Positions 1-64,000 of a DNA stretch of 64,000 nt are shown here, in pieces. The position numbers were made by a program, and so were the translations under genes. How positions within the stretch are numbered: position 1 is the stretch's first letter; every line of letters begins with the position of its first letter. The notes below the pieces were generated by a model, which did no database searches, was not told the origin of the DNA, and was given only the letters and a program-made list of their open reading frames with translations. This stretch comes from Verrucomicrobiia bacterium DG1235 (GTDB lineage: Bacteria; Verrucomicrobiota; Verrucomicrobiia; Opitutales; Opitutaceae). The stretch covers positions 3,658,335 to 3,722,334 of the forward strand of contig DS990592.1 of NCBI GenBank assembly GCA_000155695.1, given 5' to 3'.

Positions 1-1
1 G

Positions 2-73
2 CTTGCCATTGCCAAGCTGATCCGCGAGCGTGCGGCGAATAAGTCTGGCTCGTCTCCCTATGTCAAAAGCTGA
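2..73 (+). CDS. 3' end of an unidentified gene (partial)
   Basis: An open frame enters from the left edge and stops with TGA at 71-73, giving about 23 C-terminal residues ending in SSPYVKS. It is rich in Ala, Arg and Lys (AIAKLIRERAANK), like the last helix of a soluble protein. Its last bases overlap the lpxB start at 60, which suggests translational coupling and a shared operon. Too little is left to name a family. Confidence 0.45.
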   Translation, partial: LAIAKLIRERAANKSGSSPYVKS

Positions 74-1232
74 ATCATTGGATATTTCATTCCCTGCCTT
101 AGAAGGTGGGTGGGTAGACATTCTCGTCATCGCGGGGGAACACTCTGGTGACGAGCATGCAGCGAGGATGATGAAATCTGCTATGGCCCAAAAAGACGGT
201 TTCCACGTTTGCGCCATCGGCGGTCGGCACCTTCAGGCCACAGGGGCGCAAATGCTTTTTGATCTGATCGAACACTCGGCCATCAGATTGGGCGAGGAGC
301 TGAAGCGCTTTAACGAGTATAAACCAATTATAAATGAAACCATTAATTGGATACGAACATACCGACCCAAGATGATCGTCTTCGTGGATTGCCCTGAGAT
401 GAATTTGCGAATCGCCAGATACCTTATGGACAAGGGAATCGCAAACAAAGCCGGCGGCGATGTGAAACTACTCTACTACATCAGTCCACAAGTGTTGCAC
501 TGGAAAGCGAAGCAGAAGCTCAATATAGCCAAAATGCTCGATTCGTTGGCAGTTATATTCCCGTTCGAAGTCGACGCTTTCGAAAAGACCAAGCTAGACA
601 CTCGTTTCGTAGGGCACCCTTACTTATCTAGTGATTACGATTTGCCTATTAGCTATGATCCGGCGGGACCTATCCTGTTTCTTCCAGGAAGCAGTAAGGA
701 TACGATTGAGAGAATCACTCCGATTCTCTTTTCAGCTTTCAGCGAATGCTTAAAAAGTAAGAGCAAACTGAGAGCAATTTGCATTTATGCCTCCGAAGAG
801 CTGAAACAGTCTCTCCAACGCATTCTAAAAAAGTATCCAGATGTTGATGCACGAATCGAATTAAGTCCAAAATACGACGGAATTGGAGCTCGTGCCGTTT
901 TCACAAGTTCGGGAACGATGTCATTGAATTGCGCCCTCGCGAATATTCCTGGAGCAGTCGTAAATCGTACGAGCCCCGCCAAGTATATGATGGGGAAAAT
1001 GCGAGTCAAAGTGCCATATATCGGGATTGCAAATATCATACTCGGCAAGCCCATCTACCCTGAATACCTACAAGGCGAAGCAACCAAAGAACGGATCGCG
1101 CTAGAGATTAGCGACTGTATCGAAAATGTGGAGCGAATTAAGCAGACTCGCAATTGGGCAGCTGAACTAAGAGAGCTTCTGGACAAACCGAGTTCCGGCG
1201 GTCCCGCAGAATGGTTGCTCGATTACTGGTAA
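60..1232 (+). CDS. lpxB: Lipid-A-disaccharide synthase (LpxB family)
   Basis: This 390-residue GT-B/GT19 glycosyltransferase should join UDP-2,3-diacylglucosamine and lipid X to make the lipid A disaccharide at the inner membrane. The N-terminus has the family opening 'ILVIAGEHSGDEHAARM', then FVDCPEMNLRIARYL, 'YYISPQVLHW' and FPFEVDAFE, and the C-terminal half has the nucleotide-sugar stretch FLPGSSKDTIERI and FTSSGTMSLNCAL. The ATG at 60 is preferred to one at 30 because it sits nearest the conserved start and overlaps the preceding stop. Length fits the family (about 380). Base and codon use are clearly more AT-rich than in the genes that follow, possibly pointing to a different history. 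Identification is firm; enzymatic activity is inferred. Confidence 0.9.
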   Translation: MSKAESLDISFPALEGGWVDILVIAGEHSGDEHAARMMKSAMAQKDGFHVCAIGGRHLQATGAQMLFDLIEHSAIRLGEELKRFNEYKPIINETINWIRTYRPKMIVFVDCPEMNLRIARYLMDKGIANKAGGDVKLLYYISPQVLHWKAKQKLNIAKMLDSLAVIFPFEVDAFEKTKLDTRFVGHPYLSSDYDLPISYDPAGPILFLPGSSKDTIERITPILFSAFSECLKSKSKLRAICIYASEELKQSLQRILKKYPDVDARIELSPKYDGIGARAVFTSSGTMSLNCALANIPGAVVNRTSPAKYMMGKMRVKVPYIGIANIILGKPIYPEYLQGEATKERIALEISDCIENVERIKQTRNWAAELRELLDKPSSGGPAEWLLDYW

Positions 1233-1286
1233 ACGAACGGAACGCCAAGGGGGCACATAAATAATCTTCGTGGGCAAATAAAATGC

Positions 1287-3215
1287 CTACTCGCCCAACA
1301 CCAAGTTTGGCAACCAAGTCGTCAAAGCCGGCCAATACGTAATCGCCAGCACCCCGATCACGAACACCACCAGCATTGGCAGCGCCGCCCGAATCACCAT
1401 GCTCATCGGCTTCTCGAAACGGTAGCTCGCCAAGAATAGATTCATCCCGATCGGAGGCGTGATGTATCCAAGCTGCAAGTTCGCCAGAAAAACGATTCCC
1501 AAGTGCACCGGATGAATCCCAAACGCCGCCCCAAGCGGCACGATCAAAGGCACGATCACGATAATCGCCGAAAAGATATCCATCAAACAGCCGACCACGA
1601 TCAGGAATACGTTCAGCAACAGCAAGAACATCAACGGACTCTCAATATTCGCCGTCGCCCACTCCACCAGTTGATCGGGAATCATCGCCGTCACCAAATA
1701 GTTAGTGAACCCCATCGCCACTCCAAGAATCAGAAGCACGCCCCCAACCAACAAACCGCACTCCGCCATCACACCCGGCAATTCCTTGAGCATGGACACC
1801 TTCCGCACCCACTTCGCGTCGACTACATAAAGAATCATCGCGTAAAACGCCGACACCGCCGCAGCCTCCACCGGAGTCGCGTATCCACTAAACAATGCAA
1901 ACAAGGCCACCACCGGCAAGAGCATTTCACCCGTCGCCCCTAAAGCAGCGCGTCCCAGCTCCCGTATCCAAATAGCAAATTCAAACGGTGGCTCGCCCGT
2001 CGCGACCACTCGTTTCGGCTCTCGCATGACCCCGTATCCAATCGTCAATACAAGCAACAAAGTACCCGGCAGCAATCCGCCTAGAAATATCTGCTCCAGC
2101 GAAATGCTCACCCGCGCCGATGACGCCACTACGCTATACAAAATCAACGGCAAACACGGCGGAAACAACACCCCAAGCGAACCCGCGCCCGTGAGCAATC
2201 CAATGCTCCGCCTGTCGTCATAGCCCGCTGCCAAAAGCACAGGCATTAGCAAACCACCCAGCGCCAAGATCGTCACCCCGCTCGCTCCGGTAAACACCGT
2301 GAAAAACGTGCACACCAGCACCGTCACGATCGCCGATCCGCCACGCACCCGCCCAAAGACGGCATTGATCAAACGTATCAATCGCTGCGACGAGTTCCCC
2401 TGCGCCAGAAGATAACCCGCCAAAGTAAACAACGGCAGCGTCACCAGCATCGGACTCTTCACCAAATCGTACAGATTCAGCGCCAAGATCGGCCCCACCT
2501 CCTCAGGATAGTAGCCACCCCAACCCCAAAACAAAACCAGAGCCGACCCAGCTAAAGTCACGAAAATCGGAGCCCCCAACACCGTCGCGATCAGCACCAG
2601 TATCAACAGCGGCCAAACAAAGCCTTCCACCTCATCAAACTCGTAAAAGCCAAAATAGAACAAACCCGCTGCCACCAAAACAGGTATCAAACGCAGCCAC
2701 CAGCGATCCGCCGAATGCCACGCCAAACGCAAGGCCAGCATCAGAAAACCGAACGGCAAAACCAGCTTCGCCCACCACAACGGAAAACCCGGAAAAAGCT
2801 CAGCCTCCCTATCGCTAAACTCACCCATTACATACGCCCAACTCCCCACGCACAAAGCCGCCGCCACAAATGCCGCCACCGAGCTGCTAATTGTTTTCGC
2901 AGCCGCCGCATACCCAGATTTCAAATACGCCGTAAACGTCGACAGCGAAAGCAGACGCGACTCCCGCGCCGCAATCACCCCGCCTATCATCGCCACAAAA
3001 AGCACCAAATGCTGCTGGATCGACGAATTCCCCGAAATTCCCGTATCGAACTGCCGCATCACGATCTCCAGCAAAGGCAGCGACATCATAGCCGTCAAAG
3101 CCACCGCTATCGACCAATTCTCCACTCTGTGAAAAACAGCCAGCGCCGGTTCCCACCACTTGCGGGATTTCATATCAGATCCATTCGAAGACATACCTTC
3201 AGCCACGCGCACCAT
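1287..3215 (-). CDS. TRAP transporter permease, DctQ-DctM fusion
   Basis: A 642-residue integral membrane protein joining the small (DctQ) and large (DctM) permease subunits of a tripartite, ion-driven carboxylate importer. The first roughly 200 residues have the DctQ pattern (PLLEIVMRQF, then 'HLVLFVAMIGGVIAARESRL') plus extra membrane helices. The rest is DctM with the pore signatures 'LPLFTLAGYLLAQG', 'FTVFTGASGVTILALGG' and 'PPIGMNLFLAS'. The ATG at 3215 is chosen because GAAGGGA lies 8 bases upstream; ATGs at 3194 and 3173 are also possible. No DctP binding protein is encoded in the window, so the partner must lie elsewhere. The neighbouring CE15 and GH105 genes suggest a uronate-type substrate, which is inference. 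Confidence 0.88.
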   Translation of the reverse strand: MVRVAEGMSSNGSDMKSRKWWEPALAVFHRVENWSIAVALTAMMSLPLLEIVMRQFDTGISGNSSIQQHLVLFVAMIGGVIAARESRLLSLSTFTAYLKSGYAAAAKTISSSVAAFVAAALCVGSWAYVMGEFSDREAELFPGFPLWWAKLVLPFGFLMLALRLAWHSADRWWLRLIPVLVAAGLFYFGFYEFDEVEGFVWPLLILVLIATVLGAPIFVTLAGSALVLFWGWGGYYPEEVGPILALNLYDLVKSPMLVTLPLFTLAGYLLAQGNSSQRLIRLINAVFGRVRGGSAIVTVLVCTFFTVFTGASGVTILALGGLLMPVLLAAGYDDRRSIGLLTGAGSLGVLFPPCLPLILYSVVASSARVSISLEQIFLGGLLPGTLLLVLTIGYGVMREPKRVVATGEPPFEFAIWIRELGRAALGATGEMLLPVVALFALFSGYATPVEAAAVSAFYAMILYVVDAKWVRKVSMLKELPGVMAECGLLVGGVLLILGVAMGFTNYLVTAMIPDQLVEWATANIESPLMFLLLLNVFLIVVGCLMDIFSAIIVIVPLIVPLGAAFGIHPVHLGIVFLANLQLGYITPPIGMNLFLASYRFEKPMSMVIRAALPMLVVFVIGVLAITYWPALTTWLPNLVLGE

Positions 3216-3475
3216 GCAAAGCTTCCCTTCACCCATAGCAAGGGGAAAGGCGAAAACGCTCCCCTTCACCCTCATCCATGAGAAGCGGCATTGTCGAAAG
3301 ACCTGAGCCTTCTGTGCCGGAACCGCAATCTCCCAAGCCTCCCCAAATCCAGCAAAAACGCTATCGTACGCGCAACGTTCCCGCTCCTCCCTATTGCCAT
3401 TCCAGCCAAATCCTCGATTTACTGCCACCAACCCTGCCGTCAGTGGTTAAACGAAACCTACCTACCCCAACTCCC

Positions 3476-4918
3476 ATGCACACTACCCGCGCCCTAGTCG
3501 CTACCCTCGCACTCGCGACCTTCGCCCAAATCCCACCCCCCTCAGCCCTCGCCGCGGACGCAAGTCAGCCGTCACCTAAAGAATGGACCCGTGAGCAAGA
3601 TCACCAAAACATGCTCGACCAGCTCGGCATCACCTCCCTCCGCCCCGGACCAAACGGCAGGGCCAAGGAAGGCGAAGAAAACGCCGCCAACTACAACCCC
3701 GACCCCGCAATAGCCAACCCCTACCCGGATCTGCCGGAACTCCTCGTATCTGGCAACGGCGAGCCCATCTCCACCGCCAAAGTCTGGTGGAACACCCGTC
3801 GTCCGGAAATAACCGAAGCCTTCGAGTCGGAAGTCTACGGCCGTGTCCCGGAGCACACGCCATCGGTCAATTGGCAAATCGCCCAACAATTCGACCGAGC
3901 CACCGTCGGCGGAATTCCCGCCACCGTCAAACGCCTCGCCGGACACGTCGACAACTCCGCGTATCCACAAATCGAAGTCACCATCGACGCCACCCTCATC
4001 CTCCCCCAAAAAACCGACGAACCCGCTCCCGTCCTCATCATGTTCGGTTGGCGTCCGCTCGAATTCCCCACCGACACCGCCGAAGCCTTCCAGCTCGACG
4101 GCCAACCCTCTCGCTTCAATGAAGATCCACCCTCCTTCTCCCAGCTCATCGCCGCCGGCTGGGGCGTCGTCTACCTCAATCCAAAAAGTATCCAAGACGA
4201 CAACGGAGCAGGGCTCACCCGCGGCATCATCGGCCTCGTCAACAAAGGCCAGCCCCGCAAGCCCGACGACTGGGGCTCCCTCCGCGCCTGGGCATGGGGC
4301 GCCGCCCGCTGTCTCGACTTTTTGGAGACAGAACCCGCCGTAAACGCCAAACAAGTCGGCATCGAAGGCGTCTCCCGCTACGGAAAAGCCGCCCTCGTTA
4401 CCCTCGCCTTCGAGCCCCGCTTCGCCCTCGGACTCATCGGATCCTCCGGCGCCGGAGGTGCCTCCCCGCACCGCCGCAACTTCGGCGAATCCACCGAAAA
4501 CCTCGCCTGGTCCGGCCAATACCACTGGATGGCTGGAGCCTACCTCAAATACGCCACCGCAGAATCCTCCTTCGGCAGCATGACTCCAGGCGACCTCCCC
4601 GTCGATTCCCACCAGCTCATCGCCCTCTGCGCCCCGCGCCCCACTTTCATCAGCTACGGCATCCCCGAAAACGGCGACTCCCTCTGGCTCGACGCCCCTG
4701 GCAGCTACATGGCCACCCTCGCCGCTGGTCCCGCCTTCACCCTCCTCGGAGCCCGCGACATCGGCGATACCGAAAACTACCGCACCGCCCAAATGCCTCC
4801 CGTCAATACAGACCTGCTCGACGGCGAACTCGCCTGGCGTCAACACGACGGCGGCCACGAAGACCAGTCCAATATGAAACACTTCATCCCCTGGGCCAAC
4901 CGCATGCTAAATCGATAA
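3476..4918 (+). CDS. Secreted glucuronoyl esterase-like protein (CE15)
   Basis: A 480-residue alpha/beta hydrolase with a signal peptide (about 1-26). CE15 enzymes cleave the ester between glucuronate side chains of xylan and lignin alcohols. The nucleophile elbow GVSRYGKAAL places Ser at residue 300, matching the CE15 G-x-S-R-x-G-K pattern. 'SSGAGGASPHRRNFGE' follows, then DLPVDSHQLIALCAPRP, and the C-terminal DGGHED holds the likely catalytic His at about 461. The start is the ATG just before the signal peptide; the open frame upstream (from 3278) lacks coding character. It is divergent from the TRAP permease and convergent with GH105, fitting a uronic-acid scavenging cluster. Substrate is inferred from family only. 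Confidence 0.8.
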   Translation: MHTTRALVATLALATFAQIPPPSALAADASQPSPKEWTREQDHQNMLDQLGITSLRPGPNGRAKEGEENAANYNPDPAIANPYPDLPELLVSGNGEPISTAKVWWNTRRPEITEAFESEVYGRVPEHTPSVNWQIAQQFDRATVGGIPATVKRLAGHVDNSAYPQIEVTIDATLILPQKTDEPAPVLIMFGWRPLEFPTDTAEAFQLDGQPSRFNEDPPSFSQLIAAGWGVVYLNPKSIQDDNGAGLTRGIIGLVNKGQPRKPDDWGSLRAWAWGAARCLDFLETEPAVNAKQVGIEGVSRYGKAALVTLAFEPRFALGLIGSSGAGGASPHRRNFGESTENLAWSGQYHWMAGAYLKYATAESSFGSMTPGDLPVDSHQLIALCAPRPTFISYGIPENGDSLWLDAPGSYMATLAAGPAFTLLGARDIGDTENYRTAQMPPVNTDLLDGELAWRQHDGGHEDQSNMKHFIPWANRMLNR

Positions 4919-5027
4919 AACCCAACCGGATCCCTGTGTGCCAAGAGCAGCAACACTCGAACGAAGCTAAGACACCCCAAGTCATTCCGCCCTGATATCA
5001 ACTCCTATAGGCATAGAGTTAAGTGAC

Positions 5028-5043
5028 CTGCCCTATAGGGCAG
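5028..5043. terminator. Perfect 16-bp palindrome between convergent genes
   Basis: CTGCCCTATAGGGCAG is a perfect palindrome lying between the convergent CE15 and GH105 genes. A second short self-complementary stretch, T5G-TGG-CA6, follows at about 5072-5087. The pair may act as a two-way transcription end, but a clear U-tract does not follow the first stem, so an operator or cruciform is equally possible. Confidence 0.35.
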
Positions 5044-5105
5044 ACTTCAACAACCTGATTCTTTGCGCCTTTTTGTGGCAAAAAAATAGTCTTCATCCAC
5101 AGCCA

Positions 5106-6164
5106 CTACTCCTCCCGCCTCAAAAGCTCCACCGCCAACCAAAGCAGCGGAGCTTGCCCGTGAAAATCGCCGCTGTGTTTCGGCCGATCCAAATAGTACT
5201 GAGCATCCAGGCTCTGCCCTGTCCCCACACAAATAGCATCCAAGTTCCCCTCACCATCAAGCCGAGCAACCAAAGCCGCCCACGCCCGATCCACCACCGG
5301 GCGATACCGATCCGCTTCTAGCCATTCCTTCTGCGCGCCAACCTCCATCGCATAAGCAAACATCGCCGTACAAGAACTCTCCTCCCAAGAATCAGGATAA
5401 TCAATCAATTGACGCCAATACCCAGCCTCACTTTGCAAAGGCAACAAAGCCTCCATCATCCGCCCATAGTGCCCCAGAAGGCTCTCAAAAAGCGGGTGAT
5501 CCTCCGGCATCGAGCTCAAAGTCTCCGCCAAGCCGGACGCCACCCAGCCATTACCGCGCCCCCAGAAAAACGGAGCATCCGGCCCATGAAAAAACAAGCC
5601 GTTCTCCTGCTGCAGCCGCTCCAAATACGCCGCCAAAAAACGAGCCGCTCTATCCGCATACTCAGCCTTCCCCGTCGCTCGATACGCCTGCATCTGCAAC
5701 GCTCCTACCATGTACATATCGTCTATCCACCAACGCGTCTCGCGCGTCAGACCATCCTCCCTAGGCTCCTCCCATTGCCGATCCGCAAAGTACAAACCAC
5801 GCTCAAGTTGAGCCGCGTCCCCACTTTCCAAATACACCTGCAAAGGGATTATTCCAATCACGCTAAAATCAACATGCGGCGTCGAACTCACCAGATCCGT
5901 CCCCTCGTCCAACAACACCCGATAACGATCGACCAATCTTTCCATCAGCTCCTCGTCACCCGCCAGCCCCGCCAAACGCATAGCCCCCATCGCCGCGCAC
6001 GCCTCAGCATAATGCAGCCCATCCTCCCCATAACGCATGTACTCGCCCCTATCCAAAAGGTTCTCCACCACTCGCAATCCCACACTCTCCACTTCCGTAT
6101 TCGCCCTCAGTGAAAAAGACCAGAAAACCGCCAACACAAAACAATAAAAAGGGATACGTTTCAT
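5106..6164 (-). CDS. GH105/GH88-type unsaturated uronyl hydrolase, secreted
   Basis: A 352-residue (alpha/alpha)6-barrel enzyme with a signal peptide of about 21 residues. GH105 and GH88 enzymes hydrate and remove the unsaturated uronic acid left at the non-reducing end by polysaccharide lyases. Visible motifs are 'RWWIDDMYMVGAL' with the catalytic-type Asp pair at about 148-149, 'FFWGRGNGWVASGLA' (about 199-212), SWEESSCTAMFAYAM, and the C-terminal GDFHGQAPLLW. Length fits the family. It faces the CE15 esterase across a palindromic gap, and the nearby TRAP permease could take up the released product. Family is clear; the exact sugar (rhamnogalacturonan or glucuronan) is not. Confidence 0.82.
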   Translation of the reverse strand: MKRIPFYCFVLAVFWSFSLRANTEVESVGLRVVENLLDRGEYMRYGEDGLHYAEACAAMGAMRLAGLAGDEELMERLVDRYRVLLDEGTDLVSSTPHVDFSVIGIIPLQVYLESGDAAQLERGLYFADRQWEEPREDGLTRETRWWIDDMYMVGALQMQAYRATGKAEYADRAARFLAAYLERLQQENGLFFHGPDAPFFWGRGNGWVASGLAETLSSMPEDHPLFESLLGHYGRMMEALLPLQSEAGYWRQLIDYPDSWEESSCTAMFAYAMEVGAQKEWLEADRYRPVVDRAWAALVARLDGEGNLDAICVGTGQSLDAQYYLDRPKHSGDFHGQAPLLWLAVELLRREE

Positions 6165-6266
6165 CCCTCGACCCTACTCCACAATCCACCCTCCGCAACC
6201 CAAACCCACCAACCTAATCCCCTTGCTCGGTACTTCAGCCCGCTTCCCAAGCAACGCCATTTCCAG

Positions 6267-6308
6267 CACCCAGAACCCAACACCCAGAACCCAGAACCCA
6301 GAACCCAG
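6267..6308. repeat. Heptamer tandem repeat (AACCCAG)n
   Basis: Six consecutive 7-base units of the form (A/C)ACCCA(G/A) lie just beyond the stop codon of the leftward permease gene. The last four units are nearly perfect. A shorter copy of the same heptamer sits in the equivalent place after another leftward gene at 19327-19347. Confidence 0.8.
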
Positions 6309-6313
6309 AACAA

Positions 6314-7105
6314 CTACCTTAACCTCTCCAAGCGCAAGCGCTGCCGCTCGTCAAACAACTGCCCCTGCAACAACTTGATCGCCACCGCCATGCCAAACCC
6401 ACACCCGCCTGCGATCATAAACCAAATCACGATCTGATACTCCACCGCCTCCACCGGCGACGCCCCCGCAAGAATCTGACCCGTCATCATCCCCGGCAGC
6501 GACACGATCCCCGCCGTCGCCATCGAGTTAATAACCGGTGTCATGCCCGAACGAATACAGTCCTTCGCATAACCGCCAATCGCCTCCTTCGCGCTCTGCC
6601 CCAGCGCCAGCCGCTGCTCCACTACATTTCGATTCGTATAAATCGCATTCGTCAGGCGATCCATCCCCAAGCTGATCGCATTCATCGTATTGCTAATGAT
6701 CATGCCCAAAATCGGAATCGCATACTGCGGCGTATACCAAGGGTCCGCCCGCACTACCACCAGCAACCCAAACAACGAAATCGCAAACGACGACACAAAC
6801 AAAGTCGACGCCCCCAGTCGCCAGCTCCGCCAGCCGCTCAGCTTTCGCTTCTGCCGCGCCAAGATCTCCCGCGACGCCACCCCCAACATCACCGCCGCCA
6901 TCACCGCCACCAGCCACGGTCTGCCCTCTTCAAACAAAAACCGCAGCACATAGCCGACTAAAGTCAGCTGCACTATCATTCGCCCACCCGCAACCAGCAA
7001 GCTGCCAGAAATCCCCAGCCGCATCCCACGAAACAACGCGGCCAGCCCGACGGCCAGCAAAGCCGCGAATCCAAGATCCCAATACGACAAGTCCACCGTA
7101 TTCAT
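6314..7105 (-). CDS. fetB: FetB-type (UPF0014) ABC exporter permease
   Basis: A 263-residue polytopic membrane protein of the YbbM/FetB family, whose E. coli member works with FetA to export iron and eases peroxide stress. Typical stretches are 'LGISGSLLVAGGRMIVQLTLVGYVL', here split over the first helices, 'IPILGMIISNTMNAISLGMDRL', and 'PVINSMATAGIVSLPGMMTGQILAG'. The ATG at 7105 is chosen because GGAGG lies 7 bases upstream; the longer open frame to 7183 has no such support. The partner ATPase gene is upstream on the same strand, 199 bases away. Substrate specificity for iron is taken from the family. Confidence 0.88.
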   Translation of the reverse strand: MNTVDLSYWDLGFAALLAVGLAALFRGMRLGISGSLLVAGGRMIVQLTLVGYVLRFLFEEGRPWLVAVMAAVMLGVASREILARQKRKLSGWRSWRLGASTLFVSSFAISLFGLLVVVRADPWYTPQYAIPILGMIISNTMNAISLGMDRLTNAIYTNRNVVEQRLALGQSAKEAIGGYAKDCIRSGMTPVINSMATAGIVSLPGMMTGQILAGASPVEAVEYQIVIWFMIAGGCGFGMAVAIKLLQGQLFDERQRLRLERLR

Positions 7106-7220
7106 AGCTCCACCTCCCCAATCATAAAACCCAACCTCATCGCTCCACCAAAATTGCCCACAACAAGAGTCAATCGCTCCCAATAGCCTCCACCCTTCGA
7201 GCCAACCTCAAATGCAGAAT

Positions 7221-7251
7221 CATCGGTGAATATCGGTGTCATCAGTGGTTC
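7221..7251. repeat. Short repeat-like intergenic sequence (ATCGGTG units)
   Basis: Between the exporter ATPase and permease genes the sequence contains ATCGGTG twice, 10 bases apart, followed by ATCAGTGGTTCAAAA. It resembles the 'gaaccac-(n)-gat-(n)-gat' type of dispersed intergenic repeat known from several environmental bacterial genomes. Only one clear copy is present here, so calling it a dispersed repeat is a guess. Confidence 0.3.
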
Positions 7252-7304
7252 AAAAAAATCCATAGCAAGCCCACCCTTCATCACCGCTTCCCCAACTTCA
7301 TACC

Positions 7305-7910
7305 TCATACTTCATCCCTCCTACTTTCAATCAACCGCTTACCCTTCATCCGAAAAACCCGCTTCCCAATACGTTTCGCCTGCTCCCCGTCATGGGTCAC
7401 CCAAACTGCACATGCACCCCGTTTCTCAATATACTCCAAGAGCAACACCTCCACCGCCTCCGACGTCCTTTCATCCAAATTCGATGTCGGCTCGTCCAAC
7501 AACAACACCCGCGGCTCCTGGTCCAACATCCGCAAAAGTCCCAGCCGCTGTCGCTCCCCCATCGAAAGCCGCGACACCTCCCAATCCAAACAAGCCGGAT
7601 CCAGCCCAAGCCGCTCAAGCCGAGCCGCATCCACCTTCCCAAGAAAATGATCCCGCACATAATCCTCCCACCAAAGCGCCTCCGCTGCCAAGAAGCTCAC
7701 CAGCCGTCGCCACTCTGTAGGCGAAAATTCACTACAAGCCTTTCCCTCGAAATAAGCCTCACCCTCGTGCGGAATCAAATCCGCCACCGCCCGCAACAAC
7801 AGCGACTTCCCCGACCCCGAAGCTCCTTGGATACAAAGCGCCTCGCCCGCAGCCACCTCCAGCGACACCCTCTCCCAATCCAAAAAAGCTAATTCTGAAA
7901 CCCTCAACAT
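7305..7910 (-). CDS. fetA: FetA-type ABC exporter ATPase
   Basis: A 201-residue ABC nucleotide-binding protein with Walker A GASGSGKS, signature LSMGERQRLGLLR, Walker B VLLLDEPTSNLD and H-loop VTHD. It should power the permease encoded next on the same strand. The short single-domain length matches FetA. The ATG at 7910 is used; the frame can be extended four codons to a TTG at 7922 but nothing supports that. The 199-base gap to fetB is unusually long for a two-gene exporter and contains a repeat-like sequence, so the permease may have its own promoter. Confidence 0.85.
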   Translation of the reverse strand: MLRVSELAFLDWERVSLEVAAGEALCIQGASGSGKSLLLRAVADLIPHEGEAYFEGKACSEFSPTEWRRLVSFLAAEALWWEDYVRDHFLGKVDAARLERLGLDPACLDWEVSRLSMGERQRLGLLRMLDQEPRVLLLDEPTSNLDERTSEAVEVLLLEYIEKRGACAVWVTHDGEQAKRIGKRVFRMKGKRLIESRRDEV

Positions 7911-7989
7911 TAGGCCCCACAACCTGATAGGGAGCCGCTAGACATACAAACCTACAATTCGATCGAGCGTTCCAATCTCGATCCGGGAT

Positions 7990-8796
7990 CTATTCGCCTG
8001 CCTCTACCTCTACCAATTCTTCCCCCTCCCGCTCCCTCAAGTGCAAGCCGTAGAGAAAAGGAGTAGCGATCAACAGCTCCCTGCGATCATTCGGATCGTC
8101 CTCAAACCGATAGATGATCCTTAGCGATTGAGGAGAGGGAACCGTAGTAAAAAACGCACTACCTATCTGATTCGCCTCAGGCTCGAGCGATAAGGGAAAC
8201 TCGATTCGGCGATTGTTGAATTCCTTCCTGATCCTACTCGCGTTCACCATGTTTTTCGTACCTACAACCCCCCAGTATCCGATTGTCAGCGGTGCAGCGA
8301 TCGCTGCCGCCTCCAAACTCCCTGTCAACGACGCTAAACTGCCTACCGACGCAGCAGAGGGTACGGCAACTGCGATATAGACAGTAGTTGCAATTCCAGG
8401 TCCCGCAATAACAGCAAAGTTATATCCAATATTCCGATAAGCCCGAGCGAGAGATTTACTCTTCTTCGCCAGTCTCCACGGCTTATCGTCTTTAAACACG
8501 TTTTCCGAATAGCCATCGGCATGGATCGATATCGTTTCGACGACGACCTTCCTCCCAGAGAGATTCTCCAGCTCGACAATATACTCGTCCCACCAAGCCT
8601 TCTTCTTCCAAGAGCCGGGACTGCTTTGGTAAACTACGTGGTGCAAAGTCGTCCTCAAATACTCGTCGCCTCCCGCTGCATAGTAGTGCTCAGGCTGAGT
8701 CCGCTTCTTCTCCTTGATCATCCGATAGCGAGGAGAGGCGCAGCCTTGAAAAATGAGCACAAGCAACAGGGTAACAGAAACAATTCCAACTTTCAT
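7990..8796 (-). CDS. Putative lipoprotein of unknown function
   Basis: A 268-residue protein with a type II signal peptide (hydrophobic core VTLLLVLIF, lipobox FQGC, Cys at about 19). The mature part starts with a basic stretch, contains 'WWDEYIVELENLSGRKVVVETISIHADGY' split around a beta-rich region, a glycine/alanine-rich middle that could cross or sit on a membrane (about 130-170), and ends in an acidic tail (GEELVEVEAGE). I do not recognise the family. The ATG at 8796 is chosen because it begins the signal peptide directly. It is followed by the exporter genes but spaced from them by about 80 bases. Confidence 0.7.
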   Translation of the reverse strand: MKVGIVSVTLLLVLIFQGCASPRYRMIKEKKRTQPEHYYAAGGDEYLRTTLHHVVYQSSPGSWKKKAWWDEYIVELENLSGRKVVVETISIHADGYSENVFKDDKPWRLAKKSKSLARAYRNIGYNFAVIAGPGIATTVYIAVAVPSAASVGSLASLTGSLEAAAIAAPLTIGYWGVVGTKNMVNASRIRKEFNNRRIEFPLSLEPEANQIGSAFFTTVPSPQSLRIIYRFEDDPNDRRELLIATPFLYGLHLREREGEELVEVEAGE

Positions 8797-8970
8797 TTGG
8801 GGGTAGTCAAGAGCTGAACAAAATGGCCTGCTCGCCAGAGAAGAAGCGTCGTTGGCCACGAGTGAAAAATAGCCAACCAAATACACCAAGCGAGCCCGTT
8901 TTTCCTCCTAACAACAAGAACCCAACTTCGCCCTTCACTCCTCTCCACTCACACCTCATTATTCCTCCCC

Positions 8971-10023
8971 ATGACCACTCGCATCGCCCTCGTCGGAGCC
9001 AACTACGGCGCCACCCTCGCATCCGGCTTCGCCGACCTCGAAAACGCCAAGCTCGCGGCCATTGCCGATCCAAACGCGGATATCCGCGAAGCCGCCGCCA
9101 ACTCCCTCGGCATTCCAGCCGATGCCTGCTTCGACTCCCTCGACGAGCTCCTCCTCTCCACCAAAGACCTCGACGCCCTCATCGTCGCCAGCCCCACCCA
9201 CTTTCACGAGCGGCACGTTGGCTCCGCCTTCGACCGTGGCCTCCACGTTCTCTGCGCCTCCCCCGTCGGCGTTCGCGGCAGCGAAGTCTCGCACGTCGTC
9301 ACCTCCTCCGGCCTCGTCGGAAAAGTCTTCATGACCGCCAATACCCTTCGCTACGACCCCCGCATTGCCATGGCTCAGTTTCTCCTCGAAACAGGCGAAA
9401 TGGGCGAAGCCCTGCAAGGCAGCGGCTGTATCCAAATTGCGGATTGGCCCCACGCCGCCGATTCCTGGCGACTCGAGCGCGACCTCGGCGGCGGCGCCCT
9501 CCTCGAAGTCGGAGCCCAGACCCTCGACGCCCTCTGGTTCGCCATGGGCTCACCCGACCCCATGGAAGCTATGGCCACACGCTACGACACCTTCTCTTCC
9601 AACTTCGCCTCCAGTCTCGAACGCCCGTCCGAAGACACCCTCGCCGGTATGGTTCGCTTCAAAAACGGAGCCTGCCTGCAAATCTCCGCCCAACTGAAAG
9701 CCCCGCTCCCGGCGGGCGAATCCCACCAGTCCCTCTCACTCACCTGCAGCCGCGGCTCCTTCGACATCTCCGCCGGCACCCGCCACAGCCCCGACGGCTC
9801 CGCCATCGAATACGCCAAATCCTCCTGCTCCAGCTCCCAGCTCCGCGCTCTCGCAGTCGACTTCCTCAAAGCCATCGAAACCGGCGAGGAACCCTCCGCC
9901 AACGGCAAGCAAGCCCTCGCCTTCCACAAAATGGTCGACGCATTGCTCAAATCCGCCCGTGAAAAGGAAGCAATCTCCATCAAAGTCGAACGCACATTGG
10001 ACGATCTATTCGGCGCTCTTTAA
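8971..10023 (+). CDS. Gfo/Idh/MocA-family protein, catalytic motif lost
   Basis: A 350-residue protein with the N-terminal Rossmann fold (RIALVGANYGATLASGF), 'DALIVASPTHFHERHV' and the C-terminal 'ADSWRLERDLGGGALLEVGAQTLDALWF' typical of sugar dehydrogenase-like Gfo/Idh/MocA enzymes. The usual E-K-P motif, whose Lys is catalytic, reads A-S-P here (HVLCASPVG, about residues 94-102). Oxidoreductase activity is therefore doubtful; it may bind NAD(P) and a sugar without the standard reaction, or use another residue. It stands alone between a lipoprotein and a TonB-domain gene. Confidence 0.82.
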   Translation: MTTRIALVGANYGATLASGFADLENAKLAAIADPNADIREAAANSLGIPADACFDSLDELLLSTKDLDALIVASPTHFHERHVGSAFDRGLHVLCASPVGVRGSEVSHVVTSSGLVGKVFMTANTLRYDPRIAMAQFLLETGEMGEALQGSGCIQIADWPHAADSWRLERDLGGGALLEVGAQTLDALWFAMGSPDPMEAMATRYDTFSSNFASSLERPSEDTLAGMVRFKNGACLQISAQLKAPLPAGESHQSLSLTCSRGSFDISAGTRHSPDGSAIEYAKSSCSSSQLRALAVDFLKAIETGEEPSANGKQALAFHKMVDALLKSAREKEAISIKVERTLDDLFGAL

Positions 10024-10138
10024 TAAGGCGCGATGCGTGCTTGGCACATCGTACGTGAGTCTACCAATATAGTCGCGATCGGCAGAATTGCTCTGAAGTG
10101 GGGCCCACCCTACTGGTGTTTGGCTCACCGTCTACAAA

Positions 10139-10867
10139 ATGAAAAGCGTCCTAAACAGTCTATTGCTCGCAGCCTCATTGCTAATGTGCGGATCTCATGC
10201 GGCTGCCGATTTGACGGAGACCCTCGAAATCCAGGAGATCCAGATCGTAAAACAGACCGATGTCCGCTTTCCAGCCACTATGCGGTCCATCGGAGTTAAA
10301 GAAGGAAACGTCTCCCTCGTCATTGCAGTCGACCAAAACGGCGCCTTGCAGGATACCTTCATACTCAAGAGCTCCCGAAACGCCTTCACAAAATCCGCCC
10401 TCAAATCGATCGGCGAGTGGGAATTCTCTCCCGCTTCCTGCAACGGAACGCCGATCAACTCCGCCCTACGCATCGACTTGAGCTTCCGGGTAGACCGCAA
10501 GCTCACCTGGCAAACCTTTCAGGCCCCCATGGAGACCAACGTCACCCGCTCCTCGCTCGAAGAAAAACCCATCACCGCATCCCTCTTCGGAGAACTGGAC
10601 GAAATCCCGCTCCCCATCGAAATCATCGAGCCGGAAGAAGTCGTAGAAGGAAACGCGACCATCGAGTTCTACATCGACGAAATGGGAAGCGTCCGCTGCC
10701 CGCGACTCACCAACGGCTCCAGCCTCGAGTTTGGCCAAACCATGCTCGATACCGTCGCCCTCTGGCGCTTCGAGCCTCCCGTAGCGGAAGGCGCCCGCAC
10801 CAATACCATGGTCCGCCAGACCTTCACCTTCGCCAACGGACGCCTCACCGCAGCCAAAGCCGAGTAG
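10139..10867 (+). CDS. Secreted protein with two TonB C-terminal-like domains
   Basis: A 242-residue protein with a cleavable signal peptide (about 1-23) and no proline-rich spacer or N-terminal anchor like true TonB. Two copies of the TonB C-terminal fold pattern are visible: 'EGNVSLVIAVDQNGALQ...WEFSPA' at about 55-105, and 'EGNATIEFYIDEMGSVRCP...WRFEPP' at about 165-215. It is probably a periplasmic or outer-membrane-associated beta protein. Role unknown. It runs convergently into the ECF sigma gene and the two stop codons are 12 bases apart. Confidence 0.7.
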   Translation: MKSVLNSLLLAASLLMCGSHAAADLTETLEIQEIQIVKQTDVRFPATMRSIGVKEGNVSLVIAVDQNGALQDTFILKSSRNAFTKSALKSIGEWEFSPASCNGTPINSALRIDLSFRVDRKLTWQTFQAPMETNVTRSSLEEKPITASLFGELDEIPLPIEIIEPEEVVEGNATIEFYIDEMGSVRCPRLTNGSSLEFGQTMLDTVALWRFEPPVAEGARTNTMVRQTFTFANGRLTAAKAE

Positions 10868-10885
10868 CGCCCCAAGCGGCTACTC
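10862..10885. terminator. Hairpin spanning two convergent stop codons
   Basis: GAGTAGC (10862-10868) and GCTACTC (10879-10885) form a 7-bp inverted repeat with a 10-base loop. The stem contains both stop codons of the convergent TonB-domain and sigma factor genes. There is no strong U-tract on either side, though a pyrimidine-rich TCTTCCTCC follows on the + strand. A two-way terminator is the simplest reading. Confidence 0.4.
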
Positions 10886-11506
10886 TTCCTCCTTGCCCCA
10901 AATGTCCCCGGACGGGCCAATCTTGCTGCTAAGTATCGTCTTCAGGGCCTTGCGCGCCCGATAGAGACGCGTCTCCACGCCCTTGATCGTACATCCCACG
11001 ATCTCGCCTATCTCCTTGTAACTCAGGGCCTCGTATTGATAAAGGATCAGCGTTACCCGCAAATCGTGCGGCAACTTGTTGATCGCGTCTTTCACGATTT
11101 CGATACGCTCCTGGTTCAGGGCCTCCTGATCGGGAGCGATACTAGCGCCCGTCTCAGCAAGTGGGTGGACCTCCCCATCCGCTCTCGACCAGTCATCCGT
11201 CAGACTATCTTTCCCGAACGCAGGATGCCTGCGCTTCCAACGCTCGAAATTCTTGCAAAGATTCGAAAGCGAAGTGAACGCCCAAGCCGAAAACTTCGTG
11301 CTCTCCTTGAACCGGTCCCGATTCTTGTACACACGCACAAACAACTCCTCCACCAAGTCCCGCGCGTCCTCCTCACTCTGCACATAGCGATAGGCAAAAC
11401 TCATAAACGGACGCTGCCACCTCTCCATCAGCTCGTTCATCGCTGTGTCACGACCCTTGCGAAGCTGCGCAAGCAACGCTAGGTCAGTCTCATTGTCGGA
11501 GGGCAT
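10880..11506 (-). CDS. ECF-type RNA polymerase sigma factor
   Basis: A 208-residue sigma-70 family factor. Region 2 is seen in FAYRYVQSEEDARDLVEELFVRVYKN and 'FSAWAFTSLSNLCKNFERWKRR' (about 36-95), and region 4 in 'LPHDLRVTLILYQYEALSYKEIGEIVGCTIKGVETRLYRARKALK' (about 145-190), each broken here for length. The linker is acidic. It is the last of a leftward group after a CnrX-like periplasmic protein and a small membrane protein, the kind of partners that hold an ECF factor at the membrane until a signal arrives. A 101-base leader separates it from the previous gene, so it may have its own promoter. Confidence 0.88.
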   Translation of the reverse strand: MPSDNETDLALLAQLRKGRDTAMNELMERWQRPFMSFAYRYVQSEEDARDLVEELFVRVYKNRDRFKESTKFSAWAFTSLSNLCKNFERWKRRHPAFGKDSLTDDWSRADGEVHPLAETGASIAPDQEALNQERIEIVKDAINKLPHDLRVTLILYQYEALSYKEIGEIVGCTIKGVETRLYRARKALKTILSSKIGPSGDIWGKEEE

Positions 11507-11607
11507 TTAAAGGGGTATAGAGAAGAGTCGCGCATAGTACGACCCCAGCGAGTTTCGGAAAGAAAGAGAATTACCTAGGTTTGCTATCCCTTAAGCTTGG
11601 GGATCGT

Positions 11608-12045
11608 CTAGTTAATTCGGCTTTGAACGATGGAAAAATAGCGCTTGCGCTGATCCATGTTCATTACATCGCCAACCGAAGCAATCAAGTCGCTAGTCGA
11701 CTTCATGCAGGCCTCGTCGAGCTTGCGCTTCACTTCCATATAATTGCGGATCTCCAAATAATCCACATAGCCCTCAGTCACCCGCTCTGCCTCGAGCTCC
11801 GCAAGCAACAACTCCAAGTCCCGCACCTTGCGCGACAAACTGCGAATCTGCGCCGCGCTGTTCCCATGCAGACGGGTAATGCTCACGTACTGCTCTTCCG
11901 ACAAATCAAGTTCCGCACGGAGCCACTCCATCTCGCACTCAGCGTCCGCCGAGAAACAAGCAGGAGCATAGGCATTAAAATATCCCAAATGAGCCGCAGC
12001 ACCCGACACAAGGCCAATAGACAAAACTACAATCGATTTCCACAT
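11608..12045 (-). CDS. CnrX/Metal_resist-like periplasmic sensor protein
   Basis: A 145-residue protein with an N-terminal signal anchor (SIVVLSIGLVSGAAAHLGYF) followed by an all-helical region. The stretch AECEMEWLRAELDLSEEQYVSI and a later heptad-rich segment (LSRKVRDLELLLAELEAE) match the metal_resist/CnrX group of periplasmic helical-hairpin proteins that bind metal ions and control ECF sigma factors. Two Cys, in PACFSADAEC, near the start of the helical part could be ligands. The membrane-protein gene ends only 6 bases upstream and the sigma gene follows, supporting a signalling role. Metal specificity cannot be read. Confidence 0.65.
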   Translation of the reverse strand: MWKSIVVLSIGLVSGAAAHLGYFNAYAPACFSADAECEMEWLRAELDLSEEQYVSITRLHGNSAAQIRSLSRKVRDLELLLAELEAERVTEGYVDYLEIRNYMEVKRKLDEACMKSTSDLIASVGDVMNMDQRKRYFSIVQSRIN

Positions 12046-12051
12046 AGCAGA

Positions 12052-12381
12052 CTAATCGTATAAATAGGTGTCTTTGATAAGCGGGTCGATTACCTGCTTG
12101 TAGCTTTCCGCCAGCTGATTTCCGCGTTCCACCTGCTGCTGAGCGACCCTTAGCTCCGCCAACAACAAGCCACCAAGAATACACGCCACCACAAAAGCAG
12201 ACGCGTACATCGGTCGACTCAGAATGGACTGCACCAAATTGAGGAAGTTGGGCAAAGCAGCCGGCTCCTTGTCCTCGTTCGCCACACGCGCCCAAACGCG
12301 AGAGTTCAAGCGAGGATGGTCAACTTTGACATCCTTCCAGAGCTCGAGAGCCTCGTCTAACTGCTTACAATTATCGTCCAT
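12052..12381 (-). CDS. Small single-pass membrane protein, anti-sigma-like
   Basis: A 109-residue protein: a soluble acidic N-terminal part (MDDNCKQLDEALELWKDVKVDHPRLNSRVWARV, here about 1-45, broken as LDEALELWKDV and SRVWARVAN), one membrane helix at about 61-80 (ASAFVVACILGGLLLAEL), then a coiled tail. The layout (cytoplasmic helix, one TM, short outer part) is that of small anti-sigma proteins paired with ECF factors, but no zinc motif (HxxxCxxC) is present. The ATG at 12381 is chosen; the frame upstream to 12480 has no support. Function is inferred from its neighbours only. Confidence 0.55.
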   Translation of the reverse strand: MDDNCKQLDEALELWKDVKVDHPRLNSRVWARVANEDKEPAALPNFLNLVQSILSRPMYASAFVVACILGGLLLAELRVAQQQVERGNQLAESYKQVIDPLIKDTYLYD

Positions 12382-12630
12382 TTCGGAAGTTTGATGATTA
12401 AAAAACAAATACGTTCGAAGCTTTTCAATAAAACTAAAAGCCAAACGATATCTGTCAGAGCCAAGCAAAACACCCGCCAACAGGGGCTCACTTCATAAAA
12501 AATGTCTGAAACGGTAGACGTGTACACGACAAAATTACCAGACGCTCTGGGTTCTATAAGCAGAACGTCCTCGCCGTTCCGCCCCACCAGATTACGGCTA
12601 AAAGAAGTAGTTCAAAAACAAACGCGCCCG

Positions 12631-12861
12631 CTAATTGCAGCCACAGCCACCGCCGCCAACACCTTCTCCTCCAGTGCTCGCTTCGCGCGAAAAGTAGACG
12701 TGCGCCGTCATGACTCCTTCAAGTGAATCTCGGTCGGCCTTCATCGTGTAGTCAGCGAGATTTCCCTTCTCCCAAGGCTGCACTGTCTCGCAGCCACTGA
12801 GTAATAAGCCAAGACCCGCCACTACGCATACAAACAATCGCTTCGCTTTCACCCTTCTCAT
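12631..12861 (-). CDS. DUF4266-type mini-lipoprotein ending in GGGGCGCN
   Basis: A 76-residue lipoprotein: signal peptide with lipobox LLSGC (Cys about 24), then VQPWEKGNLADYTM, a short middle, and a glycine-rich tail GGEGVGGGGCGCN with two Cys near the end. As I recall, DUF4266 proteins share both the 'V-x-P-W-E-R/K-G-x-L-A' opening and the GGCGCN ending, so the tail is probably functional: a metal site, a disulfide or a modified peptide are all possible. Its ATG overlaps the TlpA stop by one base (TAATG). It is the last gene of a four-gene chain with the DUF3570 barrel and ApbE. No activity is known to me. Confidence 0.8.
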   Translation of the reverse strand: MRRVKAKRLFVCVVAGLGLLLSGCETVQPWEKGNLADYTMKADRDSLEGVMTAHVYFSREASTGGEGVGGGGCGCN

Positions 12862-13370
12862 TACTCTTTCTCCTCCAAAAGTTTCGCGATCTCTCGCTCT
12901 AGCTCAGCAGCCGTTTCCCCGCCTCGCCAACCATAGTGCACCTTGCGAATAATCCCCTTCGCATCCACCAAAAAGGACGTCGGCATCACTTCGATTCCCG
13001 CGTCCGCCACCAGCTTCTGCTCGCGGTCCCACACGATCGCGAAACTAGGCTTAGCGCGATCGAGAAACCTCTGCATCGCCTTCTGGGTCGAATCCACGCT
13101 CACCGCCAGCACCTGGAAACCTGCATCCTCGTTCTCTAAATAGATTCGCTCCATCTCGGGGAACGACGCCTTGCACGGTGCGCACCACGACGCCCAAAAG
13201 TCGACATATGTCACCTTCCCTTCGATGCCGGGCAAACTGCCTTCGAGCCCGTAAGCCGACAGATCCGGCAGCTCGCCGCCTTCCTCCCATTCGGCGAGCG
13301 CGGATACTGTTGTGAAAATGCCAAACAAGATCGGCAAAAAGAGCTTCCTAGTTTTGTACAACGTATTCAT
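12861..13370 (-). CDS. TlpA-like periplasmic thioredoxin
   Basis: A 169-residue thioredoxin-fold protein with a signal peptide (about 1-28, KLFLPILFGIFTTVSALA). The active site is WASWCAPCKASFPEM, a CxxC of the TlpA/ResA type used as a reductant or disulfide catalyst for periplasmic partners. The cis-Pro loop is VMPTSFLVD. The start ATG at 13370 lies inside the 3' end of the ApbE gene (23-base overlap) and the stop overlaps the next ATG, so translation is coupled. A plausible client is the Cys tail of the downstream mini-lipoprotein, which is inference. Confidence 0.85.
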   Translation of the reverse strand: MNTLYKTRKLFLPILFGIFTTVSALAEWEEGGELPDLSAYGLEGSLPGIEGKVTYVDFWASWCAPCKASFPEMERIYLENEDAGFQVLAVSVDSTQKAMQRFLDRAKPSFAIVWDREQKLVADAGIEVMPTSFLVDAKGIIRKVHYGWRGGETAAELEREIAKLLEEKE

Positions 13371-14343
13371 AAAATTGTGACGATTGATAAATTGAGTTCT
13401 CAGTGATGAAGCAGCCTTCCGCTCCATAGTTCCCTTCCACGAGTTCTATCCCCTTGTCGGGTCCCGCCACAAACGCCGCAGTCGACAAAACGCCAGCCTC
13501 CAAGCATGAGGGCGCGATTATGGAAATCGCTTCCAACCCGTTCGAAACCGGATAGCCTGTATCCAAATCTATGATATGTCCGTAGCGACGTCCCTCGAAA
13601 ACGAAGTTTCGATGATAGTCGCCCGAAGTTGCGACACCACCACCGCGCAACATAGCAATCCCCGTCCAAGTCGCTCCAGGACGCTGCGGATCTTCCAAGC
13701 CGATATGCCAAGCTGGAGCGTCCAAAGGAGCCCCTAAAGCATGGATGTCTTGGCCAAAATCAACCAGGCAGTTAACGATTCCATGCGACACCGCCAAGCC
13801 GGCAACCTTATCCACCGCGTACTCCTTGCCAAATCCGCCAAAGTCCAGACTCATCCCCTCGCTAGGCAAAAAAACTTCACCTGGGCGACGCTCCACCCGC
13901 TTCCAATTCACCAACTCCCGAGCCGCCTTCACCTCCCCCTCGGACGGTAGCTCCAATCGCTTTCGCCGATAGTCCCAAAGCTCAATCAACGGCAATGCCG
14001 TCGGATCCAGCTGCCCATGCGTCATGAAATTCAAATCGTCGCACAAAGCGAAAATATGCTCCACTTCCTCGTCGATCGCCACCCAGCGCTTACCGGCCTC
14101 ACGATTGATCTCGGAAAGCAGACTCGTATCCAAATACCGCGAGTACTTTCCCTCAAAACAAGCCACCCACGCCACCGCCTCTTCAGCGAACTTTACCGCA
14201 TTCCGACGATCCTCAATCGCAAAAAGAACGCTACAGTCCGTCCCCATCGCCTTAAATGACAAACGGTAGAGCTGCCGCACCTCGTCAAAGGACAAACGAC
14301 TCGCGATATCCTTCCGATACTTCAGGTCACGGGCTAAAACCAC
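13348..14343 (-). CDS. ApbE-type FAD:protein FMN transferase
   Basis: A 331-residue ApbE-family enzyme, which attaches FMN from FAD to a Thr or Ser in a Dxx[S/T]GAT motif of a target protein. Family motifs: FKAMGTDCSV near the N-terminus, QLDPTALPLIELW, 'MSLDFGGFGKEYAVD' and 'GRRYGHIIDLDTGYPV', then CLEAGVLSTAAF. The GTG at 14343 is chosen because GGAGG lies 6 bases upstream; a GTG at 14346 is only 3 bases from it. The gene overlaps the end of the barrel gene, which carries that exact motif. Unusually, no signal peptide or lipobox is visible (the N-terminus is charged), so flavin attachment may happen in the cytoplasm before export. Confidence 0.87.
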   Translation of the reverse strand: MVLARDLKYRKDIASRLSFDEVRQLYRLSFKAMGTDCSVLFAIEDRRNAVKFAEEAVAWVACFEGKYSRYLDTSLLSEINREAGKRWVAIDEEVEHIFALCDDLNFMTHGQLDPTALPLIELWDYRRKRLELPSEGEVKAARELVNWKRVERRPGEVFLPSEGMSLDFGGFGKEYAVDKVAGLAVSHGIVNCLVDFGQDIHALGAPLDAPAWHIGLEDPQRPGATWTGIAMLRGGGVATSGDYHRNFVFEGRRYGHIIDLDTGYPVSNGLEAISIIAPSCLEAGVLSTAAFVAGPDKGIELVEGNYGAEGCFITENSIYQSSQFYEYVVQN

Positions 14344-15524
14344 CACACCCCTCCAATCGTCAAAATGTCCGCCTTCGGAAAAGCTCCCTCGTGCGTCACG
14401 CCGTCCTTCCCCTTCATTTTGTAACGCTCCCAGCTCACGTCCACCGACACCTGCTCCGCGATCTTGTAGATCGCCTTCAAGCCATAGGTCTCCGTCTCCA
14501 TCTTCGCGAGACGATAGTCCGCCGAATAGAAGGGAGCTACCCCCACGACCGGCTCCAAAGGATCAATATCCGTTCCATTCAAATCGGCAAAGTAGAAACT
14601 GGCCGCATTCTGATTATAGTAACGGTAGCTAGGACGAAGCGTAAGCTTGTCACCAACTTTTTGATACCACTCCAAATCGAAAGTATGGCTCTCCACGCCC
14701 CACGTATCGTTAAAGTAGCGATAGTCGAAATCGATACTTCCCCGCAACTCCGGAAAAAACCGCTTCACGTTCGCAAACCATATCCTGCGCAAACGCTCGT
14801 CGGGGCGATGCTCCGGAGCCTCCTGAAAGAGAAAGAAGCCAGGAATCACCTCCACATCCTTGGCGATTAACTTGTAGGGGTCGTTCAAGTACCCCTCGAA
14901 TTTTCCATAAGTGAAGTTCAAACTCGCCACCGTATTCGCGTCTATCACCTGACTCAGCCCGACATAGGCATCCAGGCTCTCCTTAGTCTCCGCCTCATCA
15001 AAAAAGCTCGGCTTAATCTCGTCATCTACAAATGAGAGACCGTAGCTCACTCCCGTATTCCGCTTATTATACTCGGAAGTGTTGTAGATCGCGTATCCCT
15101 TCGAAAGGAAATCGCTCTCCTTGCTGTGCGCGAACTGAAACGAAGTCTTGTGAATCCCACGCGTCCAATCCAAGTCCACCACGCCGGCCTCGCGGACATC
15201 CGTAACTTCCGTAATCACCAACTCGTCTCCACTCGCGCCCGTTGACCCCGTCGGCGTCGCTCCCGATATCGAATCATGCACCCCATGCAAGCGCAGCGCG
15301 AAACTCTCGTTTATCTTCTTCTCCACACCCAAATACTTGGATAAGACCCGCACCCGCCCATCGTCCTCCTGATAGTCCTGCCACTTCACCGACACATGGT
15401 CTTCCGCCCGGGCCGACTTCACCCACGCAAGCTGCAGATACGCACAGAAAACGAGCAACTGAAGCGTACTTCTCACGCCAAGACCAGCGGGTCCACTAGC
15501 AATTCTAGACTTGGGATCTGTCAT
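14334..15524 (-). CDS. DUF3570-type outer-membrane barrel with flavinylation motif
   Basis: A 396-residue secreted beta protein: signal peptide at about 1-40 (LQLLVFCAYLQLAWVKSARA), alternating hydrophobic strands throughout and a terminal Trp-Trp-Phe, the C-terminal signature of outer-membrane barrels. Near the start of the mature chain is D84-SISGAT-90 followed by PT, an exact match to the ApbE target motif Dxx[S/T]GAT seen in NqrC and RnfG; Thr90 would carry FMN. The family assignment (DUF3570) rests on this region and the overall layout. It heads the chain barrel-ApbE-TlpA-DUF4266 with overlapping ends. Covalent flavin on a barrel is an inference from motif plus neighbour. Confidence 0.78.
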   Translation of the reverse strand: MTDPKSRIASGPAGLGVRSTLQLLVFCAYLQLAWVKSARAEDHVSVKWQDYQEDDGRVRVLSKYLGVEKKINESFALRLHGVHDSISGATPTGSTGASGDELVITEVTDVREAGVVDLDWTRGIHKTSFQFAHSKESDFLSKGYAIYNTSEYNKRNTGVSYGLSFVDDEIKPSFFDEAETKESLDAYVGLSQVIDANTVASLNFTYGKFEGYLNDPYKLIAKDVEVIPGFFLFQEAPEHRPDERLRRIWFANVKRFFPELRGSIDFDYRYFNDTWGVESHTFDLEWYQKVGDKLTLRPSYRYYNQNAASFYFADLNGTDIDPLEPVVGVAPFYSADYRLAKMETETYGLKAIYKIAEQVSVDVSWERYKMKGKDGVTHEGAFPKADILTIGGVWWF

Positions 15525-15557
15525 AGGAAATAGGGGTGTTCGTCCAAACATTAGCTC

Positions 15558-15569
15558 TGATTCGAATCA
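15558..15569. promoter_or_regulatory. Perfect 12-bp palindrome in the divergent promoter region
   Basis: TGATTCGAATCA lies 34-45 bases upstream of the barrel gene start, in the gap between that leftward chain and a rightward gene. Just beyond it TCAC-ACTAAGC-GTGA (15567-15581) forms a second short inverted repeat, and TTGTTAACAA (15607-15616) a third. They look like operator sites, but no binding protein can be named. Confidence 0.4.
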
Positions 15570-15710
15570 CACTAAGCGTGACAACGAACCATCAGGCCAA
15601 CCGCATTTGTTAACAATACTGTTACTGGCGATTATATTGTCTAATCTTTCCGCTTTCGACACACCCCAAGCCTTGCTTAAGCTAGTATTAGCAATAATAA
15701 TTAATGCAAG

Positions 15711-16184
15711 ATGAGCTCCCAATTCCTATTCGCCTACGGAACTCTGAAGAGCGACCAGCCAGAACACGCTCAACACTGCACTCCCCCCATCTCAGTCACG
15801 CCCGCTCAGGCCCCAGGCACCCTCTGGAGACTTCGAGAAGGCTACCCCATTCTCGAAATCGACCCCGCCGCCACAGTGCTCGACGCGAGCAAAGACCTTG
15901 CCGCAGACTGGCAAAACGCCCTCGAACTCGAACAAGCAGGCGACGCCCCCAACCAGGCCGGCAAATGGATCGAAGGCGAGCTCTTCGAATACCCCCTCGA
16001 CAACCGAGTTCTCCATAAAATGGATACATGGGAAAACTTCATTCCTGGCGTCAAAAGCCCTTACCAACGCCGCGTCATTTGGGTCAAAGACCACACCGGA
16101 GCCGACCGAATCGCCTGGGCCTACGTCTGCTACTCCCCGCCAAACTGGGCTACCATGCTTCAGGAAACTTCTTGGAAAGGATAA
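15711..16184 (+). CDS. Gamma-glutamylcyclotransferase-like (AIG2/GGCT fold) protein
   Basis: A 157-residue protein starting with the fold's hallmark 'FLFAYGTLKSDQPEH', whose YGxL loop binds the substrate's gamma-glutamyl group. A conserved acidic residue expected later is plausible in 'GELFEYPLDNRVLHKMDTWENF', and 'RVIWVKDHTGADRIAWAYVC' closes the barrel. Members cleave gamma-glutamyl amines or peptides to 5-oxoproline, but many bacterial ones are uncharacterised. The next gene starts 19 bases downstream, so the two are probably one transcript. A possible -10-like TAATAA at 15695-15700 is so near the ATG that the message could be almost leaderless. Confidence 0.78.
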   Translation: MSSQFLFAYGTLKSDQPEHAQHCTPPISVTPAQAPGTLWRLREGYPILEIDPAATVLDASKDLAADWQNALELEQAGDAPNQAGKWIEGELFEYPLDNRVLHKMDTWENFIPGVKSPYQRRVIWVKDHTGADRIAWAYVCYSPPNWATMLQETSWKG

Positions 16185-16203
16185 ACTCGCCACAACAAAT
16201 CCC

Positions 16204-17325
16204 ATGCCTAATACCCGATTCAGTTTCGCCCTCGCTGTCCTCCTTCTGGCTAACAGCCTGCTCGCCCAAGCTTCCCCAGAAGATCTCTCACCCGACCTCT
16301 CCAAAGCCCTCGAGAAATCCGAGCTCCCCTCCATCGCCGCCGCCCTCGTCGTGGAAGACCGCATCGTCGCGGCAGGCGCCAGCGGACTTCGAAAGATCGG
16401 CGACACCACTCCCGTCACGCTCGACGACAAGTATCACCTCGGCTCCTGCACCAAGATGATGACCGCCACCCTCGCCGCCATCCTCGTCGAAGAGGGAATA
16501 ATCGAATGGCAAACCACGATTCACGAAGCTCTGAGCAACACTACCGAGACAATCCATCCCGACTACCACGACGTTACCCTTGAGCAACTCCTCGCCCACG
16601 TCGGCGGATTTCCAGGCAAAGCTCCCCCAAATCTCTGGCTCCAAGCCTGGACCCAACAGGGAAAAATCAGCCCGCTCGAGCAACGCGCCGCATTCTGCAG
16701 CGGCCTCCTCTCCCTACCGCCACGCTACACCCCCGGCACGCTTACTGAGTATTCAAACCAAGGATACGCAATGGCTGGCCACATGATGGAAGTCCTCGCC
16801 CAAAAACCATGGGAGGACCTCATCCGCGAACGCATCTTCGAGCCCCTGCAAATGAACTCCGCCGGATTCAGAGCTCCCGCCAGCCCCGACACCCTCGACC
16901 AACCATGGGGCCACCAAAACACCACCCCCGTCGCACCCGAGCCTCGCGGCGACAACCCCGACGCCATCGGTCCGGCTGGCACCGTCCACGCATCCATTGC
17001 CGATTGGGCCAAATTCGCACGCTTTCACCTACTCCGCCGAACCGGCACCCTTCTCAAAAATCCAGCCTCCTTCGACAAGCTCCACTCTCTCCTCCCCAAC
17101 AGCGGAAAACACGGCGTAGGCGGTTGGCTCGTTCACGATATCGAAACCTTCGGCGGACACTGCCTGCAAATGGTAGGCTCCAACACCATGTGGCTCTCCC
17201 TCATCTGGATCCTCCCGGAAAAAGATATCGCCGTAGTCGTCGCCACAAACTCCGCCGGTAAAGACGCCTTCCCCACCTGCGACCGTGTCGCCGGAAAACT
17301 GATACGCCAGTACTCCAAGAATTAG
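16204..17325 (+). CDS. Secreted serine beta-lactamase-family hydrolase (class C fold)
   Basis: A 373-residue protein with a signal peptide (about 1-23). The catalytic SxxK is S81-C-T-K84 in YHLGSCTKMMTATLAA, and the YxN motif is Y183-S-N185 in TEYSNQGYAM. A third KTG-like box is not obvious; HGVGGWLV may stand there. Such proteins include esterases, D-aminopeptidases and penicillin-binding-like hydrolases; true antibiotic resistance cannot be claimed. The ATG at 16204 gives a clean signal peptide; the longer frame back to 15898 overlaps the upstream gene. It is probably co-transcribed with the GGCT-like gene. Confidence 0.82.
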   Translation: MPNTRFSFALAVLLLANSLLAQASPEDLSPDLSKALEKSELPSIAAALVVEDRIVAAGASGLRKIGDTTPVTLDDKYHLGSCTKMMTATLAAILVEEGIIEWQTTIHEALSNTTETIHPDYHDVTLEQLLAHVGGFPGKAPPNLWLQAWTQQGKISPLEQRAAFCSGLLSLPPRYTPGTLTEYSNQGYAMAGHMMEVLAQKPWEDLIRERIFEPLQMNSAGFRAPASPDTLDQPWGHQNTTPVAPEPRGDNPDAIGPAGTVHASIADWAKFARFHLLRRTGTLLKNPASFDKLHSLLPNSGKHGVGGWLVHDIETFGGHCLQMVGSNTMWLSLIWILPEKDIAVVVATNSAGKDAFPTCDRVAGKLIRQYSKN

Positions 17326-17380
17326 TGGCTCAATCCCCCAACAGCCACATCACACCTCCGAAACCTCGTTCGAAACGACT

Positions 17381-17986
17381 CTATAAAATCCCCTTCAGCC
17401 AAAACCGCATCACCTTGCGGCTTTCCTTCTCCTCGCCAATCTCCTTCCACGAAAAGCTCGTTTCCAGATCGGGTCGCTCCACAAATCCAAACCTCCGCCA
17501 AAATCCGCCCAAGTCCCGATACCCCGCCGGACGCAAAACATGATCCTCCGGGCGCCGCACCGCGCAAAACGCGCAGTACTCCATCCCCTCCACCCCGCGC
17601 GCAAAAGCTTCCCGTTCCCTCATGAACCGAGCTCCAATCCCAAGTCCGCGGTAAGTTTTTCTCAATACGCTCTCGCCGAAGTAATACACCTTCTCGATCG
17701 CATGCCCACGCTCCGCAAACGGAGCGCGAAAATCCGAATCCGCATCCACCATTGGCATACCCGTCGAGACGCCCACCACCTTGTCACCATCAAGAACGAG
17801 CACGAAAACACTGTTCGCCGACTTCGCATACGACAACAAGTACTCCGACTCGTATTCCAAATTCCCTTCATAAAGGTAAGGATACTCGCGAAACACTTCG
17901 ATTCGCAAAGCAGCCAAACTAGGCACATACTCCGCCACCTCAGCGCCGCTCACCGTTCTTACTGAAATCGCCGAATCGTCCACAGC
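17381..17986 (-). CDS. GNAT-family N-acetyltransferase
   Basis: A roughly 201-residue GNAT protein. The acetyl-CoA loop is seen in FGESVLRKTYRGLGIGARFM (R/Q-x-x-G-x-G/A form), preceded by VFVLVLDGDKVVGVSTGMPM and followed by a C-terminal half with GGFWRRFGFVERPDL. The substrate is unknown. The open frame extends to a TTG at 18019, but that codon lies inside the terminator hairpin of the preceding gene, so the GTG at 17986 is the likelier start; no good ribosome site is visible there. Confidence 0.72.
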   Translation of the reverse strand, partial: AVDDSAISVRTVSGAEVAEYVPSLAALRIEVFREYPYLYEGNLEYESEYLLSYAKSANSVFVLVLDGDKVVGVSTGMPMVDADSDFRAPFAERGHAIEKVYYFGESVLRKTYRGLGIGARFMREREAFARGVEGMEYCAFCAVRRPEDHVLRPAGYRDLGGFWRRFGFVERPDLETSFSWKEIGEEKESRKVMRFWLKGIL

Positions 17987-17996
17987 TTCTAGATAC

Positions 17997-18030
17997 AAAA
18001 AAGGCCCGGCGACCAACAAGCCCCGAGCCT
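17997..18030 (-). terminator. Rho-independent terminator after the DUF3127 gene
   Basis: On the minus strand AGGCTCGG (18030-18023) pairs with CCGGGCCT (18009-18002), with one G-T wobble, and is followed by six T. It lies about 20 bases beyond the DUF3127 stop. It also overlaps the upstream part of the GNAT open frame and so limits where that gene can start. Confidence 0.8.
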
Positions 18031-18049
18031 CCTCAAATTAATTAGTCCC

Positions 18050-18403
18050 CTAAAACGGAGACTCTTCAAGATCGTCCAAATTTCCACCGCCAGAAGGCGC
18101 CGAACTACCACCAGCAGCGTCAAGCGACGGCGAAACCTCGCCACCCGCGTTCTCGATCTTCCAGGCCTGCAGGTTCACATAGTAGCGGCCCTTGTACTCA
18201 TTGCCGCGAATGTTGAAGCTCACCTTCACATGATCGCCTTCCTTAAGCCGGTCGACCTGCTCGATCTTCTCCTTGGTCGCCTCAAACTTCACGTCCTGAG
18301 GATACTTGTCCTCCGTAGTGATAACGAACTCCCGCTTGCTGAAGCCGCTGGAAAACGTCTGTGTTTCTTCGATAAGCTTAACCGATCCAACCATTTCGTA
18401 CAT
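18050..18403 (-). CDS. DUF3127 protein, SSB-like tail
   Basis: A 117-residue OB-fold-like protein. The DUF3127 pattern is clear: [26 protein letters not shown] (broken here as [10 protein letters not shown] and [11 protein letters not shown]), [28 protein letters not shown] and [12 protein letters not shown]. After a glycine/serine-rich linker it ends in DDLEESPF, an acidic tip resembling the partner-binding tail of SSB (DDDIPF). A single-stranded nucleic-acid binding role is therefore attractive but inferred. It is a single-gene unit closed by a strong terminator. Confidence 0.82.
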
Positions 18404-18513
18404 GGCTCAAACACTTGGCAGGACCGCCGCCGATGTTAAGCAGAAATTTCGGGAACTTACTCACATCTCCAATTCACCCCGCCAATTTCACGCGGTACCC
18501 CACACCCAAACTA

Positions 18514-19233
18514 TTACCGCCAGTTCTCCTCGACCCACTTAGCCGGCCTCGAAAAGCGACGCACCCAAAAACTCGTGCCCTCGAGAGCCTCCTGCAGTTT
18601 CGGGTTCCCATGGAAAATCGCGATGCGCGTTCCCTTCGGATACCGCGGCTTCACAAAGTAGTTAAACGGCGCCGTCGGCAGACAATGGTACTTGTAGCTG
18701 CAGCACCACTCCGCCGGCCAATACTTCAGCTTCCCATGCTGGTGAATCTGGTCGCTCAAATAAGCCTGCTCATTGCGAAACCGCGCCCGCACGTCCTCCA
18801 AATTGTTGAGAAAGTAGTCCAGCACGTACGGATGCTCCCCCGGACGAAAGCGAAAAACCGACGAATTCCCCGTCACCCGACGCGGATACTTCCAGTCGTT
18901 GATGATGAGAAACTCCCCCTCCTCCTCGAAAAACGGATCAATGCTATCGAGAATCACCACGTCGAGATCGAGGAACAAAGTATCCCCCTTCAAATCCTCC
19001 AGCTCCTCCGGAAACATGCTCAGCTTGTTCCAGCCACGTTCCGGAGCCCCCTCGGGCAACTTCATCTCCGGCAACGGAAACACCTCCACGTCCGCATCAA
19101 TCCCCTCCGCGCGATCCGTGAAACAGACAAACCGATGCTCGTACGACAAGTGACGCTTCACCATCGACTTAAGCCGGTTCACATACTCGGGCCCATACCG
19201 GGTTCCCCACTTCATGCAGATCACGTTTCTCAT
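18514..19233 (-). CDS. Glycosyltransferase-like protein (GT-A, GT8-type)
   Basis: A 239-residue protein with an N-terminal MRNVICMKWGTRYGPEYVN and the DxD-containing core GDTLFLDLDVVILDSIDPFF (about 92-111), where DLD would bind the metal and nucleotide sugar. 'FHGNPKLQEA' near the C-terminus recalls the HFxGxxKPW motif of GT8 enzymes. Acceptor and sugar are unknown. The ATG at 19233 is used because the longer frame to 19299 adds only a low-complexity leader. It stands alone; no polysaccharide operon surrounds it. Confidence 0.7.
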   Translation of the reverse strand: MRNVICMKWGTRYGPEYVNRLKSMVKRHLSYEHRFVCFTDRAEGIDADVEVFPLPEMKLPEGAPERGWNKLSMFPEELEDLKGDTLFLDLDVVILDSIDPFFEEEGEFLIINDWKYPRRVTGNSSVFRFRPGEHPYVLDYFLNNLEDVRARFRNEQAYLSDQIHQHGKLKYWPAEWCCSYKYHCLPTAPFNYFVKPRYPKGTRIAIFHGNPKLQEALEGTSFWVRRFSRPAKWVEENWR

Positions 19234-19326
19234 GCTAGTCCGCCAAAAAGGCAAAACACCGCCCCCCACGCAAGCCCAACCCACCCCTTCCCCCTTCACC
19301 CAAAAATCCTCGTCCTAGTCCCCCAC

Positions 19327-19347
19327 CACCCAGAACCCAGAACCCAA
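19327..19347. repeat. Second copy of the AACCCAG heptamer repeat
   Basis: Three units (CACCCAG, AACCCAG, AACCCAA) lie 10 bases beyond the stop of the leftward gene at 19358, the same position relative to a gene end as the longer array at 6267-6308. Confidence 0.7.
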
Positions 19348-19357
19348 ACACCCACCT

Positions 19358-20683
19358 TCACCCCTTCTCCCCACTCACAATCATCCCCAACAGCTCTTCG
19401 CTCAAGGCCGCCGACAAGTGAGCCCGCCCCGAACCCAAATACCCAGCCACCGCATCCAAATCCACCGCCAGCCAATCCCGCAATGTAGAATACACCACCG
19501 GCGCCCGCTCCGCATCATCCGCCGTGTAGACGTAGTCAATGTAGTTCACCGAACTCCCAAAATCCTCATACCCAATCTCGTACAGAGCATCAAACACCGC
19601 CCGCTGCCGCGCATCAGGCCGCTCGATCGCCAACACCCAATCCGCTGACACAGTCGGCTCACGCCTCGCCTTCAAACGCGCCGCCTCCGCCGCCACAGAA
19701 TCACGCTTCTCCACCTCCGCCAAGCCACCGTGGAACTCCGTCAGCGCCGCATCCCGCGCCGCCAAGCTCAAATGCTTCGCAATGCTCCGCACACCACCGC
19801 TCGACACCTCCTCCTCGTTCTCCAACACCCACCCAGCCGCGCCCACGCTATCCCGAGCCGCCCACTGCTGAGCCACCGCATCCAAAATCGCCCCGTCGAA
19901 AACCCCATTCTCCATCGCCGCCAGTCGATCCAAAGCCGCCTCCGGACCGTCCCTCACAATCCGATGCGCCACCAAATCCGTCAGCTCCGCCCGAAGCTCC
20001 GGATCCGCCAAGCCCGCCAAAGTCGCCGCAGCCAGCTCATAGTCCCGCCGCCCCGTCACTAAGGCATCCATCGCATTCACAAAAAGCCCGTTCTGCACCT
20101 CCCGATCAATATAGCCCCCATCCGCCGCCAACCAAGCCGACCCGATCCACGCAAAAGCAGCCGCCGGATCGCGCATCGTCCAACCCCGCGCCACCGACGC
20201 CACCAGCCGCTCCTTCTCAGCAGGCGTTAACGCGCTCAGCAAAGCCACCCCCAGCTCCGGCTCCCTCTCGGCGATCTCCTGCAACACCCGACCCGCATAG
20301 TCCACCGCACGATAGTCATCCAAATCTCGAGCCATCAGCTCCACGAAATGCCCCTCCAGCTCATCCGTCCCCAAATCCTCCAAAGCCACCGCCAACAGCA
20401 AGCCACCCTCTATCTCGCCCTCGCGCAAAACCCGATCCGCAAACGCAATCTCGTCCAAAGCCGAGTCCGATACCCGCGCCCTCCAGCCCTCCGCGAAATC
20501 CAATCCACTCCCATCGCCAACTGCCCCCTCAACAGTCCGCTCCGATTTCGCCGTCGCGTCCTCCGACTGCACCTCACCCGCTCCACTCGCCCGCAGCCAG
20601 ATCTCCTCAAGCACAAACGCCACGCAAAAGCCCAACGCCGTCAGCGTCAGAATGGAAAAGGCGATTTTCGCGGCAAGTTTCAC
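19358..20683 (-). CDS. Membrane-anchored helical repeat protein, unknown function
   Basis: A protein of about 441 residues with one N-terminal membrane helix (AFSILTLTALGFCVAFVLEEIWL) and then an acidic, alanine-rich helical solenoid. Recurring phrases such as WTMRDPAAAFAWI, 'WAARDSVGAAGWVL' and 'ALLSALTPAEKERLVASVARGW' resemble the W-x-x-x-D-P/S-x-A-A-x-x-W repeat found in many verrucomicrobial secreted proteins. No catalytic motif is seen. The GTG at 20683 begins the anchor directly; GTGs at 20743 and 20749 are alternatives, none with a convincing ribosome site. Probably a protein-protein scaffold facing the periplasm. Confidence 0.65.
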   Translation of the reverse strand: MKLAAKIAFSILTLTALGFCVAFVLEEIWLRASGAGEVQSEDATAKSERTVEGAVGDGSGLDFAEGWRARVSDSALDEIAFADRVLREGEIEGGLLLAVALEDLGTDELEGHFVELMARDLDDYRAVDYAGRVLQEIAEREPELGVALLSALTPAEKERLVASVARGWTMRDPAAAFAWIGSAWLAADGGYIDREVQNGLFVNAMDALVTGRRDYELAAATLAGLADPELRAELTDLVAHRIVRDGPEAALDRLAAMENGVFDGAILDAVAQQWAARDSVGAAGWVLENEEEVSSGGVRSIAKHLSLAARDAALTEFHGGLAEVEKRDSVAAEAARLKARREPTVSADWVLAIERPDARQRAVFDALYEIGYEDFGSSVNYIDYVYTADDAERAPVVYSTLRDWLAVDLDAVAGYLGSGRAHLSAALSEELLGMIVSGEKG

Positions 20684-21498
20684 AACAAAGCAGGATAAGC
20701 TCCCTAAACTACTGCCCCAGCTCCTACCCCCTGGCAAGATCACACCCACACCCAGTCAGACAGAATCCGCTTTTCAGCAATTGTAGAGCTGTCGCTCGCG
20801 ACACGCCGCAAGTCCCAAACTCAAAACTCGCCAATCCCCGTCGGAAATCAGCGTTCCCCGCCCTTCAAAGCTCCCGACTCGCCACCGAGCGACCTCCCCA
20901 GACACAAGAAGGCCGACGATCTGAGATCGTCGGCCCAGGAATCCAACTCTTGTATGTGAGCAAAAGCTCCCGATTGATATAGCCTGCTGTTACCCTAGCT
21001 GTCTCCGAAGAGACGAGTTCAATCGGAATCCTAAACCCGAGAACATAATAGCGAATTTAGAGCTTAAATCTATTGGGCCCGCTATCCTTTCATGTTAAGT
21101 GGTAGTACGTAAAATTTCGCCCCAATAGTGTGACATCTGCGCAACGACATAGGGGCCAAGGTCTAATCTAGACCTCATAACCCCTAATTCAAAACCCTTA
21201 GAAGTAGCCTTTGAGCACGCCCTGACCGCTGAATGGCGGTGTGCCGGTGCCACCCCTTCCCGAGGACTCCTCACCAGCACTAGCAGTAAGCACTCGGATA
21301 CCAAACCTCGTGCCCATTTTCCTAGTACAAACTGAAGACCAGTTTTTACGATCGTCGCCAAAAAAAGCAAAAAACTTCCCAAAAGTCCCAAACCGGTAGG
21401 AAACTGCCCGCGCCCCAACAATCAATCGCAGGAGTTTCGACAAAACGCTTGACCAACCGCCACCGTTTTTGATCTAAACCCCCCTCCTACTTCAAAAC
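20684..21498. other. 815-base stretch without a convincing protein gene
   Basis: No open frame here looks like a protein with family features. It holds a probable structured RNA (about 20900-21045, minus strand), an interrupted inverted repeat TAGGGG/GGTCTA...TAGACC/CCCCTA at 21150-21186, a short stem around CCGCTGAATGGCGG at 21226-21239, and a small open frame on the minus strand at 21317-21198 (39 codons, preceded by AGGAAA) whose C-terminus reads GTPPFSGQGVLKGYF. None matches a family I know. Confidence 0.5.
20900..21045 (-). ncRNA. Candidate structured RNA with terminal hairpin
   Basis: On the minus strand the sequence forms nested stems: CCGATTGA (about 21029-21022) pairs with TCAATCGG (about 20980-20973), enclosing a GTCTC-TTCG-GAGAC hairpin with the very stable cUUCGg loop and the element AGGGTAACAGCAGG. 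Next comes a GAGC-TTTT-GCTC hairpin (about 20971-20960). The 3' end is a perfect 12-bp stem, GGCCGACGATCT/AGATCGTCGGCC (20935-20911), followed by TTCTTGT, terminator-like. I cannot match it to 6S, SRP, RNase P, tmRNA or a riboswitch I know. It could be a stand-alone RNA or a leader for the gene at 20683. Confidence 0.5.
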
Positions 21499-21572
21499 GC
21501 GGGTATAGTTTAGTGGTAGAACTCCAGTCTTCCAAACTGGTTGCGTCGGTTCGATTCCGTCTACCCGCACCA
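21499..21572 (+). tRNA. tRNA-Gly (anticodon TCC), CCA encoded
   Basis: The 7-bp acceptor stem GCGGGTA/TACCCGC, D-arm TTTAGTGGTAGAA, anticodon stem-loop CCAGT-CTTCCAA-ACTGG with anticodon TCC, and T-arm GTCGGTTCGATTCCGTC are all present, and the CCA end is encoded. It reads GGA/GGG glycine codons. An intrinsic terminator follows within 10 bases, so it is transcribed alone or as the last in its unit. Confidence 0.97.
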
Positions 21573-21580
21573 CTTTCTAC

Positions 21581-21610
21581 AAGCGTTCCAACCGAAGGAA
21601 CGCTTTTTTT
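21581..21610 (+). terminator. Rho-independent terminator after tRNA-Gly
   Basis: AAGCGTTCC (21581-21589) pairs with GGAACGCTT (21597-21605) around a 7-base loop and runs into seven T. It begins 9 bases after the tRNA CCA. Confidence 0.9.
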
Positions 21611-21823
21611 GCGCCCAGCCAACACAGGCAAACGCACCTCCAGGCCGGAACCCGACCCAATCCAAGAGTCGACCAGCCTCGAAACGAGCCAGCCTCATAT
21701 CACTCCTCCTAGCCAGCAAAGCGGCATTGGCTGAAAAAATGGCAGCTCGCCGGAACTGCCGGGAGCTACCAACTATGCGAACAACAAGAAAACGGCCATA
21801 GGTCCGAATCCCACTCGACACCC

Positions 21824-22159
21824 CTAACCTGCCTGCCCGTAAACAAGCGCCTTCGGGTAAGAGGTCGCTCCGTTTGAGCTACGGTGACGAACCTTCACCG
21901 CTGAATGGCCAGCTTTCGAATCTCGTATCTCCGACCCGGATACACCCTCCCTTCCTCGAACACTTCGAGCCTTCGAAACAGATGTCGAAAACTGCCGCGG
22001 GACAATTGAACTCGCGCCCGAGACGAACGCCTCTGATACTGCCTCGCTTTTCGCTACCTTCGGTGACCGAGATTGCAAAACCGAGTACTGTTTGGCTGAT
22101 AATTCCAAGTGCCCCGCCAACAAGAGCAGGGCTGCTATAACTGTATTTCTATTCTTCAT
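21824..22159 (-). CDS. Small secreted protein of unknown function
   Basis: A 111-residue open frame with a convincing signal peptide (MKNRNTVIAALLLLAGHLELSAK) and a basic, serine-rich mature part (QSRSPKVAKSEAVSEAFVSG, then SVSKARSVRGREGVSGSEIRD). No domain, Cys pair or repeat stands out. It begins with ATG but no ribosome site is seen, which is common in this window. It may be a real small exported protein or a decayed longer gene. It is isolated: the tRNA terminator lies 200 bases beyond its stop. Confidence 0.45.
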   Translation of the reverse strand: MKNRNTVIAALLLLAGHLELSAKQYSVLQSRSPKVAKSEAVSEAFVSGASSIVPRQFSTSVSKARSVRGREGVSGSEIRDSKAGHSAVKVRHRSSNGATSYPKALVYGQAG

Positions 22160-22526
22160 TTGTAATCAATTTTTTGATACATGAAGAAACGTTTACCATC
22201 CGATAGAGCTGCATCAGAGCTACCCGTTTTCGCAGGTTCATCCCCGCCTATATAGTGCTGCGATTTTTTTTTAGCTCATCGCTATCTAGTACAAAATACT
22301 GCTCCCATCAGCGATCACGATATATCGCGTTTTTGAACCCCAAAATTTCGTTACTCACGAAATCACGCACTACCTCACAGAAGACGGGAACCTCTGTTTT
22401 TTATTGAACATCAATACGTTACAAAAAATCCCGCGAGCTTGGCGCGACACATGAAGAAGGACCCTCGAACACCCGCTTCAACAATGAAAACGGGACACCG
22501 CAAAATCCATCTACCCGCGCCTAAGC
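22160..22526. other. Divergent intergenic region, promoters expected
   Basis: This AT-rich gap separates the leftward small secreted protein from the rightward ECF sigma gene. It contains A/T tracts (a run of nine T at about 22265-22273, TTTTTTATTGAAC at about 22396) but I see no open frame with coding features, no strong hairpin and no sure promoter. Confidence 0.4.
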
Positions 22527-23027
22527 ATGAAAAACGACAAACAAAGCCAGCAATCCGCAGCCGCCGACCGCGAGCTGCTCCGAGCCGCAACCGGCTTCGC
22601 CCGCTCCCTCACCCGCAACCCAGACGACGCAGAGGACCTCGCTCAGCTGGGCTGGATGAAACTACTGAAAAAGTACGGCCGCGTCGACAACAAGAACCTC
22701 CTCTTCGTGGCCATCCGAAACTCCCACTACGACCAACTCCGCCGCGCTCGCGTCGTAAGCTTCAGCCCTCTGGAGAATGCGCCTGAACCCTCTCGCAGCG
22801 AAACGCCCGGCAACGCTCTCGACCTCGAGCTCACTCTCTCAAGCCTCTCGCAGGCAGAACGCGAAGCTTTGCAGCTAAACGTGATGGAGGGCTTCACCGC
22901 CGTTGAAATCGGCAAAAAACTGGGCATGCCGCGCGGCACCGTTCTAAGCCACATGTCGCGAGCACGCAGCAAACTGCGCAAAGTCTTCGGCCAAGAGCTG
23001 GGGTACCTCAAAGGCCAGGTCGCCTGA
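22527..23027 (+). CDS. ECF-type sigma factor paired with LpxR
   Basis: A 166-residue sigma-70 family factor. Region 2 reads ATGFARSLTRNPDDAEDLAQLGWMKLLK (broken here as FARSLTRNPDDAEDL and GWMKLLKKYG) and region 4 'LSQAEREALQLNVMEGFTAVEIGKKL' plus 'MPRGTVLSHMSRARSKLRK'. The lpxR-like gene begins 14 bases after its stop with GGAG as ribosome site, so the factor and the lipid A enzyme are one transcript. No anti-sigma gene adjoins, so control may be by expression level or a distant partner. Promoter specificity is unknown. Confidence 0.87.
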   Translation: MKNDKQSQQSAAADRELLRAATGFARSLTRNPDDAEDLAQLGWMKLLKKYGRVDNKNLLFVAIRNSHYDQLRRARVVSFSPLENAPEPSRSETPGNALDLELTLSSLSQAEREALQLNVMEGFTAVEIGKKLGMPRGTVLSHMSRARSKLRKVFGQELGYLKGQVA

Positions 23028-23041
23028 TTGGAGATCGAAAC

Positions 23042-24007
23042 ATGAATCCAATCAAAACCACTCTGGCGCTGAGCCTCGCGCTCCTCGCCGCGGAGGTCTT
23101 TCCCGCCCCAGAGGCCGCGCACTCCCAAGGCAACGCACTGTCCGTCACCCTGCAAAACGATGCCGTCGCCGGAACCGACCACCGTTACAGCTCTGGATTC
23201 GAGTTCACCTCGATCAGCTGGAAACGCCACGCTAGCCTCGCCCCGTTCGACGCCCCTCCCGAATGGTTTGCCTATCCGCCCGCCCCGGGGGCTCTCACTC
23301 GAGTCGCGGGCGACAGTTTCCAGTTCCGCACCCTCGCAGTCGGACAAAAGATCTACACGCCATCCGATCTTTCCCGCTCGGACTACATCGCCCGAGATCG
23401 GCCCTACGCCGGCTGGACCTACGTCAAAATCGCCAACGAGAAAAGCTCTGCCGCACAGCGAAGTCTAATTGCCATCGAAGCCGGAACCTTCGGCCCAAAT
23501 TCCCAAGCTGGAGACTTTCAGCGCTCCATCCACAAATTCATCGGTAGCGCCACGCCTCGTGGCTGGGAACACCAAGTGCAAAACAAAATCGCTGCAGACC
23601 TCGTTCTAGAGCGTGAAAACCGACTTTTCAGTCGGAGAATTCCCGGCGACTATCGCCTCAACCTGAGCGCCGCCGAACAACTTACCATCGGGACCGCCCG
23701 CGCCCATTTGAAACTCGACTGGATCGCCCGCCTCGGCAAAGGAAACACCGGCTCCCGCAGACCGAGCATTCAATACTTTTCCCGAGCCTCCCTTTCGCTC
23801 GTAGGGCGAGACCGTTCACTAAGTGGTCCTCTCCCCGGCGAATTCACTCGCGTCGCTAAGTCCAGCCTCGTTCCGGCATTCGAGCTAGGCTTCGAGTACC
23901 GCGTCGGCAAACGCAGCCTAGCCTTCAGCCTCATTCAGCAAGGGCGTCAGTTCAAAAGCCAGGCAGGCAACCACACCTTCGGATCGCTTCGCTATACGGT
24001 TTGGTAA
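23042..24007 (+). CDS. LpxR-type lipid A 3'-O-deacylase (DUF2219)
   Basis: A 321-residue outer-membrane barrel with a signal peptide (about 1-29). LpxR enzymes remove the 3'-acyloxyacyl chain of lipid A at the outer membrane. Expected residues are present: N39-D40 in SVTLQNDAVAG, the YSSG loop at 49-52, 'RPYAGWTY' at 120-127, and His164 in QRSIHKFIG followed by 'PRGWEHQVQNK'. It ends in an aromatic residue (RYTVW) as barrels do. Co-transcription with an ECF sigma factor suggests envelope-stress controlled lipid A remodelling. Family is firm; deacylation in this organism is inferred. Confidence 0.85.
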   Translation: MNPIKTTLALSLALLAAEVFPAPEAAHSQGNALSVTLQNDAVAGTDHRYSSGFEFTSISWKRHASLAPFDAPPEWFAYPPAPGALTRVAGDSFQFRTLAVGQKIYTPSDLSRSDYIARDRPYAGWTYVKIANEKSSAAQRSLIAIEAGTFGPNSQAGDFQRSIHKFIGSATPRGWEHQVQNKIAADLVLERENRLFSRRIPGDYRLNLSAAEQLTIGTARAHLKLDWIARLGKGNTGSRRPSIQYFSRASLSLVGRDRSLSGPLPGEFTRVAKSSLVPAFELGFEYRVGKRSLAFSLIQQGRQFKSQAGNHTFGSLRYTVW

Positions 24008-24050
24008 TCACGAGGAGGACCCCAAATCGTATCCTATCCACCAATACAAT

Positions 24051-25682
<1,632 letters not shown>

Positions 25683-25844
25683 GTGCCAGCTGAACCCGAA
25701 ATTTCGAGGTCTCGCAACTCAATATTTCGTGTTTCTTGGAATTTCATTTCCTACCAAAACTCACCCCTATTTTTTTACCCTTTGTAGATCAATAGCTTAC
25801 GATGGAAATCACGCCCTTGGCATAGTTCGTGATCTAGGGTTGGC

Positions 25845-26411
25845 ATGTTCAAAAACGGATCGAAAATCAAGACCGCCAACTTGGAGTCACTACCGGCTCC
25901 CTTGCGCCTGAAGCTGCAAAGCCTCAGGGACGGCGCCCGCAGTCTCGAGGGATTTCTGAAAGTCCTCGCAAACGCCCCGCTCGTCCTGGAAGCCTTTCTC
26001 GTATTCGGTGACGCCTTGGACAAGTGCAGCCTCTCGCCGGAGCTGCAAACCAAGATCTTCCTCGCCGTCGGTGAACTCTCAAGCAGCGCCTACGAAGTCT
26101 CGGCCGCTACGCACAGGGCCAAAGCCCTCGGGATGAGCGAAGAGGAAATCAAGCAGGCTCGCTGCGGCCTGTCCGACTTTCCCCAGCACAGCGCCGTTCT
26201 CCAATTCGCACAGAAGCTGATCCAGCGCCACGGACACCTCAAGCCGGACGAGCTCGACCAGCTCCGCCACCACATCCACGAAGAGCTCGCCATCGTGGAA
26301 ATCGTGGCCGCCGTCGCCCAGGTCCACTTCTCCGCCCTCCTTAACAATTTGGCGGACACTCCGCTGGATCATCCAGCCGCCAAGGAAATCCGCGACCTCC
26401 CCCAAGCCTAA
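25845..26411 (+). CDS. AhpD/CMD-like protein without the Cys pair
   Basis: A 188-residue helical protein resembling the carboxymuconolactone decarboxylase/AhpD fold: LANAPLVLEAFLVFGDALDKCSLSPELQTKIFLAVGEL (broken here as NAPLVLEAFLVFGDAL and LQTKIFLAVGEL), then GMSEEEIKQARCGLS. Where active members carry CxxCxxxH after the conserved helix, this one has Ser and Glu (SSSAYEVSAATH), so peroxidase chemistry is not expected. It is the first of a rightward run of five further small genes facing a sigma-54 activator, and a full-motif paralogue lies two genes on. It may be a structural partner of that one. Confidence 0.75.
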   Translation: MFKNGSKIKTANLESLPAPLRLKLQSLRDGARSLEGFLKVLANAPLVLEAFLVFGDALDKCSLSPELQTKIFLAVGELSSSAYEVSAATHRAKALGMSEEEIKQARCGLSDFPQHSAVLQFAQKLIQRHGHLKPDELDQLRHHIHEELAIVEIVAAVAQVHFSALLNNLADTPLDHPAAKEIRDLPQA

Positions 26412-26448
26412 TCTTTTTCTAAAACGTAACCATAAACCTAATACAAAA

Positions 26449-26901
26449 ATGAAAATCAACTGGATCAACGCTATCGTCGCTGGAATTCTCGGCACGATCC
26501 TCTTCGACATCTCTGGCTTCCTCATGACGGGAAGCTGGTGGGACATCCCCGGACTCATCGGCCAAAAACTCGGCTTCGGACTGCTGGGCGGACTCCCGGT
26601 ACACTACGGCAACGGCATCGCCCTTGCAGTCATCTACGCAGCCCTGCGCCCTTCCCTTTTCGGACCGGAGTGGTTTCGGGCCTTCGCCTACACTACCGCC
26701 CAAACCGTACTCATCGTGTGGTTCTTCATGCTCCCCTTGCTCGGAGCCGGCATTGCTGGCTGGGACCTAAACAAAGCCCTCCCCGTCATCACCCTAGTAC
26801 GCCACTACGCCTACATGGTCCCCCTCGCCCTCATGCTCAATCCGCAGAGCCAGTTCTACTCCCTCTTCGGCAAGCAGCCAAGCGAGCAGCAACCCTGCTA
26901 A
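26449..26901 (+). CDS. Four-helix membrane protein (DUF6789-like)
   Basis: A 150-residue membrane protein starting 'INAIVAGILGTILFDISGF' with further helices at about 42-65, 78-105 and 115-132. The opening N-A-I-x-A-G-x-x-G-T and the LPVHYGNGIALAVIYAAL stretch match small conserved membrane proteins I associate with DUF6789, but the assignment is from memory. No transport or catalytic motif is seen. It sits 37 bases after the AhpD-like gene, in the same run. Confidence 0.6.
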   Translation: MKINWINAIVAGILGTILFDISGFLMTGSWWDIPGLIGQKLGFGLLGGLPVHYGNGIALAVIYAALRPSLFGPEWFRAFAYTTAQTVLIVWFFMLPLLGAGIAGWDLNKALPVITLVRHYAYMVPLALMLNPQSQFYSLFGKQPSEQQPC

Positions 26902-26966
26902 TCAACCCAACAAATCCAAAATTTAAATACACTAAAATCAAACCATCCAACCAACACATCAAAACA

Positions 26967-27518
26967 ATGAATAGAATAAAGCTAATCCAAGCAGAAACAG
27001 CAACAGCCGGCACAGCCGCTCTCTACCAAGCCGTAAAAACCAAGCTCGGACTCGTTCCCAACATGGTCAAAGCCATGGGCAACAGCAGCGTTGCCCTCGA
27101 GGGATACCTCGGTCTGAGCGGTGCCGTATCCAAGGGTTCTTTACGCCCCGCCACTCGCGAAAAAATCGCCCTGCTGCTCGCGGAAGCGAACCAGTGCGAC
27201 TACTGCCTGCGCGCTCACTCCGCCATCAGTGGCTCCCTGAAAATCCCACAGGACGAAATCAGCGACGCGCGACGCGGCGTCACTCCCAACGCCAAGGAAC
27301 AAGCCCTGCTCAATCTCGCTCAAGCCATCCTAGAAACGCAGGGAGCCGTAAGCGAGCAGGACTTCTCCGACGCAAAAAGAGCGGGCGTTAGCGATGAAGA
27401 GATCGCTGAAGTAGCGGCCAACGTAGCCCTCAACATCTACACCAACTACTTCAATCGCCTCGCCCAAACCGAGAACGATTTCCCGGCAGTGGATACAGAC
27501 ACACGCCAGAGCGCCTAG
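26967..27518 (+). CDS. AhpD-like peroxidase-related protein (CMD family) with CxxC
   Basis: A 183-residue carboxymuconolactone decarboxylase-family protein. The AhpD active site is intact: EANQCDYCLRAHSA gives C77-x2-C80-x3-H84. 'LGLVPNMVKAMGNSSVALEGYLGLSGAVSKG' at the front and 'AGVSDEEIAEVAANVALNIYTNYFNRLAQTEND' at the end (each broken here in part) fit the 'uncharacterised peroxidase-related' subgroup. It probably reduces peroxides using its Cys pair. Start: ATG at 26967. The pairing with a Cys-less paralogue in the same transcript is unusual. Confidence 0.85.
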   Translation: MNRIKLIQAETATAGTAALYQAVKTKLGLVPNMVKAMGNSSVALEGYLGLSGAVSKGSLRPATREKIALLLAEANQCDYCLRAHSAISGSLKIPQDEISDARRGVTPNAKEQALLNLAQAILETQGAVSEQDFSDAKRAGVSDEEIAEVAANVALNIYTNYFNRLAQTENDFPAVDTDTRQSA

Positions 27519-27554
27519 TCCATCCGCTACGACTTTAATACCATCAAAACGAAC

Positions 27555-27580
27555 GCGGCAGGGGCACACGCCCCTGTCGC
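27555..27580 (+). other. GC-rich hairpin inside the redox operon
   Basis: GCGGCAGGGGC (27555-27565) and GCCCCTGTCGC (27570-27580) form an 11-bp stem with one G-T pair and an ACAC loop, in the 79-base gap before the next gene. No U-run follows, so it more likely slows polymerase or protects an RNA end than terminates. Confidence 0.55.
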
Positions 27581-27597
27581 GCAAATCCCCAAAGACA

Positions 27598-28173
27598 ATG
27601 GCCCGAAAATTCATGGAAATCGCCCTCACGCCCTCCGTCAAAAGAACGCAGGAGTCGTTCTACGGCAAAGCCCAATCAGTCGCAGACGGCTCGCCAACCG
27701 ATGCCCTCAGCGAGAACGAGCAAGCCTTCATCGAGGCCCGCGATTCCTTCTACATGGCCACCGTCAACGAAGATGGCTGGCCCTACATCCAGCACCGGGG
27801 CGGCCCCGCCGGATTCCTGAAGGTCCTCAGCCCCTCGCAGATCGCTTTCGCCGACTACAAAGGCAACCGCCAATTAATCAGTGCCGGCAACCTCTCACAG
27901 CAAAACCGCGTCTCGCTCTTCCTTATAGACTACCCCTCACGCACTCGCCTGAAAATTCTCGGCACCGCTAGCGTGTATAAACTTTCGGATACACCACCTG
28001 AACTGCTTAGCCGCATCGGCGACCTCGACCGCGCTGAGCGCGTCTTCCTTACAGACGTCATCTCCTTCGACTGGAACTGCCCTCAGTACATCACGCCACG
28101 CTATTCTCACGAAGAAATCGCTCCCCTAATCGAGGGACTCAAAAAACGTATCAAAGAGTTGGAGAACAGCTAA
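27598..28173 (+). CDS. Pyridoxamine 5'-phosphate oxidase-family FMN protein
   Basis: A 191-residue split-barrel flavoprotein-like protein. 'RDSFYMATVNEDGWPYIQHRGGPAGFLKVL' (broken here in part) is the standard opening of the family, followed by FADYKGNRQLISAGNLSQQNRVSLFLID and 'RTRLKILGTASVY'. Members bind FMN or F420 and reduce varied small molecules; true pyridoxamine oxidase activity is unlikely at this length and sequence. Together with the peroxidase-like and hydrolase neighbours it suggests a detoxification set. Substrate unknown. Confidence 0.82.
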   Translation: MARKFMEIALTPSVKRTQESFYGKAQSVADGSPTDALSENEQAFIEARDSFYMATVNEDGWPYIQHRGGPAGFLKVLSPSQIAFADYKGNRQLISAGNLSQQNRVSLFLIDYPSRTRLKILGTASVYKLSDTPPELLSRIGDLDRAERVFLTDVISFDWNCPQYITPRYSHEEIAPLIEGLKKRIKELENS

Positions 28174-28262
28174 TAATTCGAAAAATTAATTATGTATCCA
28201 ATATCTTACTACCTTATCAGAAAAACTAACATCAACCATCAACAACAATAAAATCCATAAAT

Positions 28263-29060
28263 ATGAAAAAGCTATACACGCTCATCGTCCTACTCGCCGG
28301 AGTCGCAACATCGCAAACCGCGCTCGCCCAGCTCCCCAATCCCGGATTGGAAGTTGACCTTTCCGATACCGCTCTGGTCATCACCGATCCACAAAACGAC
28401 TTCCTCAGCCCCGACGGGGTCACCTGGGGCGTCGTCGGCAAAAGCGTAACGGAAAACAACACCGTCGAACACATCGGACAACTCTTCGCCGCCGCAAAAG
28501 ACCGCGGCATGCTGGTCGCCGTTTCGCCTCACTATTACTACCCGCACGACCACGTCTGGGAGCACGAAGGCACTCTCGAAACCTTGATGCACAACATCGG
28601 CATGTTCGACCGCGAAGGCCCCCTGATGACCGATGGTATTGAAGGCTCAGGCGCAGATTGGCTCGAACGCTATAAACCCTACATCGAGGAGCAGAGCACC
28701 ATAGTCACCAGCCCGCACAAAGTCTACGGACCGGAATCAAACGACCTCGTTCTGCAACTACGCAAACGCGGCATCAAGAAAGTGATCCTCGGCGGCATGT
28801 CGGCCAACCTTTGCGCCGAATCCCACATGCGAGAACTCATGGAGCAGGGCTTCGAGGTCGCTGTCGTCCCAGACGCAACCGCAGCCGCCATCGTCGGAGA
28901 TCTCGATGGGTTTCAAGCCGCCTACACAAACTACCGCATGATCGCCAATACCATCTGGTCCACCGAGGAAGCCCTCGAAAAAATCCGCAACGCAACCGGA
29001 GACCCCAAGGTAACGCCTTTCCGTCCAGCCAACGCGACTGCTGCCCACAAAATGCGCTAA
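28263..29060 (+). CDS. Exported isochorismatase-like cysteine hydrolase
   Basis: A 265-residue cysteine hydrolase of the isochorismatase fold with a signal peptide (about 1-22), which is uncommon for this family. The catalytic triad is visible: D42 in [11 protein letters not shown]153 in TSPHKVYG and C184 in '[23 protein letters not shown]' (shortened). It probably hydrolyses an amide or similar bond in the periplasm. It is the fifth gene of the run begun at 25845. Confidence 0.85.
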
Positions 29061-29106
29061 GCCTTTTCTAGGCTGCACTCGTACTAAATATTCAATTACA
29101 AATCCC

Positions 29107-29541
29107 ATGCACAACGAAACCGTGTCTCGCCCGCCCTTGCCGCCCTTCACGCGAGAAAGTGCCATCGCGAAAGTCCAAGCCGCCGAAGACGCCTGGAATA
29201 CCCGCGACCCAGAAAAGGTCTCCCTCGCCTACACGCCAGATACTCGCTGGCGAAACCGTTCCGATTTCCTGAACGGCCGCGATGAGGTCCGCGCCTTCCT
29301 CACCCACAAGTGGGAACGCGAGCTCGACTACCGACTCAAGAAGACGCTCTGGAGCTTCACCGGCAACCACATCTCCGTGAAGTTCGAATACGAATACCAC
29401 AACGAAGCTGGCCAATGGTTTCGAGCCTACGGAAACGAGCAATGGGAATTCGCCGAGAACGGCCTTATGAAAGTCCGCGAAGCCAGCATCAACGACCTCG
29501 AAATCCGAGAGTCCGAACGAAAGCTCCGCTGGGAACGCTAG
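29107..29541 (+). CDS. SnoaL/NTF2-like protein (DUF1348)
   Basis: A 144-residue alpha+beta-barrel protein: [32 protein letters not shown] (broken here as [15 protein letters not shown] and [12 protein letters not shown]), then [30 protein letters not shown] and '[13 protein letters not shown]'. These match DUF1348, often found near stress and redox genes but without known activity. It is the last gene of the run and is followed directly by a terminator. Confidence 0.85.
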
Positions 29542-29550
29542 CGCAAGCAC

Positions 29551-29588
29551 AAGCCGCGTGCCGCCCACGCATCGGGACGCGGCTTTTT
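29551..29588 (+). terminator. Rho-independent terminator ending the redox operon
   Basis: AAGCCGCGT (29551-29559) pairs with ACGCGGCTT (29577-29585) and ends in TTTTT. It lies 10 bases after the DUF1348 stop and separates the run 25845-29541 from the FAD oxidoreductase gene. Confidence 0.88.
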
Positions 29589-29665
29589 ACCATCAGCTTC
29601 GTACCCATATTCTAAATACGCCCCTTCAACCAACCAATACACCCATCCGCTAACCCAACTCTCCT

Positions 29666-31009
29666 ATGAAAACATTCACCTTCGACACCGTCATCATCGG
29701 ATCAGGCACCTCCGCCTACTACGCAGCCCGCGGCCTGCAAGCGGGCGGGCAAAACGTAGCTGTCGTAGACCGGCAAGCATTCGGAGGCACCTGCGCCCTG
29801 CGGGGTTGCCAACCCAAAAAGTACCTCGTCGCCAACGCCGAAGCAGTCGCCAACGCCCGCCACCTCGTCGGAAAAGGCATCGTCGCCTCCCCGGAAACCG
29901 ACTGGCCTGCTCTGCAAGCCCTCAAGAACGAATTCCTCGACGGCATACCTGAAAGCTCCTTCAACGGATACCGCGAAGTAGGCATCACCCCCATTCGCGG
30001 AGCTGCTCACTTGCTCGACGCCCACACCGTCCAAGTCGACGACTCGACCCTCAAGACCAAGCACATCATCATCGCCACCGGCTCGTCTCCCCGCCCGCTC
30101 GACATCCCCGGAGCTGCCCTCGCAGGAAACAGCGACACCTTCCTCGAGCTCCCCGCCCTACCGCAACGCATCGTCTTTATCGGCGGCGGCTACATCTCCT
30201 TCGAGTTCGCCACCGTAGCCGCCCAAGCCGGCAGCGAGGTCACCATTCTGCACCGCAGCTCGCAACCGCTCAAAGCATTCGATCCCGAAGCCGTCGCCAC
30301 CCTTCTGCAAGCAACCGCCGCCAGCGGAATCCGCTTCCTACCCGAACAAAGCCCCGCCTCCATCGAGCGCAGCACCAACGGACTTCGGATCATCTCCACC
30401 TCCGGAACCGTCATCGAAGCGGACTGCGTCATCAACGCGAGCGGCCGAACTCCCAACCTCAACCTCCTCGACCGAGCCAGCATCTCCCTTCAAACCTCCG
30501 CTCTCGGCATCGCCGTCAACCGTTACCTGCAAAGCCCCTCTCATCCGAACATCTACGCCATCGGAGACGTAGCCGACACCGGCTACCAACTCGCCACCGT
30601 AGCCGACCAAGCGGGTATTGTAGTTGCGGAAAACATACTGCGCGGCAACCAAAGCCCACTCGAGCTCGACGCCGTGGCCAGCGCCGTATTCACGATCCCA
30701 AACCTCACGCGCGTCGGACTCTCCGAAGCCGAAGCCCGCGCCCAAGGAAAAGATTTCCGCATCCGCAAAGGCAGCACCAAAAACTGGCCCTCCTCCCTGC
30801 GCATCGGCGAAACCCATTCCTTCTACAAAATCCTCATCGAAAACGGTACCGACCGAATCCTAGGCGCCCAACTGCTGCGTCACCAAGCCGCCGAAGTCAT
30901 CAACCTCTTCGCCCTCGCGATCAAAAAGAACCTTACCGTGGGCGACCTGAAATCAGTTCTCTGGGCTTACCCGACCTACGGCTCCGACCTCAAAAACATG
31001 ATCGCCTAA
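29666..31009 (+). CDS. Pyridine nucleotide-disulfide oxidoreductase, altered C-terminal motif
   Basis: A 447-residue class I flavoprotein like glutathione or mercuric reductase. FAD-binding 'TVIIGSGTSAYYAARGL', redox pair C43-x4-C48 in GGTCALRGCQPKK, NAD(P) motif 'RIVFIGGGYISFEFA', FAD motif 'NIYAIGDVAD', and a dimerisation domain. The C-terminal HPTxxE signature, whose His is the usual acid-base residue, reads Y-P-T-Y-G-S-D here, so standard disulfide-substrate reduction is doubtful. A 44-codon open frame starts 8 bases after the stop. Follows the stress-type operon but has its own leader. Confidence 0.85.
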   Translation: MKTFTFDTVIIGSGTSAYYAARGLQAGGQNVAVVDRQAFGGTCALRGCQPKKYLVANAEAVANARHLVGKGIVASPETDWPALQALKNEFLDGIPESSFNGYREVGITPIRGAAHLLDAHTVQVDDSTLKTKHIIIATGSSPRPLDIPGAALAGNSDTFLELPALPQRIVFIGGGYISFEFATVAAQAGSEVTILHRSSQPLKAFDPEAVATLLQATAASGIRFLPEQSPASIERSTNGLRIISTSGTVIEADCVINASGRTPNLNLLDRASISLQTSALGIAVNRYLQSPSHPNIYAIGDVADTGYQLATVADQAGIVVAENILRGNQSPLELDAVASAVFTIPNLTRVGLSEAEARAQGKDFRIRKGSTKNWPSSLRIGETHSFYKILIENGTDRILGAQLLRHQAAEVINLFALAIKKNLTVGDLKSVLWAYPTYGSDLKNMIA

Positions 31010-31016
31010 ACCCGCC

Positions 31017-31151
31017 ATGAAAGCCAGAGCTCCATCCAAATCCCGGCTTCTCCAGCTCGCGCGACGCGTCCTCCGCTATCTCGTCAAAGTCCTCGACCAA
31101 AGAGCCCGCTGCCGCCATTGCCCGCCTTTCGATGACCCCTTCCAAAAATGA
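31017..31151 (+). CDS. Possible 44-residue basic protein with CxxC
   Basis: A small open frame beginning 8 bases after the oxidoreductase stop: an Arg/Lys-rich N-terminal part (MKARAPSKSRLLQLARRVL), then YLVKVLDQRARCRHCPPF with a Cys-x2-Cys pair, ending at TGA. The tight spacing and the Cys pair next to a disulfide-type reductase make a real small protein plausible. There is no recognised family and no strong ribosome site, so it may be chance. Confidence 0.35.
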   Translation: MKARAPSKSRLLQLARRVLRYLVKVLDQRARCRHCPPFDDPFQK

Positions 31152-31288
31152 TCAAATAAGCGCTCTTCTCATTTTAAAAAACGCCGACAAAAATCAATCC
31201 GCACGCGCCCCCCGCTCACGTTTGACTTCGCGCTTCGAATTTCATCGAATTGCGCCTTTCAGTCCCCTTTCCCCTAGCCCCCGATTCC

Positions 31289-34200
31289 GTGAGTTTCTCC
31301 CCCGCCGCACAACTCTCCCTCGCCCTCCGAAAATTCGCGAACATCGCCCGCGCCTTTGCCTTCCTCGCCCTGCTCCACGCCGCGTCACAGGCTCAGGAGC
31401 AACCCGCTACCATCACCTCCCTCGCCGCCCTGCAAGAGGTTGCAGAAGATTCGCCCGCCACCCACTCATTCGACCTGGAAGCCACCGTCTGGTACGTGAA
31501 TCCGTCCACCGGCGGTCTCATTTTGCACGACGAAACGAGCAGCGCGGAAGTCGAGCTCGACTCCTCCGGCTACCCTTTCCAGCCGGGCGATCGAATCGCC
31601 ATCGCTGGCAACGGCTCTCTTCTCGATCTTGGAGACCGCTACCAGCTGACCCGCATCCCCTTCGTCGACAACGACGGACTGCACGGCGAAGAGGAACAAA
31701 GCGGCAGCATTCACCTCACTGCCGGCCGCCATCCCCTTCGCGTAGAATGGTTCAACGCCATCGGCGAGCCAGGCCTCCACCTCGACTACCAAGGCCCCGG
31801 TATCGAGCCGGACCCCGTCCCCAATTCCGTTCTCTTCCGACAAGCGGCTACTCTCGATCCTTCTGGAGAACCAAAGTGGCAGCCTGGTCTCGACTTCCGC
31901 ACCTACCACGAGCGCTGGTGGAGCCTCCCGCCCAGCACTCGCATCGCCCAACCCGTCCTCACCGGCCACACCGAAAATTTCGACGTCACCGTAACTCCAC
32001 GCCGCGAGTTCGTCGCCATCGAATACACCGGCTATATAGAAATCGCCGAGCCCGGCGAGTACACCTTCTTCCTGCGTTCCGACGACGGCAGCCGTCTCTA
32101 CATCGGCGAGCCGTCCCTGCAAATCTCCAGCCCAGGCTGGAAACCACTCCCCGAAGCCCGCCTCCTCTACCCCGGCCAAGTTCTTGTCGCCGAACAAGAC
32201 TACCTCTGGGCCCGCCTCGAAGGACAAGTCACCCACGCCAGCCGCATCGGAAGCCTCAGCTACCTCACCGTGCAATCCGGAGCCGGCAGCATGCGAGTCG
32301 AAATCGCCGACGCCACCGGCCTCCCCTGGGCGAACATGCTACACACGAGAATCCGCATGACGGGCGTCGCCCGCCGCAGTCGCTCCCTCGACGGCATCCC
32401 CACCGCAGCCACTCTCTTCGCTCAAAACAGCGCCCAAATCGAAATCCTCCAGGGCGTCCCGCAAAGCAAGCCACAGCCACCTGCCCAACTTGCCGTCACT
32501 CCCATCCAGCAAATAGAACGCTTCGCCCCATCCCTACTCGACGGACAACACACCGCCCGCGTGCAAGGCGTAGTGATAAACTCGATACCCGGCGGCTACG
32601 CCATCGTCATTCAAGACGCCGAACGCGCCATGTTCATCGATCTCAACCGGCTCCGCCCCGAACCCTTTCAATTGGGCGACCTTCTCGATATCACAGGCCT
32701 CGTCCAGCCGGGAGAATTCTCACCCTTTATCGACGCCACCGAACTTACCCGACTCGGCTCCGGCATCCTGCCCGCTCCAGTCGAAGCCACCCGCGACGAA
32801 CTCATAAACGGCAGCCTACACAGTCAATACGTCGAGATCGACGGCTACGTCCTCGCCGTCGACGAACGCACCGTCACCCTCCGCACTCGGGCAGGCGTGC
32901 TCAACATCGACCTCGAAACCGAGACTTCCACAGATTGGCTCAACTCCATCCTGCGCCTGCGCGGTTGCTTGCGATCCTTCTGGGATCCGGAAAGCCGCGA
33001 AGTCGAAGTCGGAAAGATCGAGCTCAACTCCGCCGAGATCGCCATCGTACGCCCTGCTCCAAACGATCTTTTCGATGTATCCAAAAAACGGGTATCCGAG
33101 CTCCTCAAGTTCGATCCGAACGCAAGCGTTTTCCAAAGAGTGGGCCTTACCGGTCAGATCCTGCAAACCGCTGGCGACAGGCTCTACCTCATCGATCAAG
33201 AGCAAGGAGTTCGCGTCACCCTCGCCACGCCACTCGAGCTCCAACGAGGCGATTTCGTCGAAGTCGCGGGCTTCCCAGAGTTCACTGGACCGTCACCCCA
33301 CTTCGCCCACGCCATCGCCCGAAAAGTCGGGCACGAGCCACTGCCTCCCGCCCATCTGCTACCCGCCGACGCGCTCCTCTCAGACGACTACGATTCCACC
33401 CTCGTCTCCGTCGACGGAGATCTCATCGGCATCGGCTTCCAAAGCGGACATCGCACCCTCCAGCTCCGAGCCGGGGCAAATGTTTTCTCTGCATCAATCG
33501 CCAATTCCGGAGAACAAATCGCCAACTACGAACCGGGCAGCCAACTTCGACTCACCGGCGTCTACGCTGGCCTGGGCGGAAACCGTAGCCTCGGCCAACC
33601 GATCGAAGCGTTCGAAATCCTGCTCGCCTCCCCTTCCGACGTGCAAGTCCTAGTCACTCCGCCTTGGTGGACCATGCCTCGCCTGCTCACCCTTATGGGA
33701 GCTCTTTCCATCATCCTCCTCATCGCCCTGCTTTGGATCAAAGCCCTGGAACGCCAAGTCGCCGCCCGCACCGCCGAACTGAGAGAAGTCCTCCAAGAAC
33801 GCCACCGCGTCCAACAGGAAGAGGCCCTCGCTCGCGAACGCTCCCGCATGGCTCACGACCTGCACGACGAGCTGGGCGCCGGACTCACCGAAGTCGGCCT
33901 ACTCGGCACGCTTGCCGCCACTCACTCGCTTCCGATTGATAAACGAGACAGCCACCTATCCCGCCTTTCCGACAAGGTGCGCGGACTCGTCATGGCCCTC
34001 GACGAAATCGTCTGGGCAGTCAATCCCAAGTACGACTCCGTCTCCTCTTTCGTCGACTACTTCACCTCCTATGCCCAACAATTCCTAGAGTTGGCCAACG
34101 TACGCTGCCGCTTCGATGTCGCCGACGAGCTTCCGGTCCAGCCTCTCACGTCACGCGTGCGCCACAGTCTCTTCCTTGCCTTCAAAGAAACGCTGACAAA

Positions 34201-34435
34201 CGTCGCCCGCCACGCCGACGCTTCCGAAGTCATCGTACGTATTTATCCAAAGGATACACAACTCGTTTTGTCCGTATCCGACAACGGTTGCGGACTCCAA
34301 GGCAAACAAGCAAAACCCTCAATGAACGGACTCGACAACATCCGTGATCGACTCTCCGAAATGGGCGGGCATTGTACCATGGAAAGCGACGAGCAAACCG
34401 GCACCACTGTCACTTTGAAACTACCTCTCAAATGA
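31289..34435 (+). CDS. Large sensor histidine kinase with a periplasmic beta-rich sensor
   Basis: A protein of about 1048 residues. A signal peptide (to about 36) leads into a long exported region with a PA14-like segment (YTGYIEIAEPGEYTFFLRSDDGSRLYIG, about 250-277, broken as EPGEYTFFLRSDDGSRLY) and several OB-like beta segments. A membrane helix at about 795-817 is followed by a coiled linker, a HisKA_3 box MAHDLHDELGAGLTEVG with the phospho-His near 857, and an HATPase domain (ETLTNVARHADAS, VSDNGCGL). PA14 segments often bind glycans. The start is uncertain: GTG 31289 or TTG 31250. The stop overlaps the regulator's ATG, and the pair abuts the glycan locus. Confidence 0.85.
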   Translation: MSFSPAAQLSLALRKFANIARAFAFLALLHAASQAQEQPATITSLAALQEVAEDSPATHSFDLEATVWYVNPSTGGLILHDETSSAEVELDSSGYPFQPGDRIAIAGNGSLLDLGDRYQLTRIPFVDNDGLHGEEEQSGSIHLTAGRHPLRVEWFNAIGEPGLHLDYQGPGIEPDPVPNSVLFRQAATLDPSGEPKWQPGLDFRTYHERWWSLPPSTRIAQPVLTGHTENFDVTVTPRREFVAIEYTGYIEIAEPGEYTFFLRSDDGSRLYIGEPSLQISSPGWKPLPEARLLYPGQVLVAEQDYLWARLEGQVTHASRIGSLSYLTVQSGAGSMRVEIADATGLPWANMLHTRIRMTGVARRSRSLDGIPTAATLFAQNSAQIEILQGVPQSKPQPPAQLAVTPIQQIERFAPSLLDGQHTARVQGVVINSIPGGYAIVIQDAERAMFIDLNRLRPEPFQLGDLLDITGLVQPGEFSPFIDATELTRLGSGILPAPVEATRDELINGSLHSQYVEIDGYVLAVDERTVTLRTRAGVLNIDLETETSTDWLNSILRLRGCLRSFWDPESREVEVGKIELNSAEIAIVRPAPNDLFDVSKKRVSELLKFDPNASVFQRVGLTGQILQTAGDRLYLIDQEQGVRVTLATPLELQRGDFVEVAGFPEFTGPSPHFAHAIARKVGHEPLPPAHLLPADALLSDDYDSTLVSVDGDLIGIGFQSGHRTLQLRAGANVFSASIANSGEQIANYEPGSQLRLTGVYAGLGGNRSLGQPIEAFEILLASPSDVQVLVTPPWWTMPRLLTLMGALSIILLIALLWIKALERQVAARTAELREVLQERHRVQQEEALARERSRMAHDLHDELGAGLTEVGLLGTLAATHSLPIDKRDSHLSRLSDKVRGLVMALDEIVWAVNPKYDSVSSFVDYFTSYAQQFLELANVRCRFDVADELPVQPLTSRVRHSLFLAFKETLTNVARHADASEVIVRIYPKDTQLVLSVSDNGCGLQGKQAKPSMNGLDNIRDRLSEMGGHCTMESDEQTGTTVTLKLPLK

Positions 34436-35073
34436 GCGAAGCATCCATAAAGATAGCCATCGTCGAAGACCAAGACACGACACGCGAATCCCTCGAGGCC
34501 ATAATCAACCTCGAGCACTCCATGGAGTGTATTCTCACCTGCTCCTCCGGTGAAGAGGCTCTGAGCAAACTGCCCAAAGCCCGTCCCGACGTTGTGCTGA
34601 TGGACATCATGATGCCCTACATGACCGGCATCGAATGCGCCTCAAAACTCAAGGACCTGATGCCCGAGATCGAGATCGTCATGATCACCGTCTACCAAGA
34701 CCCGGACCTCATTTACAGCGCCCTCCGCGCCGGAGCCTGCGGCTACCTCCTCAAACGCTCCACGCCCGAACAAGTCACCACCGCCATCCGCGACGCCAAA
34801 CGAGGCGGCATGCCCATGTCAGTCGAAGTCGCCCGCCGCGTCATCTCCTACTTTCGTCAAGAAGCCCAAGTCTCCAGCGACGTAGACAGCCTCTCAAATC
34901 GCGAACGCGAAGTACTCGAATTCGTAGCCCAAGGTTTCACCAACAAAGAGATCGCCGCCAAACTCTCCGTCACTCCCGAAACCGTCCACTGGCACCTCAA
35001 AAACTGCTACAAGAAACTCCACGTGCGCACCCGCACCGAAGCCGCCATGAAGCTCCGCCAAAGCTCGCACTGA
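34432..35073 (+). CDS. NarL/LuxR-type response regulator
   Basis: A 213-residue two-domain regulator. The receiver holds the acidic pair in AIVEDQDTTRES, the phospho-acceptor Asp in PDVVLMDIMMPYMTG, and Lys in 'ACGYLLKRSTPEQV'. The C-terminal HTH is of the LuxR type: 'LSNREREVLEFVAQGFTNKEIAAKL' (shortened) then 'SVTPETVHWHLKNCYKKLHV'. ATG 34432 overlaps the kinase stop (ATGA), so the pair is translated together. Its stop is 4 bases from the end of the convergent GH71/99-like gene. The adjacent glycan locus is the obvious target, by position only. Confidence 0.92.
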   Translation: MSEASIKIAIVEDQDTTRESLEAIINLEHSMECILTCSSGEEALSKLPKARPDVVLMDIMMPYMTGIECASKLKDLMPEIEIVMITVYQDPDLIYSALRAGACGYLLKRSTPEQVTTAIRDAKRGGMPMSVEVARRVISYFRQEAQVSSDVDSLSNREREVLEFVAQGFTNKEIAAKLSVTPETVHWHLKNCYKKLHVRTRTEAAMKLRQSSH

Positions 35074-35077
35074 AACG

Positions 35078-36304
35078 CTACTCGTCCATGACTGCTGTAA
35101 CAGCAGTCTCTTCCGTCAATAGTTTCTTAGCTCGCGCCACATCCCCCGATACGAGAGCTAAAGCAGCAGCATCCAGACGCTTCCCGATATTGGTATCCAA
35201 GTTATCGCGACGCATCTCCAGCATCTTCAAAGGTAGACGCAAATCCTCGGCCGAATACGAAAAACCTTCATCCAGCTGCTTCGTTCGCAACTCTTGCACA
35301 ACCTCTAGATCGCGATAACCAAATTCTACGCTAGGCTCCACGACGGTCCCTTCTCCCCAGTCATTCCAGGTGACAACCTGTGTAATCGCCTCGCCACTAC
35401 GCAAAGCCTGATCAAGCGTTGATCGAAAAGTCTCTCCTTCCTCGTCGCCAATATAGCCCCAGCTTTGACTCACGCCCGCTTGCTCGTAGACGTCTACGAA
35501 TCTCGGAAACGCCGTCGGAATCGCATGCGGCCAAGCCTCAGCGTCATTCATGAAACGATCCGTAAACGCCAGGCCTACACTCGGGTTCGGCCAATCAAAC
35601 GCGCCCATAGCCGATGTCCGACGGATGTGCTCACTAAAATACGCGACCGGCGTATCCAGTCGCTGAAGACACTGAGTCCATTCGCTATCGGACAGACCTG
35701 TTTGCCCAAACGAAAGCAAAAGCGGCTTACCATCTAGCTGAACATAACAAGGCGAAGAAAACCAGTTCTCCGCCATCCACTCTATTTCGCCAGCCACATG
35801 CGCCACCCGCTCCTTAGCGGATAGCATACCTGCCTCCACCAAACTCGGCACTGTCTGGTCTTCATAACAAATAGCGAACCGCATCCCAAGCTGCTCTACC
35901 TTTTCGAAAAGCAGCTGCGTATTTCGGTGCAGGGTCGCGTAGTCGTACAAATTCGTCATCCCATACCAATCCACGATCACGCCATCGATTCCGGCTAGCT
36001 TCATCGAAAGCAAATGATACTCGATCACCGCTGGATCCGATGAATCATAAGCTCCGATCAAAGGCGTATAGTGAGAAGCCAAAGAGAGTTCCTCGCTGTC
36101 TTCATTTTCCGGATCAAAGGCATTCATCGTCCAATGCCAACCCCAGTGAGGACTCACCGGTTTCGCCTCATACCATGGCATATAGTGAGCGAGTATAAAT
36201 CGCTCCTTTTCTTCATCGATCGCGTCTGCTTTCGACACGCTGGCAGATCCTGCCAGCACGCTCATCACAAGACCCATGCGAAGTGTCGTATTCAAAATCT
36301 TCAT
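35078..36304 (-). CDS. Secreted GH71/GH99-like glycoside hydrolase
   Basis: A 408-residue secreted TIM-barrel protein (signal peptide about 1-27). 'FILAHYMPWYEAKPVSPHWGWHW' is the opening of the GH71/GH99-like group (shown in part: AHYMPWYEAKP, HWGWHW), followed by GIDGVIVDWYGM and 'TQVVTWNDWGEGTVVEPS'. GH71 enzymes are alpha-1,3-glucanases and GH99 enzymes cut alpha-mannosides, so either is possible; the GH87-like, GH65 and beta-phosphoglucomutase neighbours favour alpha-1,3-glucan. Last gene of the leftward locus, 20 bases after the GH87-like gene. Confidence 0.75.
   Translation of the reverse strand: MKILNTTLRMGLVMSVLAGSASVSKADAIDEEKERFILAHYMPWYEAKPVSPHWGWHWTMNAFDPENEDSEELSLASHYTPLIGAYDSSDPAVIEYHLLSMKLAGIDGVIVDWYGMTNLYDYATLHRNTQLLFEKVEQLGMRFAICYEDQTVPSLVEAGMLSAKERVAHVAGEIEWMAENWFSSPCYVQLDGKPLLLSFGQTGLSDSEWTQCLQRLDTPVAYFSEHIRRTSAMGAFDWPNPSVGLAFTDRFMNDAEAWPHAIPTAFPRFVDVYEQAGVSQSWGYIGDEEGETFRSTLDQALRSGEAITQVVTWNDWGEGTVVEPSVEFGYRDLEVVQELRTKQLDEGFSYSAEDLRLPLKMLEMRRDNLDTNIGKRLDAAALALVSGDVARAKKLLTEETAVTAVMDE
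35090..35108 (+). terminator. Hairpin just past the kinase-regulator operon
   Basis: GACTGCTG (35090-35097) and CAGCAGTC (35101-35108) form an 8-bp stem with a TAA loop 17 bases after the regulator stop, followed by TCTTCC. It lies within the 3' end of the convergent GH71/99-like coding region. A terminator role is likely but the U-tract is poor. Confidence 0.4.
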
Positions 36305-36324
36305 TCAAAAAATCAGTCAACAGG

Positions 36325-38058
36325 CTACTCCTGCTCTACAGTGAAATGTTTGGAGGCGTTTTTGAGGTCCTCTAATTCGCAATCGACAAGAGTCAGTCCT
36401 CCCATCGCGTCCTTCCGGACAAAAACATCATGACTCTTCTTGGTTCCCAGTCCGACGCCAGTCACCACAAGCTCCTCCAGACGCGTATTCGAAAGCGTAC
36501 CTTGCCCGTTCTTGCTGCCAGGACCAACAACCGTTAGCCCATCTGAAAAACTGTCACGAATCTCGACCTTGCTTACGGAGAGGCCGGAGATGCTCTTGCG
36601 ATCCATGCAGATCTGAAACGATCCGCGCCACGCCCAACTATGATCGTAGCCGCCGCAACGAAGCAGGGAAATATTCTCAACAACCGTCGTACCGCTGAAG
36701 TTGTTATCAATCCCACGAGAATCATCAGATGTGGGAAACGTAGTACTAATCAGGATACCACAGCCTGTTCCTATGTCGATGAACTCGCAATCCTCTACGC
36801 GGTTGTTCGCTCCGCCATAGACCGAAGCGCCATTGGCGAGGAACGTTAGTTGTCCCGTACTCCGGCGGATAACGTTGTTTCCGGGGACCACGTGCTCGTC
36901 CACGTAACCTTGGTCTGAAGCGGCCGGCCAGATAGCGAAACAGTCATCCCCCGTTCCGCGAGCCGAGCAATTATCCACGACCGATCCACTCGTGCCGACG
37001 CAGAAATTCACTCCATCCGCCAACATGTTTCGAAAACGACACCCTTCGATGAGTAAGTTCGTTCCATTGTAAATCCATGCCCCTACTTTTGTATGCTCAA
37101 TCCAAATACGCTTAATCGTCGAGTCACTGCAAACGCCGCCGATGATACCGTCGTTCGCTTCTTGGTCGTTGCGATAGTTGAGAGCCCCCATGATCGCAAA
37201 ATCCGCCAAATGGATCTCGCTGCCCGTAAGCTTGAAACGCACACGACGGTCGGCTTGCGAATAGAGTGCCTCATCACCGACAAAAGTCGTATGCCACATG
37301 CCCGCTCCTTGGATGGTGACATTCGAAGGGAGGATAATGTCACCCGTAAGCTTATACTCGCCGGCGGGCACCCAGATCGTACTGCCCTTCTCGAGAGCCG
37401 CTGCCATACAGTCTCGCAGGGCTTCCGTATCGTCGCTTTCCCCATCGCCTGTTGCGCCAAAATCAAGCACGGAGAGCGAATTCACCGGAGCCAGCAATGG
37501 TTCGGGGACTTGCTCCAAGTCCGCGAAATCGATGCTGCAAACAATTCCGTCATCGTCTGTCTTTTGCAGGCGAACCACATCGCCGGAACGAATCGCAAGA
37601 CCCTTCACGCTCAGCTCATCATAGAAGTTACGCGGCTTGCCAAGCGCCGGATCATTGGAAAAAGGATAGTTCCCGTACAGCCAGGCGTTGCGAGAGCTGA
37701 GCTCAACCGTGCGGGCGGGCTTGTCGTTCACGGATACCGTGAGCTCGGACTTGGTGCCGCCACCTTTCGGCGCGTCCGGCAGACTGAATCGGACGATAAG
37801 GGCGTTCGCGTCAACCGTCGCGTCGAACTCGATGAACTCTCCTTGTTCCCCTAGCTTCACATACTGTTGAGCCGATGACTCCGTCTCTATCGTGTGCGGA
37901 GCATAGTTGGGTCCGACCACAGTACCGCTCGTGCGCATCGTTTCCGCTTCGTAGGTCGTCCATGCCTTGTCGGCGCCGACTCCTCCTTGAACTTGGCTTC
38001 CGCTGAAAATCGTTAAGGCAACAACGGAAAGGCTTTTAAAGTATGGTTTTAAATTCAT
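36325..38058 (-). CDS. Secreted CBM35-like plus beta-helix enzyme, GH87-like
   Basis: A 577-residue secreted protein. After the signal peptide (to about 26) comes a CBM35-type module (TYEAETMRTSG, 'VRFSLPDAPKGGGTKSELTVSVN' shortened, SSRNAWLYGNYPF), then a right-handed parallel beta-helix starting 'LSVLDFGATGDGESDDTEALRDCM' (shortened). Acidic residues in ADGVNF and GTGDDCFAIW fit the three-Asp arrangement of GH87 alpha-1,3-glucanases, whose members have the same module order. Pectate-lyase-like or other beta-helix enzymes remain possible. It lies 12 bases after the GH65 gene. Substrate alpha-1,3-glucan is an inference supported by the neighbours. Confidence 0.65.
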   Translation of the reverse strand: MNLKPYFKSLSVVALTIFSGSQVQGGVGADKAWTTYEAETMRTSGTVVGPNYAPHTIETESSAQQYVKLGEQGEFIEFDATVDANALIVRFSLPDAPKGGGTKSELTVSVNDKPARTVELSSRNAWLYGNYPFSNDPALGKPRNFYDELSVKGLAIRSGDVVRLQKTDDDGIVCSIDFADLEQVPEPLLAPVNSLSVLDFGATGDGESDDTEALRDCMAAALEKGSTIWVPAGEYKLTGDIILPSNVTIQGAGMWHTTFVGDEALYSQADRRVRFKLTGSEIHLADFAIMGALNYRNDQEANDGIIGGVCSDSTIKRIWIEHTKVGAWIYNGTNLLIEGCRFRNMLADGVNFCVGTSGSVVDNCSARGTGDDCFAIWPAASDQGYVDEHVVPGNNVIRRSTGQLTFLANGASVYGGANNRVEDCEFIDIGTGCGILISTTFPTSDDSRGIDNNFSGTTVVENISLLRCGGYDHSWAWRGSFQICMDRKSISGLSVSKVEIRDSFSDGLTVVGPGSKNGQGTLSNTRLEELVVTGVGLGTKKSHDVFVRKDAMGGLTLVDCELEDLKNASKHFTVEQE

Positions 38059-38070
38059 CGTATCGAAAAT

Positions 38071-40374
38071 TTACTTACACAAAGACACAAGAGGAACCGA
38101 GAGCGTGGCATCCGCTTCGCACTGCACCACGTCTCCCGCCACATTGACTAGATGAGTACGGCTATTAGTTGAAGGAGCGGTAATCGTTACCACCTCATGA
38201 GTTATCGTAATCACAAACCGGTCGCCCTGGTAGTTGAGCGGAAACTGCAAGCGATTCCACTTTTCGTAGAGCCGTGGATGAATCGACAAGCGCCCGTCTT
38301 CGGCGTTCACACCACCAAAGCCGAACACTGCCGTCATCCACGCCCCACCATTCGCCGCCGGATGCGACCCGCCGATAAATATGGTTCCGGCATAGAGTTT
38401 AGACTTCGCCTCAAGATCGATCTTCGCGGTCTTGAGAAAGTAACGATAGGCGAAATCGAGATTGCCAAATTCCAAGGCGACCATCGCATAGGCGCAGGCG
38501 CTCAAGCTGGAGCCATGCTCGGTTCGCGGCTCATAGTACTCCCAGTTTGCCCGCTTGATGGCGGCGCTATAACGGTTCTTAAACAGGTTAAGCATCATCA
38601 CCACATCCGCCTGTTTGATCACCTGAGTCGGCACCGCCAAACCCTGCCCCGCTCCGAGGTATTCGTTAGGATGTACCAAGCGTTCCTTGAGTTCAGCAGG
38701 CGTCGTCATCTTCAGCTTAAAATAGCCCTCAAACTGCTCGATCACTCCAGTCTCCGCATCGGGCTCAGGCACATACAAAAGCTCCGCGGCTTCGGCGAAA
38801 TCGATCAGCTCACGAGCTATCTCCAGACGCTCCAAAAGGACGTCCAACTGAGATGGATGCTTAAGCCGCAAGTGTTCCACAGCGGCGAGAGCGACGACAA
38901 ACGTTTCCCTAGCGACTTGGCTCGTGAAGGCGTTGTTGTTTACCCGTTCATGATATTCATCAGGACCGATCACATCGAGAATCTCATAGCGGGCCTTATC
39001 CTTCTTGAAATAAGCATAAGAGAAATAGAAACGCGCGCACTCGAGGATAACCTCAGCTCCTCCTTCAAGCAGCAGGGAGTCATCACCAGTGTGAAGAAAG
39101 TACTTCCACATCGCGATAGCCACATCGCCACTGATATGCACCTGCTTGTCGCGAAAGTGCGTGCGCAAGTCCCGGCCCGTGATGGGGTCGCCTACATTAA
39201 AATAACTGCAAGCGTCATCGCCCGTCTCCTGACTTTCCCAAGCGTAGAATGCTCCACGATATCCCGGCCCTTCCGTCATCGCCTTACGGCGAGCTCCATC
39301 CAAAGTTCGAATACGGTAACGCAGCAACTCCACTGCAACCTCCGGATTCGTGTGCAGAAAAAACGGATACATGAATAGCTCCGTATCCCAGAAAATTGCT
39401 CCTTTATACACTTGTCCAGACAGAGCTCGGGCTGGGATCGAATTCGAGCTACTCTTTACCGGAGCGACCATTAATAGCTGCAGGATACTATAACGCAGCG
39501 CGAGCTGTGCTTCGTCATCGCCCTCAATCACCACATCGCTCTCCGCCCACTTACCAGCCCAAACATCATCATGCTTGGCCAAACAGGCCATGTAACCACG
39601 GACTTTAGCCCTTTCCACAATATCAATCGCAGCCTGATCCACAGGCGTCTCAAAAGCGTCATTATCCGTTACGACCGCGAAGTACTTATCAAACGAATAC
39701 GTCTTGCCAGCCTTAGCGGAAAAATGAATCACGCGCAGATTCTTTTGTTCGCAAATCTCATGCGCGTCCTCGCCAAACCCGCACTCAAGCGCCTCCGCCA
39801 CAGCTACACCCTTCGAACTCTCATGAGTAGACCCATACGTCACCAAAACGTCTCCACGTTTCTCATACGCGAGTTTGGGCAAATGCGGCCCGTTGAGATC
39901 CCAGATATCTCCATCGATGCCAGTGCGTATCATTACTTCCGTCGCTGCATCGCAGCGAATACTGAAACGGATAACTCCCAGATTCGGAGTATCCGCGCTA
40001 AGGAATCGACTAGACTTAAGCGTGACTGCCTTGTCACCCGAGAGGAAACGAGTCTCCCGCTGGAAGGCCGCGTTTGCGAAGTTCAAACTCTGAGTGTGCT
40101 CCACATCCGTTTCGCTTAGAGCTGAAAGCTCTACGCCGTCTATCGTGACACTAGTGTATCCACCGTTTGGAGCATTCACGGGCTCACGCCAAGCATCACC
40201 GACTCGATCGAAAATCCCAGCAAGCGTAATCCCTACCAATTGCTCGGATCCAAATTCGTCAAGCGTACCGCGATAGCCCATGTACCCATTCGCGATCTGG
40301 AAGATGTTTCCACGACGCATGATGCCCTCTGCATCACCGCCACACTCGCTTGTACTGATTTCCCAAAGTTTCAT
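38071..40374 (-). CDS. GH65 disaccharide phosphorylase (nigerose/kojibiose/maltose type)
   Basis: A 767-residue GH65 enzyme of normal length for the inverting phosphorylases that turn an alpha-glucobiose plus phosphate into beta-glucose 1-phosphate and glucose. Markers: RRGNIFQIANGYMGYRG at the front, 'YKGAIFWDTELFMYPFF' in the barrel, the catalytic Glu in DVIGPDEYHERVNNNAFT, and the phosphate-site stretch 'YEPRTEHGSSLSACAYAM'. No signal peptide, so cytoplasmic. ATG 40374 is used; three codons upstream a TTG is less likely. The adjoining beta-phosphoglucomutase fits the product. Nigerose as substrate is inferred from the GH87/GH71-like genes. Confidence 0.88.
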   Translation of the reverse strand: MKLWEISTSECGGDAEGIMRRGNIFQIANGYMGYRGTLDEFGSEQLVGITLAGIFDRVGDAWREPVNAPNGGYTSVTIDGVELSALSETDVEHTQSLNFANAAFQRETRFLSGDKAVTLKSSRFLSADTPNLGVIRFSIRCDAATEVMIRTGIDGDIWDLNGPHLPKLAYEKRGDVLVTYGSTHESSKGVAVAEALECGFGEDAHEICEQKNLRVIHFSAKAGKTYSFDKYFAVVTDNDAFETPVDQAAIDIVERAKVRGYMACLAKHDDVWAGKWAESDVVIEGDDEAQLALRYSILQLLMVAPVKSSSNSIPARALSGQVYKGAIFWDTELFMYPFFLHTNPEVAVELLRYRIRTLDGARRKAMTEGPGYRGAFYAWESQETGDDACSYFNVGDPITGRDLRTHFRDKQVHISGDVAIAMWKYFLHTGDDSLLLEGGAEVILECARFYFSYAYFKKDKARYEILDVIGPDEYHERVNNNAFTSQVARETFVVALAAVEHLRLKHPSQLDVLLERLEIARELIDFAEAAELLYVPEPDAETGVIEQFEGYFKLKMTTPAELKERLVHPNEYLGAGQGLAVPTQVIKQADVVMMLNLFKNRYSAAIKRANWEYYEPRTEHGSSLSACAYAMVALEFGNLDFAYRYFLKTAKIDLEAKSKLYAGTIFIGGSHPAANGGAWMTAVFGFGGVNAEDGRLSIHPRLYEKWNRLQFPLNYQGDRFVITITHEVVTITAPSTNSRTHLVNVAGDVVQCEADATLSVPLVSLCK

Positions 40375-40383
40375 CTGTATCAA

Positions 40384-41886
40384 TCAGGATCCCTGCTTCT
40401 CGTCCTTAACCCGCAGCATCAAAACCGCAGCCACGACCATCGACGCTCCGCCCAACACCAAGGCATAAACCGCATGGCCCTGAAACAGGGTACGCACCAG
40501 TAGTCCTAGCACGGCAGCTGCCAATATCTGCGGAATCACGATGAAGAAATTAAACATACCCATGTAGACTCCCATCTTCCGATAAGGGACCACGCTACTG
40601 AGAATCGCATACGGCAATGTCAGCAGACTCGCCCAAGCCACGCCTAGTCCGATCATCGACACGATGAGCAGCTTCGAATCATGGAAGAAATACATGGACG
40701 CTAGTCCTAGCCCTCCGAGCACGAGACAGACCATATGTGTATACACGCGGCTGATACGTTTCGCCAAAACAGGCAGAAGAAACGCGACGAGGGCGGCCAC
40801 ACCGTTATAGACCGACATCAGAACGCCTACCCAATTGGCTCCCTGATTATATGCCTCGGACTGTGGATCACTACTACCGAAGTGATAACTCGTAACCGCC
40901 GCCGTCGAATAAATGAAAAATGCGAACATGGCGAACCAGGTAAACATCTGAGCGAGGGCCAACTGACGCATAGGACCCGGCATATTGGACATGTCGTGCA
41001 CCATCTCGACAAGTCCGCGCTTTTTCCCGCTCGAGTAACGCCATGCGGCGACTAGTTGCAATACACCGTAAGCGCTCCCGCCAAAAGAGAGAATATAAAG
41101 GCCCTTATCCCAAGCCAACGAACGAATCAGAATACTGAATACAATTCCAGCAATCAAAAGCAACGAACCACCCAGAATATACTTCTTCTGATCGAGCACT
41201 ATGGCTGCCACCTCGGCATCATCGTTCTCATCGTCCTCTCCATGGAAGGCCTTCTGCTCCTCGGGCGAATATTCCTTAACCCGAAAGACGGTCCACAACA
41301 CTGTTAACAGGTAGACCAATCCCCCCAAGGTGAAGGACCACTTAACCGAATCCGGAACCTGCCCTTCTCCTGCTGTATTCGAAATACTGAACACGTTCGT
41401 GAGCAAGTACGGCATAAGCGACCCGATCACCGAACTGACGCCAATAAAAAAGGTCTGCATCGCGAAGCCAGAGGTACGCTGCTCGTCGGGAAGCATATCA
41501 CCCACGAAGGCGCGCATCGGCTCCATGGTGATGTTTATCGAAGCATCTAATATCCAGAGCATACCCGCCGCGAACCAGAGGGCCGGCGAATTGGGCATGA
41601 CCAACAAGGCGAGTGAAGCGAGGACCGCTCCGACAAGGAAATACGGCTTCCGGCGTCCCACCCGATTCCACGTCTTGTCGCTCATGTATCCGACGATTGG
41701 TTGCACCACCAATCCCGTCACTGGTCCAGCGATCCAGAGAATAGGAATCTCGTCGATCGAAGCGCCTAAGGTTTCAAAGATACGGCTGACGTTGGCGTTT
41801 TGCAGGGCAAATCCAAACTGGATGCCCACATAGCCGAAGCTCATATTCCAGAGCTGCCAAAAGTTTAGGAGAGGTTTTTTCTTCAT
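40384..41886 (-). CDS. MFS sugar transporter (SLC45/GPH-like)
   Basis: A 500-residue, 12-helix major facilitator. 'NMSFGYVGIQFGFALQNANVS', 'IAGPVTGLVVQPIVGYMSDKTW', GRRKPYFLVGA and 'SINITMEPMRAFVGDMLPDEQRT' (shown in part) are those of the sucrose/maltose type (SLC45-like) transporters often found beside alpha-glucoside genes. An acidic loop (HGEDDENDDAEVA) separates the halves. Start overlaps the phosphoglucomutase stop (ATGA), and the GH65 gene begins 9 bases after its stop. It probably brings disaccharide from the periplasm to the phosphorylase. Confidence 0.87.
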   Translation of the reverse strand: MKKKPLLNFWQLWNMSFGYVGIQFGFALQNANVSRIFETLGASIDEIPILWIAGPVTGLVVQPIVGYMSDKTWNRVGRRKPYFLVGAVLASLALLVMPNSPALWFAAGMLWILDASINITMEPMRAFVGDMLPDEQRTSGFAMQTFFIGVSSVIGSLMPYLLTNVFSISNTAGEGQVPDSVKWSFTLGGLVYLLTVLWTVFRVKEYSPEEQKAFHGEDDENDDAEVAAIVLDQKKYILGGSLLLIAGIVFSILIRSLAWDKGLYILSFGGSAYGVLQLVAAWRYSSGKKRGLVEMVHDMSNMPGPMRQLALAQMFTWFAMFAFFIYSTAAVTSYHFGSSDPQSEAYNQGANWVGVLMSVYNGVAALVAFLLPVLAKRISRVYTHMVCLVLGGLGLASMYFFHDSKLLIVSMIGLGVAWASLLTLPYAILSSVVPYRKMGVYMGMFNFFIVIPQILAAAVLGLLVRTLFQGHAVYALVLGGASMVVAAVLMLRVKDEKQGS

Positions 41887-42701
41887 TTGTTAATTCCTTC
41901 GAAGGCTCGCGCGTTCAGCTCCTCGAGACTCGTTTCGGCAAGATCGGTGACTACGAGATCTGCACCGACTTCGCGCAGTTCGCGCTCATTGTCCTCACGG
42001 GCGAGACCAACAGTTAGGGCGAAGCCTCCGCTTGCTCCGGCTTGCACGCCGGATACCGCGTCCTCCACCACGATGGAACGGGCGTAGTCTACGCAAAGCT
42101 GATCGCAGGCCGTCGTAAAAATGTCCGGCTCGGGTTTTCCTTTTAGTCCAAGCTTTTCGGATACAAGCCCATCAACTACGGTTTCAAACAAGGATGCTGT
42201 CCCTGTCTTTTCAAGAATCAAGGCAGAGTTACGACTCGAAGTGGCCAGCCCGACTCGGATGCCGCGCTTACGAAGCTGATGGATAAGGCCAATGGTCGAA
42301 TCGTAGAGTCCAACGCCATCGGTCTCGATGATCTCGTTGAACAAACTGTTCTTGCGATTGCCCAGCGCGCAGATCGTCTCGAAACCCGAAGCATCATCCG
42401 GGGTGCCGAATGGCAAAGTAATACCACGCGAGGCGAGAAAGGCTTCGACTCCCAAATAACGCGGACGACCATCAACATAGGTCAGATAATCTCGCGGGTG
42501 ATCGAAGGCCCGGAAAGGCTCGTCCTTGGCCGTAGCGTGGCTTTGTAGAAATTCGTCGAACATCCGTTTCCATGCTGTGGAATGCACGGAAGCTGTCCGG
42601 GTAACCACTCCATCCATGTCGAAGATCACCGCGTCTATACGCCATGCTTCTTGAATCGTCTCTCCTTCTGGAGAAACAGTTGTGTCTTCTTCCGATGTCA
42701 T
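41883..42701 (-). CDS. pgmB: Beta-phosphoglucomutase-like HAD phosphatase
   Basis: A 272-residue HAD protein. Motif I is DAVIFDMDGVVTRTASVH, with Asp nucleophile and acid Asp; HSTAWKRMFDEFL is the beta-PGM cap; motif II is GLATSSRNS, and motif III/IV is seen in GLKGKPEPDIF and 'VVEDAVSGVQAGASGG'. It should convert beta-glucose 1-phosphate to glucose 6-phosphate. The position next to GH65 makes this assignment strong. The ATG at 42701 is chosen; an in-frame TTG at 42728 is not supported. It is the first gene after the TonB receptor, from which it is separated by a strong hairpin. Confidence 0.88.
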   Translation of the reverse strand: MTSEEDTTVSPEGETIQEAWRIDAVIFDMDGVVTRTASVHSTAWKRMFDEFLQSHATAKDEPFRAFDHPRDYLTYVDGRPRYLGVEAFLASRGITLPFGTPDDASGFETICALGNRKNSLFNEIIETDGVGLYDSTIGLIHQLRKRGIRVGLATSSRNSALILEKTGTASLFETVVDGLVSEKLGLKGKPEPDIFTTACDQLCVDYARSIVVEDAVSGVQAGASGGFALTVGLAREDNERELREVGADLVVTDLAETSLEELNARAFEGINK

Positions 42702-42872
42702 GAAAGTGGATGTCTTATTGTCGTGCAAAGGTGTGATGCAGGGCAGCGGTTCTCCAAGGCATAGCTCGACGAAGTCGCGTCTATCCTAGTGTTTCAAAAT
42801 ACACCGCACAGCTACCTCCAGCCGACGACAGGGCTAGAGGAGCAATCTGTAATTGATTATTAGTTACAATAG

Positions 42873-42898
42873 GCGCGTGGCGTCTGCACGCCACGCGC
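42873..42898 (-). terminator. Strong hairpin between the receptor and catabolic genes
   Basis: GCGCGTGGCGT (42873-42883) and ACGCCACGCGC (42888-42898) make a perfect 11-bp stem with a 4-base loop, 15 bases beyond the receptor stop. On the minus strand it is followed by CTATTGTAACTAA, a weak U-tract, so partial termination or 3' end protection of the receptor message is likely, giving different levels of receptor and enzymes. Confidence 0.7.
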
Positions 42899-42913
42899 GC
42901 TTGATGAGGGTAA

Positions 42914-45900
42914 CTAGAATTCGAAGGTGTTCGAAATGCTCCAGGTACGATCTGGCGCTATGCGGTAGGCCGCGAAGTCGCCAGTTGGCTGAGCCGTGAT
43001 TGGGATGAGCTCGTCCCCGCCGCTGAACGCGTTGTAGACATTGAGCTGCACGCGCCAATCGATGTTGTCGCTAAGCTTTTTCCGGTAGCCGACCCAGAGA
43101 TCGAAGTTCGTTTCGGAAGGGCCTTCGACCGGATTTCCGAGATCGTATTCCACCGTTGTCGGATCATTCGGATCACCCATTGGAGGGTAGCCGATGATGA
43201 CGCTGCTCTGGTAGCGCATGCCGCCACCGATATTCAATCCCTTCAGGCGTCCGTCCGAGAAGTCGTAGTTGGTGATCGCGTTGACACGCCATTCACGGAG
43301 CTCAGGCACAGTCGCGTTTTCAACCAACTGGGCAAGTCTCCACTCACTACCGGGAGCGCCGACAAGACCTTCTCCGTCGAACCAGTTCTTACCTGCTGTA
43401 ACCACATCTTCAGTACCCCAGTAATGGTGCATACGTCCGAGGCCGTTCTCGACCGTGAGGGCTTCGCTCACCAGCGCCATGAATTCGCGGATGTTGGCGT
43501 TGCCCACATTGTTGCGGCGTGCATCGGTCTTGCTGGCGTTGAGAGTGAAGCGCCAGTTATCAACAGGCTCGCCACTGAACTCGACTTCCCAGCCTTCGGA
43601 AACGTTGTCCTCTGTGATGGTGAAACCGTTTGGTACGCTATATGTGACTTCGCCTGTGGATGGACCGAAGTTGCCAAAGGTGTTGATACCCCACGCTTCA
43701 TAGAAGCGAGGATCAACTGAACTCTGGAAGGCGCGAACCGCATCGAGAACCGAGTGCTCGAAGTTAGGATTAACGACCCAGTTTCCATCTTCGGATACGA
43801 TTGCTCCCGGCTCTGCCGCGAGGGCATCGGTATAGAAGCGGTGGTAATTGTAACGCATCGGAAGGCCGTCATCGCCAAACACATCAGTGTCGTTGCCAGT
43901 CAGGTCTGCGGAAGACGCATCGTAGCCCCATGGCAGGATGTTGTATTCAAAAACGTTGGCGAAGTTCTGATTCAGCTGCATCCAGTTGCCGATCGCAGCA
44001 GCGTTGATCTGCATGCTGTTGGCGCTAGTGTTCGATGTCTTGTAATGGTTGATACGCATCGAGTAGCGGCCATCGCGAGATTCCACGAGCATGCCCTTTT
44101 CGTAGGTCTTGCCGGAGGGCAAGGGATGAGATTCTCCATAGAGATCGACGCGGCTAGAGTCTGGCTGGAAATTCTCCGACTGATTGAAGTAGAGACTCAC
44201 GGCAAACGGGAGTTCCGAGGTAAGATCCTTCAAGAATGGCATATCGCCCAAGTGAGCCATGACGCTGTAAGAGCGGGATGTCTGCTCGAGCGATGTGTAG
44301 CCAACCGGCAAAACGTAGTTGTCAAAACTTACACTTCCGTGATCTACGTTTGGATCGAAATCGTTGGGCGACATCGACATGCCTGCAGACTCAGCCGTGT
44401 CTTTTCTGACACCTACCGTACTCACGATCGAACCGTCGAGCCACTTGCCCTGCCAAACCATCGCTTCGTACTTGTTGACCGACTTGGAGAGAGAAGCTCC
44501 TGTGGTCAAACGATCGCGGTTCGCAGCCGAGGCTTCCGCATCGACGATGTTCAGATTCGTAGTGGTCCAGCCAACATAGTTAGCGGGATTTTCCGACTGA
44601 GTAGACTCATAGCCATCCGCGCCAGGCAGATAGAAACCGTTCTGCCAAGGATCGGCGGGATTCACCGAACTGTTCCAAGTGGAGTCGAAGTAGTTGATCG
44701 CTCCACCTGTCATGGTGATGTTGTCACTCACGGATGGGATGTATGCTCCTTGCAAGGATCTACCGAGAAGTGAATCGCCAAGGTAAATCGTCTGAATCGG
44801 CGTCAAGGATGAGTTGAAACGTTCGTTTGGACGACCTTGCAATTCATAGAAGGAATCTTCGAATACGCCGTAACGCTGCCATTGGCGAGCATCGGTCTCC
44901 GCAGTGTCTTTCCCGAGCAAGCCAGTGAAAACATGTGTCCCGAGGAAGCGCTTTAGCATGTTGTCTTCGCCATCGTCGAAGTCGTGTTTGTAGAAAGCGG
45001 TCGCGCGAACGGTGCTCCGATCCGTATCGCGAGAACGGTTTGACCAAGCATTGTTCGAAGAGACGAAAGGACGGCCGACGTTTGGATTTGGCGTGCCATC
45101 TGAATACGGTTCGCCACCGGTAAGTCCTGGATCAGGGCTACCGTCTCCATAGACAGCCATGGGATCGATCTGGAGGCGGACTTCACCTGGTAAGAGCGCC
45201 TTTTGCCCGTTCTCGTAGGACTCGCTGTTGTAGTCCAAGGATATGCCGAGTCTGTTTTCGAGGAAGGTTTGAGACAGGCTAATATTCGTCACCGAAAAGT
45301 CCTGTGACTCACGCTTCGAGTCCCCATCGATGAGGTTGTTATAGAAGTCGAAAACCGACGCGTCCGTGAGGTGATTATTCTTCCAGAGACCCGCTGTGGA
45401 ATAGGGAGCTCCGGAATTGATCGCCCACTGAGAAGTGCCGTGGAGGGAAATCCAGCCATTGTCAGGCATCGCCTCGATGCCGCCATCGACCGCGCCATCC
45501 GGGCCGATACCGCCGCTTACAAAAGTGCCAACGATGTCCGTCACGTACATGCTCTGACCACTGCCGTCGAAGAAGACAGACGGACCTGTGCGTGGACTTG
45601 GAAAACCGAAAGTGCCAGCGTAAGGTTCGTAGGCGGGATTCGCGGAACCGTCCGATGCGAGATTGACGCGGAACTGTCCGTGACCTGGTCGACCGGAAAG
45701 GTGATCGAAGGCCTGGAACTGGTTATAGGTCGCCTGATTGAGCTCAGTGAACCAAGGCGTGATGGCGTCGGTCGGAGGCAAATAGCGAGGATTGTTGCTA
45801 TCGATGCTGCCGGATTCGAAGTTCGCCTTAATCGTGGTGAAAGCTCCGTTTTTGTTCAGAGCTTTCGGCTCGTAACGCAGCGCGGTATAGATACGCGTGT

Positions 45901-46630
45901 CTTCCGAGAATGCGGGATCCTGCTTGTATTTATCATCCTTATACAAAGCGTTCATGCGAATCGCTAACTCGCCTTCGAGAATCTCTCGATTCAGATCCAA
46001 AGCGGTACGCATGCTGCCGTAGCTGCCAAACCTGATTTCCGCTTGGCCTGTGTTGTCGAAATAGGCGCTCTTGAGGCCGGCATTAATGATACCGGCCGGG
46101 CTGCCTTGGCCGAAGAGAATCGAATTCGCTCCACGCTGCAGATCGACACGCTCGACGTTATAGGATTCCCAAGGAATATCGCTGCTGAAAAAATCACGCG
46201 TATTGTCGGCAGCCGCTAGGCCACGTACACGAGTATTTTGATTAGGGGAAACAGTGTCTTCGTTCAGACTCGCGGCGTCGCCGACACCTCCGAAGTTGCC
46301 CTTCGCGCCACCCACTTCCGTGCCAGTGGTATACTGCAAAAGGCTCGAGTTGTCGGTCGCGCCGACATCGTTGAGAAATTCCTTGGTAACAACCGATATC
46401 GCGCTGCCTACGTCGCGCAGATCCGTCTTGAGGCGATTGCCGGCGAGCGTTGTCGCGGCGTTGTAGCCTTGCGTTTCGGAGGCGGTGACTTCGAACGGGG
46501 ATAGTTCGAAGATATCCTCGTCGTCATCGCTCAACGACGGGTTCGCCACTTGACCTTGGGTCAGCGCAAGAGGCGAAAACAGGATGGCAAAAGCAGCGAC
46601 CTGTCGTGGGGTGTATAGTTTCGATTTCAT
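42914..46630 (-). CDS. TonB-dependent outer-membrane receptor
   Basis: A 1238-residue receptor with a signal peptide (about 1-27). After an acidic stretch (DDDEDIFELSPFEVTAS) typical of Opitutae receptors comes the plug: 'GYNAATTLAGNRLKTDLRDV', SAISVVTKEFLNDVGATDN, 'RVRGLAAADNTRDFF' and 'VERVDLQRGANSILFGQGSPAG' (shortened). The rest is the 22-strand barrel, ending RTWSISNTFEF with a terminal Phe. It likely imports oligosaccharides released outside the cell by the GH87- and GH71-like enzymes. An inverted repeat lies 85-103 bases upstream of the start. No SusD-like partner is present, as usual outside Bacteroidetes. Confidence 0.9.
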   Translation of the reverse strand: MKSKLYTPRQVAAFAILFSPLALTQGQVANPSLSDDDEDIFELSPFEVTASETQGYNAATTLAGNRLKTDLRDVGSAISVVTKEFLNDVGATDNSSLLQYTTGTEVGGAKGNFGGVGDAASLNEDTVSPNQNTRVRGLAAADNTRDFFSSDIPWESYNVERVDLQRGANSILFGQGSPAGIINAGLKSAYFDNTGQAEIRFGSYGSMRTALDLNREILEGELAIRMNALYKDDKYKQDPAFSEDTRIYTALRYEPKALNKNGAFTTIKANFESGSIDSNNPRYLPPTDAITPWFTELNQATYNQFQAFDHLSGRPGHGQFRVNLASDGSANPAYEPYAGTFGFPSPRTGPSVFFDGSGQSMYVTDIVGTFVSGGIGPDGAVDGGIEAMPDNGWISLHGTSQWAINSGAPYSTAGLWKNNHLTDASVFDFYNNLIDGDSKRESQDFSVTNISLSQTFLENRLGISLDYNSESYENGQKALLPGEVRLQIDPMAVYGDGSPDPGLTGGEPYSDGTPNPNVGRPFVSSNNAWSNRSRDTDRSTVRATAFYKHDFDDGEDNMLKRFLGTHVFTGLLGKDTAETDARQWQRYGVFEDSFYELQGRPNERFNSSLTPIQTIYLGDSLLGRSLQGAYIPSVSDNITMTGGAINYFDSTWNSSVNPADPWQNGFYLPGADGYESTQSENPANYVGWTTTNLNIVDAEASAANRDRLTTGASLSKSVNKYEAMVWQGKWLDGSIVSTVGVRKDTAESAGMSMSPNDFDPNVDHGSVSFDNYVLPVGYTSLEQTSRSYSVMAHLGDMPFLKDLTSELPFAVSLYFNQSENFQPDSSRVDLYGESHPLPSGKTYEKGMLVESRDGRYSMRINHYKTSNTSANSMQINAAAIGNWMQLNQNFANVFEYNILPWGYDASSADLTGNDTDVFGDDGLPMRYNYHRFYTDALAAEPGAIVSEDGNWVVNPNFEHSVLDAVRAFQSSVDPRFYEAWGINTFGNFGPSTGEVTYSVPNGFTITEDNVSEGWEVEFSGEPVDNWRFTLNASKTDARRNNVGNANIREFMALVSEALTVENGLGRMHHYWGTEDVVTAGKNWFDGEGLVGAPGSEWRLAQLVENATVPELREWRVNAITNYDFSDGRLKGLNIGGGMRYQSSVIIGYPPMGDPNDPTTVEYDLGNPVEGPSETNFDLWVGYRKKLSDNIDWRVQLNVYNAFSGGDELIPITAQPTGDFAAYRIAPDRTWSISNTFEF

Positions 46631-46992
46631 AGTTTGCTAGGTTTGTGAATTAGCATTTTGGGAGTAGTCATCGCCTAGAAAACGAAAGACCGTATTCACA
46701 ATACCCTTACAACAATTCGCACTATCTGCGAATCGCGACCTCAAGACGCCCATCATCTTCAAAAGAAGAACGATAGCGATATTATTTGATCAAGGGATGT
46801 GACAGGCTTCGCCCTTAGCCGGGATACAAAGACAAATTCTGGGGTTGAGGTTAGCTTGTTTGGAACGCATTCTAGACTAACACCCAATCGCCCCCTCGCC
46901 TAGCCCCCCATATTGATAGTTTTTGCTACCAAGCCACTTTCCCTGTGATAGGCTATTTCTCTACAACCCCTCTAAATACACCCAAGCAATAT
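46631..46992. other. Divergent promoter region of the receptor gene
   Basis: A 362-base gap between the leftward receptor and the rightward lipoprotein. It contains an inverted repeat (46715-46733) and AT-rich stretches near 46775-46800 and 46910-46925. No open frame with protein character is seen. Promoters for both directions are expected here but no exact -35/-10 pair can be assigned. Confidence 0.45.
46715..46733. promoter_or_regulatory. Inverted repeat upstream of the TonB receptor
   Basis: ATTCGCA (46715-46721) and TGCGAAT (46727-46733) are perfectly complementary with 5 bases between, 85 bases upstream of the receptor ATG. This is the size of a dimeric regulator site and could be bound by the nearby NarL-type regulator or another factor. 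Confidence 0.4.
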
Positions 46993-47865
46993 ATGCTACA
47001 CCCCCGCCTCGCAGTCTCCTTACTCGCCATTCTCGCGCTCGCCGGCTGCGCAAAAAACGACGCGCCCGCACCAGATCTTTTCGGCCAGGAAAACCTCATC
47101 GCTTGGTGCATCGTTCCCTTCGACTCAGTCAAACGCAGCCCCGTCGAGCGTGTCGCCATGCTGAAACGTCTCAACTTTTCCCAATACGCTTGGGACTGGC
47201 GCGAACACCACCTCGCCCTCCTTCCCCAAGAACTGAAAATAGCCAAGCAAAACGGTATCCGCATGAGCGCCGTCTGGCTTTGGATTGATGAAACGCAAGA
47301 CAAGGTCGGCTCATTAAGCGCAGGGAATCTCGCCGTTATGAAGGCGATAGCGGACGCGGGCGTGAAGACGGAGTACTGGGTCGGCTTCCACGAAAACGTC
47401 TTCGCGGACCTTACCGATGCGCAATGTATCGAAAAAGGGGCTGCCATGACGAGCTACCTAGAGCAGGAAGCTGCGAAATCAGGCAGCACTATCTCGCTCT
47501 ACAACCACGGCGACTGGTTCGGCGAATCCGAAAACCAAATCGCCATCATCGAAGCGACCGGGAAAAACGATATCGGCATGGTCTACAACTTCCACCACGC
47601 CCACCACGAAATCGACGAATTCGAGGACAACCTCGAACGCATGCTGCCCCACCTAACTGCCATAAACCTCAACGGCATGAACCCCGAAGGACCAAAAATC
47701 ATGCGCATCGGAGAAGGAACGCGCGAAAAGGAAATGCTTACAATTCTACAAGAATCTGGATACGCGGGTCCAATCGGTATCCTCGGCCATGACGACACGC
47801 AAGACGTCGAAAAGATCCTCGCCAAAAACCTCGAAGGCCTGCGAAAACTCACCGCCGAGCTCTAA
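46993..47865 (+). CDS. TIM-barrel (sugar isomerase/epimerase-like) lipoprotein
   Basis: A 290-residue lipoprotein (signal peptide with lipobox LAGC, Cys about 19) whose body is a xylose-isomerase-like TIM barrel: RVAMLKRLNFSQYAWDWREH, 'AKQNGIRMSAVWLWID', 'YNHGDWFGESENQIAIIEAT', MVYNFHHAHHEID and AINLNGMNP. His/Asp/Glu residues in YNHGDW and FHHAHHE could bind a metal. Proteins like this accompany GMC oxidoreductases in 3-keto-glycoside pathways. The ATG at 46993 begins the signal peptide. Its stop codon overlaps that of the convergent dehydrogenase subunit gene by two bases. Confidence 0.78.
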   Translation: MLHPRLAVSLLAILALAGCAKNDAPAPDLFGQENLIAWCIVPFDSVKRSPVERVAMLKRLNFSQYAWDWREHHLALLPQELKIAKQNGIRMSAVWLWIDETQDKVGSLSAGNLAVMKAIADAGVKTEYWVGFHENVFADLTDAQCIEKGAAMTSYLEQEAAKSGSTISLYNHGDWFGESENQIAIIEATGKNDIGMVYNFHHAHHEIDEFEDNLERMLPHLTAINLNGMNPEGPKIMRIGEGTREKEMLTILQESGYAGPIGILGHDDTQDVEKILAKNLEGLRKLTAEL

Positions 47866-48404
47866 ATCGTCCAAGCTGGGGTGCCTTGCTCGTACGGCAG
47901 GCATCCCTCGTGTTTTCCCGGTATCGGATCAAAGCGAAGCACCGTCTTCCCCACTGTTTCAGAAGTGAAGTATCCAATGAGAACGAGCTCACGAAGCTTC
48001 CACAAAAAGCGAGAGGATGACTCCACTAAGCTTCTGTAAACCTCGCCCTGTTCTTCCAAAGACGAAGAAGCAAAGTTCGTTTCGATTTTCGTCAAACCGG
48101 TACGCAACAGCTCTTTCTCATCTTCCGAAAGATACTTCCCGAAACTCACATCAACAAACTCCGCCACGCCAACATCCTTCGCGCCAGGCGTATCGCTTCG
48201 AGGCAGGATCAACTCCGCGATCGCCTCCACCTTCGCGAACGCCTCCTTGCTTAAAAAACGAGCTCCCGCGCCAAGCTGACGCGTATCTGTCGCCTGACTT
48301 AAGGCGCTTGTCACCCCCGAAGACGTCAACGCAATGCCCAACATCAACGCGGTTCGCTTCACCGCTTCTCTTCGATTCATTTGAGGGTCTGGAAAATCAT
48401 TCAT
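47862..48404 (-). CDS. Gluconate 2-dehydrogenase subunit 3-like protein, Tat-type leader
   Basis: A 180-residue protein starting MNDFPDPQMNRREAVKRTAL, a twin-arginine-like leader followed by a hydrophobic stretch (LMLGIALTSSGVTSAL). The body matches subunit 3: FAKVEAIAELILPRSDTPGAKDVGVAEFVD (broken as AIAELILPRSDTPGAK and VGVAEFVD) and VLRFDPIPGKHEGCLP. Such small subunits carry their leaderless GMC partner through the Tat system. It follows the GMC gene by 20 bases, as expected. Confidence 0.85.
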   Translation of the reverse strand: MNDFPDPQMNRREAVKRTALMLGIALTSSGVTSALSQATDTRQLGAGARFLSKEAFAKVEAIAELILPRSDTPGAKDVGVAEFVDVSFGKYLSEDEKELLRTGLTKIETNFASSSLEEQGEVYRSLVESSSRFLWKLRELVLIGYFTSETVGKTVLRFDPIPGKHEGCLPYEQGTPAWTI

Positions 48405-48424
48405 AGTCAATATTCTCCGCTTTC

Positions 48425-50152
48425 TTAGAGTTCTCCGCGCTTCGCTTGCCGCACCGCGAAATCGCATGCGCGGGCTGTCAATGCCATGTAAGTAAGCGAC
48501 GGATTCACACAGGACGATGACGTCATGCACGCTCCATCAGTCACAAACACATTTGGAGCCGCATGCACCTGGTTCCATTCATTGAGCACCGAAGTCTTAG
48601 GATCCTTCCCCATTCGAGCAGTCCCCATCTCATGAATACAAAGCCCCGGAGCGCTCTCCTGATCATTGAAGGAATTGATATCGCGAAACCCCGACGCTTC
48701 CAGCATATCGACCGCCGAGCCCATCATGTCCTTCCGCATCTCGTGCTCGTTTTCCTTGAACTCGCAATCAAAGGTCACTGTCGGCTGACCCCACTTATCG
48801 CGGACCTCATGGTTAAGAGAAACCGTGTTCTCATGATAAGGCAGGTGCTCGCCCCAAGAACCGATCCCAAGCCGCCAAGGCCCGGGCTCTATCAGGTCCG
48901 CCTTGAAGTCCGCTCCGAATCGACTCAACTCCCCGACTCCCCTCGTCCACTCACTACGACTCGCTCGACCTTGGTATCCAAAACCTCTGACATAACTCTT
49001 CTGCTTTGTCTTTTCATCGAGGTTTCTAAATCGAGGAATATAGATTCCGTTGGGACGCCGACCTGAATAATAACGATCGTCAAATCCGTCAATCAAGCCG
49101 GTCGCACCGACCTTGAAGTGGTGATCCATAAGATTATGCCCCAGTTCGCCACTATCGTTACCAAATCCCTCCGGAAAACGATCCGACTTCGAGTTCATCA
49201 AAACGAAGGTCGACCCCACCGTCGACGCGCAAAGAAAAACCACACGGGCAAAGTACTCGATCACCTCGTTCGTATTCGCGTCTATGATACGAACGCCCTT
49301 CGCCTTTCCGCTCTCCTTGTCATAGATCAGCTCATTCACGATCGAGAAAGGTCGCAGCGTCAAATTCCCCGTTGCATATGCAGCAGGCAAAGTGGAGGCA
49401 TTACTGCTAAAATAGGCCCCGAAAGGACAGCCGCGCATGCAGCGATTCCTATTCTGGCAACTGCCACGCCCATTGTGCGGTTGCGTCAAATTCGCAACCC
49501 GTCCGATCGTGATCATCCGATCAGAAAAATGCTCCGCCACCTTCTGGCTTGCATGCTCTTCCACGCAATTCATCTCCATCTCAGGAAGGAATTGCCCATC
49601 GGGCAAATGCGGCAATCCATCCTTTCGCCCGCTTATCCCAGCGAACCGCTCCACATGATCGTACCAAGACGCGATATCCCGATACCGAATCGGCCAGTCA
49701 ACGCCGTATCCATCTTTCGCGTTCGCCTCGAAATCCAGATCACTCCAGCGATACGATTGCCGCCCCCACGTGAGAGAACGCCCACCCACATGGTAGCCAC
49801 GCATCCAGTCGAATCGCTTCGTCTCGGAATACGGATTCTCCAAATCGTTCACAAACCAGTGGGCCGAATCCGGACGCGTCGTATAACCGCTGCGGCTTTG
49901 TTTCCGCTGCGTCGCCTCCTCCGCCTCCGTTTGCTTCGTCCGGCCCTCGAAATCCCAAGTCTCGGAAAACGCAGTCGGATACTCGCCATGCTTCACATCG
50001 CGACCTCGCTCGAGCAACAATGTCTTCAAGCCCTTTTCGGTAAGCTCCTTCGCAGCCCAGCCTCCACTAACGCCGGAACCGACCACGATCGCGTCGAAGG
50101 TGTGAGCCTCAGTTCCTTTTCCCTGAATGTTCGTCGCGTCTAGTCCAGCCAT
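48425..50152 (-). CDS. GMC-family oxidoreductase (sugar dehydrogenase type)
   Basis: A 575-residue FAD enzyme with no signal of its own. 'FDAIVVGSGVSGGWAAKELTEKG' (shortened) binds FAD; GGRSLTWGRQSYRWSD and a Cys-rich stretch GSCQNRNRCMRGCPFGAY follow; the C-terminal active site is CIHEMGTARMG (His) with 'SSCVNPSLTYMALTARACDFA' (Asn). It belongs to the group that pairs with subunit 3 and oxidises sugars, often at C3, in the periplasm. The gene overlaps the end of the clan-A hydrolase gene by 13 bases. The exact sugar is unknown. Confidence 0.88.
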   Translation of the reverse strand: MAGLDATNIQGKGTEAHTFDAIVVGSGVSGGWAAKELTEKGLKTLLLERGRDVKHGEYPTAFSETWDFEGRTKQTEAEEATQRKQSRSGYTTRPDSAHWFVNDLENPYSETKRFDWMRGYHVGGRSLTWGRQSYRWSDLDFEANAKDGYGVDWPIRYRDIASWYDHVERFAGISGRKDGLPHLPDGQFLPEMEMNCVEEHASQKVAEHFSDRMITIGRVANLTQPHNGRGSCQNRNRCMRGCPFGAYFSSNASTLPAAYATGNLTLRPFSIVNELIYDKESGKAKGVRIIDANTNEVIEYFARVVFLCASTVGSTFVLMNSKSDRFPEGFGNDSGELGHNLMDHHFKVGATGLIDGFDDRYYSGRRPNGIYIPRFRNLDEKTKQKSYVRGFGYQGRASRSEWTRGVGELSRFGADFKADLIEPGPWRLGIGSWGEHLPYHENTVSLNHEVRDKWGQPTVTFDCEFKENEHEMRKDMMGSAVDMLEASGFRDINSFNDQESAPGLCIHEMGTARMGKDPKTSVLNEWNQVHAAPNVFVTDGACMTSSSCVNPSLTYMALTARACDFAVRQAKRGEL

Positions 50153-52776
50153 ATTCGTTCGATTTGTACGCCTTGCGGCTCTTTCGCCTCTTCTTCGCTT
50201 ATTCCCGGCCCAATTGAAATGAGCACGCATTCCACACGTTCGATTTCTAGCGGGATACTCTCTTCAACTGAAGACCAAAAATCAATATACACAGGATAGC
50301 CATGCGGAATATTCGGGGCCCTCACTTGTTGTAGCGAATCAAGCGGTATTGAAACAACACCATGCTCGGGAGAAACCGCGACCTGCGCTCCGTACGCGAT
50401 GCCATCTTCCGTGATCAGAGCGAGCTGCACCTTGCTGGGCTCGCCAGTCGCTGATTTTCCGAAGAATCTCAATTGCGACGTAGCACCCAAATCTTGAATA
50501 CGCGGGGCAATTTTGTCTTTGAAATAGAATCGCAGCGAGTGATCGAACTTGTCACGCTGCAAATCCCGGGCCACGACCTCGATCGCGTCCGTTCCTTGTC
50601 TTTCTGACGCCACTAAAGGATAGCGGGCGTATCGTCCGTTCCCGGTCAAACCACCGTGATCCTCCTCCGCCTCAAAGAGCAAAACCGGATCCTTCGAATC
50701 AACCAGACGAGCCAACCAGCCATCCCCATAAAAGCTCCAATCCGTCGGAACGCCTTTCATTTCAGAGGGAAACGAACGTTTCGCGCCAGCTTCGTCTACC
50801 ACGATGTGATAACGCACAGCTCCAGAATGAAGTTCCTCCGCTGGTATAACAGCCACGTATTCAAATCCGGATACATGCTTCATTTCATAGGCCGTCGCGC
50901 CCCCAGTGTTTCGAGTTCCAACCCCTGGAGTATTGCCTCCTCCAGGTTGCTGACGCGCTGGATTCGCCACGACTGGCTCAGGGACATAAGGTGGCTCGGG
51001 GAGATACGCGACCAACTGCACGCCAGCGATCGCTTTGTTCGATACGATCGTCGCCTTCACGCTTAGGTCTCGATCCGTCACGACCTCCACCAAGGGCTCG
51101 TGCAGAATATAGGTTTTGTCGATCGAGGCGGGAGGCGCCACATATTCGCCAAGCGTGATAGTCTTCCATGGCGTACTAGCCTTTAGCTTACTCTTAGAGC
51201 CATCTCGCACGAGAAGATAAGCGCCGGGCCGAACTAGGAACGCGCCGCCCGACGCCTTCGCCTTATTTGCATTTCCCTTGTTCAATCCCTTCACCGAAAA
51301 TGCTTCGCCTAGGTCGGGAAGACCGATCCGGATCGGCCACTCGTTCCACGATATGCGGGAAACATGTTTTTCAGGATTCGGCTTCTCGTAAGGATCGCGA
51401 ACCCAAACCGCATCGGGCATGACTTCCAAACGCCACACGCCTTCCTCGATTCTGTCCAAGAAATAGGACCCAAACCCAGGATACTCGACAACCGACGAGT
51501 TACCGTATCCAGCTATCTGCGACAATGTATTCAGCGAATCAAGTTTTTTTGATGTCGAGTTCGAATAGAGAAACGACTCGTCCGAAACGAACTCCGCCAA
51601 ATCATCCGCATAACTGACGCGTGCTCCGGCGAATTCCATATTATGCGGATAGTCTCCATAGTCCGCTCCCCGTGGCACGCGACGAAACGCTTCCGCCGCC
51701 ACCATCAAGCCCAAGGTTTTCGATGGAGCATAAGCGAGATTCATATAATGCGTCTGGTATTCAGAATTAAAGGGCGCGATATGAATCGGATCATAGGCGA
51801 ACATGGTCGCGAACTGCATCCCGGCCGTGCGGTAGCTTCTAGATATCGCGGGATAAATATAGGAACGCCCAATATCCGCCGCATCGAACTCATAGACCAT
51901 CTTCGCCTTCTTCTGGAACTTCGGATGATCCGCGAACGGAATATCGTAATTGTCGACATAAGGCAGAAAATTACCGCGTTGCTCATGCCCTGCGACGAGA
52001 TTCGCGGGATACCACTGAAACGTCCCGCCTTGCACGTCCGCATCGAGGTAGGCTTCATAGACATCCAACCCGTGACTCATGTTGTAGAAGATCGGCTTCT
52101 CGCTGCCCGTGCCGCGAATCGCCCGAGCCATGCGGTTGATGTACTCGACCGTCAGATCGTATTCGAAATGCCCCGGCTCATTGCAAATCTCGAAAGCGAT
52201 AATGTCGGGATCGTCCTTATACGCCAAACCTGTATTCGGATTTACATGACTAACGAATTGCTCGAGATAGCGCTCCTGCAAGGGCCAAGAAGTCTTGTCC
52301 TCGAGACTGCCTTGCTTCCCGTAGTTCGACGAAAATCCGTCGAGAGGCACTCCTCCCTCCGGATAGGCCGCATTGCCAAATTGAAGCGGCGTTAGGATGA
52401 TCTTGATACCGCGCTCTTTCAACTTCGCCAGTAGATAGTCGAAGGCCTCCACATGCTCGTTGACCACGAGATTTCCCTGCTGGTCACTGATCTCCCGATC
52501 CCAAACATGGATGCGGTAAGCATCGAATCCTAAGCGGGCGAAGTGATACACATCCGCATCGATCGCCTCCTTCCACGAAACGCCAAGTCGCTTGTGAGCC
52601 CGAAACGCATGAGCAAACGGAGTCGTGTAATTCACGCCAAACAGCGCCAACTCCTCATCCGTATCAGTCCAACGAAAAACGCCTTCCCCATCCACATAAG
52701 CGCTCGGGGCGGATTGACCAAGCGTCGCTAAAGCGATGCCCACTACTGCAAAAACGAGTGTACCAAATCTCTTCAT
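50140..52776 (-). CDS. Secreted clan-A (GH5-like) glycoside hydrolase, multidomain
   Basis: An 878-residue secreted protein (signal peptide about 1-22) with an N-terminal TIM barrel: 'LALFGVNYTTPFAHAFRAHKRLG' (shortened), YRIHVWDREISD, the acid/base Glu200 in AFEICNEPGHFEYD, and a likely nucleophile Glu296 in KMVYEFDAAD. The rest is beta-rich, with a proline/glycine linker (ARQQPGGGNTPGVGTRNTGG) and a C-terminal beta domain. AGGAGG 4 bases before the ATG is one of the best ribosome sites here. GH family within clan A is not certain. It heads an operon with the GMC and subunit-3 genes. Confidence 0.8.
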   Translation of the reverse strand: MKRFGTLVFAVVGIALATLGQSAPSAYVDGEGVFRWTDTDEELALFGVNYTTPFAHAFRAHKRLGVSWKEAIDADVYHFARLGFDAYRIHVWDREISDQQGNLVVNEHVEAFDYLLAKLKERGIKIILTPLQFGNAAYPEGGVPLDGFSSNYGKQGSLEDKTSWPLQERYLEQFVSHVNPNTGLAYKDDPDIIAFEICNEPGHFEYDLTVEYINRMARAIRGTGSEKPIFYNMSHGLDVYEAYLDADVQGGTFQWYPANLVAGHEQRGNFLPYVDNYDIPFADHPKFQKKAKMVYEFDAADIGRSYIYPAISRSYRTAGMQFATMFAYDPIHIAPFNSEYQTHYMNLAYAPSKTLGLMVAAEAFRRVPRGADYGDYPHNMEFAGARVSYADDLAEFVSDESFLYSNSTSKKLDSLNTLSQIAGYGNSSVVEYPGFGSYFLDRIEEGVWRLEVMPDAVWVRDPYEKPNPEKHVSRISWNEWPIRIGLPDLGEAFSVKGLNKGNANKAKASGGAFLVRPGAYLLVRDGSKSKLKASTPWKTITLGEYVAPPASIDKTYILHEPLVEVVTDRDLSVKATIVSNKAIAGVQLVAYLPEPPYVPEPVVANPARQQPGGGNTPGVGTRNTGGATAYEMKHVSGFEYVAVIPAEELHSGAVRYHIVVDEAGAKRSFPSEMKGVPTDWSFYGDGWLARLVDSKDPVLLFEAEEDHGGLTGNGRYARYPLVASERQGTDAIEVVARDLQRDKFDHSLRFYFKDKIAPRIQDLGATSQLRFFGKSATGEPSKVQLALITEDGIAYGAQVAVSPEHGVVSIPLDSLQQVRAPNIPHGYPVYIDFWSSVEESIPLEIERVECVLISIGPGISEEEAKEPQGVQIERIWLD

Positions 52777-53242
52777 AATTCCTCCTAGTTCAAAAATTCA
52801 CTTCCGACTCCGCCCGACCGCCTCCGAACTCGCGAACAAACCATGCTTAAAAGCCCGCGACGCAAAGAGGCATCGCCCACCCGCAAACGTAGGCATACTC
52901 AGAGAGAGACCTCGGCGCAGGTTGTGGGGCATGGAGTGGCAGCGCATTTCAGGGGTGAATCAAATGGGGGCAAAAAGCTGACTCCTTCACCTTCGCAAAA
53001 CTCAGTACTAGGTCAATGGATAATTAAACAGTTTTATGATTAATCATACTCTTCTTTAATAATTCCCAAGCTCGCCGACCTCGAAACTCGCCCTCGAGAC
53101 GCTAAATCAATTCACTCTTAAACGTAACCAACTCCTCGCGGCGTGGTACATGCATGCAAAGGAAGACCATTTTCCTCCGCACGGTCCTCCCTCTTGTTCG
53201 TTAAACCTACCAAGCCCGCCTTTTACCGAACCTCCTCCTGTC
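52777..53242. other. Divergent intergenic region with a perfect 14-bp palindrome
   Basis: This 466-base gap separates a leftward hydrolase operon from a rightward permease. It contains TATGATTAATCATA at 53035-53048, a perfect palindrome of operator size in an AT-rich setting, about 195 bases before the permease. The half-site TGATT/AATCA also occurs in the palindrome at 15558-15569. I see no gene in it. Confidence 0.5.
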
Positions 53243-55750
53243 ATGTTAAAATCCTCCTCGCACGATTTCAGAGTCGGCTTCCGCACCCTGATTAAAGAAC
53301 GTTCCTTCACCGCTCTCGCCGTCTTCGTCCTCGCCATCGGCATCGCCGCCGTCAGCACGCAGCTCTTCGTCGTTAAATCGGTGCTCTACTTCACCTTCGA
53401 CTTCCCCGACGCCGACCGACTCGTAGACGTCCGCATGGTCGACCCCGAGGATTTCACGCCCAACAACTTCGACTCACTCATGTCCACCCAGGACTTCGTG
53501 GACGTACAGGAGTCGAGCTCTTCCTACGAGGAAATCGCTGCCTACATCGCGGGCTCCACGGTTAACATTCGCTACAAGGGCCAACCCAAGCGTCTCACCG
53601 GCGCCTACATCTCGCACAACTATTTCCGCACCCTCGGCGTCAAGCCGATCATCGGCGACGACTTCCAACCGGAAAACGATCAAGTAGGGGCCGAAAAAGT
53701 AGTCCTTCTTTCCCACTCAATCTGGAAGTCCGACTTCGACTCGGACCCGAACATCGTTGGCGAGAGCCTCCGCGTTAACGGAAACATCGCTACTATCTCC
53801 GGTGTCATGCCTCCCAAATTCAACTTCCCCTTTCGCGAGCAGCTCTGGATCCCCCTCAACTCCGAATTTCCCGTACGCCCGCGCGGCGACCCTGGAATCA
53901 ACTTCGTCGACGCCATCGCCCGCCTCAAGCCAGACGTATCCATCGATCAAGCGCAGCTTGAGATGACCTCCATCGCTACCCGCATCGCCGAGCAATTCCC
54001 CGACACCAACGAACAGTTCACCCAAGGCTACGTCCGCCCCCTTTCCGACAACTTCACGCCAGGCAACCTCGCCGGCACCATCCTCTCCATGCTGGCCTTC
54101 TGCATCGGCGTTCTGCTCATCGCCTGCGTCAACGTCATGAACATGCAGTTCGCCCGCGCCACCCTGCGATCGCGCGAGCTCGCCATCCGCTCCGCCCTCG
54201 GCGCCACGCGCGGGCAACTTCTCCGCCAAATGCTCACCGAGAGCTTCCTGCTCGCCACAGTCGGCGGGCTCATCGGTATCGGCATCGCCCTCTGGGGAAC
54301 CGACGCGCTGAACACCCACATGCATACCAATACCCAGCAAATCCCCTCCTGGATGAATCTCCAGATCGACACCCAAACCCTCCTGCTGGTCCTCGCTTCC
54401 GTTTTCGTCGCCACTCTCGCCTCCGGCCTCATCCCCGCCTTGCTCGCCTCCCGTCCCGACGTTTCGGATACGCTCAAAGAAGGCGGACGCGGCAATACCT
54501 CCAAAGCGGCCATGGTCATCTCCCGCTCCCTCGTCATCTTTCAGATTCTCGTCACCTGCGTTCTCCTCATCGGTTCCATGCTGCAGATGCAGGCTATCCT
54601 TCGCCAAAAATCGCTCGACTACGGTTACGACACCGACTCGGTCATTATCACCCGACTCGGACTCATGGAAGGCGACTACCCCGAGACCGCCGACCGCGTC
54701 GCCTTCTACGACCGCATCCTCGATACCATCCAACAGTCAGGACAATTCGAATACGCAGCTCTCACCGGTCGTTTCCGTATGGTCTTCGGCGGAAGTTCGC
54801 GCATCGAAATCGAAGGCCGCGAATACACTCAAAACTCAGACCGTACCCGAGCCGAATTAGAACGCGTCACTCCAGACTATTTCAAAACCATCGATGCAAA
54901 AATCCTCGACGGGCGTGGCTTCCAAGACTTCGATTCAGACCAGAGGGATCCCGTCGCCATCGTCACTGCCTCCTTCGCCCGTACCCACTTCCCAGACGAG
55001 TCCGCCCTCGGCAAACGTTTTCGCGTTACGCAAGCAAATGGCACCAACGAAGGTCCTTGGCGCAGCATCATAGGCATTGTATCCGAAATTCGGATGCATG
55101 GCCCCTTCAATTCCGAAACGGAACGCCCCGGCTTCTTCATTCCCTTCTTCAGCAGCAGATTCGGGCCAGCAGCTGAGCAACCCGTCGCTCCCCAGTTCGG
55201 CACCATCATCGCCCGCCCACGCGGCGGCCAAGACCCCCTCGCCTTCACCCGCCAGATCCAGGAGCAAGTCAACAAGGTCGACCCCAACCTGCCGCTCTAC
55301 TTCACCGAAACGCCCCGCATTGCCATCGACAGCTTCACCGCCCAAAGTCGCGTCGTTGGAAATCTCTTCGCCCTCTTCGGCATCATCGCCGTCATCTTAG
55401 CAGCCGTCGGACTCTACGGAGTCATGAGCTTCTCAGTAAACCAACGCACCTCCGAGTTCGGACTCCGTATGGCCCTCGGAGCCGGCAAGCCAAAAATCCT
55501 CACCATGGTGTTCCGCCAAGCCGCCTGGCAAATCGCCGCCGGACTCCTCGCCGGCATCGGCGTCGCCCTTGCCATCTCCCAGCTCGGCGGGCAAGGCCTC
55601 AGCGACGCCCTCTTCGGCATCAGCCCCCGCGACCCGCTCACTTATTCACTCGTCGCCATTTTCCTGATACTCACCGGCATCCTCGCCACCTACGCCCCCG
55701 CCCTCCGCGCCACAAAAGCCGACCCCATGGTCGCCCTCCGCACCGAGTAG
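53243..55750 (+). CDS. ADOP-type duplicated FtsX/MacB permease
   Basis: An 835-residue permease with the ADOP arrangement: 'DFRVGFRTLIKERSFTALAVFVLAIGIAA' (shortened), MacB-like periplasmic domain, three helices with LACVNVMNMQFARATLRSRELAIRSALGA (shown in part as MQFARATLRSRELAIR), an inner helix pair, a second periplasmic domain and a second FtsX unit 'RTSEFGLRMALGAGKPKIL'. It ends KADPMVALRTE, the family's usual tail. No ATPase gene adjoins, as is typical ('orphan'). ATG 53243 starts the conserved region. Transported substrate is unknown. Confidence 0.87.
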   Translation: MLKSSSHDFRVGFRTLIKERSFTALAVFVLAIGIAAVSTQLFVVKSVLYFTFDFPDADRLVDVRMVDPEDFTPNNFDSLMSTQDFVDVQESSSSYEEIAAYIAGSTVNIRYKGQPKRLTGAYISHNYFRTLGVKPIIGDDFQPENDQVGAEKVVLLSHSIWKSDFDSDPNIVGESLRVNGNIATISGVMPPKFNFPFREQLWIPLNSEFPVRPRGDPGINFVDAIARLKPDVSIDQAQLEMTSIATRIAEQFPDTNEQFTQGYVRPLSDNFTPGNLAGTILSMLAFCIGVLLIACVNVMNMQFARATLRSRELAIRSALGATRGQLLRQMLTESFLLATVGGLIGIGIALWGTDALNTHMHTNTQQIPSWMNLQIDTQTLLLVLASVFVATLASGLIPALLASRPDVSDTLKEGGRGNTSKAAMVISRSLVIFQILVTCVLLIGSMLQMQAILRQKSLDYGYDTDSVIITRLGLMEGDYPETADRVAFYDRILDTIQQSGQFEYAALTGRFRMVFGGSSRIEIEGREYTQNSDRTRAELERVTPDYFKTIDAKILDGRGFQDFDSDQRDPVAIVTASFARTHFPDESALGKRFRVTQANGTNEGPWRSIIGIVSEIRMHGPFNSETERPGFFIPFFSSRFGPAAEQPVAPQFGTIIARPRGGQDPLAFTRQIQEQVNKVDPNLPLYFTETPRIAIDSFTAQSRVVGNLFALFGIIAVILAAVGLYGVMSFSVNQRTSEFGLRMALGAGKPKILTMVFRQAAWQIAAGLLAGIGVALAISQLGGQGLSDALFGISPRDPLTYSLVAIFLILTGILATYAPALRATKADPMVALRTE

Positions 55751-55863
55751 AGCGCCCCGCATCAGTAGCGCAGCGCTTCGGCGCGCGAGCTCAGCCTCCG
55801 CCAAACTCCACCGCGCAGCGCTTTATCTCTCCAAGTCGTTGAAGCCCCAAACAACACCACACC

Positions 55864-56904
55864 ATGCAAATAGGAATCGATAGTTTCGTAGCCACCGACG
55901 CGGACCCGCTAACCGGCACCACCGTCAGCCCTCAGCAACGCGTCACCGACCTCCTAGAGGAGATCGAGCTCGCCGACCAAGTCGGCCTCGACGTATTCGG
56001 CATCGGCGAACACCACCGCGAAGAATACCTCGACTCCGCCCCCGCCGTCCTTCTCGCCGCCGCAGCAGCCCGCACCAAAAACATCCGCCTCGCCAGCGCC
56101 GTCACCGTACTCAGCGCCGCCGATCCCGTGCGCGTCTTCCAACAATTCGCCACCCTCGATCTCGTCTCTCAAGGCCGCGCCGAAATGGTCGTCGGCCGCG
56201 GCTCCTTCATCGAATCCTTCCCCCTCTTCGGTCTCAACCTCGAAGACTATGACGACCTTTTCGTCGAAAAACTCGGCCTGCTCCTCAAGCTACAAAAAAG
56301 CTCTACCATCCACTGGTCCGGCAAACACCGCCCCGCCCTCTCCGGCCAAGGCGTCTACCCGCGCCCCATCCAAGACCCCATTCCCACCTGGCTCGGAGTC
56401 GGCGGCACGCCTCAGTCCTTCGCCCGCGCCGGCAAACTCGGCCTGCCCCTCATGGTCGCCATCATCGGCGGCGAACCCCACCGCTTCCGCCCCCTCATCG
56501 ACCACTATCGCGAAGCAGGCACAGCCGCCGGACACGCTCCCGAAAAGCTAAAAGTCGGCCTCCACTGCCTCGGCTACGCCGCCGACACTAGCCAGCAAGC
56601 CGCAGACGAGTTCTTCCCCGGCTACGCCCGCGCCTTCACCGCAATTGGAAAAGAACGCGGCTGGCCACCCGTCACCCGCCCCCAATTCGACGCCCTTCTC
56701 GGCCCCAACGGAGCCCTGCACGTTGGCGATCCCGATGCCGTAGTTGAAAAAGTCCTACGCCAGCACGAAGCCCTCGGCGGCATCGACCGCTTCAGCTTCC
56801 AAATGTCCGTCGCCTCCCTTCCACACAAGCCACTCATGCGCGCCATCGAGCTTCTCGGCACCCACGTCGCCCCCGCCATCCGCAAAGAGCTCAGCAACGA
56901 CTAG
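55864..56904 (+). CDS. LLM-class flavin-dependent oxidoreductase
   Basis: A 346-residue luciferase-like monooxygenase-fold protein. '[20 protein letters not shown]' is the family's hallmark after ADQVGL, followed by [40 protein letters not shown] (broken as [15 protein letters not shown] and [12 protein letters not shown]) and [17 protein letters not shown]. It probably uses FMNH2 or F420 on a small molecule. It stands alone 113 bases after the permease. Substrate unknown. Confidence 0.88.
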
Positions 56905-57059
56905 AAGGGAGAGGTCGCTAGAACGACCAAACAAACACCCCCGGAATCGACGACTTCTCCCAATAAGTCTTCGAATTAAGTTTAATTTAACCCTAAATCG
57001 TGCCACAACGGTCCGAAAATTCTACAAGGCCCCCGTCCAATTTCGTCTTTCCACCAAGC

Positions 57060-58592
57060 ATGACTCCCCTTAACCGCATCGTTTCCACCCTCGCCCTCGC
57101 CGGCTCCCTCGCAGCGAACGTCCACTCTCAGGCCTCCTACCCCAGCTACAACTCCTCCCCGCTCGCTCCCGATTCCACCGGCATGACCAGTGTCGCCGCA
57201 GAAATCGCCGGACACATCCAAGCGGGCTGGAACATCGGAAACACCCTCGAAGCCATCGGCAGCGAAACCGCCTGGGGCAACCCCATGGTCACCAACGAAC
57301 TCATCCAGCTCGTCAAAGAAAACGGCTTCCAAGCCATCCGAATCCCCTGCAGCTGGGACCAGTACGCCAATCAAGAAACCGCCCAAATCGACCCGTCATG
57401 GCTCGATCGAGTCAAAACCGTCGTGCAGCACTGCATCGAAAACGACATGTACGTCCTGCTCAACATCCACTGGGACGGCGGCTGGCTCGAAAACAACGTC
57501 ACCCCCGAAAGACAAGCCGACAACAACGCCAAGCAAAAAGCCTTCTGGGAACAGATAGCCACCCACCTGCGCGACTTCGACGAGCGCCTCCTCTTCGCCA
57601 GCGCCAACGAGCCAAACGTCGACGACGCCACCCAGCAAACCGTCCTCCTCTCCTACCACCAAACCTTCATCGACGCCGTTCGCTCCACCGGAGGCAAAAA
57701 CGCCTACCGCGTACTCGTCGTCCAAGGCCCCGCTACCGACATCGAAAGGACCGACGAGCTCATGGACGCCTTCCCCACCGATACCGTTCCCGACCGGCTC
57801 ATGGCAGAAGTCCACTACTACACCCCCTACAACTTCGCCCTCATGACTGAAGACCAAAGCTGGGGAAACCAATTCTACTACTGGGGAGAGGAATTCCACT
57901 CGACCACCGATACCTCGCGCAACGCCAACTGGGGCGAGGAAGAGCTGCTCGACGAACTCTTCGCCCTCATGAAAGCCAAGTACGTTGACCAAGGCATCCC
58001 CGTCGTCATCGGCGAATTCGCCGCCATCCGCCGCACCCACCTCACGGGCGAAAACCTCGAGCTGCACCTCGCCTCCCGCGCCTACTACCTCGACTACGTC
58101 ACCGAAAAGTGCAACGCCCTCGGTTTCCTGCCCTTCTACTGGGACGCCGGCGGCCTCGACAACCACGGCTCCGGGATCTTCGACCGAGACACCAACACCA
58201 TCTTCGACCCGCTCGCCCTCGAAGCCCTCACCCAGATCGAAACCGAACAATACTGGACGCAAGAAGGCCCCACCTACGCCGCCAACGCCAACCCCGACGG
58301 AGATTGGGCCAACAATCACCTCGAACGCTACCTCGGCAGCGATCCGCGCGACGAAACTTCCATTCCGGCCAAACCGAGCCTGCAAATCGACGCCAACAAA
58401 CGCCTCGCCTACACCCTGCACCGGTATTCAAAAAACAACGGTCTACTAGAATTTGAATACAGCCACGACCTCTCGACCTGGAACCCCTTCCCCATGAACA
58501 TCCAAACCGATACCAACACCCTTCTCGAGGCCATCTCCGATCCCTTGCCCGACGACGCGCCCATCTTCATCCGCATAAAAATCACTCTCTAG
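57060..58592 (+). CDS. Secreted GH5 endoglucanase-like hydrolase
   Basis: A 510-residue protein with signal peptide (about 1-24) and a GH5 barrel: IQAGWNIGNTLEAIG, 'AIRIPCSWDQY', 'YVLLNIHWDGGWL', acid/base Glu184 in FASANEPNVDD, AEVHYYTPYNF and nucleophile Glu319 in VVIGEFAAIRR. This is the pattern of GH5 cellulases (subfamilies 2 or 4 type). After residue about 400 comes ANPDGDWANNHLERYLGSDP and a beta-rich tail with LEFEYSHDLSTWNP, a C-terminal module common in verrucomicrobial secreted proteins. Substrate likely a beta-1,4-glucan. Confidence 0.87.
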   Translation: MTPLNRIVSTLALAGSLAANVHSQASYPSYNSSPLAPDSTGMTSVAAEIAGHIQAGWNIGNTLEAIGSETAWGNPMVTNELIQLVKENGFQAIRIPCSWDQYANQETAQIDPSWLDRVKTVVQHCIENDMYVLLNIHWDGGWLENNVTPERQADNNAKQKAFWEQIATHLRDFDERLLFASANEPNVDDATQQTVLLSYHQTFIDAVRSTGGKNAYRVLVVQGPATDIERTDELMDAFPTDTVPDRLMAEVHYYTPYNFALMTEDQSWGNQFYYWGEEFHSTTDTSRNANWGEEELLDELFALMKAKYVDQGIPVVIGEFAAIRRTHLTGENLELHLASRAYYLDYVTEKCNALGFLPFYWDAGGLDNHGSGIFDRDTNTIFDPLALEALTQIETEQYWTQEGPTYAANANPDGDWANNHLERYLGSDPRDETSIPAKPSLQIDANKRLAYTLHRYSKNNGLLEFEYSHDLSTWNPFPMNIQTDTNTLLEAISDPLPDDAPIFIRIKITL

Positions 58593-58877
58593 AACACAGA
58601 CCTAAGCCTCGTCGACAAGTTGTTGATTGATTTTAAGACCTTTTATTCCAATACACTGTCAGTCATTGTCTGAGTATTCTATATCTGAATACAACTCTAC
58701 CAAGTGCCCTCTGAAACTCGCGAGGAGCTAAAAAAGCGAACAACGCTTACCGCAGACTGATACTACTTCTGCCGACTCAAGCTCAACACCGAGCCGAGAG
58801 ACAGCCACGACACGAAAAAGAAGACCCATCAAACGCAGCATCTCGAATATCAGCCCCGTTCAATCTCCAACCAAAAC

Positions 58878-59135
58878 TCACTCTTCCAAACGCAAGTGTT
58901 TCTCAAAAATCTTGCGGTGCTTGGTCAGACGCCCCGACACGCGAGCCCGCCAGAGCGTAAAGCTTCTGCGTTTCAAATTTCGCCGCATCAGGCAAATCAC
59001 ATCGGCCTCACTCAGACCGGTCCTGGCCTGTATTTGCTCAAAAGGCGTCCGGTCATGCCAAGCCATGCGAACTAAGCCATCCAGCATTTCAGGCGAAGCC
59101 TCAATGGCTTTGATAGATTTAGGTAAAGCTGCCAC
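58878..59135 (-). CDS. DUF2805/TIGR03643-type small protein
   Basis: A protein of about 85 residues. The conserved block is LVRMAWHDRTPFEQIQARTGLSEADVICLMRRNLKRRSFTLWRARVSGRLTKH, seen here as 'MAWHDRTPFEQIQARTGLSE' and LKRRSFTLWRARVSGR, matching the small DUF2805 family of unknown, possibly DNA-binding, function. The open frame runs back to 59276, overlapping the previous gene, but family length (80-90) favours a start near the GTG at 59135 or an ATG at 59087. No ribosome site decides between them. Confidence 0.7.
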   Translation of the reverse strand: MAALPKSIKAIEASPEMLDGLVRMAWHDRTPFEQIQARTGLSEADVICLMRRNLKRRSFTLWRARVSGRLTKHRKIFEKHLRLEE

Positions 59136-59175
59136 GGTAGATTGTAACGGAAAACCAAATACCTCTGTTGCAAGA

Positions 59176-60093
59176 TTATCCAGTAGATCTAGCGAGAGCC
59201 GCAAACGCATCGTCCAAAGCATACCGAAGAATCCACGCCTTGCGTGTCGGGCTACTGACGGACTTGATTTCGGCAAGAGCGCCCGACAAAGACGCAGCGA
59301 CCGAATCGGGCAGATCAGGCATCGCTAACAGCGCCGTGCAAGCTACCTCGTAGATCGCAGCACAGGCTGCAGGACTTCCCTCGTTGAAAAGCGGGACACC
59401 CCTTTCAATCGCCAATTCGATAAGTTGTCGCTGTCTCACAATCGACGTCAAAACCACCGGCTGCGGGGAATCCACCAACGAGTCGTCTTCCACGCTCCGC
59501 ACGTATTCGACCTCAAGCTGAAAAGGCCCTTTCTTCTTGTCCGAGAGCGTAAACCCAATCGAATTTATGGCCGCTGGATCGAGCCGAACAGCGGGGAGTG
59601 GACGTCCAAAAGATTGAGCCACAAAAGAGTCGAACGGGATAAAAATATCCTGCCACTCACCATCGAGGGTTTCAAAAGGAGAGCGGAACGAGCCGGCCAT
59701 ACGCTGGTTATTTGCCCTCAGGTCCAAATAATAAGTCCTCCCGTCGCCCCGAACCCGAAGCTCTATCCCACCGGCATCTTGCAAACTCAGCGCGCTGGGC
59801 CGATTACGAATGGATACGAAGCCACCGTTGTTCTCAAGCGACAGCTCCCCCGAGAACAACAAGTTCCCCTCCTCCGTCTGCGCGAAAGAGCTCTGCGAGA
59901 CGCCACCCATTACCGTATCGTTTACGACCGTCCATTCTCGGAAACTCTCTGCATCATTAAACTCGGCAATCGTTCTTGCGCTCATAAAAATTGGAAAAAG
60001 GCTAGCCGCCGAAACGAGACCGACGGCCAGAGCCGAACCGATCACCTTCGAACGATCCCTACGTTCTACGCCAACTGCATCCCTAACCGACAT
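59176..60093 (-). CDS. CIA30-domain protein, membrane-anchored
   Basis: A 305-residue protein with one N-terminal hydrophobic segment (SALAVGLVSAASLFPIFM). Residues about 45-215 are a CIA30 (complex I assembly-type) beta-sandwich: WTVVNDTVMGGVSQSSF, 'FSGELSLENNGGFVSIRNRP' and 'RSPFETLDGEWQDIFIPFDSF', shortened. The C-terminal 90 residues are helical and not recognised (ERGVPLFNEGSPAACAAIYEV). Bacterial CIA30 proteins are of unknown function; a sugar-binding-like sandwich is possible. The DUF2805 gene follows on the same strand. Confidence 0.8.
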   Translation of the reverse strand: MSVRDAVGVERRDRSKVIGSALAVGLVSAASLFPIFMSARTIAEFNDAESFREWTVVNDTVMGGVSQSSFAQTEEGNLLFSGELSLENNGGFVSIRNRPSALSLQDAGGIELRVRGDGRTYYLDLRANNQRMAGSFRSPFETLDGEWQDIFIPFDSFVAQSFGRPLPAVRLDPAAINSIGFTLSDKKKGPFQLEVEYVRSVEDDSLVDSPQPVVLTSIVRQRQLIELAIERGVPLFNEGSPAACAAIYEVACTALLAMPDLPDSVAASLSGALAEIKSVSSPTRKAWILRYALDDAFAALARSTG

Positions 60094-60252
60094 AACTTTA
60101 TCTTTTTCAGTTTCCCTAACGCCACCTGAAAAGGAAACGCTCGGCCGCCAAACCCGCAGGCGCAAAAATGAAGAAAGCTACGTCGTTCATCCGAAATACT
60201 TGTCGAAAATCAAATTGTCCTCAGGAATAGATCAGAATACCGCGTCGAGAAA

Positions 60253-62448
60253 TTACTCGACAAAATATGTATCCAAAATCTCTGGATCCCTCAGCTGATC
60301 GACATGCTTGCGAATCACTGCTTCAAACTGCGGCGTTCGGCCAAGTTCGCTGTCTTCAAAATCGAGCATCAGACGCCCCGTACAAGATCCAGTCGGACCC
60401 GAGAGCATAATGTCCAACTTTTCGCAGGCCTTCTCCACTTCGCCTAACTCGCTGTAGGCAAAGGCCAGAATTCCATTGGCCATATAGTATAGCGGCAAAT
60501 CTCGAGACGGGTCCAAGGATGCTTCCGATTTTTCAATAGCATCCCGAGCTGCCTGCTCGTTGCCAATCATCGCATTGAGAACCCCTATCGACGCATACGC
60601 CGTGCCCGGTATGAGCTCGAAGATAAAGGGATTCGACTCCATCCCTCGAATAGTGTTTTGCATATACGAATAAGCCAGCTGTTCGTTGCCAGACTCGCGT
60701 AAAGCGATAGCCCGGTTGATCATGCTGTCGCCTGCGTTTGAAGCATACGGGTCCGAACTCGGATCGATCAAAGCCGCCTCACGCAGATACCCGGCATAGT
60801 CGCCTAAAATGAAAAGCAACTCTGCCTCGAAAGCATGAGAAAGGAGCAGATTCTCAATTTCATTTTCATAAAAAGATTCGATCGGCTGATTACTTCCCGA
60901 CCAATAGCTTTCGAACCTCGCAATGGTATAAGCTATATCCAATTGAGCCTTCGCGTCACCCACCTCAATCGCTTTGTCAAGCTGGCCGCGCATGAAGGCC
61001 ATCCCCTCCTCGAAACGACGCGTCAATTCGTAAGGACCTTCCCAATACAGCATTTGGCCGAATTCAGGTTCTATGGGAACTCGCTTAAGCACCTCCAAAG
61101 CAGCGGCGGATTTTCCGGTAAGATGCATTGCCGATGACAAATGATAATAAGGCCAGTTGTGAGAAAAATCTCCATTTTCCTCATAGAGCTTCAGCCCCTT
61201 CTGAAGGAGCGGCAAAGCCTTGTTCGGACGATGCTCGGCGATCAGGTAGAACCCGCCAGAATGCACATAGGTATCGAAATGTTCGGGCGACAAACGAAGC
61301 GCATGGTCAATCGCCAACATCATTTCAGCCCTCCAGCCTTCGTGTGAGACAAATAGATGAGGCAACTGACCAAGGATGGTCAGGTACTTCACATGAATAT
61401 CCGAGTCGTCGGGAGAGGCAGCTATTATTTTCCTAGCTTTAGACAACGCTTCTTCACCCAAGGTCCTATTCGCATCCGCCCAAAACCGAACCTCCAGTTC
61501 CTCTAGTTCATCCTTCATCTCGGAGATCGCAGCCCCGTAGCGTTCGCCCCGCATCCCTTTTGGCGGATTCTCTTCTTTAAGGTGGATGTAGGTATCGATC
61601 GCCGCCTCCCAAGCTATTTGCTTTTGCAAAAGAAGCACATTGTCGGATTGTCGGTCTCTATCGTAGGACCTAGCCTGCAAATGTCGGTCCGAGTTCGTCT
61701 CGATGAGCTGCAACGTTAGCCGCCATTGAGACCCTACCAATTGTAGTGACCCTTCCACTACATATTCTACGCCAAGCTCTTTTCCTATTTCCCTAATGCC
61801 CTTGCTCTGGTCACGGTATTTTAAAGTCGACGTTCGAGAGGCAACAGAGAGCGGATCCATACCGCTCAGCTGAGTAAGCAGCTCCTCATGCAACCCCACC
61901 GCAAACGCGGCGTCCTCATCATCGCCAGAAATCACCTGAATCGGCAACACCGCAAGCGAGCCTATGTAATAAAGCTTGTCAGCCCCGAGTCCGCTATCCG
62001 CAGCATCGTCTGCTCCCAAATAGAAATAAGTGGCAAGCCCTCCAAAAATCAAGGTAGGCGCCGCAGCAGCAAGCGAAACAGACAGCCACGACTTTTTGTT
62101 GGAAGTCCCCTTCGCTTTCGTAGCTTTGCCATTCACAGGCGAAGTCAACTTCACTCCATCCCGCGTAATATCAAAAGCCCAAGCGAGAATCACCGCTACC
62201 GGAAAACAAAGTATCAGCCCGATAACTACAAATCGGAAAACCCAATCCGGTATCCCAAAACTCGAAAAGGTATTGCTCGCAATCTGGATAATCAGCCACG
62301 CCACCACCGCATAAGCCACCGCCACACGGTACACCTTGCGCCGCTTCAACTCAGCGAAGAAAGAAGCGGATCGCGGGCCCTGAATATCGGGCTCGGGGCT
62401 ATCAAGTTTTGGGGGCTCAGGGCTATCAGGCTGCGGGTTTTCAGGCAT
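60253..62448 (-). CDS. Membrane protein with TolB/FlgO-like and TPR-like regions
   Basis: A protein of about 731 residues. A proline-rich cytoplasmic start repeats PDSPEP, then comes 'FFAELKRRKVYRVAVAYAVVAWLIIQIAS' and 'WVFRFVVIGLILCFPVAVILAWAFDITRDGVK' (shortened), the two-helix module found in many cyclase- or HTH-linked proteins, and a third helix at about 125-145. A FlgO/TolB-like domain follows (SLAVLPIQVISGD, ELGVEYVVEGSLQLVGSQWRLTLQLIE in part), and the last 400 residues are TPR-like helices. Usually a cyclase or DNA-binding domain sits in front; here none is present. A signalling scaffold is likely. Confidence 0.75.
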   Translation of the reverse strand: MPENPQPDSPEPPKLDSPEPDIQGPRSASFFAELKRRKVYRVAVAYAVVAWLIIQIASNTFSSFGIPDWVFRFVVIGLILCFPVAVILAWAFDITRDGVKLTSPVNGKATKAKGTSNKKSWLSVSLAAAAPTLIFGGLATYFYLGADDAADSGLGADKLYYIGSLAVLPIQVISGDDEDAAFAVGLHEELLTQLSGMDPLSVASRTSTLKYRDQSKGIREIGKELGVEYVVEGSLQLVGSQWRLTLQLIETNSDRHLQARSYDRDRQSDNVLLLQKQIAWEAAIDTYIHLKEENPPKGMRGERYGAAISEMKDELEELEVRFWADANRTLGEEALSKARKIIAASPDDSDIHVKYLTILGQLPHLFVSHEGWRAEMMLAIDHALRLSPEHFDTYVHSGGFYLIAEHRPNKALPLLQKGLKLYEENGDFSHNWPYYHLSSAMHLTGKSAAALEVLKRVPIEPEFGQMLYWEGPYELTRRFEEGMAFMRGQLDKAIEVGDAKAQLDIAYTIARFESYWSGSNQPIESFYENEIENLLLSHAFEAELLFILGDYAGYLREAALIDPSSDPYASNAGDSMINRAIALRESGNEQLAYSYMQNTIRGMESNPFIFELIPGTAYASIGVLNAMIGNEQAARDAIEKSEASLDPSRDLPLYYMANGILAFAYSELGEVEKACEKLDIMLSGPTGSCTGRLMLDFEDSELGRTPQFEAVIRKHVDQLRDPEILDTYFVE

Positions 62449-62548
62449 AGGATCAGATATGTCCGCAAAAAGCGGGAAATTGAACACTATGGGTAGTTCA
62501 AAACACATTCAATATCTTCGTACTCATAGCGGGCAGTAATTCGATCCC

Positions 62549-62632
62549 TCAAAGCGCCAGAATCGGAGCTAAATCGCCAATAGCTTCCATTCGCTCTATC
62601 TTAGCCCGCTGGGCTGCGACGCGTTCCTTCAT
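62549..62632 (-). CDS. Possible 27-residue open frame
   Basis: MKERVAAQRAKIERMEAIGD then LAPILAL. Its ATG overlaps the stop of the next small open frame (ATGA), which may be coupling or the mark of a frameshift in one longer gene. No family is recognised and it could be chance. Confidence 0.2.
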   Translation of the reverse strand: MKERVAAQRAKIERMEAIGDLAPILAL

Positions 62633-62817
62633 GATCGGCCGACAAGTTCTTGGAACTCAGGCTCATCTTTCAGCTTCTCGTAAAGCAGATCTGCGAAAAT
62701 ACTAACGAGGCCCCTCTCAGCGGTGAAAGTACCGTGTCCCGATCGGGAGCCCTTGCGGTTACTGCATCTAGTCTTGACCTTCTTCATTCCCATGGCCCTA
62801 GTCATTACCCTAGTCAT
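62629..62817 (-). CDS. Possible 62-residue open frame next to the toxin-antitoxin genes
   Basis: A small basic-then-acidic frame: KKVKTRCSNRKGSRSGHGTF, then AERGLVSIFADLLYEKLKDE and PEFQELVGRS. It starts inside the tandem repeat in front of the antitoxin gene. The second half could be a helix of a real protein, and the -1 type junction with the 27-residue frame suggests a broken gene. No family recognised. Confidence 0.25.
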   Translation of the reverse strand: MTRVMTRAMGMKKVKTRCSNRKGSRSGHGTFTAERGLVSIFADLLYEKLKDEPEFQELVGRS

Positions 62818-62819
62818 TT
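62796..62819. promoter_or_regulatory. Tandem 12-bp direct repeat in front of the antitoxin gene
   Basis: CCCTAGTCATTA (62796-62807) and CCCTAGTCATTT (62808-62819) stand head to tail 6 bases before the antitoxin ATG. Toxin-antitoxin operons are usually repressed by their own antitoxin at such sites, so this is the likely operator. Confidence 0.5.
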
Positions 62820-62825
62820 AGAGTT

Positions 62826-63053
62826 ATGAAGATTTCGAAAACAAAGCTGAAAGCTCAAATGCTGTCGATTTTTCGCACTGTAGAGCGTACTGGAGAGGAA
62901 GTGGTCGTGACAGACCGCGGCAAGCCAACTCTAAAAATCACCAGACTCCCAAAGAAGGAGTCGCTCGAAGACGTATTTGGCAGCTCTCGCAATGCGGTAG
63001 TCTACAACGAGGATGTCATGGCGCCCACAACCGAAGAATGGCCCGAGCGTTAG
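62826..63053 (+). CDS. Phd/YefM-type antitoxin
   Basis: A 75-residue protein with the Phd/YefM N-terminal fold: KTKLKAQMLSIFRTVERTGE, then EVVVTDRGKPTLKITRLP, and a loose acidic C-terminus (DVMAPTTEEWPER) that would wrap the toxin. The VapC-type toxin gene begins 4 bases after its stop. It should bind the toxin and repress the operon via the direct repeat upstream. This gene pair is more AT-rich than the window average, as mobile modules often are. Confidence 0.87.
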   Translation: MKISKTKLKAQMLSIFRTVERTGEEVVVTDRGKPTLKITRLPKKESLEDVFGSSRNAVVYNEDVMAPTTEEWPER

Positions 63054-63057
63054 TCGC

Positions 63058-63447
63058 ATGATTGTTCTCGATACCCACGCCTTGCTCTGGTGGACACTTG
63101 ACCCAAGTCAACTTTCGCGAAAAGCGAAATCGACCTGTTCTCCGATAGAGGAGCAAGGAGCATATATTTCCTCGATCTCGATATGGGAACTGGGCGTTAA
63201 GATCCGTAACAAGAAATTGGATATTGGTATGAGCATTCGCGAATACGCGGAAAAAATACGAAGGCTCGGCAGCATCGAGATTGTACCAGTAACCGAATCA
63301 ATATGGATACGAAACCTCGAGTTGGAATGGGATCATCGCGACCCAGCCGACAGGACCATCGTGGCGACCGCCTTGACCCTTGATCTCCCCATTCTGAGCA
63401 AAGATAAGATCATTCGCACCTTCAAAGGCGTAAAAAGCATTTGGTAA
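63058..63447 (+). CDS. VapC-type PIN-domain toxin
   Basis: A 129-residue PIN-domain ribonuclease. The acidic metal-binding residues are in MIVLDTHALLWW (Asp5), SISIWELGVK (Glu) and HRDPADRTIVATAL (Asp pair), the order typical of the 'type II toxin VapC/PIN, DTHxLLW' group. Such toxins cut specific RNAs, commonly tRNA or rRNA, when the antitoxin is degraded. Start ATG 63058, 4 bases after the antitoxin stop. Length is normal. Confidence 0.9.
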   Translation: MIVLDTHALLWWTLDPSQLSRKAKSTCSPIEEQGAYISSISIWELGVKIRNKKLDIGMSIREYAEKIRRLGSIEIVPVTESIWIRNLELEWDHRDPADRTIVATALTLDLPILSKDKIIRTFKGVKSIW

Positions 63448-63524
63448 ATGCGCACCCCGTCCTTTGCCGGAAAGGCATAGAACAAATAAAAAGCATACCG
63501 GCGAAACTTGGTTCAATCATCCAA

Positions 63525-63553
63525 GCAAACTGAAAGTTAAACGTTCAGTTTGC
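63525..63553. repeat. 10-bp inverted repeat beyond the toxin gene
   Basis: GCAAACTGAA (63525-63534) and TTCAGTTTGC (63544-63553) are perfectly complementary with 9 bases between. It lies in the gap between the toxin gene and a convergent partial gene. It may be a two-way terminator without U-tract, or a boundary sequence of a small inserted module. Confidence 0.5.
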
Positions 63554-63589
63554 ACGGTAAACCCCAAGCTCAATATCCACTTACTCGCT

Positions 63590-64000
63590 TTAGTATCCAG
63601 TTTCCTCATCGATCAATTTCAAAAGCTCCTCGTTTCCCTCCAGCAGATCATCCATTCTTCTTAGGGCATTCGCCTGGATCGCGACGACATTTGGAATGCT
63701 CTTCAATAGTTCTGCTTTAAAATCTGGATTATTTGGGTCGCGTGGCACTGCTCTTACCCCAATTTCAAATGAATCGATATACTCTCGGGATATAGGCACC
63801 ATGTATTCTAGAAAATACCACTTACAGTCATCAAAGATCTCAGAGACGAAAACAAGATCGTTTTCGTAATAGGTCCCCATGGTTATACGCAAGTTTTGAT
63901 CACTTAAAGTAAGGCCCGATGTTTTTAGCGTTTCGTAGGCCGAAGCAAGGGGCCTCAAATTGTAAATCACAAACGCGGTACCTAAGGTTTCACGAAGTTC
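63590..64000 (-). CDS. Unknown protein, N-terminus beyond the window
   Basis: The open frame runs off the right edge; 136 C-terminal residues are visible, starting ELRETLGTAFVIYNLRPLAS and ending LLKLIDEETGY. 'MGTYYENDLVFVSEIFDDCKWYFLEYMVP' (shortened) and 'AVPRDPNNPDFKAELLKSIP' show a mixed alpha/beta protein with an acidic end. There is a GTG at 63970, but the frame stays open upstream of it, so it is probably not the start. I do not recognise the family. Confidence 0.6.
   Translation of the reverse strand, partial: ELRETLGTAFVIYNLRPLASAYETLKTSGLTLSDQNLRITMGTYYENDLVFVSEIFDDCKWYFLEYMVPISREYIDSFEIGVRAVPRDPNNPDFKAELLKSIPNVVAIQANALRRMDDLLEGNEELLKLIDEETGY

Follow-up and report, generated by a model that had tools for sequence, protein, structure and literature searches.

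What might a set of four overlapping genes, in which a predicted outer-membrane barrel protein is encoded next to a flavin transferase, do at the envelope of Verrucomicrobiia bacterium DG1235? The genes lie on the reverse strand within a window of 64,000 nucleotides (contig DS990592.1), the whole stretch of DNA that was analysed, and the coordinates and strand assigned to them by an earlier sequence-only reading hold. They encode a DUF3570 barrel protein (14334-15524; PF12094, 219.7 bits), whose frame is also open from a second in-frame ATG at 15551, the FAD:protein FMN transferase ApbE (13348-14346, GTG start), a TlpA/ResA-like thioredoxin with a WCAPC motif (12861-13427; Redoxin, 70.3 bits), for which ATG 13370 is the likely start given the signal-peptide core seen in relatives, and a small DUF4266 protein (12631-12861; PF14086, 79 bits). 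The latter has a lipobox-like LLSGC, recognised by eye, and the C-terminal residues CGCN (12645-12634); the tails of its relatives were also compared at their loci. The locus sample comprised 126 loci, namely the window, L034-L078 and L079-L158, the last 80 being from named genomes. In a draw of 288 genomes from the phylum, DUF4266 was found in 29 of the 30 genomes with DUF3570 and in none of the remaining genomes. One candidate carrier of DUF3570, G084 (L049), was rejected, its match lying below the cut-off and its locus holding no cluster. No TlpA adjoins the cluster in seven window-type loci, and no DsbD is encoded in the window's cluster, the three DsbD_TM matches in the genome all being unlinked.

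With these genes all four families of the DUF3570-type flavinylation cluster are present, and the cluster is a known kind of flavin-based electron-transfer unit rather than a new one. Clusters of DUF3570, ApbE, a thioredoxin-like protein and DUF4266 (with DsbD) have been described, and the DUF3570 protein of C. luteolum was flavinylated by its ApbE at two sites when signal-peptide-truncated constructs were used in E. coli (Meheust 2021; PMC8238504). The available text of that study leaves the function of DUF3570 systems open, and the words "barrel", "Ig-like" and "immunoglobulin" are absent from its main text. The belief of the sequence-only reading that no barrel was known among ApbE targets is overtaken by this publication, which contains the same gene set and DUF3570 flavinylation, whereas its proposal of a flavinylated barrel with a thiol partner agrees with the C. 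luteolum substrate, the predicted barrel fold and the co-occurrence of DUF4266. Compared with the clusters as described in the available text, the window differs in having one conserved barrel site, an unlinked DsbD, an ApbE with an altered metal site and no signal peptide, and a family of secreted proteins, the LLQRTP family. Three observations apparently go beyond published accounts: the ApbE type with its metal-site swap, the co-occurrence with LLQRTP proteins, and a second loop site in lineages without them.

The barrel protein carries a putative flavinylation motif, D84-SISGAT-90 followed by PT (15249-15275), with Thr90 (15257-15255) as the acceptor. Counted from Met 15524 as residue 1, its codons fall where the sequence-only reading had put them, D84 at 15275-15273 and T92 ending at 15249. 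An alignment of 73 homologues (the window and 72 of the 80 named loci) gives near-invariant columns, with D, I, G, P and G in all 73 and the acceptor a Thr in 72 and a Ser in one; the relaxed pattern [DNE]x[IVWLMF]xGx[ST]PxG is matched by all 80 named-genome relatives. On this conservation the motif is judged to be more than a chance match. The signature Dxx[S/T]GAT that had been proposed for it is exact in the window (DSISGAT) but was rejected as an invariant rule, position -3 being A in 27, T in 24, S in 18 and V in 4 of the 73, and a Ser or Thr there appears not to be required. Nor does the motif always stand beside an ApbE gene, since it is kept without an adjacent ApbE at four named loci (L101, L105, L116 and L142) and likewise at L060. 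An SGAT-type site in a membrane protein, also followed by Pro, is found in NqrB and RnfD, although there it belongs to inner-membrane helices and here to a predicted outer-membrane barrel.

A second GA[ST], T95-G-A-S98 (15231-15242, reverse strand), had been overlooked. The window protein has two [S/T]GA[S/T] motifs in all, of which only the first is conserved; the TGAS is missing from the closest relatives, L079 and L107, and may therefore be incidental, and it was rejected as a conserved second site. Where the LLQRTP family is lacking, most DUF3570 lineages have another site of GA[ST] type in the barrel loop. Exceptions to this two-site pattern are a Vibrio locus with one site and L053, which has no second GA[ST] and whose corresponding downstream protein carries a c-type haem motif instead.

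The AlphaFold model of the DUF3570 protein has 16 barrel strands (pLDDT 91.8, pTM 0.86), and its whole-length fold matches are porins and other barrels, with Z from 17.7 to 20.9 among the matches listed. A signal peptide runs to about residue 40 from the start at 15524, and the chain ends in GVWWF. Signal peptide, even strand number, closed barrel and C-terminal aromatic are thus all present by prediction, and the protein is a predicted 16-strand porin-like outer-membrane barrel. We infer that it is flavinylated, resides in the outer membrane and passes electrons. By DSSP on the model, the acceptor Thr lies within strand 3, residues 35-55. In the homologue columns residues 36, 38 and 40 are mostly polar while 37 and 39 are hydrophobic, an alternation by which D44, I46, G48 and T50 would face the lumen, and parity counted from the C-terminal strand would make the loop after this strand extracellular. 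The acceptor is accordingly placed, by strand parity and not by coordinates, at the probable extracellular, lumen-facing end of strand 3. The concern that Thr90 might be buried in a strand is borne out in part, as the residue is inside one, but on its lumen-facing side and towards its extracellular end; moreover, an ApbE without a signal peptide would act before the chain folds, and access in the folded barrel may then be unneeded. MtrCAB-type conduits likewise combine a barrel with redox carriers, and MtrB comes up at rank 44 in the Foldseek search, a match that reflects the shared barrel fold only, since MtrCAB uses multihaem cytochromes where flavin and thiols would serve here.

The window's ApbE is a member of the ApbE family as a whole (PF02424, 229.6 bits against a cut-off of 25.6), and its best PDB sequence matches are solved ApbEs. 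It has neither signal peptide nor lipobox, and a hydrophobic core was found in 0 of 76 relatives, while at the same loci one was found in 61 of 65 DUF3570, 70 of 72 TlpA and 51 of 51 DUF4266 proteins (these counts omit the anchor-less rows, 15 of 80 for DUF3570, 2 of 74 for Tlp, 21 of 72 for DUF4266 and 1 of 77 for ApbE). The metal ligands of E. coli ApbE include Asp D280 and Thr T284 (PMC4767422). In the window the Thr is retained as Thr289, the Asp is replaced by Gly285 (13492-13494) and the usual A-K-G of another metal-site segment by G173-K174-E175 (13822-13830), both on the reverse strand. The Asp-to-Gly change and the gained Glu occur together in 115 of 122 ApbEs and both are absent from the other 7, a perfect covariation. 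The canonical periplasmic ApbEs of Salmonella, E. coli and Vibrio cholerae share the Pfam domain and differ in their signal peptide, in the ligand Asp and in the AKG-type segment. This ApbE type, without a signal peptide and with a swapped metal site, suggests that FMN is probably attached before export; loss of the ligand Asp could alternatively mean altered or lost ApbE activity. Cytosolic ApbEs without a signal peptide are known, among them that of Klebsiella pneumoniae, but in the available text of a review they act on cytosolic targets, there a fumarate reductase and not an exported barrel, and the cytosolic form of one canonical ApbE failed to replace the periplasmic form (PMC12052999).

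A second possible substrate is encoded nearby in many of the loci. Secreted Ig-like proteins with the N-terminal pattern LLQRTP...[HDNQ]xx[AST]GA[TS] often follow DUF4266, and two are encoded in the DG1235 genome, one of them at C6:1764554-1765711. Neighbour clustering by single linkage, which merged unrelated Ig-like proteins, served as a lead only. The distribution of the family equals that of DUF3570, both occurring in the same 17 of 132 genomes, unlinked cases included. In the phylum draw it occurs in 17 genomes, 16 of them with DUF3570, and is missing from 14 of the 30 DUF3570 genomes; the sole profile match without DUF3570, in G313 (E 1.7e-4), has an internal stop and no GA[ST] within the first 160 residues and was treated as false. 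One query for the family on plasmids returned no match. Across 66 motif rows (one of which, L112, was mis-set by the search pattern), position -6 is H in 44 and D in 11, and position -3 is A in 47. The -3 residue tracks that of DUF3570 only loosely and was therefore set aside as evidence. The N-terminal model, when used in a fold search, had a single match below E 0.001, to an S-layer protein (7.9e-4), besides many weak matches to Ig-like proteins. The LLQRTP proteins are predicted to be a second ApbE substrate, and the unusual ApbE may serve both the barrel and this hitherto unnoticed secreted family in the lineage.

The best explanation, with about an even chance of being right, is an outer-membrane flavin relay in split form. 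ApbE, acting in the cytosol with its altered metal site, would put FMN on Thr90 before the DUF3570 precursor folds, and also on the Thr or Ser of GA[TS] at the signal/Ig junction of the LLQRTP proteins; Sec would then export both chains. Once folded into its 16-strand barrel, DUF3570 would have the FMN inside the lumen, close to the extracellular mouth, and the LLQRTP protein would carry the other flavin beyond the cytoplasm. Electrons from a thiol source, for which the unlinked DsbD-like proteins are candidates, would be relayed by TlpA and by DUF4266, with its CGC tail as a possible swinging dithiol, first to the flavin of the barrel and from there to an acceptor outside. The fuller version, a two-flavin relay in which a clade of ApbEs whose metal site has been rewired loads two exported proteins in the cytosol, the LLQRTP proteins form a new substrate class and the second site of other lineages lies in a lengthened loop of the barrel, is more tentative and has somewhat less than an even chance. 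If true, electrons would have a haem-free route at the outer membrane through a porin-fold flavoprotein whose flavin sits at the outer mouth; the LLQRTP family would be a candidate for the partner outside and might represent a class of covalent flavoproteins that has gone unread, and FMN-bearing chains would traverse the Sec channel if the ApbE acts on exported chains.

The LLQRTP motif may instead be a cleavage site, since GA|T also fits signal-peptidase I. On this account LLQRTP...GAT would be an extended signal peptide, the barrel with DUF4266 and TlpA would export or anchor its bearers, which would account for their co-occurrence with DUF3570, and FMN would sit on the barrel alone. Position -3 is small and position -1 is Ala, as suits cleavage, and the model has a confident Ig-like fold right after residue 70, preceded by low-confidence helices (residues 1-67). 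The C-terminal parts vary (Ig, NHL, none known) and leave only the N-terminus in common, and the PEP-CTERM sorting signal was itself found through a shared phylogenetic profile, according to the text available (PMC1569441). Yet cleavage needs neither Gly at -2 nor Thr or Ser at +1, and LLQRTP copies away from the cluster keep the Gly in 22 of 24 and the Thr or Ser in 24 of 24; nor is cleavage to be expected in the barrel loop, where most lineages that lack the family have their GA[ST]-type site. We consider this account rather unlikely.

Less probable still is a DUF3570 cluster no different from those described in 2021, in which the flavin faces the periplasm and acts on envelope thiols or metals and the missing ApbE signal peptide is a peculiarity of annotation or export. 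The genes are those already published, TlpA is made periplasmic by its signal peptide, and the topology derives from model parity in a region where pLDDT drops to 63 (residues 51-60); however, C-terminal strand parity and the long loops place the motif loop outside, and the ApbE relatives consistently lack the signal peptide that the neighbouring genes have.

Directly downstream of DUF4266 in the window, and again in L079, lie on the reverse strand genes for a small protein that has a single hydrophobic stretch and is placed like an anti-sigma factor (12052-12381), a small secreted protein that resembles CnrX in its position and helical look only (11608-12045), and an ECF sigma factor (10880-11506; Sigma70_r2 and r4_2, TIGR02937 105 bits). 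Neither small protein has a Pfam or NCBIfam match. The gene order and the ECF sigma would fit a CnrYXH metal-sensing module. That such a set generally belongs to the system was rejected. That the cluster serves chiefly to sense metals or redox state in the envelope, feeding this adjacent set in Pelagicoccus, with electron transfer only a part of the sensing, is very improbable, given that homologues of the two small proteins occur in 2 of the 126 loci only and that a scan for ECF-like promoters upstream of the operon, of the sigma set and of both LLQRTP genes of DG1235 found none that they share, with one match in L079. Its further support comes from L040 and L051, where an ECF sigma gene adjoins DUF4266, and from other loci with response regulators and kinases near the cluster.

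The four overlapping minus-strand genes were present as the sequence-only reading had described them, by gene calls and domain matches in the window: DUF3570 (14334-15524), ApbE (13348-14346), a TlpA-like thioredoxin (12861-13427) and DUF4266 (12631-12861). The host genome is Pelagicoccus-like, its closest DUF3570 from a named genome being that of Pelagicoccus mobilis (79% identity, among the best 80 of 557 matches), and contains one DUF3570, one DUF4266, five ApbE matches and three DsbD_TM matches, none of the last near the cluster. According to the accessible portions of one paper, DUF3570, ApbE, thioredoxin-like and DUF4266 genes form clusters with or without DsbD, the ApbE of C. luteolum flavinylates its DUF3570 partner as judged by in-gel fluorescence, this fluorescence is lost once two sites are removed, and the function of the clusters is termed uncertain (Meheust et al., 2021; PMC8238504). 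Since gene set and DUF3570 flavinylation are both reported in those portions, the cluster as first described is of a known kind. The terms "barrel", "Ig-like" and "immunoglobulin" are absent from the main text of that paper, which was the sole source found for DUF3570 and DUF4266 in the open-licence literature; "DUF3570" is also absent from the accessible part of a paper published in this field in 2024 (PMC11334425).

The gene set is widely kept among relatives. A first set of 46 loci (16 regions from a draw of 132 genomes of the order, 29 from a draw of 288 genomes of the phylum, and the window) has DUF3570 in 45, ApbE and DUF4266 in 43 each and a thioredoxin in 36, while the best 80 of 557 loci of named genomes have ApbE in 76, a thioredoxin in 73 and DUF4266 in 71, some contigs ending inside the cluster. 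DUF4266, whose C-terminus among the relatives listed is CGC plus one residue, occurs in 29 of the 288 phylum-draw genomes, all within the 30 with DUF3570. A constant pairing of the DUF3570 motif with a neighbouring ApbE does not hold, as four loci keep the motif without one (L101, L105, L116, L142).

An AlphaFold model of DUF3570, with 73 input sequences (the window and 72 of the 80 named-genome loci), has 16 barrel strands and a hairpin (mean pLDDT 91.8, pTM 0.86) and matches porins and other barrels over its whole length (Z 17.7-20.9, 50 rows shown); on this model the match is one of shared fold and no indication of function. Strand parity, taken from the C-terminal strand, predicts that the loop following strand 35-55 is extracellular. 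Along this strand, residues 36, 38 and 40 are mostly polar whereas 37 and 39 are hydrophobic, so that by alternation D44, I46, G48 and T50 (the putative FMN acceptor Thr90) would face the lumen; because residues 42 and 43 are both hydrophobic, a bulge is possible. At residues 51-60 pLDDT drops to 63. No flavinylated ApbE-dependent outer-membrane barrel was found in the open-licence literature, where a nosX paper came up instead.

The ORF 3' of DUF4266 often encodes a protein that starts with a hydrophobic segment and LLQRTP; some 35 residues later comes another hydrophobic segment, then [HDNQ]-x-x-[AST]-G-A-[TS], then an Ig-like part. A search on the QRxP-type signature only placed such an ORF downstream of 61 of 115 DUF4266 genes, with GA[ST] at the expected place in 58; the rest were two wrong-frame ORFs and a different protein (L110). 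The N-terminal region had no Pfam or NCBIfam match in seven full-length examples (one of them the haem variant at locus L053), and no description of the family was found in the open-licence literature. A profile of 50 sequences, each picked for having GA[ST], so that the motif is partly selected, was matched against whole genomes. Seventeen of the 132 order-draw genomes gave a hit, and these are precisely the genomes with DUF3570 above the cut-off (Fisher test, 9e-22, relatedness ignored); six of these had contributed regions to the profile, and the 11 not knowingly used matched in 11 of 11 cases versus 0 of 115. In the phylum draw it matched 17 of 288 genomes, 16 with DUF3570 and one a weak match with a stop, and 14 of the 30 DUF3570 genomes were negative. 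DUF3570 and a profile match occur together in 12 genomes of the window's family and are both absent from 14. Twenty regions distant from the clusters hold 24 LLQRTP ORFs besides the false one, with Thr or Ser at the acceptor and Ala before it in all 24 and Gly before the Ala in 22. The window's genome has two copies on its contig C6, at 1764554-1765711 (HALSGAT) and 3503218-3503985 (RAISGAS), with no ApbE in the 13 kb surrounding either copy.

The motif D-x-x-[S/T]-G-A-[S/T] is given for ApbE in the accessible part of a 2025 review, which mentions minor effects from replacing its Asp (PMC12052999). In a model of one LLQRTP N-terminus (L128, pLDDT 77.8), helices of low confidence run up to residue 67 and a confidently modelled Ig-like part begins at 71. 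G68-A69-T70 lie between them, a predicted junction compatible with signal-peptidase cleavage as much as with flavin attachment. The strict conservation of Gly and Thr/Ser favours the flavin site over cleavage, short of proof. A sorting role for this N-terminus is the main rival, and we regard it as rather unlikely.

A hydrophobic core (mean Kyte-Doolittle at least 1.8 over 12 residues, ahead of the first conserved block) was found in 0 of 76 anchored ApbEs of the best 80 of 557 loci, and in 61 of 65 DUF3570, 70 of 72 thioredoxin and 51 of 51 DUF4266 proteins of the same loci. One signal-less-type ApbE does reach this threshold; L064 scored 1.80. Clear N-terminal cores occur in the ApbEs of three first-set loci (L074-L076) and two Hymenobacter plasmids, and none in that of a Vibrio plasmid. 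Solved ApbEs align with the window's, and metal ligands were taken from the E. coli structure as described in the accessible part of PMC4767422. Among 125 aligned ApbEs, 122 span both segments: in 115 Gly replaces the ligand Asp and the AKG-type segment contains Glu, and seven keep the Asp and lack the Glu (L074-L076, one Hymenobacter, three paralogues of the window's genome). From these sequences we infer that signal-less ApbEs with the altered metal site may form a clade of their own that works in the cytosol. The review text available names signal-less ApbEs serving cytosolic fumarate reductases (PMC12052999); one loading exported targets was not found in the open-licence literature on cytoplasmic ApbE and signal peptides.

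The DUF3570 loop that runs from the motif to the SxExDYxS block could be parsed in 123 of 127 ORFs, and 11 of them carry a second GA[ST] there: the window's, where the site is not conserved, those of L074-L076 (SGASGDYY), and seven whose loops are 140-158 residues long (L050, L051, L052, L062, L068, L069, L073), six of which share [KR]AGAT; in L069 the GAS lies in a low-complexity stretch, and VTAATP occurs there as in L066. Apart from the window, the second-site genomes are negative for the LLQRTP profile, as is L053. The Vibrio DUF3570 has a single site, so that two redox sites per system are a tendency in the phylum rather than a rule. Overall, we give about even chances to a thiol-to-flavin relay that terminates extracellularly and receives its FMN in the cytosol; its weakest steps would be the flavin on LLQRTP proteins, the electron direction and the acceptor. 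The open-licence literature since 2021 on covalent FMN, ApbE and extracellular electron transfer at the outer membrane yielded no report of such a relay, nor did the matches listed for flavinylation with Verrucomicrobia or surface proteins.

Cluster surroundings vary. At L053 a large Ig/cadherin-like protein (8364-13001) overlaps DUF4266 and has one CxxCH haem motif (C45), with no GA[ST] near the N-terminus, where other loci carry LLQRTP...GAT. Six loci (L036, L037, L045-L048) have no thioredoxin gene adjoining the cluster and a downstream secreted protein with W/Y-rich ends, the L036 copy being without a Pfam match. A response regulator gene directly follows DUF4266 in L054, L095, L103, L125, L129 and L142 (Opitutaceae), several with kinase and CarboxypepD_reg genes further downstream. 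The plasmid of Vibrio sp. THAF191d (L165) carries an unannotated cluster of Tlp, DUF4266 (154 aa), DUF3570, signal-less ApbE with the altered metal site of the window type, and DsbD. Two Hymenobacter plasmids (L166, L164) have thioredoxin, ApbE with a signal peptide, DUF4266 and DUF3570 side by side, with DUF3570 in L166 and ApbE in L164 split into two ORFs. Downstream of the window's operon lie anti-sigma-like, small sensor-like and ECF sigma genes (10880-12381), in the order of cnrYXH. The two small genes before the sigma gene have homologues in P. mobilis (L079) alone besides the window among 126 loci; L040 and L051, too, have an ECF sigma gene after DUF4266. A protein with two TonB C-terminal-like stretches is encoded at 10139-10867, on the strand opposite the sigma gene and ending right next to it.
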